A stretch of DNA of 35,081 nucleotides from Anaerolineae bacterium (lineage in GTDB: Bacteria > Chloroflexota > Anaerolineae > DRVO01), in NCBI GenBank assembly GCA_013178015.1, contig JABLXR010000042.1:1-35081 (forward strand), given 5' to 3'. Made by a program: the position numbers and the translations under genes. This document shows positions 1-35,081 of this stretch, one piece after another; position 1 is the first letter of the stretch; each line of letters opens with the position of its first letter. Below the pieces are notes generated by a model. The model was not told the origin of the DNA. It was given only the letters and a program-made list of their open reading frames with translations, and ran no database searches.

Positions 1-154
1 ACAATGATCGCACACGGGTGTCGGCAAGGGGGTTGCGGCTAACGAAGGTTGGAGATTCCTCGCTGGCGCTCGGAATGACAATGATCGCACACGGGTGTCG
101 GCAAGGGGGTTGCGGCTAACGGGGGTTGGAGATTCCTCGCTAGCGCTCGGAATG
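1..154. repeat. Two tandem copies of a 77-bp repeat
   Basis: Positions 1-77 and 78-154 are nearly identical copies. They differ at a few bases, for example around 44-46 and 66. Each unit ends in the 28-base motif agattcctcgct..cggaatgaca. The first copy may continue upstream of the window. The motif recurs inverted at 293-320 with one mismatch, so the block has both tandem and inverted symmetry. It looks like a dispersed intergenic element. Although an open frame runs through it, I do not consider it coding. Confidence 0.85.
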
Positions 155-292
155 ACAATGGCTGCGCTCGCGCTCCGCCATTGCGAGGTCAGGGGTGAGA
201 GCTCGGCTGCTAGGCGTGACTGCACTGGCGCATTGTCATTCCACGCGTCGGCGGTGAGAGCATCGTTTGCAGCGGTGACAAGGCTCGCCCAC

Positions 293-320
293 TGTCATTC
301 CGAGCGTCAGCGAGGAATCT
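293..320. repeat. Inverted partner of the 77-bp repeat core
   Basis: The 28 bases at 293-320 are the reverse complement of the 3' end of the tandem repeat unit (about 53-80), with a single mismatch. A degenerate version (tgtcattccacgcgtc) lies near 235-250. Stretch 155-433 holds no gene I can support; it contains these repeats and the 5' region of the amidohydrolase gene. Confidence 0.7.
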
Positions 321-395
321 GCGGCGGGCAATCATGCCCGGGGCGGATCGCGGCGCGGGCGCTCTCCTCGGCTGTTCCCAGGTCTCTCTCTCCGG

Positions 396-401
396 TACAA
401 T
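396..401 (+). promoter_or_regulatory. Candidate -10 element of the amidohydrolase gene
   Basis: TACAAT at 396-401 matches five of six bases of the sigma70 -10 consensus. It stands out in GC-rich DNA and would give a leader of about 25 nt before the ATG at 434. No good -35 hexamer is visible at the usual distance, so the call rests on the -10 and its placement only. Confidence 0.35.
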
Positions 402-433
402 CGCCTCCACTCTCATGCGGAGGCAAGGCGGAC

Positions 434-1585
434 ATGGCGGAGGCCCCCCAGCAGTACGACCTGGTGATACGCGGCGGACGGGTGATGGACCCCGCCCAGG
501 GGCTGGATGCCGTCCGGGACGTGGCGATTCGAGAGGGGAAGGTCGCGGCGGTGGCGCCGGGATTGGACGTGAGCCGCGCGGTCCGGGTGGTGGACGCGTC
601 GGGCAAGCTGGTGACGCCAGGGCTGATAGACCTGCACGCGCACGTCTACTGGCGGGCCACCAAGCTCAGTGTAGAGCCGGACGAGGTCTGTGGGCGCACC
701 GGCGTCACCACGGTGGTGGACGCGGGCACAGCGGGCGCGGCGACCTTCGACGGGTTGCGACATTTCGTCGTCGATGGGTCGAAGACGCGGGTGCTGCCCT
801 TCCTGCACGTGAGCAGCATCGGCCTGGCCACCGACCAGGAGTGTCGCTACCTGGAGCTGGTGGACGTAGAGAAGGCGGTGGAGTGCGTGCGGGAGAACGC
901 CGACCTCATCGCCGGCATCAAGGTACGGGCCAACAAGATGGGCGTGGGCGACCAGTCCGTCTTCCCGGTGTACCTGGCTCATGACGTGGCCGACGTGACT
1001 GGGCTGCCGCTGATGGTGGACATGTACTACCCGCCGCCGTCGGTGGAAGAGGTGTTCCCCTTGCTCCGGCCGGGAGACATCTCCACTCACATGTACAAGG
1101 GCTACCATGGTGGGCTGCTGCAGGACTGGAACACCCGCGTGCGGCCGGCCGCGCTGGAGGCGCGGGAGCGCGGGGTGTGGTTTGACCTGGGGCACGGGGC
1201 CGGCAGCTTCTCCTGGGAGGTGGCCCGGCCGGCGTTCGAGCTGGGCTTCCGCCCCGATACCATCTCCACGGACCTGCATCAGGGAAGCGTCCGCCTGGCG
1301 GACGTCAACATGCCCGACTGCATGGCCAAGATGATGGCCCTGGGGGCGAGCCTGGAAGACGTTGTGCGCTGGTCCACGGCTAATCCGGCCAAGGTGCTGA
1401 GGAGGCCCGATCTGGGTACCCTGAAGGCAGGCGGCCCGGCGGATGTGACCGTGCTGGAGATGTCGGAAGGCGACTTCACTTACTTCGACGTGGCGGGCAA
1501 GCCATTCCCGGGCAAGCACCGTCTCCGAGCGGTGCTGACAGTGTGTCGGGGCGCGGTGACGTACGAGGCGGGCAGTTCGGAGTAG
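434..1585 (+). CDS. Amidohydrolase/deacetylase family metallohydrolase
   Basis: A 383-residue member of the amidohydrolase (dihydroorotase-like) superfamily. It most resembles the amidohydrolase/deacetylase group whose members hydrolyse N-acyl or cyclic amide substrates. Visible features are a beta-rich N-terminus (VIRGGRVMDP), the metal-binding H68-A-H70 after PGLIDL, a likely carboxylated lysine at K163 (GIKVRANK), further histidines in THMYKGYHGG and LGHGAGS, and the metal/catalytic aspartate in STDLHQGS. The C-terminus closes with the usual beta segment (GGPADVTVLE). The ATG at 434 is chosen because GGAGG lies about 10 nt upstream and homology-like sequence begins there. The open frame extends back to 95, but only through repeat DNA. 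The substrate cannot be told from sequence; N-acyl amino acids, N-acyl sugars or hydantoin-like compounds are possible. Confidence 0.88.
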   Translation: MAEAPQQYDLVIRGGRVMDPAQGLDAVRDVAIREGKVAAVAPGLDVSRAVRVVDASGKLVTPGLIDLHAHVYWRATKLSVEPDEVCGRTGVTTVVDAGTAGAATFDGLRHFVVDGSKTRVLPFLHVSSIGLATDQECRYLELVDVEKAVECVRENADLIAGIKVRANKMGVGDQSVFPVYLAHDVADVTGLPLMVDMYYPPPSVEEVFPLLRPGDISTHMYKGYHGGLLQDWNTRVRPAALEARERGVWFDLGHGAGSFSWEVARPAFELGFRPDTISTDLHQGSVRLADVNMPDCMAKMMALGASLEDVVRWSTANPAKVLRRPDLGTLKAGGPADVTVLEMSEGDFTYFDVAGKPFPGKHRLRAVLTVCRGAVTYEAGSSE

Positions 1586-1712
1586 CGGCAACCCCCAGGT
1601 GCAGATCCGCAGGTGGAGGTGGTGGCTGGAGCCCGTCCGAGAAGACTGCCCTGCCCCTGACTGGCGCAATCGGGCCAGGTAGGACATCGATGGGTTCTAG
1701 GAGGTGCTAGCA

Positions 1713-1961
1713 ATGAGCGATGCCCTGGACCGGATAGAGACGTTAGTGCGCGAGACAAAGAAGACGGAAGAGGAAGTGCTGGCCTTGGCTATTCGGACGG
1801 GCGTGAGACAGCTCTGGCGCGAGCGGACGTTGGCCCGATACCTCAAGGGCGAGATAGGACGAGAAGAGGCCGTGCGGGAGGCAGGACTCGACTGGGTCGA
1901 GCTGGCAGAGCGTCAGCGCGATGCCATGCTTGAGGACCTCGAGTGGGCGATGGAGAAGTGA
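1713..1961 (+). CDS. UPF0175-type antitoxin
   Basis: An 82-residue, mostly helical, charged protein. It has the UPF0175 pattern: an N-terminal helix, a central LALAIRTGVRQL segment, then YLKGEIGREEAVREAGLDW, where the helix-turn-helix-like GREEAVREAG is typical of the family. UPF0175 proteins are DNA-binding antitoxins commonly paired with DUF3368 PIN-domain toxins, and exactly such a toxin follows. The ATG at 1713 has AGGAGGT 7 nt upstream; a GTG at 1704 is in frame but would overlap the ribosome site. The stop codon overlaps the GTG start of the toxin (GTGA), so the two are translationally coupled. Confidence 0.75.
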   Translation: MSDALDRIETLVRETKKTEEEVLALAIRTGVRQLWRERTLARYLKGEIGREEAVREAGLDWVELAERQRDAMLEDLEWAMEK

Positions 1962-2456
1962 GAGCCGTAGCCGATTCTGGCCCGTTGATACGTTTTCACG
2001 AGGTCTCCCAGCTCTCCCTTCTGCGGGTGTTCTCGGAGGTTCACCTCCCAGATACTGTGTGGGAGGAGGCCGGCTTCCTCAGACAGCTCTTGGCTCCAGA
2101 GCTGTCTGCCCTGCCCATCCCGCAGGCATCACCTTTCGCAGGCGGAACTGAAGGGGACTGAGCAGGCGGTGCAGACCCTCCACCGAGGTGAAGTCGCCGC
2201 GATCGCACTATGCCGCTCGCTGGCCATAGAGGTGCTGCTAACAGACGATATGGCTGTGAGGCGAGCCGCTCGCACGCTCGGCTTGAGGCCGGTCGGCTCA
2301 CTGGGGGTGGTGGTCAGGGCTTACAAGACGGGGGTTCTCAGTCTGCCTGAAGCCGACGTTATTCTCGATGACCTGTGTAGCAGGAGTAGCCTTTACGTCA
2401 CCCGGGCCATCGTGGAGATGGCAGTGGAGGAGCTTAGGAGACGTCTGGACGAGTGA
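1958..2456 (+). pseudogene. DUF3368 PIN-domain toxin, split by a +1 frameshift
   Basis: Two adjacent frames together make one PIN-fold ribonuclease of the DUF3368 type. The first half starts at GTG 1958, overlapping the antitoxin stop, and carries the first acidic residue in AVADSGPLI and another in VWEEAG. It ends at TGA 2159-2161. The second half, one base forward, can be read from about 2127 and gives TEQAVQTLHRGEVAAIALC, LLTDDMAVRRAARTLGL and GSLGVVVRAYKTGVLS. All expected acidic positions (D, E, E of RGE, D of TDD) survive across the two pieces, and the spacing between halves fits the family. The likely lesion is one extra base between about 2127 and 2160, where there is a run aagggg. 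A sequencing error, a recent inactivating mutation or recoding are all possible. As read, no complete toxin is made. Confidence 0.72.
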
Positions 2457-2463
2457 ATGGCCG

Positions 2464-2472
2464 TGGGATAAT
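2464..2472 (+). promoter_or_regulatory. Candidate extended -10 promoter of the oxidoreductase gene
   Basis: TGG-GATAAT at 2464-2472 forms an extended -10 (TGn plus five of six -10 bases). It lies directly after the toxin gene and gives a leader of about 14 nt before ATG 2493. The -35 region is weak, as is usual for extended -10 promoters. Confidence 0.4.
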
Positions 2473-2492
2473 GGCTCTCCTGGGAGGTGACA

Positions 2493-3578
2493 ATGTCTGA
2501 ATCGCGCTATCGCGTCGCTATCATCGGTCTGGGGCGCATCGCTTCCACCATTGACGACGAGGTCCGTCCTGGGTCGGGCACGTTGCTGCCCTATTCCCAC
2601 ATGGCCTGCTACCGCGAGGTGCCGCAGGTCGAAGTGGTCGCCGGGGCGGACCCCTACGCCGAGCAGCGCCACGCCTTCCGCGCGCGCTGGGGCGTGGACC
2701 GGCTGTACGCGGACTACCGGGAGATGCTGGAGCGGGAACGCCCGGATATCGTCAGCGTGTGCACCTCCGCCCGGCCCCGACCGGGGATCGTGATAGACTG
2801 CGCCCAGGCGGGTGTGAAGGCCATCTGGGCGGAGAAGCCCATCTCCTTCAGCCTGGCCGAGGCGGACGCTATGGTGGCGGCCTGCCGCGACCGGGGCGTC
2901 AAACTGGCGATCAACTGCAGCCGTCACTGGGACGTCTTCTGGAACACTGCTCGCGACCTAATTGACGCCGGGGAGATCGGCGCCGTGCAGCAGGTTACTG
3001 CCTACGGGCAGGCGGGCCTATCCCACAATGGCAGCCACCTGCTCGATCTGGTGCGCTACCTGGCCGGCGCCGAGGTGCAGTGGGTCTTTGGGGAGATGGA
3101 GAGCGATGCCAAGGCGGCGTCGGACGATGACCTGCAGGGCAACGGCTATTTGGCCTTCGACAACGGGGTGCGGGCCTACGTCCGGCTGATGCCGGCCGGA
3201 GGAGCCTACTGGGAGTTCGAGGTCATCGGGGAGCGGGGCCGAATCCGGTCCATCGCCAACGGACGCGACTACGAGTGGTGGCAGATCGAACCCGGTGGCC
3301 GGCACGGGGAGGTAGTGAAGCGGCCGTTCCTCCGGCCAGCGAGAATCCAGAGCCCGGGCGTGAGGGCTGTACTCGACATAATCGAGTGTATGGAGACGGG
3401 ACGGGAGCCGAAGTGCTCGGGGGCAGATGGGCGGGCGGTGCTGGAGATCGCCATTGCGATGCGGGAGTCGCACCGGCGGGGCGGGGTGCGGGTGAGCTTG
3501 CCCTTGGAGGATCGGTCGCTGCTAATCCGGTCGGCGGAGACGCTAGGCGGTGATACGCCGAGGGCGCTGACTCGGTAG
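2493..3578 (+). CDS. Gfo/Idh/MocA family oxidoreductase
   Basis: A 361-residue NAD(P)-dependent dehydrogenase of the glucose-fructose oxidoreductase/inositol dehydrogenase/MocA family. The N-terminal Rossmann domain (residues about 1-125) shows VAIIGLGRIAST and the family signature WAEKPISFSL, in which E-K-P holds the catalytic lysine. The C-terminal alpha/beta domain contains NGSHLLDLVRYLAG, where the histidine belongs to the substrate-binding motif. ATG 2493 has GGGAGG 5 nt upstream; a GTG two codons earlier overlaps it. The likely substrate is a sugar, inositol or sugar acid, in keeping with the enolase-superfamily and glycosidase genes next door. It is convergent with the minus-strand cluster ending at 3963. 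Confidence 0.9.
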   Translation: MSESRYRVAIIGLGRIASTIDDEVRPGSGTLLPYSHMACYREVPQVEVVAGADPYAEQRHAFRARWGVDRLYADYREMLERERPDIVSVCTSARPRPGIVIDCAQAGVKAIWAEKPISFSLAEADAMVAACRDRGVKLAINCSRHWDVFWNTARDLIDAGEIGAVQQVTAYGQAGLSHNGSHLLDLVRYLAGAEVQWVFGEMESDAKAASDDDLQGNGYLAFDNGVRAYVRLMPAGGAYWEFEVIGERGRIRSIANGRDYEWWQIEPGGRHGEVVKRPFLRPARIQSPGVRAVLDIIECMETGREPKCSGADGRAVLEIAIAMRESHRRGGVRVSLPLEDRSLLIRSAETLGGDTPRALTR

Positions 3579-3584
3579 GACTGA

Positions 3585-3606
3585 GCCTGCGGAGTCAGCC
3601 GCAGGC
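3585..3606 (+). terminator. Perfect 8-bp hairpin just after the oxidoreductase stop
   Basis: GCCTGCGG at 3585-3592 and CCGCAGGC at 3599-3606 form a perfect stem with a 6-nt loop, starting 6 nt after the stop codon. No T-run follows on either strand, so it is terminator-like rather than a classical intrinsic terminator. Confidence 0.4.
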
Positions 3607-3962
3607 AGGTGAGATGCAGGGCGCCGGCCCGCTCTGAAGGTGTTCCCATGGCCGCCACCGTCGGGAAGGAGATATGCGTAACGCTGCGCCCCGAGGGATT
3701 CAAAGGCCTGGGCAAGGAAGCGTGAGCACATGATGAGCCGGATGGCTCACGGGCCGGTTCCCGCACCGGGGCTGTCTGGACCCGCGAAGACCTGCACGCC
3801 CGGGAGCAAGACCCGTCGTGAGGCGCCGGGCTATGGCGATTGTCGAGGCGATGGCTTTGGTGCCGTGTCGACAGCAAGCTGCCCATGACCAGGCAGGGGG
3901 CGGGGCTTCGGGCTGAAGCCCTTCGCACCGCCCCTACCAGAGCGCATACGCGGGTGCCGGCC
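3607..3962. other. Convergent intergenic stretch without a gene
   Basis: I find no supportable gene here. The stretch contains one clear hairpin, GGGCTTC (3903-3909) with GAAGCCC (3915-3921), nested within a weaker outer pairing of aggggg-cg with cgcccct. It lies upstream of the 3' end of the minus-strand enolase-superfamily gene, where it could end transcription from that side. The rest is unremarkable GC-rich sequence. Confidence 0.6.
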
Positions 3963-5096
3963 TCAGTCCAGCCTCACCGTCTCCCCCGCAAAGCGGGACA
4001 CTGCGTCCAGATCCAACTCCAGCCCCAGCCCGGGCCGATCGGGTATTGCCAACATCCCGTGCTCATCCAGGTGCCAGCCGCCCTGGACGATGTCGTCAAT
4101 GTAGGGTGAGCCGGAGAGGTACTCGACTAGGTCGGTGCCGGGGAAGGCGGAGGCCAGCTGGAGGTCGGCGGCCAGGCCCACGGCCGTGTTCCACCCGTGA
4201 GGGATGAACCGCACCCCGTGCTCCTGGGCCATCCAGGCGATGCGGCGCTCCTCGCTGATCCCGCCCACCTTGGTGACATCTGGCTGCACGATGTCCAGCG
4301 CCCTCGCCTCTAGCCAGGGCAGGAAGGCCTGACGCCGGGTGAGCACCTCGCCTCCGCTGATGGGCAGAGGAGCGTTCTGCCGCAAGAGGGCGTAGTCCCC
4401 CAGGTCGTCTGGCCGGAGCGGCTCCTCGAACCAATGGACGCCGTATTCCGCTAGCATGTAGGCCGTCCGAATGGCCCACTTGTAACCATTGGCCCAGAAC
4501 GCGTCGCTACCTCCCGCGTCCACCATGAGCAGGGAGTCGTCGCCGACGGCCTTTCGGGCTCCCTGCACGATCTCCTCGTCCAGGGCGTCGCTCACCCGCC
4601 CGAAGGGCCCCCAGCCGATCTTGAAGGCGCGCCAGCCACGATCCTTCAGGTCTGCCAACTGATCCGCCAGGGGCTCGGGCTGCTGCATAAGGATGGAAGC
4701 GTAGGGACGGACGCGGTCTCGGTAGCGCCCCCCGAGGAGCCGACCCACCGGCTGGCCGGTGACCTTGCCCAGGATATCCCACAGGGCGATGTCTATGCCG
4801 CTGATGGCGTGGGTGATGGAGCCACCCCGGCCGAGCCAGAAGGTGTTCTGGTGCAGCTTCTCGCTCACTCGCTCGGGCTCCAGGGCGTTTTCGCCCTGGT
4901 AGAGCGGCGTCAGCACCTCCAGGGCGGCCTTGACCAGCCCGTCGTTGCTGAAGACGCTGCCGATGCCGGTGACGCCCTCATCGGTGTGGACGAGAACCAG
5001 GGTGTGGATGCAGTCCTCGGGGCGGGGCTCCACGGTCCAACCTCCCTCTGGGGTGCTGCCCCGCAGGCCGTAGGCGCGTATCTCTGTGATCTTCAA
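3963..5096 (-). CDS. Enolase-superfamily (mandelate racemase/muconate lactonizing) enzyme
   Basis: A 377-residue enzyme of the mandelate racemase/muconate lactonizing group. It abstracts an alpha proton next to a carboxylate with Mg2+, usually to dehydrate a sugar acid. The N-terminal capping domain (about 1-125) is followed by the barrel. Visible residues are K159 (RAFKIGW), metal ligands D193 (MVDAGG), E224/E225 (WFEEP) and E250 (SGGE), the Asp/His dyad side in VQPDV, and H300 (IPHGWNT). The start is TTG at 5096: AGGGG lies 9 nt upstream and the family's N-terminus MKITEI begins there. It is the last gene of the minus-strand run, 33 bp after the creatininase-family gene. The substrate is probably a hexonate or deoxyhexonate, but this cannot be read from sequence. 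Confidence 0.88.
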   Translation of the reverse strand: MKITEIRAYGLRGSTPEGGWTVEPRPEDCIHTLVLVHTDEGVTGIGSVFSNDGLVKAALEVLTPLYQGENALEPERVSEKLHQNTFWLGRGGSITHAISGIDIALWDILGKVTGQPVGRLLGGRYRDRVRPYASILMQQPEPLADQLADLKDRGWRAFKIGWGPFGRVSDALDEEIVQGARKAVGDDSLLMVDAGGSDAFWANGYKWAIRTAYMLAEYGVHWFEEPLRPDDLGDYALLRQNAPLPISGGEVLTRRQAFLPWLEARALDIVQPDVTKVGGISEERRIAWMAQEHGVRFIPHGWNTAVGLAADLQLASAFPGTDLVEYLSGSPYIDDIVQGGWHLDEHGMLAIPDRPGLGLELDLDAVSRFAGETVRLD

Positions 5097-5129
5097 GCTG
5101 CCGTTCCCCTCGTTGCAGTCTCGGTCACT

Positions 5130-5948
5130 CTACCAGCGGATATCAGACTGGACCGGGTTGGTGTGCTGGTCGGAGCGTTGGGCGATGGGCCAAGCGCGCC
5201 ACTCGTCCACCAGCTCGATCATGCGGGTGACGGCGGCCTCGAAGACAATCTTGCCCTTTTCCGCCGTGGCCGCGGTCGGGTCGCCGTGCACGCCCTTGTT
5301 CGTCCAGCGCCCCCAGTAGTCGGCGAAGCGCACGTAAGGGGTGGTGCTGTCGGAGCTCAGGTACTTGCCGACCACGTCATTGCCGGCTACTGCCTTGTCC
5401 ATCTTCACCCGCTCTGGGGCCAGGTAGAGGTACAGGGAGGTCTCGATCTCGTCGGCATGGGCCACGACCGGGGTCTCTTGCACCTGGCGGAAGGCGTCCA
5501 TGGCCAGCGAGAAGTAGTTGAGGGAGGCGCAGAGGGAATGCGTCTGCAGCGTGGTCTTGCGGGCCACCAGGTCCACCAGGGGCGTGTTGGAGCCGTGCCC
5601 ATTCACGATGAGGATCTTCTGGAAGCCGTGGTAGGCGACGCTCTTGGTGATGTTGAGGCAGAAGGCGATGAACGTCTCCGGCTCGATGTGGATGGTGCCG
5701 GGGAAGTCTATGTGGTGCAAGTTGAGCCCGTAGGAGACGGTGGGCAGGACGAGCACCCGGTCCGAGGCGCGACGGCCTACCTCCAGGCAGACGGACTCGG
5801 TGAGGAAGGCGTCCACGTCCAGGGGCATGTGAGGGCCGTGCTGCTCGGTGGAGCCGGTGGGCAGGATGACCACTTTCTGGGCTGAGATGGCTTCGTTCAT
5901 CTCGGGCCAGGTGAGGCGGTTGTAGCGGTACTCGGACTGCGCGCTCAT
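5130..5948 (-). CDS. Creatininase family amidohydrolase
   Basis: A 272-residue creatininase-family metal hydrolase. The family opens cyclic amides (creatinine) or hydrolyses small amides such as formamides. Signature residues are the metal-binding block GSTEQHGPHMPLDVD (E35, H37, D46), NGHGSN around 116-121, and HADEIETS, which replaces the usual HAGE..TS. ATG 5948 is preceded by AGGAG at 8 nt; a longer frame to 6014 lacks a ribosome site and homology. In catabolic clusters such proteins often process amide or lactam intermediates, or act as lactonase-like enzymes. Here it sits between a sugar transferase and an enolase-superfamily gene on the same strand. Confidence 0.88.
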   Translation of the reverse strand: MSAQSEYRYNRLTWPEMNEAISAQKVVILPTGSTEQHGPHMPLDVDAFLTESVCLEVGRRASDRVLVLPTVSYGLNLHHIDFPGTIHIEPETFIAFCLNITKSVAYHGFQKILIVNGHGSNTPLVDLVARKTTLQTHSLCASLNYFSLAMDAFRQVQETPVVAHADEIETSLYLYLAPERVKMDKAVAGNDVVGKYLSSDSTTPYVRFADYWGRWTNKGVHGDPTAATAEKGKIVFEAAVTRMIELVDEWRAWPIAQRSDQHTNPVQSDIRW

Positions 5949-6038
5949 GAGGGTAGCTCCTGGATCGGTTGAGTTAGGTATGGCAGCGCAAGGATAGCGC
6001 ACAGCGCGGCCCAAGTCGAAGCGAGTGCCCTGGGCCAG

Positions 6039-6629
6039 TCAGCGAGCATGAAGATCGGACCAGGGCTGTCCCCTCGCCTTCACATTCCCGCCGCTGGCGG
6101 CCAGTGCCCGCGCGGCCGTAACCAGCAGCCTCAGATCATAGGCGAGCGACCGGTTCTCCACGTACTCCCGCTCGAGTGCGTTCCTCACCGCCTGACTGCT
6201 GGCGTTGTACTCCCTCGCCAGACGCAGGACAGCCGGGCTGATTAGCCCCGGCCTGACCGAGAGGATGGTCTGCCACGTAGGGTCCGTCATATCCACCAGT
6301 CCTGGCGCTTCGGGCCGGGGCCCGACCAGGCTCATCTCGCCCTTGAGGACGTTGATCAGGGTCGGCAGGTGGTCGAGGGAGTAGTTGCGAACGAAGCGGC
6401 CCACTCGCGTGAGCCTCTGTTCGGCGCTCAGGCCATCCGAGGGGCCCACGGCCATGGTTCGGAACCGGTAGGGGCGAAACCTGAAATCATCCTTCCCCAC
6501 TCGCTCCGAAAGCCAGAACGCAGGGCCCGACGAGTCCAGCCTGATGAGCACGGCGATGGCCAGGATGACTGGACCAAAGACTATGAGTAGCGCCGTGGAG
6601 ACCACCAGATCGAGCAGCCGCGTGCCCAC
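6039..6629 (-). CDS. Bacterial sugar transferase (initiating glycosyltransferase)
   Basis: A 196-residue short-form bacterial sugar transferase of the WcaJ/PglC-like family, which moves a sugar phosphate onto undecaprenyl phosphate to start polysaccharide or glycan synthesis. One hydrophobic segment (about 6-29) is followed by SERVGKDDFRFRPYRFRTM, then RLTRVGRFVRNYSLDHLPTLINVLKGEMSLVGPRPE, the core of the family. The usual C-terminal RPGITG-like segment reads RPGLIS here. The start is GTG 6629, with GGAAGG 6 nt upstream. It begins 24 bp after the glycosidase stop, so it is probably co-transcribed, which is odd company for a catabolic cluster. No other polysaccharide assembly gene is adjacent; the pyruvyl transferase at 20334 is the nearest. 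Confidence 0.85.
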   Translation of the reverse strand: MGTRLLDLVVSTALLIVFGPVILAIAVLIRLDSSGPAFWLSERVGKDDFRFRPYRFRTMAVGPSDGLSAEQRLTRVGRFVRNYSLDHLPTLINVLKGEMSLVGPRPEAPGLVDMTDPTWQTILSVRPGLISPAVLRLAREYNASSQAVRNALEREYVENRSLAYDLRLLVTAARALAASGGNVKARGQPWSDLHAR

Positions 6630-6653
6630 ATCATGCCTTCCGGGCCCTTTGCG

Positions 6654-8879
6654 CTAGCCAGACCCTGCTGGTCGGATGGTGCAGGACGCGCCCGGCCGCA
6701 TCTGCACCTTGAGCACCTGGCCGCTCACGCGGTGCTCCGAACCATCACTGCACGATACGATCGCCGGCTCGTCCCAGGGGTTGGCCAGACGGAACTCACC
6801 CTCGTGATCAGACTTGACCTCGACCTCAGTCACGCGACCGTCCTCGCGAGCGGCGCTGACCAGGAAGCCTCCCTCGGTGCGGATGCCTCGGAAGGACACC
6901 TGGCGCCAGCGCGACGGCGCCCCCGCGAAGAGGTGATTGACGCCCCGCCTAGTCTGCAAGAGCAGCTCCATGATGGCGGCCGTGACGCCCATCCCGGCAT
7001 CCATCTGCATGATCTCGCCGCGCGTATGCTTAGGGGCGGTGGGCCGGCTGCCGATGAGGGTGAAGCCAGGCCAGTTAGGGTCGTGGAGGGTGCCATGCCC
7101 CTCGTTGGTGAAGACCCGGTCCCAGATCTCCAGCACCAACTCGGCCATGTCGGCGTTGCCCATCCGGGCGTGCAGGATGGCCGCCCAGGACATAGCCCAG
7201 CCGGACCACATGCCCATGCCCTCCCGGATCCAGGTGGCCAGGCTACGCTCGACGATGGGGCCCCACAGGGCGTCGTCGAGGTCGAGGGTATCGAAGGGGT
7301 AGATGCCGGCCAGGTGAGAGTGGTGCCGGTGGCTCTCGGGCAGGGGGAGCCCATCCCATAGGGCGATCTGCTCGTGGCCCTCCTCTCCGTGGAGCGAGGC
7401 CAGCGGTAGCCCGTGTTTGACGCGGAGCCACACGGGCTTGGGTTCCTCCCCGAGGGCGCCGGCGGCGTCCAGGAGGTTTTCGCACAGCCGGTGGATGCAG
7501 GCCAGCTGGAAGCTGGCGTTCTCACCCCAGGCGGTGAGGCTGGCGCCGCCGAACTCGGGGGACACGCCCACCGGCAGCACCAGCCGATCGTCGCATTCCT
7601 CCAGCATCTCCTCGTAGACGCGCATGGCTCCCTGCATGAAGGGATAGGCCGTCTCCCGTAGGAAGTCCAGGTCGCCGGTGTAGCGCCAGTACTGGCACAT
7701 CATGTCAGCCACCCAGGCGGTGCAGCCGTGGTCCACCGAACCGGTCCAGAACCCGCCCATGCATGTGCCCCGGTCGTCCACAGCGTGAGGCAGCATAAGG
7801 CCATCGTCGATGCCCAGGAAGATGCGGGCATTGTGTCGTAGTTGGTCTTCCCAGGAGCCGATCATGCGGAAGAGCGGCGGCAGGTGATGCAGAAGGTTGC
7901 CCCGGTAGGCGGGCCAGTAGCACATCTGGACGTTGATGTTGAAGTGGTAATCCGATGACCAGGGCGGCATCTGGTACTCCTCGATCCAGGGGCCCTGGAG
8001 GGTGGCAGGGACGCCGTCAGGGTTGGTAAGGCCGGCGAACTTGTACATGCCGTAGCGGTAGAGGAAGGCCAGCCGAGGGTTGGGGAGCGAAATCTCCGGT
8101 ACCCGTTCCCGGTAGGCTGCCCACCAGGCCCTGTTAGCCTCCCTCAGGGCTGTGAGGCCGTGCTCGGCCGCCAGGTCGATGCTCTGCCGGGCCTGTTCCC
8201 TGGCGTCAGCCGCGCTGCCCCCATACACGGCGGTCAGCCACAGATTGCCTCCCTCGTGCCGATAGCCCACGCACAGGGCAGGGTCGGCGGGACGCTCCTG
8301 CACCCAGCCGCTCAGTCCAGAGCTGTCGAACTGGTCGGGAGGGGAGAAGGACACGCTGCCAAGGTAGTCGCCCACGTACTGCCACGCGGGCACCCTACGG
8401 ATGGACTCGAGCGCGCTGGGCTGCGACAGGGCGACGTGGAGGACGGGATCCTGCATGGATAGGTTCAGGGTGGCCACAGGGAGGGTACCATCTGCGCCTC
8501 TGGCCTCGACTGTAACCTCGCCCGTCTCCATGTCCAGGGTCGCCTGGTGCAGAGTTAGGTCGGACCGCAGGACCAGTCCGACCCGGCCGATGGGGAGAAC
8601 GCTCGGACGCTGCGGCTCGCCGGGACGGGGGTCGGTGCGCTCGAAGAGGCGGCGCAGGCCCTCCTCGTCGCCTTTCTCGAGAAGCGAGCGGATGGCGGCG
8701 TAGGACATTCCCTCCCGCCAAGGCATGCCGCCCCGGTGGTCCCAGAAGTCAGCCCGCCCGAGGGTGAGGCGAAGGACGTTGCCCTCGCCCCAGGTCATGA
8801 CGCCGAGGGTGCCGTTGCCCTGAAGCACTCCGGTGTGGGTGCGAGGCAGAGGGAATTGCCAGTCGTGCGTGTGACTCAC
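6654..8879 (-). CDS. GH95-like glycoside hydrolase
   Basis: A 741-residue protein with the architecture of glycoside hydrolase family 95 (alpha-L-fucosidase / alpha-L-galactosidase): an N-terminal beta-sandwich (about 1-250), an (alpha/alpha)6 barrel and a C-terminal beta domain. Diagnostic features are NINVQMCYWPA at about 314-324, matching the NxN catalytic asparagines of GH95 (N314, N316 here), a HHSHLAGIYP segment, GWAMSWAAILHARMG, and QMDAGMG with D627 in the place of the family's catalytic acid. The start is GTG 8879, with AGGAGG 6 nt upstream; an ATG eight codons earlier lacks one. No signal peptide is seen, so it probably acts on imported oligosaccharides in the cytoplasm. Family assignment is good. 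Fucosidase specificity is an inference, since the C-terminal motif is diverged. Confidence 0.8.
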   Translation of the reverse strand: MSHTHDWQFPLPRTHTGVLQGNGTLGVMTWGEGNVLRLTLGRADFWDHRGGMPWREGMSYAAIRSLLEKGDEEGLRRLFERTDPRPGEPQRPSVLPIGRVGLVLRSDLTLHQATLDMETGEVTVEARGADGTLPVATLNLSMQDPVLHVALSQPSALESIRRVPAWQYVGDYLGSVSFSPPDQFDSSGLSGWVQERPADPALCVGYRHEGGNLWLTAVYGGSAADAREQARQSIDLAAEHGLTALREANRAWWAAYRERVPEISLPNPRLAFLYRYGMYKFAGLTNPDGVPATLQGPWIEEYQMPPWSSDYHFNINVQMCYWPAYRGNLLHHLPPLFRMIGSWEDQLRHNARIFLGIDDGLMLPHAVDDRGTCMGGFWTGSVDHGCTAWVADMMCQYWRYTGDLDFLRETAYPFMQGAMRVYEEMLEECDDRLVLPVGVSPEFGGASLTAWGENASFQLACIHRLCENLLDAAGALGEEPKPVWLRVKHGLPLASLHGEEGHEQIALWDGLPLPESHRHHSHLAGIYPFDTLDLDDALWGPIVERSLATWIREGMGMWSGWAMSWAAILHARMGNADMAELVLEIWDRVFTNEGHGTLHDPNWPGFTLIGSRPTAPKHTRGEIMQMDAGMGVTAAIMELLLQTRRGVNHLFAGAPSRWRQVSFRGIRTEGGFLVSAAREDGRVTEVEVKSDHEGEFRLANPWDEPAIVSCSDGSEHRVSGQVLKVQMRPGASCTIRPAGSG

Positions 8880-8898
8880 GGTGTTCCTCCTGCGGTAG

Positions 8899-9022
8899 GC
8901 CACAGAGGCACGGAGACGCGGAGGAGGGGATAGTGGCTAATGACCAATGGATACGGCCGGGTGAAGCCTGAGCCTCTACAGTACCCACCGTGCACTAGGC
9001 ACTGCCTCTATGCCTCTGTGGC
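8899..9022. repeat. Inverted repeat between glycosidase and enolase-superfamily genes
   Basis: GCCACAGAGGCA at 8899-8910 is perfectly inverted at 9011-9022, with weaker symmetry continuing inward. The intervening DNA (about 100 bp) holds no gene. This is a common intergenic repeat type and separates two same-strand genes, so it may split the minus-strand run into two transcription units. Confidence 0.65.
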
Positions 9023-9035
9023 TCTCCGGCTCGGT

Positions 9036-10121
9036 CTATCCGGACTGGGCGTGGGTGGCCTTCTCCAGCCAGTCCTCACGAACCTTCACTCCCCAACCGG
9101 GTCCCTCAGGGATGGGCACGCAGCCGTCGCTCACCTCCAGCGTAGGCGTGAAGAGCTCTCGGGCCCAGGACTGGGGCTCGATGGAGAACTCGACGAAAGG
9201 ACCCGCGTTGACGATGGCGCCCATCAGGTGCAGGGCGAACACAGTCACCAGGGAATGGTTGGCGGAGTGGGGGACGCAGAGCTTGCCTGCCCGGTGGGCC
9301 ATGTCGGCGACACGCAGGGCCCGCGTCATCCCACCCACGTAACACACATCGGGCTGGACGATATCCACCGCGTCCATGGCGATCATGCGCCGCCACTGGG
9401 CCAAGTCGTTGTCCTGCTCGCCGCCCGCGACGGGTACGTCCAGCGCCGCCGCCACCTCGGCCGTCCACTCCAGCTCCCAGTAGGGGCAGGGCTCCTCGAA
9501 GTGGTCCACGCCGCACTGCTCCAGCAAGCGGCCAACCTCTATGGCTCTGGGGGGTGTGTAGCAGGAGTTCGCATCCACGTGCAGGGCCACGTGCGGGCCG
9601 AGGGCTTGGCGTACTGCGGGCACGAGGGCCTCGGTGCGCCCCGGCCACTCGTCCTGATCGTGGCCGGTCTTCTTGCCGATGCGCACCTTGAACGCGCGGT
9701 AGCCCTTTTCGTCTGCCAGAGCCGCCAGCCGCCTCGCCTCGTTCTCTGGGCTGATGTCCCTGCGCATGCTGGACCCGTAGACGGCGAAGGGGCGTGGCCT
9801 GCCGCCCAAGAGCTCACAGACGCTCTTGCCCGCCAGCTTGCCCTGCAAGTCCCAAAGGGCGGTGTCCACCCCGGCCAGGGCGCGACAGATGTAGGACCAG
9901 GGGAACTTGTACTCCTCGTCTATCACCCGGTCGGAGAGGGCATCTACCTCGAGCGGGTCCATTCCCAGGACGTGGGGGGCCACCTGCCGGTGCAGGACGG
10001 TAGCGGTGATGTCGGCGTTGAAGGGAGCAGTCTGGCCCCAGCCTTCGGCGCCATCGTCGGTGCGCACGCGCACTAGGCACACCTGCTGAGTGGCGAAGGT
10101 CTCGATGCTACTGATTCTCAT
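9036..10121 (-). CDS. Enolase-superfamily (mandelate racemase/muconate lactonizing) enzyme
   Basis: A 361-residue second enolase-superfamily enzyme, only distantly similar to the one at 3963. The N-terminal cap (about 1-115) precedes the barrel, with K145 (FKVRIGKK), metal ligands D183 (LHVDANS), E209/E210 (FEEP) and E235 (GGEQDND), VQPDV, and H285 (VPHSANHS). This set fits an acid-sugar dehydratase with Lys and His catalytic bases. ATG 10121 has AGGGGGA just upstream; the open frame to 10172 adds only low-complexity residues. It follows the Ldh-family gene by 61 bp on the same strand and is probably co-transcribed with it. Confidence 0.88.
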   Translation of the reverse strand: MRISSIETFATQQVCLVRVRTDDGAEGWGQTAPFNADITATVLHRQVAPHVLGMDPLEVDALSDRVIDEEYKFPWSYICRALAGVDTALWDLQGKLAGKSVCELLGGRPRPFAVYGSSMRRDISPENEARRLAALADEKGYRAFKVRIGKKTGHDQDEWPGRTEALVPAVRQALGPHVALHVDANSCYTPPRAIEVGRLLEQCGVDHFEEPCPYWELEWTAEVAAALDVPVAGGEQDNDLAQWRRMIAMDAVDIVQPDVCYVGGMTRALRVADMAHRAGKLCVPHSANHSLVTVFALHLMGAIVNAGPFVEFSIEPQSWARELFTPTLEVSDGCVPIPEGPGWGVKVREDWLEKATHAQSG

Positions 10122-10182
10122 CTGTCCCCCTGGGTGGGCAGCTTGAGGACGGCGGGCTGGGTGCGCGTGCACCAGCCTGGCT

Positions 10183-11181
10183 CTAGGCCCACGGCGCCTC
10201 GATACCCAGCTCCTGCGCCAGGCCCTCTAGTGCCTGGCGATGTTCGGGCCCCACAGGCACGCCCTTCTCCCGGTACTCGCGTTCCCGCGCGGCCTCGACG
10301 CCCCCGGGGAGGTACGCCTCCTCGAAGGCAGCGAGCGGCCGCATCCGCCTCACCCTGCGGACGTACTCGTCCATTTCGGCCTTGAATCGCTCTGGTGGCT
10401 GGAAGAGGTCTATCCTGAAGGTGAAAACGAGGGACCCCTGGTTGCCTCCAGGCCACTGTCTCTGGGCCCGGGCCGGGTCCACCGGAATGCCGGCCAGGAA
10501 CCCTCCCCACGTCTGGCAGATGGCGCCCATACCGATGTGACGCATGACCAGGCCGGGGACCATTCGTTCCAGCTCCTCTCGGTAGGGATCTCCCAGGTAG
10601 AGGTCGTGCATGGTGCCGAAGTCCAACAGAAGGTCGTCCTCCTCGCCAGCGGGGGCGCTGAAGGCGAAGGGCGACCCTCCCGCAGCCACGTTGATCGGGT
10701 CTCCCTCCGACAGGTTCAACTGATGGCCGGAGGTGACGAAAGAGAGCAGGTCATGGTCTAGGGTCATGCGAGCGTATAGCCCGGCGGCCCCGAAGTGGCC
10801 GTGGTTGCGGGTCATGCCAATGGCCATACCGGTGGCCTCGGCCTTCTCGATGGTTCTGAGGGTAGCGTCGTAAGCGGGGAAGTAGCCCAGCCCGCCATCC
10901 CCGTCCACCAGAACCGTCTGTGGCGTCTCATGTACCAAGTGGACGTCCGGCCTGTTGTTGAGCTTGCCGTCCCGCATCAGTCGAGCGTAAGCGGCGATCT
11001 GGCGGGTGCCGTGGCTGAAGACGCCCCGCAGGTCGTTGCCGGTGAGGAGATCGGCGAGCAACCGGGCCTTGTCGTCAGGCAGCCCCACGATCCGCGAGGC
11101 GGCGGACACGAAAGCGTGCAGCCGCTCATGGGGCACGCGGACGAACTCAGAGGGAGGCAGATTCATGTGAGACGGTTTCAC
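10183..11181 (-). CDS. Ldh family (malate/L-lactate/ureidoglycolate-type) oxidoreductase
   Basis: A 332-residue NAD(P)-dependent dehydrogenase of the Ldh (malate/L-sulfolactate/ureidoglycolate dehydrogenase) family, which has a fold distinct from Rossmann lactate dehydrogenases. Typical segments are SHGTRQIAAYARLMRDG near the N-terminus, VDGDGGLGYFPAYDA, TRNHGHFGAAGLYA carrying the catalytic histidine region, and the glycine-rich VAAGGSPFAFSAPA. GTG 11181 is preferred because GGGAG lies 7 nt upstream; ATG 11166 five codons later is the alternative. Family members oxidise 2-hydroxy acids or reduce 2-keto acids, including ketogulonate-type sugar acids. This would fit a step next to the two acid-sugar dehydratases. 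Confidence 0.88.
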   Translation of the reverse strand: MKPSHMNLPPSEFVRVPHERLHAFVSAASRIVGLPDDKARLLADLLTGNDLRGVFSHGTRQIAAYARLMRDGKLNNRPDVHLVHETPQTVLVDGDGGLGYFPAYDATLRTIEKAEATGMAIGMTRNHGHFGAAGLYARMTLDHDLLSFVTSGHQLNLSEGDPINVAAGGSPFAFSAPAGEEDDLLLDFGTMHDLYLGDPYREELERMVPGLVMRHIGMGAICQTWGGFLAGIPVDPARAQRQWPGGNQGSLVFTFRIDLFQPPERFKAEMDEYVRRVRRMRPLAAFEEAYLPGGVEAAREREYREKGVPVGPEHRQALEGLAQELGIEAPWA

Positions 11182-11263
11182 GATAGGTCTCCCGGTAGAG
11201 TGTGATGCAGCAGCACGCCCCTGTCGGCCCACCATGGAACCGCCGGGCCGAGATTGGAGCGCC

Positions 11264-11292
11264 ATTGTAGGGCGTACCGGCGTTCGGGTCGA
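11264..11292 (-). promoter_or_regulatory. Candidate promoter of the Ldh/dehydratase operon
   Basis: On the minus strand TCGACC (11292-11287) is separated by 17 nt from TACAAT (11269-11264). These match four and five of six consensus bases. Transcription would start near 11257, giving a leader of about 75 nt before GTG 11181. Confidence 0.45.
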
Positions 11293-11938
11293 GCGCCACG
11301 CGGTGTAGGCGTCCCGCCAGCGCGTACTCCGGTCTTCCCTTCTCTATGATCGGCCTGGATCAGCATCATGGCCGTTCTGCTCGTGAACATCGGCATTGGC
11401 GCCAGGAGGTCTGGTCGCGGCTGGCTCCAGTGAAGGCGGGACGAACTCAACCTGTTCCGCCACAGGTTGGACATCGGCTCCGGCCCGGTGTTCGGCAGGC
11501 CTGGGTGCTGAGGGTCCCGCTGCTGAACCCCGCTTCCGGGCGACCACTAACCGGCGCACGAGGTGACCGCCCGTGCCGGACATGCTATACTCGCTCGCGC
11601 GGAGCTCTCGCAAGTACTCGGAGCGTATGGGCATGCGGTGGCCTCTTGGAGAATCGTCACGGGCGTAGCCTCAGGCGGTGGCCCAGCGGACGCGAACTAG
11701 GCGTGAGCCGCAGCAACTGCTCTACGGATCCACTTCTCGCCGTATCCTTCGGCGCCAATCGAGCAGACGGCCACACCGTGAAGATGGTGACCGATGGCGC
11801 ATTGAAACGGATGCAGGCGGCCGCACTCAGTCAGAGGGAAAGGAGGTATAGATCGAAGGACTGCCGTTTTCGTCCTGGCCCAATGAGGGCCTCATCGTCC
11901 CAACCGACCCGGCTTGGAACTCCTGAGGAGGAGACAAC
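11293..11938. other. Long intergenic region upstream of the binding-protein gene
   Basis: About 650 bp without a supportable gene. A plus-strand open frame (11346 into the binding-protein gene) has arginine-rich low-complexity content and no recognisable domain, so I do not call it. A possible plus-strand promoter GTGACC-17-TATACT occurs at 11563-11591. The stretch could be a long 5' untranslated region or a regulatory region for the substrate-binding protein. Confidence 0.5.
11563..11591 (+). promoter_or_regulatory. Possible promoter of the substrate-binding protein gene
   Basis: GTGACC (11563-11568) lies 17 nt before TATACT (11586-11591), with four and five of six consensus matches. It would leave a leader of about 340 nt before ATG 11939, so a closer, unrecognised promoter is possible. 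Confidence 0.3.
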
Positions 11939-13975
11939 ATGTCAACCAGTGCTATCACCCGGCGTACGTTTCTGCGTGTGACGGCTCTGGCCGGTTCAGC
12001 GGCTGCTCTGGCCGCCTGCGCTGGGGCCGCTCCTGCTCCCACTCAGCCTCCTGAGCCCGAGCCTACCGTGGCCGCCACGGAGGCGCCAGCAGCGGAGGCG
12101 ACCGCCACCATTGCTCCGGAAGCCCCGACTGCTCCAGCCAAGTACTCCGAGGCGCCCATGCTGGCCGAACTGGTGAAGGCAGGACAGCTGCCACCCGTCG
12201 AGGAGCGTCTCCCCAAAGAGCCACTGGTGCAGCCTGTGGTGGAGGAGATCGGGCAGTATGGCGGCATCTGGCACCACTGCAACGTCAGCATAGGCGTGAT
12301 GCCCTACTACAGCTTCGAGGGGCTGATCAACTTCAGCATGGATGGCAACTCGGTGGTGCCCTTCTTGGCCAAGCGGTGGGAAGTCAATGAGGCCGGCAAC
12401 GAGTTCACCTTCTATCTGCGTGAGGGCACCAAGTGGTCGGACGGCGAGCCCTTCACTGCCGACGACCTTCTCTTCTGGTTCGAAGATATTGTCCTCAACG
12501 ACGAGCTATCCCCGACCAAGCCCGCCTGGCTGAAGACCAAGGGGGAACTGGGCAAGCTGGAGAAGGTGGACGACTATACTATCAAGTTCACTTTCGCTCA
12601 CCCCTATGGCACCTTTCTGGAGTGGGTCGCCAACGCCTCCTGGGGGATGCTGCACCCAAAGCACTATCTGATGCAGTTCCACCCCAAGTATGGCGACATG
12701 GATGAGATCAACTCCAAGACCAAAGAGGCAGGCTTCGACAACTGGTATCAGCTCTTTGGCAACCTAAACGACCGGCTGGTCAACCCTGACCGTCCAACCT
12801 TGGGCCCCTGGAAGCTGATGAATCTGCCCGATGATAACCCTCGCATCTACGAGCGCAATCCGTACTACTTCTCGGTGGACGAACAGGGTCAGCAGCTTCC
12901 GTATATCGACGGCCACCAGATCGAGATAGTCACCAGCACCGAGGTGCTCAACTTCAAAGCCATCGCTGGCGAACTGGACTATCAGGACCGTCACACCAAC
13001 ATCATGAATTTCCCTCTGTTCATGGAGGGGCGGGAGAAGGGCGACTATCGCGTCATCCTGTGGCCCAGCTGGGGCGGCGCCGATGCAGGCGTGATGATCA
13101 ACCAGAACGCGGGCCAGCAGGCAGACGCCAGTGAGCATCAGCAGTTGGTGGGTGATTTCCTGCGTAACGTCGCAGTCCGCCAGGCCTTGTCCATCGCCAT
13201 CAACCGGGACGAGATATGGAATTCAGCCTTCCTGGGTCTGGGCGAGCCTCGGCAGATGGCTCCTCTTAAGGACTCCAAGTACTATGAGGAAGGAATGGAG
13301 ACCGTCTGGATCGAATACGATCCGGACAGGGCTGGCCAAATGCTCGACGAACTTGGGTTCGATCAGAGGGACGGCGACGGCTTCCGAATAGCGGCTGACG
13401 GCCAGGCCATAGACCCATATATCGCCGCGGTGGACCAGTTCGGGCCCTGGCCGGACACGGCCCAGTTGACGCGCGACTACTGGAACGCCATCGGGATCAA
13501 GGCTACTGCCACCGTAGAGGAGCGTTCGCTCTACTACACCCGCATGGCCGCCGGCGAGCACCAGGTCGCCATCTGGGACACAGGTGGCAACGGCCATGTC
13601 CTCATCTACCCCTACTGGACCTGCCCCTACTCCACTTCGAGCCGCATCGGCCCGCTGTCCGGGCTGTGGTACCAGTCAGGCGGAACTCAGGGCATCGAGC
13701 CCCAGGGAGACTTGCGCCGGGTGCTGGACATCCTGGATGAGGCCAGTGTAGAGCCGGATGAGGCCAAGCGCGACGAGCTAGCGCGGGAGATATTCCGCAT
13801 CAACCTCGCCAATCTGTGGACCATCGGCACCGTCGGCGCCAGCCCCATGGTCAAGGGCATTGTGATCGTCAAGAATCACTTCCGCAATGTGCCCGACTGG
13901 CCGATATGTAGTGAGGACGCCGTTCACACCCCGGCCAACGTGGTGCTCGCTCAGTGCTTCATTCGCCAGGCCTAA
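11939..13975 (+). CDS. ABC transporter substrate-binding lipoprotein, family 5
   Basis: A 678-residue periplasmic-type solute-binding protein of the family-5 (peptide/nickel, also oligosaccharide) group. Residues 8-13 (RRTFLR) form a twin-arginine signal, followed by a hydrophobic stretch and a lipobox LAAC with C27 as the lipidated cysteine. A Pro/Thr/Glu/Ala-rich linker (about 28-65) then leads to the binding domain. Family features include FTFYLREGTKWSDGEPFTADDLLF and, in the second half, VRQALSIAINRDEI. GAGGAG lies upstream of ATG 11939. No permease or ATPase gene is next to it; it is followed by a convergent histidine kinase. Given the nearby glycosidase and sugar-acid genes, its ligand may be an oligosaccharide, as for several Chloroflexi and Thermotogae members of this family, but this is inference. 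Confidence 0.92.
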   Translation: MSTSAITRRTFLRVTALAGSAAALAACAGAAPAPTQPPEPEPTVAATEAPAAEATATIAPEAPTAPAKYSEAPMLAELVKAGQLPPVEERLPKEPLVQPVVEEIGQYGGIWHHCNVSIGVMPYYSFEGLINFSMDGNSVVPFLAKRWEVNEAGNEFTFYLREGTKWSDGEPFTADDLLFWFEDIVLNDELSPTKPAWLKTKGELGKLEKVDDYTIKFTFAHPYGTFLEWVANASWGMLHPKHYLMQFHPKYGDMDEINSKTKEAGFDNWYQLFGNLNDRLVNPDRPTLGPWKLMNLPDDNPRIYERNPYYFSVDEQGQQLPYIDGHQIEIVTSTEVLNFKAIAGELDYQDRHTNIMNFPLFMEGREKGDYRVILWPSWGGADAGVMINQNAGQQADASEHQQLVGDFLRNVAVRQALSIAINRDEIWNSAFLGLGEPRQMAPLKDSKYYEEGMETVWIEYDPDRAGQMLDELGFDQRDGDGFRIAADGQAIDPYIAAVDQFGPWPDTAQLTRDYWNAIGIKATATVEERSLYYTRMAAGEHQVAIWDTGGNGHVLIYPYWTCPYSTSSRIGPLSGLWYQSGGTQGIEPQGDLRRVLDILDEASVEPDEAKRDELAREIFRINLANLWTIGTVGASPMVKGIVIVKNHFRNVPDWPICSEDAVHTPANVVLAQCFIRQA

Positions 13976-14071
13976 CGAAACGCCGGTGGCACTGACACGG
14001 CGCTGATTGCTGCGACTGCGAGGGGTAGAGGCGATCAGCGGCCTGGGTAGAGTATCAGGCTCTTCATCTCG
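13976..14071. repeat. Convergent-junction repeat, copy 1
   Basis: The sequence at about 13979-14025 (aacgccggtggcactgac, then cggcgctgattgc) is related to elements at 26183 and 28225. All three sit between convergent genes. It may help end transcription of the binding-protein and histidine-kinase genes. No T-run is present. Confidence 0.45.
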
Positions 14072-15529
14072 CTAGACCAGCGTCCGGGGCAACTGCCCCG
14101 GACGCTCCCGTCGGGGACGGCGGCTGAGGGCGCACCCGGCATGGAGGTTCTCGATGGGCAGCCGCACCCGAAAGGTCGATCCCTTCCCTTCCACCGAGTC
14201 AACCGTCACCTCGCCCTCGTACAGGTTCACCACCCGCCGAACGATGGTCAGCCCCAGTCCCGTCCCGTGCGGGTCGAAGCGTCGGGCGGAGTCGCTGCGG
14301 TAGAACTCGTCGAAGATCCGGTCGCGCTCGCTCGGGGCTATGCCGATGCCGGTATCGCTGATCTCTGCCTGAATGTGCTCCCCATCGGCCCGAAGCCGTA
14401 CGCTCACTCGCCCGTCTGGCGGGGTGTACTTGATGGCATTGCTGATGAGGTTGTTCCATAAGAGGGCGAGAAGGCGGGGATTGGTGAAAGCGATAGGAAG
14501 GTCCTCGTCTACCTCTATGTCAAGAGAGACGCGCTTAGCCGCGGCGCTGGGCCGCAGCATGTCCACCGCGTCCATCAGCGACTCCGCCAAATCCACCCTC
14601 TCCCGGCCCTCCAGTGCCTGGGCGTGCTCCACCTGTCCCAGGTCCAGCAAGTCCCGGATCAGGACCAGTACTTCCTCTGCCCGTGCCTCTGCTTTCATGG
14701 CTATCTCGGGGACTCTCTCGGGCTCGACATATCCCTCCCGTAGCAGCCGAAGGTGGCCCTGGATCGCGGCGACGGGAGCGCGGAGCTCATGAGTGACGTA
14801 GCGCAGGAAGGTATCGCGGGCCGCGGCCAGCTCGTTGAGGCGGCGATTGGCCTCCCCCAGCTGCTCCGAGCGCAGCTCACACGCCAGGTTGGACTGGAAA
14901 AGCTCCCGCTCCCGAGCGCGCATCCCCTGGACTATGGCGCTGGCCAGGTAGGCGGCGACGAACAGGGCGCTGGTCAGCACTCCCCATTCCAGCACGAGCA
15001 GGGTCGGCTGCTGGTACAGCTCAGGGTGCGTCACCCCGACCAGGTGCACATGCGGGAGCACGTGAGCGTACTCGAGCCAGAGCACGGCGGCATAGAGGAG
15101 GGAAGAGGCACCGGCCGCGATGAACGCCCAGCGGCCCGACAGCAGCACCCCGGCGATGATCACCTGAAGAACGTAGTAGATGGAGGCGGGGTTTTCTGCC
15201 CCACCGGACCAGTGCAGGAACACGGTGTAGACCGAGAGGTCCACCACGATCTGGCCCTTGATGAGCGCTTCCGGCCTCCAGGGACAGTCGCCGCGCTGGA
15301 GGCGGGGGATGAGCACTCGCATCACCACTACGTTGGACAGACCCAAGAGCACCAGAATGGCCAACAGCCGCCGGGTGGGGAGCACTCCGGGAAAGATCAA
15401 GGCCGCGAGCAGCACGGCCACGAACACGAGCGCCACTGCCACCCAGCGCAGGACCAGCTGCCAGCGCACCCGTCTCAACTGCTCCTCATGCTCAAATGCC
15501 GCAGCAGCCAACCGCTCGTCCTCGCTCAA
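14072..15529 (-). CDS. Membrane sensor histidine kinase
   Basis: A 485-residue sensor kinase. About six hydrophobic segments span residues 25-205 with no large extracytoplasmic domain, followed by a linker coiled coil (about 210-235) and the kinase core. H247 in YVTHELRAP is the phosphorylated histidine. The N box NNLISNAIKYTPPDG, G1 DTGIGI, F box IFDEFYR and G2 GTGLGL are all intact. TTG 15529 is preferred because GGGGAGG lies 4 nt upstream. TTG 15616, which overlaps the stop of the preceding ACT gene (TTGA), is the alternative and would add 29 residues. It is the third gene of a tight operon with a response regulator and an ACT-domain protein. The membrane part resembles small-ligand or membrane-state sensors rather than a classical periplasmic sensor. 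Confidence 0.88.
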   Translation of the reverse strand: MSEDERLAAAAFEHEEQLRRVRWQLVLRWVAVALVFVAVLLAALIFPGVLPTRRLLAILVLLGLSNVVVMRVLIPRLQRGDCPWRPEALIKGQIVVDLSVYTVFLHWSGGAENPASIYYVLQVIIAGVLLSGRWAFIAAGASSLLYAAVLWLEYAHVLPHVHLVGVTHPELYQQPTLLVLEWGVLTSALFVAAYLASAIVQGMRARERELFQSNLACELRSEQLGEANRRLNELAAARDTFLRYVTHELRAPVAAIQGHLRLLREGYVEPERVPEIAMKAEARAEEVLVLIRDLLDLGQVEHAQALEGRERVDLAESLMDAVDMLRPSAAAKRVSLDIEVDEDLPIAFTNPRLLALLWNNLISNAIKYTPPDGRVSVRLRADGEHIQAEISDTGIGIAPSERDRIFDEFYRSDSARRFDPHGTGLGLTIVRRVVNLYEGEVTVDSVEGKGSTFRVRLPIENLHAGCALSRRPRRERPGQLPRTLV

Positions 15530-15612
15530 TGCTCCTCCCCTGGCCCCGTCAAGTCGCGAGGCCCCTCGGCCCGTCCCGAGACTGACCGCCGACGGTGGCC
15601 GGTCTGACTGGG

Positions 15613-16110
15613 TCAAGGCAGCACGAACGCGGACTCCAACGCCTGCAGAGCCTTCTCCAGGTACTCCTGGCGCAGCAGGCAGGAGACCGTCGAGATGGAA
15701 GTGCTTATGGCCAATATGTTGATGCCGGCCTCGGCCAGGGTGCCGAAGACCGCTGCCGCGATTCCGGGCCTTTCCCGGAAATCGGGCCCGAACACGGAGA
15801 CTAGGGCCACACCTGGGTCTTCAGTGAAGGCGGCGGCGCCTAGGGTGGGCTGGCGGGAGCGCAGCGCCTGGGACGCCAGGGTCAGATCGTCTGCCGCTAC
15901 GCACAGGATGATATTAGTGTGACCGTGAAGGTCAATGGACTGAACTATGAAGGGGACGTTGACCCCGCAAGCGCCGAGGGCGCCGAACACCTCGGCTGCC
16001 ACCCCCGGCCGGTCGGGCACGTGCATCACGCCAAGGCACGCCAGATTGGGCCAGTGCAGTATGCCACCGATGCGAATGCGATGGCCGGTATCTGCAGGCT
16101 GCCTCGGCAT
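15613..16110 (-). CDS. Double ACT-domain protein
   Basis: A 165-residue protein made of two ACT-type domains in tandem, like the regulatory C-terminus of aspartokinase but with no kinase domain. The first domain (about 24-90) shows VMHVPDRPGVAAEVFGALGACGVNV and the second (about 100-160) shows VSVFGPDFRERPGIAAAVFGTLAEAGINI. Both carry the PG.A..VF..L...G.N ligand-loop pattern. ACT domains bind amino acids or other small metabolites. ATG 16110 lies 3 bp after the response-regulator stop, and the stop of this gene overlaps a possible TTG start of the histidine kinase. The arrangement suggests a metabolite-sensing adaptor for the two-component pair, but a separate metabolic role cannot be excluded. 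Confidence 0.82.
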   Translation of the reverse strand: MPRQPADTGHRIRIGGILHWPNLACLGVMHVPDRPGVAAEVFGALGACGVNVPFIVQSIDLHGHTNIILCVAADDLTLASQALRSRQPTLGAAAFTEDPGVALVSVFGPDFRERPGIAAAVFGTLAEAGINILAISTSISTVSCLLRQEYLEKALQALESAFVLP

Positions 16111-16113
16111 AGC

Positions 16114-16497
16114 TCAGTTACTGATCAGAGCGCGCACCCGCTCCACCAGCTCCTGCGGGCTGACCGGCTTGGTGAGGAACTCATCCGCAGGCAGGTACTG
16201 GTCAGTAGGGAACTGGCCGGCCATGGGGCTGTCCATGATGGACGAGATCATGAGGACTGGGATTCCGGCGAGACGCTTGTCCTCGCGCATGAGGTGGCTA
16301 ACGTCGTAGCCTTCCGTCGCTCCTCGCATCATCACGTCCAGGATGACCAGATCGGGCGGGTCCCGCCGCATGGATTCGAGCGCCTCTCGGCCGCTGGCGG
16401 CGCTCACGACCTGGAATCCGTGCGCTTGCAGGACGGTGCGCGTTATCTCGACGAAATCGGGGTCGTCGTCCACGACCAGGACTCTGGCTGCATTCAC
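16114..16497 (-). CDS. Single-domain response regulator (CheY-like)
   Basis: A 127-residue receiver domain with no output domain. The acidic pocket VVDDDPD (D10-D12), phosphoacceptor D54 (VILDVMM) and K110 (LTKPVSP) are intact; a conserved Ser/Thr lies at ISS (85-86). GTG 16497 has GGAGGT 5 nt upstream and starts exactly where receiver homology begins; the open frame to 16641 is not needed. It is the first gene of the regulator-ACT-kinase operon. Lacking a DNA-binding domain, it must act by protein contact or as a phosphorelay element. Confidence 0.88.
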   Translation of the reverse strand: MNAARVLVVDDDPDFVEITRTVLQAHGFQVVSAASGREALESMRRDPPDLVILDVMMRGATEGYDVSHLMREDKRLAGIPVLMISSIMDSPMAGQFPTDQYLPADEFLTKPVSPQELVERVRALISN

Positions 16498-16544
16498 CGT
16501 CCACCTCCACGCACTCACCCCGGGGGCGGGGCGGCAGTCTCCTC

Positions 16545-16574
16545 CATATAAGCCCAAGCGGCGGGCGATGTCAA
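16545..16574 (-). promoter_or_regulatory. Promoter of the regulator-ACT-kinase operon
   Basis: On the minus strand a perfect TTGACA (16574-16569) is followed by 17-18 nt and TTATAT/TATATG (16551-16545). Transcription would start near 16538, about 40 nt before GTG 16497. This is the best -35 match in the window. Confidence 0.6.
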
Positions 16575-16662
16575 ACAGCCACATCGCAGCGCTGGCCTCC
16601 GATCGCTCCTGTCCCCAAGGTAGGAGCTCTTCGAGCCGCAAGACTGCTGGGGCAATCCCGTG

Positions 16663-16668
16663 TACAAT
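16663..16668 (+). promoter_or_regulatory. Candidate -10 element of the small membrane protein gene
   Basis: TACAAT at 16663-16668 lies about 45 nt before ATG 16713. The -35 region is poor (AAGACT). It is divergent from the promoter of the two-component operon. Confidence 0.3.
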
Positions 16669-16712
16669 GTAGCTGTGAGCATTCTCTCCTACGGGCGAAA
16701 GGAGTTGGTGGC

Positions 16713-17108
16713 ATGTTTGGCGATCTGGCCACAGCGTTCCCGTTGATCGTGGGCATAAGCATCGTGACAGCTGCCATAGCCTACTGGCGGGCGGAGGAGA
16801 TGGCCTCGATGCCCGAGCCGGCGCCGATTGCGGTCGCCACTCGTCGGTCGTTCACCTCCGCCTACCTGGCGGTCAGTCTAGCCTTCGGTCCGGCAGCGGT
16901 CGCGGCCTATCGGTGGATGGAGGGGCGCTTTCTGGCCGATGCGGCCGCCGGCTTCCTCAAGCTAGGGGGCGGGGCGGCCCTGGGTCTGAGCGTGCTGGCC
17001 CTGGTCGCTCTTCCCCTGATGAGGCGAAAGGGAGCGCCGGAGTTCATCGCCCTGAACCTGCTCTGGGGTCTGGGATACGGCTACTTCCTGCCTCGGCTGA
17101 TCGGTTAG
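16713..17108 (+). CDS. Small membrane protein of unknown function
   Basis: A 131-residue protein with about four hydrophobic segments: about 7-24, 50-66, 81-103 and a last one at 112-130. A positively charged loop MRRKG separates the last two. I do not recognise a family. AAGGAG lies 8 nt upstream of ATG 16713. It is divergent from the two-component operon and precedes the serine hydrolase gene by 160 bp on the same strand; no obvious functional link is visible. Confidence 0.7.
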   Translation: MFGDLATAFPLIVGISIVTAAIAYWRAEEMASMPEPAPIAVATRRSFTSAYLAVSLAFGPAAVAAYRWMEGRFLADAAAGFLKLGGGAALGLSVLALVALPLMRRKGAPEFIALNLLWGLGYGYFLPRLIG

Positions 17109-17268
17109 CAGAGACGGCATGCCATCTGGCGCACCCGCGCAGGCTACGGCAACGGCCTTCCGCTCCGGGTGCTCCACCGGGTCGTCACGGAGCCGGGAGC
17201 TTCGTGATGGAGTAGAGGACGATAGGCGGCATCAAGGAACGCGCCGAGGCGGCGCGATAGGAGGACGT

Positions 17269-19188
17269 ATGAAGCCACTGTGCCGTGTCTGCTTAGTGTT
17301 GCCGCTGCTGGCCGCCTCGCTCTCATTGCTTCTTGCCTCGCCGGCCAGCGCCCAAGGACCGGTGGCGCTTACCGACCCCGTGGAACTGGAGGCCTTCCTG
17401 GACGGACAGGTGGAGGCCCACATGGCGGCCAGCCATGTGGCCGGGGCAGTGATAGCTGTGGTCAAGGACGGTGAGCTCTTCTTCGCCAAGGGTTACGGCT
17501 ACGCCGATCTCCAGCAGGGCGTGCCCGTATCGCCTGATACCACCCTCTTTCGCCCCGGTTCGGTCTCGAAGCTGTTCACGTGGACGGCGGTGATGCAGTT
17601 GGTGGAACAAGGACGGCTGGACCTGGACGCCGATGTCAACACCTACCTGCAGGAGCTTGAGATCCCGGCCACCTTCCCGGAGCCGATCCGCCTGAGGCAC
17701 CTGCTCACCCACACGCCCGGGTTCGAGGATGTTGGCGATGGCCTCTTCATCCGCGCTGGAGACCCGATGCTCTCGCTGGAGCAGTACCTGCAGGCCCACC
17801 TGCCTGCCCGCGTCTACCCCCCGGGCGAGATCTCGGCTTACTCCAACTACGGCACCGCCTTGGCAGGGCACATCGTGAGCCGGGTGGCCGGGGTGCCCTT
17901 CGAGCAGTACGTTCAGGAGAACATCTTCGAGCCCCTGGGGATGGAGCGAAGCACGTTCGTGCAGCCGCCTCCGGAGCCACTGGCCGCCGATATGTCGGCC
18001 GGTTACCGCTACTTGAATGGCTCCTACGCGGAGCGCTGGTTCGAGGTGGTGCAGGCGTCGCCGGCCGGGGGGCTGAGCGCCACCGCCACCGACATGGCCC
18101 GCTTCATGATCGCCTACCTGCAGGGCGGCCAGTTGGGCCAGACACGCATACTGGAGGAAGAGACCGTCCGGGAGATGCAGGAGCTGCAGTTCTCCCACGA
18201 CCCGCGGCTCACGGGATGGGGCTGGGGCTTCGCTGTTGAGCAGGAGAGGGACCTCCGCGTGGTGGGCCATGGGGGCGACACGACCTACTTCCACTCGTTC
18301 CTTGGGCTGCTGCCGGAGCACCATGTGGGCATCTACATCTCCACCAACTCCGAGACCGGTGGCCGACTTCGCACGGAGGTCCTCGAGGCCTTCCTCCGGC
18401 GTTACTTCCTGGAACCGGTCGCGCCCCAGCCTCTGGTGCCCTCCTACCCTTTGGAGGGGGCCGAGCGCCTGGTGGGCACCTACGTTCCGGCGCGGGCCAA
18501 CTACACCACTTTCGAAAAGCTGCTGGGGCTATTCCAGACCGTTGGCGTCGTGGCCACCGACAGGGGCACTATCCGACTCACCGGGCCCTTCGACCTCGAT
18601 CATGTCCACTGGGCGCAGGTGGAGCCACTCGTCTTTCGACCCACCGACCCGGAGGACCGTACCGGCCCCGTGATCTTCGAAGAGGAGGGCAGTCGCGTCA
18701 CCCGGCTCTACGTGGGCCCCTGGGCTTTTCTGCGTCTGCCGTGGTACGGTACGCCCATGGTCCAGTACCTGCTGCTCGGCACCAGCATGCTGGTGCTGCT
18801 CTCTGCGGTGGTGATCTGGCCGCTGGGCTTCCTGGGCAACCGGCACCGGCGGCTGTATCTGGGCCAGCCCCCCGGTTCGACGGGGCTTCCCCGGCTAGCT
18901 CGGATCCTCGCCTGGACCTACGCCCTCCTCAGTTCGCTGACCTTGATCGTCACGGCGGGCATCTTGAGCGACCTCGAATCAGTGACGTTCGGCGCGCCCC
19001 CGGTGCTGGACGTGCTGATGCAAGTGCCCTACCTGGCGACGGTGCTGGCGGCTGGCGTGGTGGTCTTCGCCATCGTGGCCTGGTGGAGGCGTTGGTGGAC
19101 CCTGATTGGGCGGCTGCACTATGCGCTCATCGCCGCGGCAGGGGTGGCCCTGATCTGGTGGCATGCCTACTGGAACGTGATCTTCTGA
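17269..19188 (+). CDS. Beta-lactamase-fold serine hydrolase with membrane C-terminus
   Basis: A 639-residue secreted or membrane serine hydrolase of the class C beta-lactamase / penicillin-binding-protein-like family. A signal peptide covers residues 1-28 (ending ASPASA). The catalytic motifs are intact: S98-V-S-K101, Y191-S-N193 and H334-G-G336 in place of KTG. The hydrolase domain ends near 375. A linker domain of about 130 residues follows, then four hydrophobic segments at about 497-525, 540-570, 580-607 and 610-635 anchor the C-terminus. ATG 17269 has AGGAGG just upstream. Family members include D-amino peptidases, esterases and cell-wall-linked carboxypeptidases; the substrate is unknown. 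The 160 bp before it holds no gene. Confidence 0.87.
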   Translation: MKPLCRVCLVLPLLAASLSLLLASPASAQGPVALTDPVELEAFLDGQVEAHMAASHVAGAVIAVVKDGELFFAKGYGYADLQQGVPVSPDTTLFRPGSVSKLFTWTAVMQLVEQGRLDLDADVNTYLQELEIPATFPEPIRLRHLLTHTPGFEDVGDGLFIRAGDPMLSLEQYLQAHLPARVYPPGEISAYSNYGTALAGHIVSRVAGVPFEQYVQENIFEPLGMERSTFVQPPPEPLAADMSAGYRYLNGSYAERWFEVVQASPAGGLSATATDMARFMIAYLQGGQLGQTRILEEETVREMQELQFSHDPRLTGWGWGFAVEQERDLRVVGHGGDTTYFHSFLGLLPEHHVGIYISTNSETGGRLRTEVLEAFLRRYFLEPVAPQPLVPSYPLEGAERLVGTYVPARANYTTFEKLLGLFQTVGVVATDRGTIRLTGPFDLDHVHWAQVEPLVFRPTDPEDRTGPVIFEEEGSRVTRLYVGPWAFLRLPWYGTPMVQYLLLGTSMLVLLSAVVIWPLGFLGNRHRRLYLGQPPGSTGLPRLARILAWTYALLSSLTLIVTAGILSDLESVTFGAPPVLDVLMQVPYLATVLAAGVVVFAIVAWWRRWWTLIGRLHYALIAAAGVALIWWHAYWNVIF

Positions 19189-19420
19189 GTTGGCCCCGGC
19201 AGCCCGGATGTGACGAGGACAGGTGGCAGATGCTGGGGAGCGGCACGACCGGAATCCACCGAGGTAAGAGCTCAGGAGCGGGGGCACGAGTGTGTTCAGG
19301 CGGCAGACGTGCGCAGGTGTTTCCTCACCGGCTTTCGCGGCAGGCTCTTCGGCCGGCTAGGAGAGCAGGGCGCCAGCATCCTGGCAGGTTCCAGCCTCCT
19401 CCTGAGGAATGCGCGCTCCT

Positions 19421-19550
19421 AGGCACGGTAGGCACTTGGGGGGCGGCGCGCGTGGGCGCGCGCACTCCTCGAAGGAAGGTGCCCCAGGCGCGGTAGGCAC
19501 TTGGGAGGGGCGGCGCGGGTGGGGGCGGGCAGTCCTCGAAAGAGAGTGTA
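19421..19550. repeat. Two tandem 65-bp GC-rich repeats
   Basis: Units at 19421-19485 and 19486-19550 share cggtaggcacttggg at the same offset, and each ends near an actcctc/agtcctc motif. The core cgcgcgtgggcgcgcg followed by actcctc (19447-19470) also occurs in the 82-bp repeats at 32729 and 32951, so this is a dispersed family. Confidence 0.7.
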
Positions 19551-19558
19551 CGTGCGGT

Positions 19559-19589
19559 GCGCTCGGGCTGGCTAGGCCAGTCCGAGCGC
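19559..19589. repeat. Strong 14-bp-stem hairpin
   Basis: Arms 19559-19572 (gcgctcgggctggc) and 19576-19589 (gccagtccgagcgc) pair over 14 positions, with one G-T wobble and a 3-nt loop. No T-run follows, so it is not a classical terminator. It could stall polymerase or protect the 3' end of the upstream transcript. Confidence 0.6.
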
Positions 19590-19673
19590 AGGGAAGGCTC
19601 GGAGCGACAGTGCTGGTCGGCATGTGTCCCTCCGATCCTGAGCTGCTAACCTGCCGAGCGTGAGGTGATCCGT

Positions 19674-20222
19674 ATGAAGTTCGAAGCCTACTCGTACCGT
19701 ATCAGCTCCCGGTTTGGCAGTCGGGTGTGGGTGGAAGTCCTGGATGGACAGGTGTCGGTGACTGGCCCGAGAGTTCCCGTCCCGGCGTACCGGCTGTGGC
19801 TAGGCATTCAGGCATTGCTGCTGGCGGCGACACTGCCCCTGCTCCTGCTGGGGCTCCTGCGGCGGAGCGGTGGCGCTATTGCGGCTGGACTGAGTACGCT
19901 GCTACTACACCTTGCCGTGGGCGGCTTCGGCGCCGGCTGCATGTGGGAGGCGATGAACCTCAATGCCTTTAGCGAGGGCAAGCGGGGAGAGACGCAGTCC
20001 TTCCCGGTCAGCGCCGTGCGCGACGTGCGCATCGGGCGGGGATGGGCTCGCAAGGGGCTGTGGCTGGTCTTACTTCCCTACGTGCGAAGGATAGACGCCC
20101 TGGCCGAAGGGCATGCCGTCTCTTTCGAGGCCCCCGACGACGGGACGGGCGCTAACGCCGTGTACGCCCTGCACATGCGCACCCCGGAGGACGCGCTGCA
20201 ACTGGTCGCCATTCTCCGATAG
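19674..20222 (+). CDS. Membrane protein of unknown function
   Basis: A 182-residue protein. A short beta-rich N-terminus is followed by two hydrophobic segments (about 41-60 and 64-90). A cytoplasmic C-terminal domain then shows a pattern of beta strands (VSAVRDVRIGRGW, VSFEAPDD). The layout resembles small membrane proteins with a PH-like domain, but I cannot assign a family. ATG 19674 has GAGGTG 7 nt upstream; GTG 19665 is an in-frame alternative. It precedes the pyruvyl transferase operon by 111 bp and may be separate, since that operon has its own promoter. Confidence 0.65.
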   Translation: MKFEAYSYRISSRFGSRVWVEVLDGQVSVTGPRVPVPAYRLWLGIQALLLAATLPLLLLGLLRRSGGAIAAGLSTLLLHLAVGGFGAGCMWEAMNLNAFSEGKRGETQSFPVSAVRDVRIGRGWARKGLWLVLLPYVRRIDALAEGHAVSFEAPDDGTGANAVYALHMRTPEDALQLVAILR

Positions 20223-20292
20223 GGATCTCGCCCTAGGGGCCCTGAGGCCCTCTGTAGCAGACCCCTCTCTTGTGCCCAACAAACTACCGGGG

Positions 20293-20301
20293 TGGTATAG
20301 T
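20293..20301 (+). promoter_or_regulatory. Extended -10 promoter of the four-gene operon
   Basis: TGG-TATAGT at 20293-20301 is an extended -10 element with a five-of-six hexamer. Transcription would start near 20308, about 26 nt before ATG 20334. The -35 is weak (TGCCCA). Confidence 0.5.
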
Positions 20302-20333
20302 GTTGCTCTGAGCTACGCCAAGGGGAGCGAGCG

Positions 20334-21578
20334 ATGGACCGGTCGGCGCGGCGCGATGGGCCGAGAGTGCTTCTGGTAGGTTATAACGGGGCCAACAACA
20401 CCGGCGCGGAGGCGCTGTTGCAGGCCGACCTCCGGGATTTGCGGTCACTGCTGCCGGATGCCCAAGTCACGGTGCCCACTCTGAGCGAGGCCAACCTGCG
20501 CCGCTACCTCAAGGAGGGTCCCGACCTCCGTATCGAGCCCATGCCCACCATCTTCTTCCGCAAGGTGGAGCGCCTGGTTCGCGATCACGACTTGGTGATG
20601 CTGGTGGAGGGCAGCGCCTATATGGACACCTGGACCTCCGCCCTGCTGTGGTACTTCCTCTGGGCCACTCACTGCGCCCGCAGCCTGGGCAAGCCCTGCC
20701 TGGCCTACGCCGTGGACGCCGGAGATCTCTCGCCCCTGAACCGGTGGCTGGTGCGTCGGGTGGCCAGCCGGACCGGCCTCATCGTCACCCGGGCTCGAGC
20801 GGCGGCCGAGCGGCTTCGATCCTGTGGGGTCACAGCCCCAATCGAGGTGACTGCCGACAACGCCCTCACCTTCGAGGCCAACCCCGAGGACGAGGGTTGG
20901 GTAGAGCGGGATTGGTCGGCGGCCAAGAAGGGAGCCATTGGCCTGGCGGTGGTAGACTTTCACCTCTGGCCGGTGGTGATCCGTCCCTGGGGGCGCCGCG
21001 AGGACTGCTATAGGTGGCCCTACTACTTCAGCCGCTCCCCTGAGCGCGAGCAGGTCACTGCCCGCCTGGCCCAGGGCTATGCCGACCTGGCCGACGGCCT
21101 GATCGGGGAGCAGGGCCGCCCGGTGGCACTCATCTGCATGGAGCAACTGGATGAGCCGCTAGCCCGTCGCATCCATGGGCTCATGAAACATCCAGAGGCG
21201 GTGCGGGTCTTCTCCTCCAGTCAGTGCGACGCCTCCCAGATGACAGCACTGCTGCAGACGCTGGGGGTCTTGGCGACCTCACGCTACCACGCCGCCATCC
21301 TATCTCTCCGGGCCCACGTCCCGCAGGTGGCGGTCGGCCACGACCTGCGACTCAAGAGCCTGTATGGGGAACTGGGCCTGGAGGACGACTACTTCCTGGA
21401 TCCGGACTGCCCCGACCTGTGGTCCCGGCTGCAAGAGAGGCTGCGCCAACTCCTGGCCGACCCCGAGCCGATGCGGGAGAGGCTTCGCCGCGGTCACGAG
21501 GACCTGGCCGCCCGAGCCGCTCAGAACCGGCCGCTGCTGCGCCGGTTCCTGACCGAGCACGGCTGGGCGCCCGCGTGA
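20334..21578 (+). CDS. Polysaccharide pyruvyl transferase family protein
   Basis: A 414-residue member of the polysaccharide pyruvyl transferase family (CsaB/WcaK-like). These enzymes add a pyruvate ketal from phosphoenolpyruvate to sugars of exopolysaccharide or cell-wall polymers. The N-terminal motif VGYNGANNTGAEALLQADLRD corresponds to the family's GYYG..N.GDEA segment. VMLVEGSAYMD follows at about 90, and the C-terminal half shows TSRYHAAILSLRAHVPQVAV, the conserved R-x-H-x3-S-x6-P region. ATG 20334 has AGGGGAG upstream. Its TGA overlaps the GTG start of the next gene (GTGA), so production of the two proteins is coupled. It is likely cytoplasmic and acts on lipid-linked sugars. Confidence 0.85.
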   Translation: MDRSARRDGPRVLLVGYNGANNTGAEALLQADLRDLRSLLPDAQVTVPTLSEANLRRYLKEGPDLRIEPMPTIFFRKVERLVRDHDLVMLVEGSAYMDTWTSALLWYFLWATHCARSLGKPCLAYAVDAGDLSPLNRWLVRRVASRTGLIVTRARAAAERLRSCGVTAPIEVTADNALTFEANPEDEGWVERDWSAAKKGAIGLAVVDFHLWPVVIRPWGRREDCYRWPYYFSRSPEREQVTARLAQGYADLADGLIGEQGRPVALICMEQLDEPLARRIHGLMKHPEAVRVFSSSQCDASQMTALLQTLGVLATSRYHAAILSLRAHVPQVAVGHDLRLKSLYGELGLEDDYFLDPDCPDLWSRLQERLRQLLADPEPMRERLRRGHEDLAARAAQNRPLLRRFLTEHGWAPA

Positions 21579-24358
21579 CCGACACCCTACTGCTGACGGG
21601 GGCGACCGGCTTCCTGGGAACGCAGGTGGCCCGCTGGCTCGTGGGCAACACCGACTGCCGGCTGATTGCTCTGGTACGGGCTGACGACCGGGAGGGAGCC
21701 GAGCGCCACCTGGCTCGTTCCTGGTGGGACTGGCCGGAACTGGCCGGCGCTATCGGCGACCGGGTGGAGGTCCTTCGCGGTGACCTGACCCTCGACCGGC
21801 TTGGTCTCGACGGGGAGACCTACCGGTACCTCGTCCGCCGCCTGACCTGCGTGGTGCACGCCGCTGCGGGCCTCCGGTTCGACGCTTCCGAGGCCGAACT
21901 CAGGCGGGTGAACGTCGAGGGCACGGCCCGGCTTCTGGAGCTGGCCCAAGCGGCGCATGCCGACCACGGCCTGACTCGGTTTGCCCACCTGTCCACCGCT
22001 TACGTCGCCGGTCGGAGGGAGGGCGACGTCGCCGAGGCCGACCTGGGCGAGGGCGCCGGCTTCCACGGCGCCTACGAGAGGACCAAGTACGAAGCCGAGA
22101 GGCTGGTTCGGGGCGCGGGCCTGCCGACCTCGGTCTTTCGCCCCGGATTCGTGGTGGGGGACTCGCACACGGGCGAGATCAAGACGTTCAATACCCTATA
22201 CTACCCGCTGCGGCTCTATCTCAACGGCCGGCTGCCCGTCCTGCCGTGCCGACCCGACCTTCGGCTCAACCTGGTGCCGGTGGACTACGTGGCCGAGGCC
22301 GTGGGCCGGCTGACGTTGGACCCCCGGGCCGAAGGGCTGACCTTCCACCTCACCGCCCCCACGGAATCGCTCCCCACCGCTCGGGAGTTGGTGGCGTTCG
22401 TGCGGGGGTGGGCGAGGGAGACCTTGGGGCTGTCCCTGCCACGGCCCTGGTTCGCTCCCTTCCTGCTATCTCTGGCGCCGGCCGCCGGAAGGCTTCCTGG
22501 GCGCACCCTGACCAACCTGTCGGCGTTGGCGCCGTACTTCGGCGAGCGGCGTCGCTTCGTCCGCACCAACACCGACCGCCTCCTGGGTCCATACCGGCTC
22601 GACTGGCGCCAGTTCCTGCCCCGGCTGCTGGAGTTCGCCGCCTATCAGGGGTTTCTGCATCGCTCCGATCGGACGGTACAGGAACAGCTCCTCTTCCGCC
22701 TGGGCAGCCGGTCCCGGCCAGTTCGCTACCACGACATCGTCCAGGGGCGGCTGGTCTCCCGCAGCGCCGCCGAGATCCGGGAGGACATCCTGACGACCGC
22801 GGGGGCAATGCGGGTGCTGGGGGTGGAGCCGGGTGACCGGGTGGCTGTGGTGGGGCTCAACAGCACCCGCTCTCTCATCCTCGACGCGGCCATCGGTCTG
22901 GTGGGTGCGGTGAGCGTGCCTCTCTACTACACCAGTCCTCCCGCCGACATCCGCTCCATCCTGGCGGCCAGTGGGGCGCGGGTCCTGTTCGTGGGAGCCC
23001 CTGCCGTGCTCGCCCGCCTGGACGAGTTGGAGAGCCCGGTGCCGGTGGTCTCCTTCGGGCGCGAAGGCGCCGGCGGGGGTGCGGCTCGAGCGATGGCGTG
23101 GGAGGACTTCCTGGCCCGAGGGCGCGGCGTGGAGGTCGAGCGGACGGCTCCGGTAGGCTTCGGGGACGCGGCCACCCTGCGCTACACCTCCGGCACCACT
23201 GGTCGGCCGCGGGGAGTGGTCTTCCGGCACGAGCACCTGCGCTACATGGCCGAGTCGCTTGCCTCCCTGCCCCCCTGGCGGGTGCGCCATCGAAGGGTAG
23301 TCTACCTCTCCTTCCTGCCCATGAACCACGTGGTCGAGGGCATCCTGGCCACCTACTCCCCCTACTACGTCCCCGCCCCGCTGGACCTTTACTTCCTGGA
23401 GGACCTGCGGGAGGTCGCCCGGGCGCTGCCCGCCGTGCGGCCGACCATGTTCTTCTCCGTGCCGCGGGTATACGAGAAGCTGTGGGAGCGGTTTGAGACC
23501 AGTGGGCCGGGCCGGGTGTACCTGCGAGCCTCCGGGGCAAGGCGGCGCCTGCTGCGGCCCCTGGTGCGGGCCGCGTTCCTGCGGCGGGCAGGGCTCGACC
23601 GCTGCGCCCAGCTCATCGTGGGCTCCGCCCCCTCAGGCGAGGGGCTGCTGCACGCCTATGGCGAACTGGGGATCGAGCTGCACAACGCCTACGGGCTGAC
23701 CGAGGCGCCCCTCGTCACCCTGAATCGAGTAGGGGCCAACCGCCTGGGCACCGTGGGCCGCCCCCTGCCCCACACCCAGGTGCGCATCGCCAACGATGGC
23801 GAGGTGATGGTGCGCGGACCCCAGGTGACACCGGGCTACTTCGAGGCCCAATCCGAGCCTCCGGTGCGAGACGGCTGGTTGTTCACCGGCGATCTGGGGC
23901 GGCTGTCCGACGATGGTTTCCTCATCCTGGAGGGCCGCAAGAAGGAACTCATGATCACCTCCTACGGCAAGAACGTGCACCCGTCACGGGTGGAGGCGCG
24001 GCTGCAGCAGGTGCCTGGAGTGACGGAGGCCCTCCTGGTGGGAGACGGTCGGCCGTACTGCGCTGCCCTGCTGTGGGTGGAGGGGGTGGTTCTCACCCCC
24101 GAGGATAAGGCACTGCTGGATGCAGCTGTTGCCCGGGCGAACCGGGACCTGTCTCACCCAGAGCAGATCAAGGCCTGGGCGGTGCTCCACCACGACCTTA
24201 GCGTGGCGGGAGGTGAGCTCACGCCGAACCTCAAGCTGCGGCGGACCGAGGTGATCAGGCGGCACGCGGGGGTGGTGTCGGCCCTCTACGGCCAGGGAGA
24301 GCCGCCGGATTCCGTCCTTCACCTGGGGCGAGTGGCGCGGGAGGTGCTCGGTGGCTAG
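21575..24358 (+). CDS. Reductase-adenylation fusion: NAD(P) fatty acyl reductase-like domain plus long-chain acyl-CoA synthetase-like domain
   Basis: A 927-residue two-domain protein. Residues about 1-370 form an extended short-chain dehydrogenase of the thioester reductase / male-sterility type: GATGFLG at 9-15, HLSTAYVAG, and catalytic Y167-x3-K171 (YERTK). Residues about 415-900 form an adenylate-forming domain closest to long-chain acyl-CoA synthetases: TSGTTGRPRG from 538, NAYGLTEAP, FTGDLGRLSDDG at about 770, GRKKELMITSYGKNV, and K887 in NLKLRR for the A10 lysine. No phosphopantetheine carrier motif (GxDSL) is visible. In carboxylic acid reductases the order is adenylation-carrier-reductase; here it is reversed and carrier-less. 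A likely role is to activate a fatty acid and reduce the acyl thioester to aldehyde or alcohol. The GTG start overlaps the preceding stop, and the stop overlaps the next start. Confidence 0.87.
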   Translation: MTDTLLLTGATGFLGTQVARWLVGNTDCRLIALVRADDREGAERHLARSWWDWPELAGAIGDRVEVLRGDLTLDRLGLDGETYRYLVRRLTCVVHAAAGLRFDASEAELRRVNVEGTARLLELAQAAHADHGLTRFAHLSTAYVAGRREGDVAEADLGEGAGFHGAYERTKYEAERLVRGAGLPTSVFRPGFVVGDSHTGEIKTFNTLYYPLRLYLNGRLPVLPCRPDLRLNLVPVDYVAEAVGRLTLDPRAEGLTFHLTAPTESLPTARELVAFVRGWARETLGLSLPRPWFAPFLLSLAPAAGRLPGRTLTNLSALAPYFGERRRFVRTNTDRLLGPYRLDWRQFLPRLLEFAAYQGFLHRSDRTVQEQLLFRLGSRSRPVRYHDIVQGRLVSRSAAEIREDILTTAGAMRVLGVEPGDRVAVVGLNSTRSLILDAAIGLVGAVSVPLYYTSPPADIRSILAASGARVLFVGAPAVLARLDELESPVPVVSFGREGAGGGAARAMAWEDFLARGRGVEVERTAPVGFGDAATLRYTSGTTGRPRGVVFRHEHLRYMAESLASLPPWRVRHRRVVYLSFLPMNHVVEGILATYSPYYVPAPLDLYFLEDLREVARALPAVRPTMFFSVPRVYEKLWERFETSGPGRVYLRASGARRRLLRPLVRAAFLRRAGLDRCAQLIVGSAPSGEGLLHAYGELGIELHNAYGLTEAPLVTLNRVGANRLGTVGRPLPHTQVRIANDGEVMVRGPQVTPGYFEAQSEPPVRDGWLFTGDLGRLSDDGFLILEGRKKELMITSYGKNVHPSRVEARLQQVPGVTEALLVGDGRPYCAALLWVEGVVLTPEDKALLDAAVARANRDLSHPEQIKAWAVLHHDLSVAGGELTPNLKLRRTEVIRRHAGVVSALYGQGEPPDSVLHLGRVAREVLGG

Positions 24359-24893
24359 CCCGCTACTTGCCCTTCTCAGCGCCTACACCCCCCAATGGGT
24401 CAGGCGGCGCCAACTGGTCCGGCTCCTCCAGGTGACGGCAGAGGCATTCGAGGTTCCCCTGCCGACTCAGCGCCGTAGCTGTCCAGAGCTGCTGGAGGAC
24501 TACGCCGCCTTAACTGCGCGCCAGGCAGCGGAGGCGCTCCGGTCCGGCCAGGACCTGGCGCCGATCCGGGAACGGCTGTACCGCGGGGCGCGGGGAATGG
24601 GATGCGATTTGAGGCACTGGCTGCACGTCCGCACCCCCACCCAGGTGATGGCGGCTGCCCGCCTGGCCTACCGTGCTCTGGGGATAGACCTGAAGGGCTT
24701 CCCCGACGGGAGCATCGTCGTGAGCCGCTGCTGTTTCGCCCGGCACTACTCCCCGGAGGTATGCCGGCTCATCTCGGCGCTGGACGCCGGGCTACTGGCG
24801 GGTTTGTCGGGCGGGGGCAGGCTGGAGTTCTCCCAGCGGATCACCGAGGGCGCGGCCTGTTGCCTGGCGAGGCTGGAGCCACTGCCGCAGTGA
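24351..24893 (+). CDS. Cysteine-rich protein of unknown function
   Basis: A 180-residue, mostly helical protein. Cysteines lie at 44, 84, 127, 128, 138, 170 and 171. The C-terminal half (SRCCFARHYSPEVC, a spacer of about 30, then TEGAACC) recalls the cysteine spacing of the ATC hydrolase-like / 4-vinyl-reductase-like group, but the match is by eye and weak. No signal peptide or membrane segment is obvious. GTG 24351 is preceded by GAGGTG at 4 nt and lies within the end of the fusion gene (8-bp overlap). Its own stop overlaps the GTG of the oxidase gene. Sandwiched between acyl-activating and alcohol-oxidising enzymes, it may bind or hand on a metal centre or an acyl intermediate. Confidence 0.72.
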   Translation: MASPLLALLSAYTPQWVRRRQLVRLLQVTAEAFEVPLPTQRRSCPELLEDYAALTARQAAEALRSGQDLAPIRERLYRGARGMGCDLRHWLHVRTPTQVMAAARLAYRALGIDLKGFPDGSIVVSRCCFARHYSPEVCRLISALDAGLLAGLSGGGRLEFSQRITEGAACCLARLEPLPQ

Positions 24894-26182
24894 AGACGGC
24901 CGTCGTGGTGGGGAGCGGCGCCGGTGGTGCCGCCGTGGCCCGAGAGCTTCAGGGCCGCTTCCAGGTGACCGTGCTGGAGGCCGGAGGCGAGTTCCGGCCC
25001 TTCCCTGTATCGCTGGCCGCGGCCGAACGCATCAAGCGAACGGGTCTGCTGGTTGACGAGCGCCTCATACGGCCGCTCTACCCCGCCATGCAGATCCGCA
25101 AGACGCGCGAGGGCCTGGTGCTCGTGAATGGGGTGGGCACCGGGGGCACCACCACCGTATCTACCGGCAACGCCCTCCGATTGGATGCCGGCGTGCGGGC
25201 TATCGGAGTGGACCTGGACCGGGAGTACGCGGAAGTGGCGCACGAGGTGCCTATTACCGCGGCACACGAGCGGCTCTGGCGCGAGCCCACGCGCGAGCTG
25301 TTCCGCGCCTGCGCCGAGCTGGACCTGCGGCCCCGGGCCATGCCCAAGATGGGCCGCTACGATCGTTGCGCTAACTGCGGCCGCTGCGTTCTGGGCTGCA
25401 GGTACGGCGTGAAGTGGGACGCCCGGGCCCACCTGGCCGATGCACTGCAGAGGGGGGCGACTCTGCTCACCCGGCACCGAGTGGAGCGGGTGGTGATCGA
25501 GGGAGACACGGCCACCGGGGTGGTGGCGCGGCACTGCGGCCTGCGGCGGTTCTTCCCCGCCAACCTGGTGGTACTGGCAGCGGGAGGCCTGGCTACTCCC
25601 GTCATACTGGAGAGGTCTCGCCTGGCCTGTGAGCCCACCCTCTTCGTGGACCCGGTGCTCTGTGTGGCTGCCCGACTGCCCGGTGCTCGACAGAGCCGGG
25701 AGATGCCGATGCCCTTCTACGTCGAGGGTGACGGTTACATCATCTCTCCCTACTTCGACTACCTGAGCTTCTTCTTCACCCGGTCCTGGCGCCATCCGGC
25801 CCAGGACATCGTCTCCCTCATGATCAAGCTCGCCGACGATGCGGTGGGCCGTGTAGCCGGCACCCGGGTGGACAAGCTGCTCACCTCTGCCGACCGGCGC
25901 CGCCTGGATGAGGCCGCCTCGCTCTGCCGCCGCCTGCTGGCCCGTATCGGCATCCGGCCCGGGGACACCTTCCTGGGGACGCTGAATGCCGGCCATCCCG
26001 GTGGCATGCTGCCTCTCACCGAACGAGAGGCCGGGACCCTTCACCACGACCGGCTCCCCCCCAACCTGTACGTGGCCGATGCCACCCTGCTTCCGCGCTC
26101 TTTGGGCGGCCCGCCCATCCTCACCGTGCTGGCCCTCGCCAAGCGCGTGGCCCGAGCGGCGGCGGAGCAGGTGGGGGAGTAG
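24890..26182 (+). CDS. GMC-type FAD oxidoreductase with ferredoxin-like cysteine motif
   Basis: A 430-residue flavoprotein of the glucose-methanol-choline family, closest in layout to long-chain alcohol oxidases. The FAD-binding start VVVGSGAGGAAVAREL (GSGAGG at 8-13) and VLEAGGEF are followed by NGVGTGGTTTVSTGNALR. Next comes C160-x2-C163-x2-C166-x3-C170 (RCANCGRCVLGCRYG), the spacing of a 4Fe-4S ligand set. The C-terminus shows LNAGHPGGM, with H in the catalytic region, and YVADATLLPRSLGGPP. At 430 residues it is shorter than fungal and plant fatty-alcohol oxidases and has no membrane segment. The GTG start overlaps the previous stop (GTGA). A role in oxidising a long-chain alcohol made by the upstream fusion protein is inferred from context. 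Confidence 0.87.
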   Translation: MKTAVVVGSGAGGAAVARELQGRFQVTVLEAGGEFRPFPVSLAAAERIKRTGLLVDERLIRPLYPAMQIRKTREGLVLVNGVGTGGTTTVSTGNALRLDAGVRAIGVDLDREYAEVAHEVPITAAHERLWREPTRELFRACAELDLRPRAMPKMGRYDRCANCGRCVLGCRYGVKWDARAHLADALQRGATLLTRHRVERVVIEGDTATGVVARHCGLRRFFPANLVVLAAGGLATPVILERSRLACEPTLFVDPVLCVAARLPGARQSREMPMPFYVEGDGYIISPYFDYLSFFFTRSWRHPAQDIVSLMIKLADDAVGRVAGTRVDKLLTSADRRRLDEAASLCRRLLARIGIRPGDTFLGTLNAGHPGGMLPLTEREAGTLHHDRLPPNLYVADATLLPRSLGGPPILTVLALAKRVARAAAEQVGE

Positions 26183-26256
26183 AATGCTGATGGCGCCGAT
26201 ACGACGCAGATCAGCGCTGATCGGGTGTGGCCTAGACGAGAGATAGATTGGCGAGA
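26183..26256. repeat. Convergent-junction repeat, copy 2
   Basis: Beginning right at the oxidase stop codon, gaatgctgatggcgccgata and the following gcagatcagcgctgatcgg resemble the elements at 13979 and 28225. The region lies between the oxidase gene and the convergent HDOD gene and contains the short palindrome atcagcgctgat. It could act as a bidirectional transcript end. Confidence 0.5.
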
Positions 26257-27123
26257 CTAGCGTTCCATCCCCGGACGGAGGCCCAGCAGGCGCTCTGCCT
26301 CGGCCACCGCTCCCGGCATGGCTTCCGCCAACTCGACTGTCTCCCGCTCACTCCAAGAGAGCTCTTGGAGAGCCGTCGCATCCGGGGAGCAGGGCAGGCC
26401 GTCCATGTCTGCACCGATGCCGGCCATGAGCGCCGCTGTGTTGGCGATGTGGATGGCGAAGGCCAGACGTCTGGCTGCTCCGGCTCGCGCTGGTGCGTGG
26501 TGCCAGGCTACGGCCTCGACGATGTGTTCGGGCAAGTTCCAGCCGCTGAGCACGGCGGCGCTCACTTGGGCGTGATGATGGCCTAGTAGCCGGTACTCTA
26601 CTTCCGTCCAGTCCACGCCCGGCTCTTCCTCGACGGCCGCCCGCCACTCGGGTTTTCCATCGAGCAGCAGGTCCAGCACCAGTTTGCCCACGTCGTGGAA
26701 GAGGCCAGCCACGTGGGCTTCCGATGCTGGAGCCAACCCGCGGGCGCTGGCGATCCGCTCCGCGCCTTCCGCCACGGCCACTGAGTGCCGCCAGAGGCCG
26801 CGCGGCTCCAAGGAGTAGGCGGGCAGGGCACACGACAGCCAGGCGTGCGCCGCTAGGCCCACCACCGCCTTGCGCACTGTCTCGAAGCCCAGGTAGGCGA
26901 TGGCCTCGTCGAGGGAGCCGATACGCCGGGGGAGACCGTAGTAGGCCGAGTTTACCATCCTCAGGAAGTGGCCGCTCAGGGCTTGATCCAGCGATAGCAC
27001 CTGAGCTAGCTCCGAGCGGTGAGACTGAGGGTCGCGAGTAAGCTGCAGGGCCCGGATCAGCGCCTGCGAGAGGGGCGGGATCTGTCGCAAGGCCCGGGGG
27101 ATCTCGATGGCGGCCACCTTCAT
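26257..27123 (-). CDS. HDOD domain protein
   Basis: A 288-residue stand-alone HDOD protein, a signalling domain related to HD phosphohydrolases. The N-terminal part carries LPPLSQ-like IPPLSQALIRALQL and SLDQALSGHFLRMVNSAYYGLPRRIGSLDEAIAYLG, the family's most typical stretch. The middle keeps an HD pair (LFHDVGKLVLD) and a later HHH and WHH. Many HDOD proteins have lost the HD residues, so this one may retain metal binding. ATG 27123 has GGAGGT 5 nt upstream; ATG 27156 is an alternative. Roles are usually in regulation of motility, stress or two-component output, but the target is unknown. It is convergent with the oxidase gene. Confidence 0.88.
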   Translation of the reverse strand: MKVAAIEIPRALRQIPPLSQALIRALQLTRDPQSHRSELAQVLSLDQALSGHFLRMVNSAYYGLPRRIGSLDEAIAYLGFETVRKAVVGLAAHAWLSCALPAYSLEPRGLWRHSVAVAEGAERIASARGLAPASEAHVAGLFHDVGKLVLDLLLDGKPEWRAAVEEEPGVDWTEVEYRLLGHHHAQVSAAVLSGWNLPEHIVEAVAWHHAPARAGAARRLAFAIHIANTAALMAGIGADMDGLPCSPDATALQELSWSERETVELAEAMPGAVAEAERLLGLRPGMER

Positions 27124-27475
27124 GCCCACCTCCGGCAGTCGCTTGGCTGGGGCCATCGAGGTTGCCTCGGCTGGGGAAGCGACCCAGTCCTTGTGTAGCA
27201 GGGTTGGGGGCCTGTGGCAGCGCCCACTGCACCTCCAGGTGTGTGCGGTCGGAGATCACGTCGCCGGTGGGCTCTGCCCCAGCCCGGCTGCGGGCGACGC
27301 CACGGCCACCGAGCGACCCCCCGCCGGCCGGAGGGCCGACTGTCGCCGAGCCGCTGGGGTAGTATCGGCAGGAACGGCAGATGCTTTACAGTCTCCAGCG
27401 GGGCGGCTGGCTGGACCGGCGCCGCGTGGCGCCCTACACTCGGCCCATGAGACTATTGCCCCCGGGGGATGTGCC
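27124..27475. other. Divergent intergenic region
   Basis: About 350 bp between divergent genes with no supportable gene. A candidate promoter for the downstream hydrolase lies at 27412-27440. A 14-codon frame from ATG 27447 overlaps the hydrolase start and is not supported. Confidence 0.5.
27412..27440 (+). promoter_or_regulatory. Candidate promoter of the isochorismatase-like gene
   Basis: TGGACC (27412-27417), a 17-nt spacer and TACACT (27435-27440) each match four of six consensus bases. The leader would be about 29 nt. Confidence 0.35.
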
Positions 27476-28228
27476 ATGGCAGCCGATCTGAGACTCACCT
27501 TCCGACAGCAGACTCCCAAGACGACCGGACGTACCGGATGGTGCGTGCATGAGTTCGAGGCTATCTGGCCCGCCGGTCAGACGGCCTTCGTCGTGGTGGA
27601 CATGTGGGACACGCACTGGTCCTGGGGCGCCACCGAGCGGGTGAACGTCCTGGCGCCGCGGATGGACGCCGTGCTCAAGGCGGCCCGGAAGAAAGGTGTC
27701 CTCATCGTGCACGCCCCGTCGGACACTATGGACTTCTACCGGGGTCACCCGGCGCGGGAATGGGTGCTGTCGCTGCCCCTGGCAGAGCTGCCTGCGCCGG
27801 CAGAGCACGACGACCCGCCCCTGCCCATAGACGACTCCGACCACGGGTCAGACACGGGCGAGCCGACCTGGAGCCGCCCCTGGACGCGTCAGCACCCTGC
27901 CATCGAAATCGCCGAGGGGGACGCCATCAGCGCCGACGGGCAGGAGCTCTACAACATCGTGGCCGCCCGGGGGATCAGGAACGTGATCTACGCCGGCGTG
28001 CACACCAATATGTGTGTGCTGAACCGCCCCTTCGCCATCAAGCAGGCGGTGCGCTGGGGCCTCAATGTGGCCCTGGCCCGAGACCTGACCGACACCATGT
28101 ACAACCCCATGCGGCCGCCCTACGTGAGCCACGAGGAAGGGACGGCGCTGGTGATCGGTTACATCGAGAAGTTCTGGTGCCCCACTTTCACCAGCGACGA
28201 CCTGACGGCGGAGCGGATGCGACAGTAG
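27476..28228 (+). CDS. Isochorismatase-like cysteine hydrolase
   Basis: A 250-residue protein of the isochorismatase-like (cysteine hydrolase) family, which includes nicotinamidases, carbamoylsarcosine amidases and ureidoacrylate hydrolases. The first beta strand holds the catalytic aspartate D42 (FVVVDMWDTHW). The nucleophile is C180 in VHTNMCVLNRP, preceded by the usual cis-peptide-like G-V-H. The lysine of the D-K-C triad is not obvious: the segment where it is expected reads HPAIEIAEGDAIS. ATG 27476 follows GGGGGA, and homology starts soon after; the longer open frame back to 27107 is not needed. An amidase role would fit the creatininase and amidohydrolase genes elsewhere in the window. 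Confidence 0.85.
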   Translation: MAADLRLTFRQQTPKTTGRTGWCVHEFEAIWPAGQTAFVVVDMWDTHWSWGATERVNVLAPRMDAVLKAARKKGVLIVHAPSDTMDFYRGHPAREWVLSLPLAELPAPAEHDDPPLPIDDSDHGSDTGEPTWSRPWTRQHPAIEIAEGDAISADGQELYNIVAARGIRNVIYAGVHTNMCVLNRPFAIKQAVRWGLNVALARDLTDTMYNPMRPPYVSHEEGTALVIGYIEKFWCPTFTSDDLTAERMRQ

Positions 28229-28333
28229 AACGCTGATGACGCTGACACCACGCTGAATTGCGCTGATAGGTAAGGAGACAGTGATGAAAGCTCAGCGCAG
28301 ATCAGCGTCTCATCAACGTCATCGGCGTTCCAC
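28225..28333. repeat. Large inverted repeat between convergent genes, copy 3
   Basis: Arms 28225-28267 and 28291-28333 (43 bp each) are inverted repeats with 33 of 43 positions matching, around a 23-nt loop. The left arm begins with the hydrolase stop codon. It is related to the elements at 13979 and 26183. It lies between convergent genes (hydrolase and sulfatase) and could act as a bidirectional terminator. Confidence 0.75.
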
Positions 28334-28340
28334 TTGCCTA

Positions 28341-29816
28341 CTACCTTCCCACGTCCTCGAACTCACCCACCGAGGGGGCTATGGGCCAGTGCAGACCGCG
28401 CTGGCCGGAGAGGCCGCGGTTGGGGCCGGGCGCGAAGGGGCGGGCCGGGACCCCTACTAGCTTGCCTTCCTGCACCCAGGCCTCGTCGCCGTCGTGGAGT
28501 TCTTGGATGAGCGCGGCCGTCAGCCGCTCCTTGATGTCCTGGTGCTCGGGCGATTGGCTGAGGTCGTGCAGCTCCTTGGGGTCGTTCTCCATGTCGAACA
28601 GCTGGGTAACGTTGCCCAGGGGGTAGTATATCAGCTTGTAGCGCCGATCGCGGACCATGCGGGTGGCGCGGGCTCCATTGGAGATCTCCCCAAAGAGGTA
28701 GTCCCGTCTCTGCTCACCCACCATAGAGATGCCCTCGACGGTGTCGGGGATGGGCAGCCCGGCAAGGTCCAGAAGCGTGGGCATGACGTCCTGCAGACCC
28801 ACCAGCCGATTGTCCACCCGGTGATGACCCACGCGCTCGTCCCCGGCCGTGCCCAACAGGATCATGGGCACGCGGGCGGAGTCCTCGTAGAACCAGCGCT
28901 TCTGCCAGAGCCCGTGGGTACCCAGCAGGTCCCCGTGGTCCGAAGTGAACATAATGATGGTGTTGTCCAGCAGTCCTTCCTCCCTGATGGCCCCGATGAC
29001 CACCCGGATCTGGTGGTCAATGTGGGTGCAGAGGGCGTAGAAGGCTCGCCTGGCTCCTCGAATCTCGGCCTCGCTCAGACGGCTCCACTGCTCGCGGAAC
29101 TCCCGCAGCGCTGGCGGCAGAGTGGCCTCGTTCTGGGCCCACTCGCCCGCGAAAGGCATGTCTATCTCCACATCGCGGTAGATCTCCAGGTAGGCCTGGA
29201 GGGGAGCCAAGGGCGGATGGGGGTGGCAGTAGGATAGGTACCACAGGCTAGGACGGGTGGGATCGCGTCGCTTGATGAAGCGCACCATCTCCCGGGTGGT
29301 CCAGTTAGTGACGTGGCAGTACTCGGGCAGATGCCAGGGGCGCCACAGGTACTCGTTGTTGCACATGCCGTGGGCGAACTGCTGGCCGGCGTATCCCTGG
29401 TCTCCCAGGAAGAGCTCGTAGTCGTCCACCACGCCGAACTGAACCCGGCCCTCCTCGCCCAGCATCACGTCGTCGAAGCCGATGCGGTTCCGCTGAGGGT
29501 AGACATGCATTTTGCCCGAGGCGTAGGCCTGGTACCCGGCGTCGCGGAAGGTCTGGGCCAGCGTGGGGACGTCGGGCATGAGCATCCGGTCGGTGTAGAC
29601 CCGGTCGCCGTGGGTGCGAGGGGTGGTGCCGGTCATGAGGGTGCGGCGGGCAGGGATGCACACCGGGCACTCGGAGTAAGCCTGGGAGAAGAGGACGCCA
29701 TTGCGGGCCAGCTGATCGAGGGTGGGTGTGAGGAGCGAGAGATGGCCCTCGATGCCCAGGTGCGAACCTGCCCAATGGTCGGTGCAGATCAGCAGTACGT
29801 TCGGTCGGTGCGGCAT
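28341..29816 (-). CDS. Type I sulfatase
   Basis: A 491-residue alkaline-phosphatase-superfamily sulfatase that cleaves sulfate esters. The N-terminal metal site is NVLLICTDHWAG (D13). The C-x-P-x-R motif is C53-I-P-A-R57 followed by RTLMTG, so C53 would be converted to formylglycine by a maturase that is not in this window. The second metal site is FTSDHGDLLGTHGLW. The C-terminal part shows RRYKLIYYPLG and LFDMENDPKELHDL, typical of the family. No signal peptide is visible, so it may act in the cytoplasm on imported sulfated sugars. ATG 29816 has AAGGAGA about 10 nt upstream. With the GH95-like glycosidase this points to use of sulfated glycans, although sulfonated or phosphonated substrates are possible. 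Confidence 0.9.
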   Translation of the reverse strand: MPHRPNVLLICTDHWAGSHLGIEGHLSLLTPTLDQLARNGVLFSQAYSECPVCIPARRTLMTGTTPRTHGDRVYTDRMLMPDVPTLAQTFRDAGYQAYASGKMHVYPQRNRIGFDDVMLGEEGRVQFGVVDDYELFLGDQGYAGQQFAHGMCNNEYLWRPWHLPEYCHVTNWTTREMVRFIKRRDPTRPSLWYLSYCHPHPPLAPLQAYLEIYRDVEIDMPFAGEWAQNEATLPPALREFREQWSRLSEAEIRGARRAFYALCTHIDHQIRVVIGAIREEGLLDNTIIMFTSDHGDLLGTHGLWQKRWFYEDSARVPMILLGTAGDERVGHHRVDNRLVGLQDVMPTLLDLAGLPIPDTVEGISMVGEQRRDYLFGEISNGARATRMVRDRRYKLIYYPLGNVTQLFDMENDPKELHDLSQSPEHQDIKERLTAALIQELHDGDEAWVQEGKLVGVPARPFAPGPNRGLSGQRGLHWPIAPSVGEFEDVGR

Positions 29817-29846
29817 GATGCAGGTGTCTCCTTAGTAGTGGATGAC

Positions 29847-29910
29847 GGGCAATGCATAGTGGGTAGTAGCCGTCAAGTGTTGACCAGCCCTGACCCACTA
29901 AGCACTGCCC
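29847..29910. repeat. Inverted repeat upstream of the sulfatase gene
   Basis: Arms 29847-29864 and 29893-29910 match inverted at 16 of 18 positions. The element lies between the end of the 4-TM protein gene and the start of the sulfatase gene, both on the minus strand. Confidence 0.65.
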
Positions 29911-29917
29911 ACGTCCT

Positions 29918-30277
29918 CTAGCTCTCGTCCTTCACGAAGATGGACAGGAGGACGCTGACGATGCTGACGACGATGCTGCCCAGCAGGGCGGCCCAGAAGC
30001 CCTGCACGGCGAAGTCAATGCCCAGGCTGCCGCCGATGGCGCTGGCCAGCCAGAGCATGAGGGCGTTGATCACCAGCGTGAACAGGCCCAGGGTGAGGGC
30101 TACCAGAGGGCAGGTGAGGGCGGCGACGATGGGACGGATGAGGGCATTCACCAGGCCAAAGATGAACGCCATTCCCAGCATACCTAGAACCCCATTCTCG
30201 TAGCTGATGCCGGGCACGATTTGGACTGCCACCCAGAGGGCTACGGCAGTGATGACCAGGCGAGTGAGAAACCTCAT
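29918..30277 (-). CDS. Phage-holin-family (4-TMS) small membrane protein
   Basis: A 119-residue protein with four hydrophobic segments and the features of the 4-TMS phage holin-like family of small bacterial membrane proteins (YvlD-like): LVNALIRPIVAALTCPLVALTLGLFTLVINALMLWLAS. The R-P-I/P-L-T-LGLF..VINALMLW pattern is the family core. ATG 30277 has AGGAGGT 5 nt upstream. Despite the name these are usually chromosomal and not lysis proteins; the function is unknown. It precedes the sulfatase gene on the same strand. Confidence 0.85.
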   Translation of the reverse strand: MRFLTRLVITAVALWVAVQIVPGISYENGVLGMLGMAFIFGLVNALIRPIVAALTCPLVALTLGLFTLVINALMLWLASAIGGSLGIDFAVQGFWAALLGSIVVSIVSVLLSIFVKDES

Positions 30278-30393
30278 TAGCGACCTCCTGAGCCTGAAAC
30301 AAAAGAGGCTAACGTGCCGGCCGGGCGCCGGCCCGCCGCCATTATACGCGAATGGCGGCAGACGGCCACCGCGTCGGGGTAGGCGCGGGGCCA

Positions 30394-30415
30394 GGGCAGG
30401 CACAGTGGCCTGCCC
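30394..30415. repeat. Perfect 8-bp hairpin in the divergent region
   Basis: GGGCAGGC (30394-30401) and GCCTGCCC (30408-30415) pair with a 6-nt loop. The surrounding 270 bp between divergent genes holds no gene. Confidence 0.55.
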
Positions 30416-30461
30416 CTACCACGGGACAACGCGGTTGGGGCGGCGCCCGGCCGCCCGGCTC

Positions 30462-30490
30462 TGGGCAGTCGGGTGCATCTCGTCTATCAT
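30462..30490 (+). promoter_or_regulatory. Candidate promoter of the second Gfo/Idh/MocA gene
   Basis: TGGGCA (30462-30467), 17 nt, then TATCAT (30485-30490), matching four and five of six consensus bases. The leader would be about 50 nt before ATG 30548. Confidence 0.4.
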
Positions 30491-30547
30491 GGCTGCCGAC
30501 CAAAGCGATCAATCCCGTCTCGCCGGACGGGGAAGGATGGTAGGACA

Positions 30548-31570
30548 ATGGACAAAGTGCGGTTCGCATTCGTCGGGTTTCGCCACGGGCACATCTTCAG
30601 TCTCTATGACCTAGCCCGGAGTCGGGAGGACGTCGAGGTGGTGGCCGCCTGCGAAGAGGACGAGGCTACCCGCTCCGGGCTGGCCCAATCCGGCCGGGTG
30701 CAGATCACCCACTCTTCGTACCGGGAGCTGCTCGACTCCGTCGCCTGCGACGTGATTGCGGTGGGAGACTACTACGGCAAGCGGGGCGGCATCATCATCG
30801 AGGCCTTGCGCCGCGGCAAGCACGCCATCGCCGACAAGCCCATCTGCACCTCTCTGGGGGAACTGAACGAGATCGAGCGGCTGGCGAAGGCCGGGAGGCT
30901 GGCGGTGGGCTGCCAGTTGGACATGCGCAACGGCGGCACCATGCTGGAGACGCGGAGGTTGGTGCGGGCCGGCGAGATCGGCGAGGTGCACGTGATCGTG
31001 GTCACCGGTCAGCACCCTCTGCTCTATGGCACTCGGCCGGGCTGGTACTTCGAGCCCGGCAAGCACGGTGGCACCATCAATGACATCGGCATCCACGCCG
31101 TTGACGCCATCCCCTGGATCACGGGGGAGACCTTCGTCCGGCTGGAGGCGGCTCGAGCCTGGAACGCCCGCCTGCCTCAGGAACCCAGCTTCCAGGACGC
31201 GGGGCAGTTCATGGCTACGCTCAGCAACGGCTGTGGGGTGCTGTGTGACGTCTCCTATCTCTCGCCCGACAAGATGGGATACCGGATGCCTCAGTACTGG
31301 CGCATGATGTTATCGGGGTCGAAGGGGCTGCTCGAGGCCATCCCCACCGCCAACCAGGTGATCGTGTACCGCAGTGACGCCGAGGAACCGGAGGTGATCG
31401 CCACCGGAGTGGGCAACCGTGGGGGCTACCTGGAATCGTTCCTAAGGGAAGTCCGGGGCGATACTGCTGGCGTTGACCTCAGCTCGGCGGAAGTGCTCGC
31501 CGCCAGCCGCGTCGCCCTCACCATTCAGCAGGCGGCCGATCAGGGTCAGACGCAGGTGAAGCTGTCGTAG
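30548..31570 (+). CDS. Gfo/Idh/MocA family oxidoreductase
   Basis: A 340-residue NAD(P)-dependent oxidoreductase of the Gfo/Idh/MocA family, diverged from the one at 2493. The Rossmann start reads FAFVGFRHGHIFSLY rather than the classical GxGxxG, a variant seen in subgroups of the family. The catalytic-lysine motif is D96-K97-P98 instead of EKP. The second domain shows GTINDIGIHAVDAIPW, the D-x-G-x-H substrate motif. The C-terminus (SAEVLAASRVAL) is typical. ATG 30548 has AGGA upstream. The likely substrate is a sugar or inositol derivative. Confidence 0.88.
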   Translation: MDKVRFAFVGFRHGHIFSLYDLARSREDVEVVAACEEDEATRSGLAQSGRVQITHSSYRELLDSVACDVIAVGDYYGKRGGIIIEALRRGKHAIADKPICTSLGELNEIERLAKAGRLAVGCQLDMRNGGTMLETRRLVRAGEIGEVHVIVVTGQHPLLYGTRPGWYFEPGKHGGTINDIGIHAVDAIPWITGETFVRLEAARAWNARLPQEPSFQDAGQFMATLSNGCGVLCDVSYLSPDKMGYRMPQYWRMMLSGSKGLLEAIPTANQVIVYRSDAEEPEVIATGVGNRGGYLESFLREVRGDTAGVDLSSAEVLAASRVALTIQQAADQGQTQVKLS

Positions 31571-31803
31571 ATGCCTGTCCTGGGAGCGGCCGCGGTAGCC
31601 GCTCCCGCCGGGGGCGCAGCGGGACGAGGGGGAGCGGGAACCGGGCTTGGCTCGTAAAGCCGGGGCCAGGCCCGGACTGCACTGGATCATCCCCAGCCGG
31701 CCGTAGAGCCTGCCCTGAGCGAAGCGAAGGGGCCGGCTTCGCCTCTCTAGCACGCGGCTTCAGCCCGTGCTTCCTGGCCCCAGGAACGCCGTCCGTCGTC
31801 CGC
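31571..31803. other. Convergent intergenic region with hairpin and repeat
   Basis: No gene is supported. The region contains the hairpin at 31582-31606 and a common motif gcctgccctgagcgaagcgaag near 31707-31728. Confidence 0.55.
31582..31606 (+). terminator. Perfect 9-bp hairpin after the oxidoreductase gene
   Basis: GGGAGCGGC (31582-31590) and GCCGCTCCC (31598-31606) pair perfectly with a 7-nt loop, 11 nt after the stop codon. No T-run follows. It is a terminator-like or 3'-end-stabilising hairpin. Confidence 0.45.
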
Positions 31804-32262
31804 TCAGTAGATGAACGGTATCAGGAAGTACGTGTCCCGCACGTAGCCCTGCCACCGCTCGCCGAACTGCCTGGCGATGGCAGCTTCCTCTAGCCGGGCG
31901 CGGTAGATGGACAGGGGGAGGAACAACACCAGGGTAGCCACCACCCCCCAGAGGCTGTGTAGCGCCAGAGCCAGGCCGACCAAGCCGATGATCACGCCCA
32001 GGTAGAGCGGGTGCCGGACGTAGCGGTACGGCCCCACCTCCAGGAATGTCTCCGAGCGGAGCTCGATCATGCCCAGGGCTTCCAGGCGCAGGTAGGCCAG
32101 CGCCCAGGCGAAGATGGCGAAGCCGGTGGCAAAGAGGACAATGCCCAGCGTCGTGCTCGTGGACGCCGACAGCAGCGACTGGGTCTTGGCCGCCAGGCTA
32201 ATGAGGACGACGGCTATGAAGGCGGCGATGTGGGCTAAGCTGATGAGTTGGTCTCGCTTCAC
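31804..32262 (-). CDS. Isoprenylcysteine carboxyl methyltransferase-like membrane protein
   Basis: A 152-residue integral membrane protein with four or so hydrophobic segments. It carries the motif VGPYRYVRHPLYLG near residues 76-89 and RLEEAAIARQFGERWQGYVRDTYFLIPF at the C-terminus. These are the S-adenosylmethionine-binding and family motifs of the ICMT/PEMT-like methyltransferase group. In bacteria such proteins methylate lipids or other small hydrophobic compounds, but most are uncharacterised. The ATG at 32262 is the only plausible start. It is convergent with the Gfo/Idh/MocA gene. Confidence 0.87.
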   Translation of the reverse strand: MKRDQLISLAHIAAFIAVVLISLAAKTQSLLSASTSTTLGIVLFATGFAIFAWALAYLRLEALGMIELRSETFLEVGPYRYVRHPLYLGVIIGLVGLALALHSLWGVVATLVLFLPLSIYRARLEEAAIARQFGERWQGYVRDTYFLIPFIY

Positions 32263-32385
32263 TGGGCTCGCTCCGCGCTGACTCTGAGCTGCGTCTCTCC
32301 GGTGGGGACGGCGGCGACTCTGCTAGGGCCGGGCATGGCCCCCGTCATGCTCCGTCTGCAGTTGAGGTGGGCGCCGGGCCGGCGC

Positions 32386-32589
32386 TCACTTGAGGCGGCT
32401 CAGCCATTCGTCTAGGTCGCGGGCGAGTACCTCGTTAGTGGGCCGCACGGCTTCGGCGTAGGCGGCCAGCGCCTTGCGCGCCGCCGGGTCGCGCCCGGGC
32501 CGCAGGACGAAGTAGTCTCCCTCGAGTTCCTCCCCGGTGTCGGTCTTGCGCACGCGGTACTTGTCGTACAGTCCCTTCGGTTCTCCCAT
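32386..32589 (-). CDS. Small conserved protein of unknown function
   Basis: A 67-residue protein of the type that begins GLYDKYRVRKTDTG and continues YFVLRPGRDPAARKALAAYAEAV. Similar short proteins are common in bacterial and phage genomes and are annotated as hypothetical. AGAGGTG lies 5 nt upstream of the ATG at 32589, which supports translation. No function is known. The 123 bp between it and the methyltransferase gene hold no gene. Confidence 0.75.
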   Translation of the reverse strand: MGEPKGLYDKYRVRKTDTGEELEGDYFVLRPGRDPAARKALAAYAEAVRPTNEVLARDLDEWLSRLK

Positions 32590-32728
32590 TTCTGCACCTC
32601 TAGCATTGCGGCTAACCTAGAATGACCCAGCCTCGGGTCGCTTCGCTCCAGGATAGTACTGATCTGGCGGTTTCTGTAAAGCGCCAAGCGTCGACCGGCT
32701 GGGCTGGGCAGGAATAGCCCCGCTCCCC

Positions 32729-32810
32729 CCGGGCAGTCGACGACCGTGGGCGCAGGTTGGTCGGGCCAAGTTGGGACGTGCGCCTCGCGCGTGGGCGCGC
32801 GAACTCCTCA
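32729..32810. repeat. 82-bp direct repeat, copy A
   Basis: It is matched at 32951-33032 with about five mismatches and an offset of 222 bp. It contains the GC-rich core cgcgcgtgggcgcgcg followed by aactcctca, shared with the 65-bp repeats at 19421-19550. Confidence 0.85.
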
Positions 32811-32950
32811 AGTGGAGCATCGCCCAGAGCGGGGCTGGCCTCCTCGCGGGCTGGCATCAGCGGCGGCCGTGCTTCTGTCGTGCCATGATGCCTGGAGTGG
32901 GGACGAGAGAGATGGTCAGACAGCTCACGCGAATCCCTCTCGATGAGTTT

Positions 32951-33032
32951 CCGGGCAGTCGACGACCGTGGGTGCAGGTTGGTCGGGCCGAGTTGGGACG
33001 TGCACCTCGCGTGTGGGCGCGCGGACTCCTCA
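32951..33032. repeat. 82-bp direct repeat, copy B
   Basis: This is the second copy of the unit at 32729-32810. The 140 bp between the copies are not repeated and hold no gene. Confidence 0.85.
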
Positions 33033-33171
33033 TGGGGGTGACGGGCGTGTGGCGCGTCGACTCCCTAGGTTGTGTGGGGTTGGCTCCGCGGTACCGTCTG
33101 CTCCGTCCTGGACCGGCTTTGCCCCTCTGCGTCCTTGCGTGAGGCTGAGCGTGCAACGGAGCCACCGCCAT

Positions 33172-33201
33172 TTGCCACGCCGGCTGCTACCGTGCTAGAT
33201 T
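33172..33201 (+). promoter_or_regulatory. Promoter of a short transcription unit upstream of the ABC transporter
   Basis: TTGCCA (33172-33177) is followed by 18 nt and TAGATT (33196-33201), matching five and four of six consensus bases. Transcription would start near 33208 and run into the structured region and terminator below. Confidence 0.5.
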
Positions 33202-33230
33202 GTGCCACTTTGCGAAAGGAGGTGCGCCGG

Positions 33231-33323
33231 GTGAACAACCGCTTCGCCCCGTGCGGCGTGCAGGTGGGTCTCGCACGTGTTCGGGGGACGAGTGCACCCT
33301 CCGTCAGGGGTACAGATCGGTAG
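33231..33323 (+). CDS. Possible 30-residue leader peptide
   Basis: GTG 33231 lies behind a strong ribosome site (AAAGGAGG, 9 nt upstream) and opens a 30-codon frame ending at TAG 33321-33323. The peptide starts MNNRFAPCG and is basic, with no recognised motif. Its stop falls at the first base of the loop of the hairpin 33313-33336, which is suggestive of a leader peptide influencing the downstream terminator. It could equally be a chance frame in a structured RNA. Confidence 0.35.
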   Translation: MNNRFAPCGVQVGLARVRGTSAPSVRGTDR

Positions 33324-33352
33324 CTGATCCGATCTGACACCAGGCCACCCCA

Positions 33353-33386
33353 GGCCACGGGCGCACGACCAGCCCCGTGGCCTTTT
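33353..33386 (+). terminator. Intrinsic terminator before the ABC transporter gene
   Basis: GGCCACGGG (33353-33361) pairs with CCCGTGGCC (33374-33382) and is directly followed by TTTT (33383-33386). This is the clearest intrinsic terminator in the window. It ends the short unit from 33172 and lies 75 bp before the GTG of the transporter gene, so it could act as an attenuator. Confidence 0.7.
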
Positions 33387-33460
33387 CGCGTGTTGCGAGC
33401 CGGTCGCGGGGTCCATCGCGATCGGCTCCTCTCGTTTCAGTCAGGTTGGAGTGGCACTCG

Positions 33461-35081
33461 GTGAAGACGTCCATCGCCCGTTACCTCGAACTACTGGGCC
33501 GATACCTGGGGCCTCACCGGCTCAAGGCCGGCGCCCTGGGCGCTCTGCTCCTGGGCAGCACCGGCCTGCAGTTGATCAGCCCCCAGATCGTGCGTGGCTT
33601 CATAGACGCCGCCCAGGCCCAGGCGGACAGCGGCAGGCTGGCCCTGGCCGCCCTGGCGTTTTTGGGCGTCGGCCTGGCCAACCAGGGGTTCTCTCTGATG
33701 GTGGCCTACCTGAGCAACGACGTGGGCTGGCTGGCCACCAACGAGCTGCGGGCCGACTTGGTGGCGCACTGTCTCTCGCTGGACATGCCCTTCCACAAGG
33801 CACATACCCCGGGCACCATGATCGAGCGCATAGACGGCGATGTGCTCTCACTGGCGAACTTCTTCTCCCAGTTCGTCGTGCGACTGCTGGGCAGCGCCCT
33901 GATGCTGTTGGGCATCCTGGTGGTCCTCTTCCTGGAAGACTGGCGGGTCGGTGCCGGCCTGGCTCTCTTCGCCCTGGCATCGCTGGTGATGCTGGCCAAG
34001 GTGCGATCCTTCGCCGTGGGCGCCTCGGCCGACGAGAGGGAGGCCAGTGCCAACCTATTCGGCTTCATCGAGGAGCGGCTTATAGGGCTGGATGACATTC
34101 GGGCCAATGGTGCCGGCGCCTACGCCATGCGCCGCTTCCATCAGGTGGTGCGCGACTTCACCAGCCTGACCGTACGCGCCTGGATGCGGCGATCGGTGAT
34201 CTGGGTCCTGTCCATGGGGCTGTTCGGCGCCGGGCGGGTGCTGGCGCTGGGGCTGGGAGCCGCCCTCTACCTCTCCGGAGCCTTCACTATCGGCACCGTG
34301 TACCTGGTCAGCTATTACATGCTCATGCTCTTCCGGCCCATCGAGCAGCTGACCCAGCAGCTGCAGGACCTGCAGAAAGCCGTGGCCAGCATCGGCCGGG
34401 TGACCGAGTTGCTGCAGAGCGAGCGGACCATCCTCGACGGCAGTGGAGCACCGCTGCCGGACGGAGCGCTGGGGCTGGACTTCGACGGCGTGTCCTTCAT
34501 CTACGAGGACGGCGACGAGCCCGTTCTGACGGAGCTGAGCTTCCGCCTGGAGCCGGGGCGCAAGCTGGGCTTGCTGGGGAGGACCGGCTGCGGCAAGACT
34601 ACCCTGAGCCGCCTGCTCTTCCGCCTGTACGACCCGTCGGCCGGGGCGGTGCGGCTATCGGGGCGGGAGGTCAAGGGCCTCAGGCTGGAGGACCTGCGTC
34701 GAAGGGTGGGCATCGTCACTCAGGACGTGCAACTGTTCCAGGCCACGGTGAGGGACAACCTCACCCTGTTCGATCGCACGGTGCCGGAGGAGCGGCTGCT
34801 GGGCGTGATCAAGGACCTGTGCCTGTCGCAGTGGCTCGCCTCGCTGCCTCAGGGGCTGGATACCAGGCTGGGCGCCGGCGGGCGGGGCCTCTCTGCCGGC
34901 GAGGCCCAGGTACTGGCCCTGGCGCGCGTGTTCCTGCGCGACCCCGGTCTCGTCATCATGGATGAGCCTTCCTCCCGGTTGGACCCTGCTACCGAGGCCA
35001 TGGTCGAGCGGGGCATCGAGCGGTTGCTGCAAGGCCGGACGGCCATCATCATCGCCCACCGGCTGGCGACGGTACAACGGG
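33461..35081 (+). CDS. ABC exporter half-transporter (membrane plus ATPase domains), 3' end beyond window
   Basis: An open frame of 540 codons without a stop, cut by the window edge. Residues about 15-300 form an exporter-type transmembrane domain (ABC_membrane) with about six hydrophobic segments and the coupling-helix region HTPGTMIERIDGDV. The ATPase domain starts near 345: Walker A GRTGCGKTT with K379, Q-loop VTQDVQLF, a signature LSAGE (variant of LSGGQ), Walker B LVIMDEPSS with D501/E502, D-loop SRLD and H-loop AHRL. GTG 33461 has GGAG about 9 nt upstream. Half-transporters of this type often come as heterodimer pairs, so a partner gene may follow outside the window. The degenerate signature LSAGE suggests one site of a heterodimer. 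Substrate unknown (lipid, peptide or drug). Confidence 0.9.
   Translation, partial: MKTSIARYLELLGRYLGPHRLKAGALGALLLGSTGLQLISPQIVRGFIDAAQAQADSGRLALAALAFLGVGLANQGFSLMVAYLSNDVGWLATNELRADLVAHCLSLDMPFHKAHTPGTMIERIDGDVLSLANFFSQFVVRLLGSALMLLGILVVLFLEDWRVGAGLALFALASLVMLAKVRSFAVGASADEREASANLFGFIEERLIGLDDIRANGAGAYAMRRFHQVVRDFTSLTVRAWMRRSVIWVLSMGLFGAGRVLALGLGAALYLSGAFTIGTVYLVSYYMLMLFRPIEQLTQQLQDLQKAVASIGRVTELLQSERTILDGSGAPLPDGALGLDFDGVSFIYEDGDEPVLTELSFRLEPGRKLGLLGRTGCGKTTLSRLLFRLYDPSAGAVRLSGREVKGLRLEDLRRRVGIVTQDVQLFQATVRDNLTLFDRTVPEERLLGVIKDLCLSQWLASLPQGLDTRLGAGGRGLSAGEAQVLALARVFLRDPGLVIMDEPSSRLDPATEAMVERGIERLLQGRTAIIIAHRLATVQR

Follow-up and report, generated by a model that had tools for sequence, protein, structure and literature searches.

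Four overlapping genes in the window, the 35,081-nucleotide stretch of Anaerolineae DNA analysed here, form one conserved, co-inherited unit that is a new combination assembled from known families. The four genes recur together in other genomes and are coupled stop to start, the catalytic residues of gene 2 are intact, and genes 3 and 4 are fused in one genome. We read the cassette as a route in which a carboxylic acid would be activated and reduced, bound by the gene-3 protein, oxidised by an Fe-S GMC flavoprotein and finished by a transferase of the polysaccharide pyruvyl transferase (PPT) fold, a reading that we consider plausible, if somewhat short of probable. As proposed, the cassette would provide uncultured Chloroflexota with a fatty-acid reduction pathway contained within four genes.

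Layout and occurrence of the cassette

All four genes lie on the forward strand. Gene 1 (P0001; 20334-21578, ATG start, 414 aa) encodes a divergent, PPT-like relative of PF04230; gene 2 (21575-24358, GTG start, 927 aa) a reductase/ligase; gene 3 (P0003; 24351-24893, GTG start, 180 aa) a small Cys-containing protein with a predicted Bet3/TRAPP/V4R fold; and gene 4 (P0004; 24890-26182, GTG start, 430 aa) a short GMC-type FAD oxidoreductase. An earlier note on this DNA had described four stop-to-start overlapping genes behind an extended −10 promoter. Its coordinates and all three overlaps are exact in the sequence: GTGA at 21575-21578 between genes 1 and 2, 8 bp at 24351-24358 between genes 2 and 3, and GTGA at 24890-24893 between genes 3 and 4. 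The GTG starts of genes 2-4 were set by this coupling, the mechanical open reading frames of genes 2 and 4 reaching further upstream. The promoter fared less well: the −10-like string TGgTATAGT is present before gene 1 (20293-20301, forward strand), but a promoter and terminator scan of the region returned neither a sigma-70-type promoter nor a terminator, so the extended −10 promoter is a string match only. None of the four cassette proteins contains a strongly hydrophobic, transmembrane-like stretch. The gene directly upstream of the cassette (19665-20222, 185 aa) has no Pfam or NCBIfam match, encodes a hydrophobic stretch at about residues 47-65, and has no homologue seen adjoining other cassettes.

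Besides the window, five genomes hold the set, in two cases spread over a pair of contigs, and one more holds part of it. Complete sets in the same order and on the same strand are found in Chloroflexi S1bins97 (L021/L024), in G179 (L078) and in Spirochaetes bacterium RBG_16_67_19 (L026); the set is divided between two contigs in Chloroflexi AS06rmzACSIP_605 (L022 and L023) and in a metagenome-assembled genome (MAG) labelled Methanomassiliicoccus DR5_59_6, where L033 carries the PPT gene and the start of the reductase and L085 carries the rest of gene 2 with genes 3 and 4. G244 (L079) has the partial set, genes 3 and 4, at the edge of a contig. These loci were reached by several routes. A search of 60 relatives returned two near-full-length gene-2 homologues at ~61% identity from another family of the same class; the whole set, in order, is present in both genomes, in one case spread over two contigs with identically overlapping ends. 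A genome-wide scan found the Spirochaetes genome (57-62% identity, ~51% for gene 3) and likewise added the MAG labelled Methanomassiliicoccus, and a gene-3 profile search added G179 with all four genes and G244 with genes 3 and 4. The cassette thus occurs in further families of Chloroflexota and in two MAGs, one of Spirochaetes and one labelled archaeal. We rejected the last as proof of archaeal occurrence owing to the poor fit in composition of its contigs: the tetranucleotide profiles of L033 and L085, both short pieces, match the archaeal bin poorly, which reflects either recent transfer or contamination.

Within these cassettes a gene-1 homologue stands first wherever that position is covered, most of the other sets also have tight or overlapping junctions, and the four genes diverge in step with one another (correlation r = 0.74 to 0.98, ten pairs, five genomes). 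Mis-assembly was rejected on the equal junctions in other assemblies. The earlier proposal that the four genes act as one unit, which turned on finding them together in related genomes, therefore gains support: the set is present in other genomes, and conservation, co-inheritance and correlated divergence point the same way.

The cassette is rare. It was present in 5 of 396 genomes sampled in the class (a sixth candidate, a gene-3 homologue in G007, was rejected as a flavodoxin false positive), in 1 of 400 in the phylum sample, that one being the window's own genome, and in 1 of 247 in the phylum of L026, again its own genome. No relative of gene 3 was found in viral contigs. Flanking genes are mostly unrelated between genomes: L021 has dynamin, VWA and transporter genes, and the window has solute-binding, kinase, beta-lactamase-family, HDOD and sulfatase genes. 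This rare, patchy and discrete distribution suggests a transferred cassette.

The reductase/ligase and the pyruvyl-transferase relative

The first half of gene 2 (21575-22684) corresponds to an NAD(P)-dependent thioester or acyl-CoA reductase of the SDR type. It matches PF07993 (NAD_binding_4; E = 3e-51, 174 bits, cut-off 20.1) and contains the family's Rossmann TGxxGxxG, Ser/Thr and YxxxK motifs as TGATGFLG, S140-T141 and Y167xxxK171; its nearest solved relatives are the thioester-reductase domains of MxaA, a polyketide synthase (PKS), a nonribosomal peptide synthetase (NRPS) and carboxylic acid reductase (CAR). The second half (22685-24358) is an adenylation domain of the long-chain acyl-CoA-synthetase type, matching PF00501 (AMP-binding; E = 1e-52, 180 bits) and PF23562 (AMP-binding_C_3; E = 5e-9), both above cut-off, with FadD13 as its nearest solved relative. 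Its core motifs and catalytic Lys, K887, are conserved, as in long-chain acyl-adenylating enzymes, and AMP-binding_C_3 closes the protein at residue 907 of 927. Across the homologues covering these sites, the Rossmann, Ser-Thr, YxxxK and adenylation motifs and the C-terminal Lys are all conserved. The acyl activation and reduction read from this gene in the earlier note is well founded on domain models, solved relatives and conserved motifs.

Two described enzymes frame its likely mode of action. Gene 2 resembles CAR in combining adenylation with thioester-reductase chemistry but differs from it in its reversed domain order and its lack of a phosphopantetheine carrier: Pfam gave no carrier match between or after the two domains, the CAR model scored 167 bits against a cut-off of 1300, and the adenylation-carrier-reductase order that defines the family is absent. 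Without that carrier, the enzyme probably works through CoA, and from its sequence it may act like a carrier-free carboxylic acid reductase. Among described architectures, ElbD of the Myxococcus xanthus ether-lipid operon comes closest (PMC9131029). As in ElbD, a reductase domain precedes an acyl-CoA-synthetase domain in one chain, but the carrier and acyltransferase that follow the synthetase in ElbD are missing from gene 2. At the level of the operon, the cassette lacks the carrier, the acyltransferase and the elbB/elbE partners, and it carries in addition a protein of predicted Bet3 fold, a GMC protein of the putative Fe-S type and a relative of the PPT enzymes. Given the absence of carrier and acyltransferase and the different partners, we do not class the cassette as an elb operon; a fatty aldehyde of the same type may nonetheless come from it.

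Gene 1 had been assigned to the polysaccharide pyruvyl transferases, and in its score it belongs there: PF04230 matches with E = 8e-13 (49.3 bits, cut-off 25.3). The CsaB model also aligns (E = 2e-29), at 102.6 bits, far under its cut-off of 213.1, and a search of solved structures gave nothing meaningful. The family's motif set is where the assignment weakens. PPT enzymes carry N-x-G-D, R-x-x-x-(S/T) and a His (PMC10629545), of which gene 1 keeps the N, G, R and H only. The first motif reads N22-T-G-A-E26 (20397-20411), with Ala for Asp, and the second R153-x-x-x-A157 (20790-20804), with Ala for Ser/Thr; the His, conserved across PF04230, lies in R317-Y-H319 (21282-21290), where it and the Arg are invariant in the cassette homologues. 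We take R317 as the second Arg on the phosphoenolpyruvate (PEP) side. The changes characterise the whole cassette clade, which has N-T-G-A-E (Ser for Ala in L033) and R-x-x-x-A, whereas other PPT relatives from the class read G-D-E and R-D-x-x-S (R-D-x-E-S in one). Compared with CsaB, WbbZ and Pvg1p, then, gene 1 shares the PF04230 family and retains N-x-G, Arg and His, but its clade has lost the Asp and the Ser/Thr of two motifs.

What this loss means can be approached through Pvg1p, in which D106A nearly abolishes activity and a model places two Arg in contact with PEP and an Asp in contact with the sugar (PMC10629545). We infer that this sugar-contacting Asp is the one lost in the cassette clade; if so, the clade may still use PEP but transfer to another acceptor. 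Alternatively, it may no longer catalyse the transfer. With the motif Asp and Ser/Thr both replaced by Ala, pyruvylation of an ordinary glycan is doubtful, and the pyruvyl transfer to a surface glycan suggested earlier loses its footing. Gene 1 instead marks a pyruvyl-transferase clade with a probably changed acceptor.

The small protein of predicted Bet3 fold and the GMC flavoprotein

The gene-3 protein of the window had no match in Pfam or NCBIfam at E = 0.1. An AlphaFold2 (AF2) model built with three sequences in the alignment (pLDDT 83, pTM 0.82) predicts a ligand-binding fold of the Bet3/TRAPP/V4R/H-NOX type. Foldseek ranks palmitate-bound TRAPPC3 chains highest for this model, some designed proteins being interspersed among them, and VIA-align returned TPC6, Bet3, BcsD, PoxR, MopR, a V4R protein and H-NOX at Z = 8-10.8; PoxR and MopR are Bet3-fold phenol sensors. 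The similarity of this predicted model covers most of the Bet3/V4R domain (TPC6/Bet3: Z = 10.8, rmsd 2.8 over 130 residues). The Bet3 fold is also used by sensors and scaffolds such as H-NOX and BcsD, so lipid binding is not implied by the fold alone.

Comparison of profiles places gene 3 near the ATC_hydrolase family (PF14196). By its curated cut-off of 28.1 bits gene 3 falls outside this family, the window protein scoring 13.3 bits and the L085 homologue 27.0 bits (E = 8.7e-6), just under the threshold. An hhalign comparison of seven gene-3 proteins with 13 PF14196 proteins supports a remote relationship (probability 90%, E = 1.7e-6, 140 columns; probability for an unrelated control, 0.1%). 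Three Cys are invariant in gene 3 (C127, C138 and C171, within a span at 24729-24863 that also includes D145, R163 and T165; seven-sequence alignment; a separate alignment of the Cys region left L085 out), and this pattern is common to PF14196 members. Secondary structure and the conservation of three Cys had already tied PF14196, V4R and HNOB domains together (PMC5847659), and cavities in Bet3/V4R-type folds hold hydrophobic ligands (PMC10933270). The earlier note had left gene 3 as an unassigned Cys-rich protein; the Cys are borne out, and a fold can now be predicted. Gene 3 is thus alike in predicted fold to TRAPP/Bet3, V4R, XylR_N, H-NOX and ATC_hydrolase, and differs from the Bet3/ATC_hydrolase superfamily in being tied genetically, and once physically, to a GMC enzyme. 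The physical tie is in L026, the Spirochaetes locus, where genes 3 and 4 run on in a single frame, uninterrupted by a stop codon and lacking an evident start between them; the fusion is known from this one MAG. It supports a link between a Bet3/V4R ligand-binding fold and a metabolic enzyme. Away from the cassette, two more ATC_hydrolase (PF14196) genes are found in the window's genome (G000), on contigs C4 and C5 (L131, L135).

Gene 4 is a GMC protein by its PF00732 match (E = 7e-18, 65.7 bits, cut-off 23), its G-x-GAGG motif and a C-terminal active-site His, H369, invariant in cassette homologues. Only generic GMC models match it in any library; no model specific to long-chain alcohol oxidase (FAO) in Pfam or NCBIfam does. 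Four Cys, C160xxC163xxC166xxxC170 (25367-25399), are invariant in seven cassette homologues in an alignment that includes non-cassette relatives. The 3Fe-4S cluster of FAD glucose dehydrogenase is held by C212, C218 and C222 (PMC6719666), and C160, C166 and C170 reproduce this Cys-x5-Cys-x3-Cys spacing, making them putative cluster ligands; a weak profile match (E ~0.01) puts C160 on residue 212. A single-sequence structure model of gene 4 reached a pLDDT of 31.5, too low for use. A cluster of this kind, inferred from motif spacing, would imply an acceptor other than oxygen. On its sequence, gene 4 is probably an iron-sulfur dehydrogenase rather than an oxidase, and we set aside its earlier description as long-chain-alcohol-oxidase-like.

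The likeness to the gamma-alpha-beta FAD glucose dehydrogenase complex of Burkholderia cepacia extends to a GMC protein with Cys-x5-Cys-x3-Cys at the same place and to a small partner protein. The two systems differ in the position of the fourth Cys (C163 in gene 4, C213 in FAD glucose dehydrogenase), in the fold of the partner, gene 3 being other than the gamma subunit, and in that the cassette has no cytochrome subunit and no export signal was seen. No cytochrome c subunit gene was found beside gene 4 in the cassettes, whose flanks are unrelated.

A wider family of short GMC proteins occurs without the cassette in nine loci of the same class (L107-L115). Such relatives, detected in 18 Anaerolineae-type genomes, were rejected as cassette carriers, genes 1-3 being nearby in 0 of the 9 loci examined. 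All four Cys are present in the relative in G008 (L107), and one or more are missing in those of L110, L111 and L114. In L111, L112, L114 and L115 the short GMC gene adjoins a PLP enzyme of the D-cysteine desulfhydrase/CuyA family.

Proposed pathway and competing readings

Our literature search for the family combination, covering open-licence papers, found no description of the four-family gene set, and within that search the earlier statement that no described system has it stands. We propose a laterally mobile, cytosolic lipid-modification cassette. In it, the adenylation half of gene 2 would use ATP to activate a long-chain or similarly hydrophobic carboxylic acid, probably to acyl-CoA, and the reductase half would use NAD(P)H to reduce the thioester to an aldehyde or alcohol. 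Gene 3 would serve as the hydrophobic-ligand-binding partner of gene 4, holding an intermediate or product, and gene 4 would oxidise an alcohol function on the gene-2 product or a conjugate of it, passing electrons from FAD to the Fe-S cluster and not to oxygen. Because re-oxidising the cassette's own reduction product would be futile, the substrate of gene 4 must differ from it. As a finishing step, the PPT-fold transferase of gene 1 would modify the conjugate on an acceptor unlike the usual sugar. The proposal extends to the chain length of the ligand, the order of these steps and the product. A further-reaching version, in which an undescribed, transferred lipid module has a Bet3/TRAPP-fold protein physically hand over a long-chain aldehyde or alcohol, the product of a carrier-free acid reductase, to the Fe-S flavoenzyme while a repurposed PPT fold caps it on a non-sugar acceptor, we place on the unlikely side; if true, lipids of a new class would follow, perhaps in an archaeon as well.

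Other readings assign the same genes differently. Ether-lipid synthesis like that of the myxobacterial elb operon, with gene 2 supplying a fatty aldehyde or alcohol and genes 1, 3 and 4 building or trimming an ether-linked head, seems to us unlikely. It draws on the identical reductase-then-acyl-CoA-synthetase order of ElbD (PMC9131029; PMC9426513) and on reported ElbD homologues in Chloroflexota (PMC11868695), but ElbD, compared here by its description, has both the carrier and the acyltransferase that gene 2 lacks, and the cassette contains no elbB- or elbE-like HAD hydrolase or epimerase and no AGPS-like enzyme. We give less credence again to gene 3 as a maturation or stability subunit of the Fe-S GMC enzyme, its three Cys binding Zn or protecting the cluster. 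The small gene directly before the GMC gene, the natural fusion and the invariant Cys would all suit such a role, as would the Cys-containing Zn site known in V4R-type proteins. The gamma (hitchhiker) subunit of FAD glucose dehydrogenase does bind next to the cluster, but for that subunit its describers give only distant matches, all of other kinds (PMC6719666), whereas the gene-3 model resembles Bet3/V4R. With no export signal seen, hitchhiker secretion does not apply.

Lower still we place a pyruvylated surface glycan bearing a long-chain aldehyde, alcohol or acid, for which gene 1 would have to be a true ketal pyruvyl transferase. Its matches to PF04230 and the CsaB model and its retained N-x-G, Arg and His are consistent with this, but in the cassette clade the motif Asp has become Ala or Ser and the Ser/Thr has become Ala where other PPT relatives keep both, the near-inactive D106A variant of Pvg1p (PMC10629545) tells against it if the two Asp are equivalent, as we suppose, and the cassette has no glycosyltransferase. 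Improbable, finally, is the conversion of a non-lipid carboxylic acid (aryl, isoprenoid or polyketide) to a specialised metabolite with gene 3 as ligand sensor: against the patchy distribution typical of specialised metabolism, the nearness of the reductase half to PKS/NRPS release domains and the phenol sensors PoxR and MopR among the structural matches stand the FadD-type adenylation half with its long-chain C-terminal domain and the lack of a regulator or DNA-binding domain in gene 3.

In L033 the cassette has a nitroreductase-family gene upstream, and a zinc alcohol dehydrogenase gene (adh_fam_2; L085, 4803-5792) converges on the cassette end. The only recurring neighbour is an FMN_red gene, directly upstream in L026 (3-563) and L078 (6779-7294) and not found at the same upstream place in the window or L021. 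The two FMN-reductase-like genes are 51% identical, and this gene may be an optional fifth member of the cassette.
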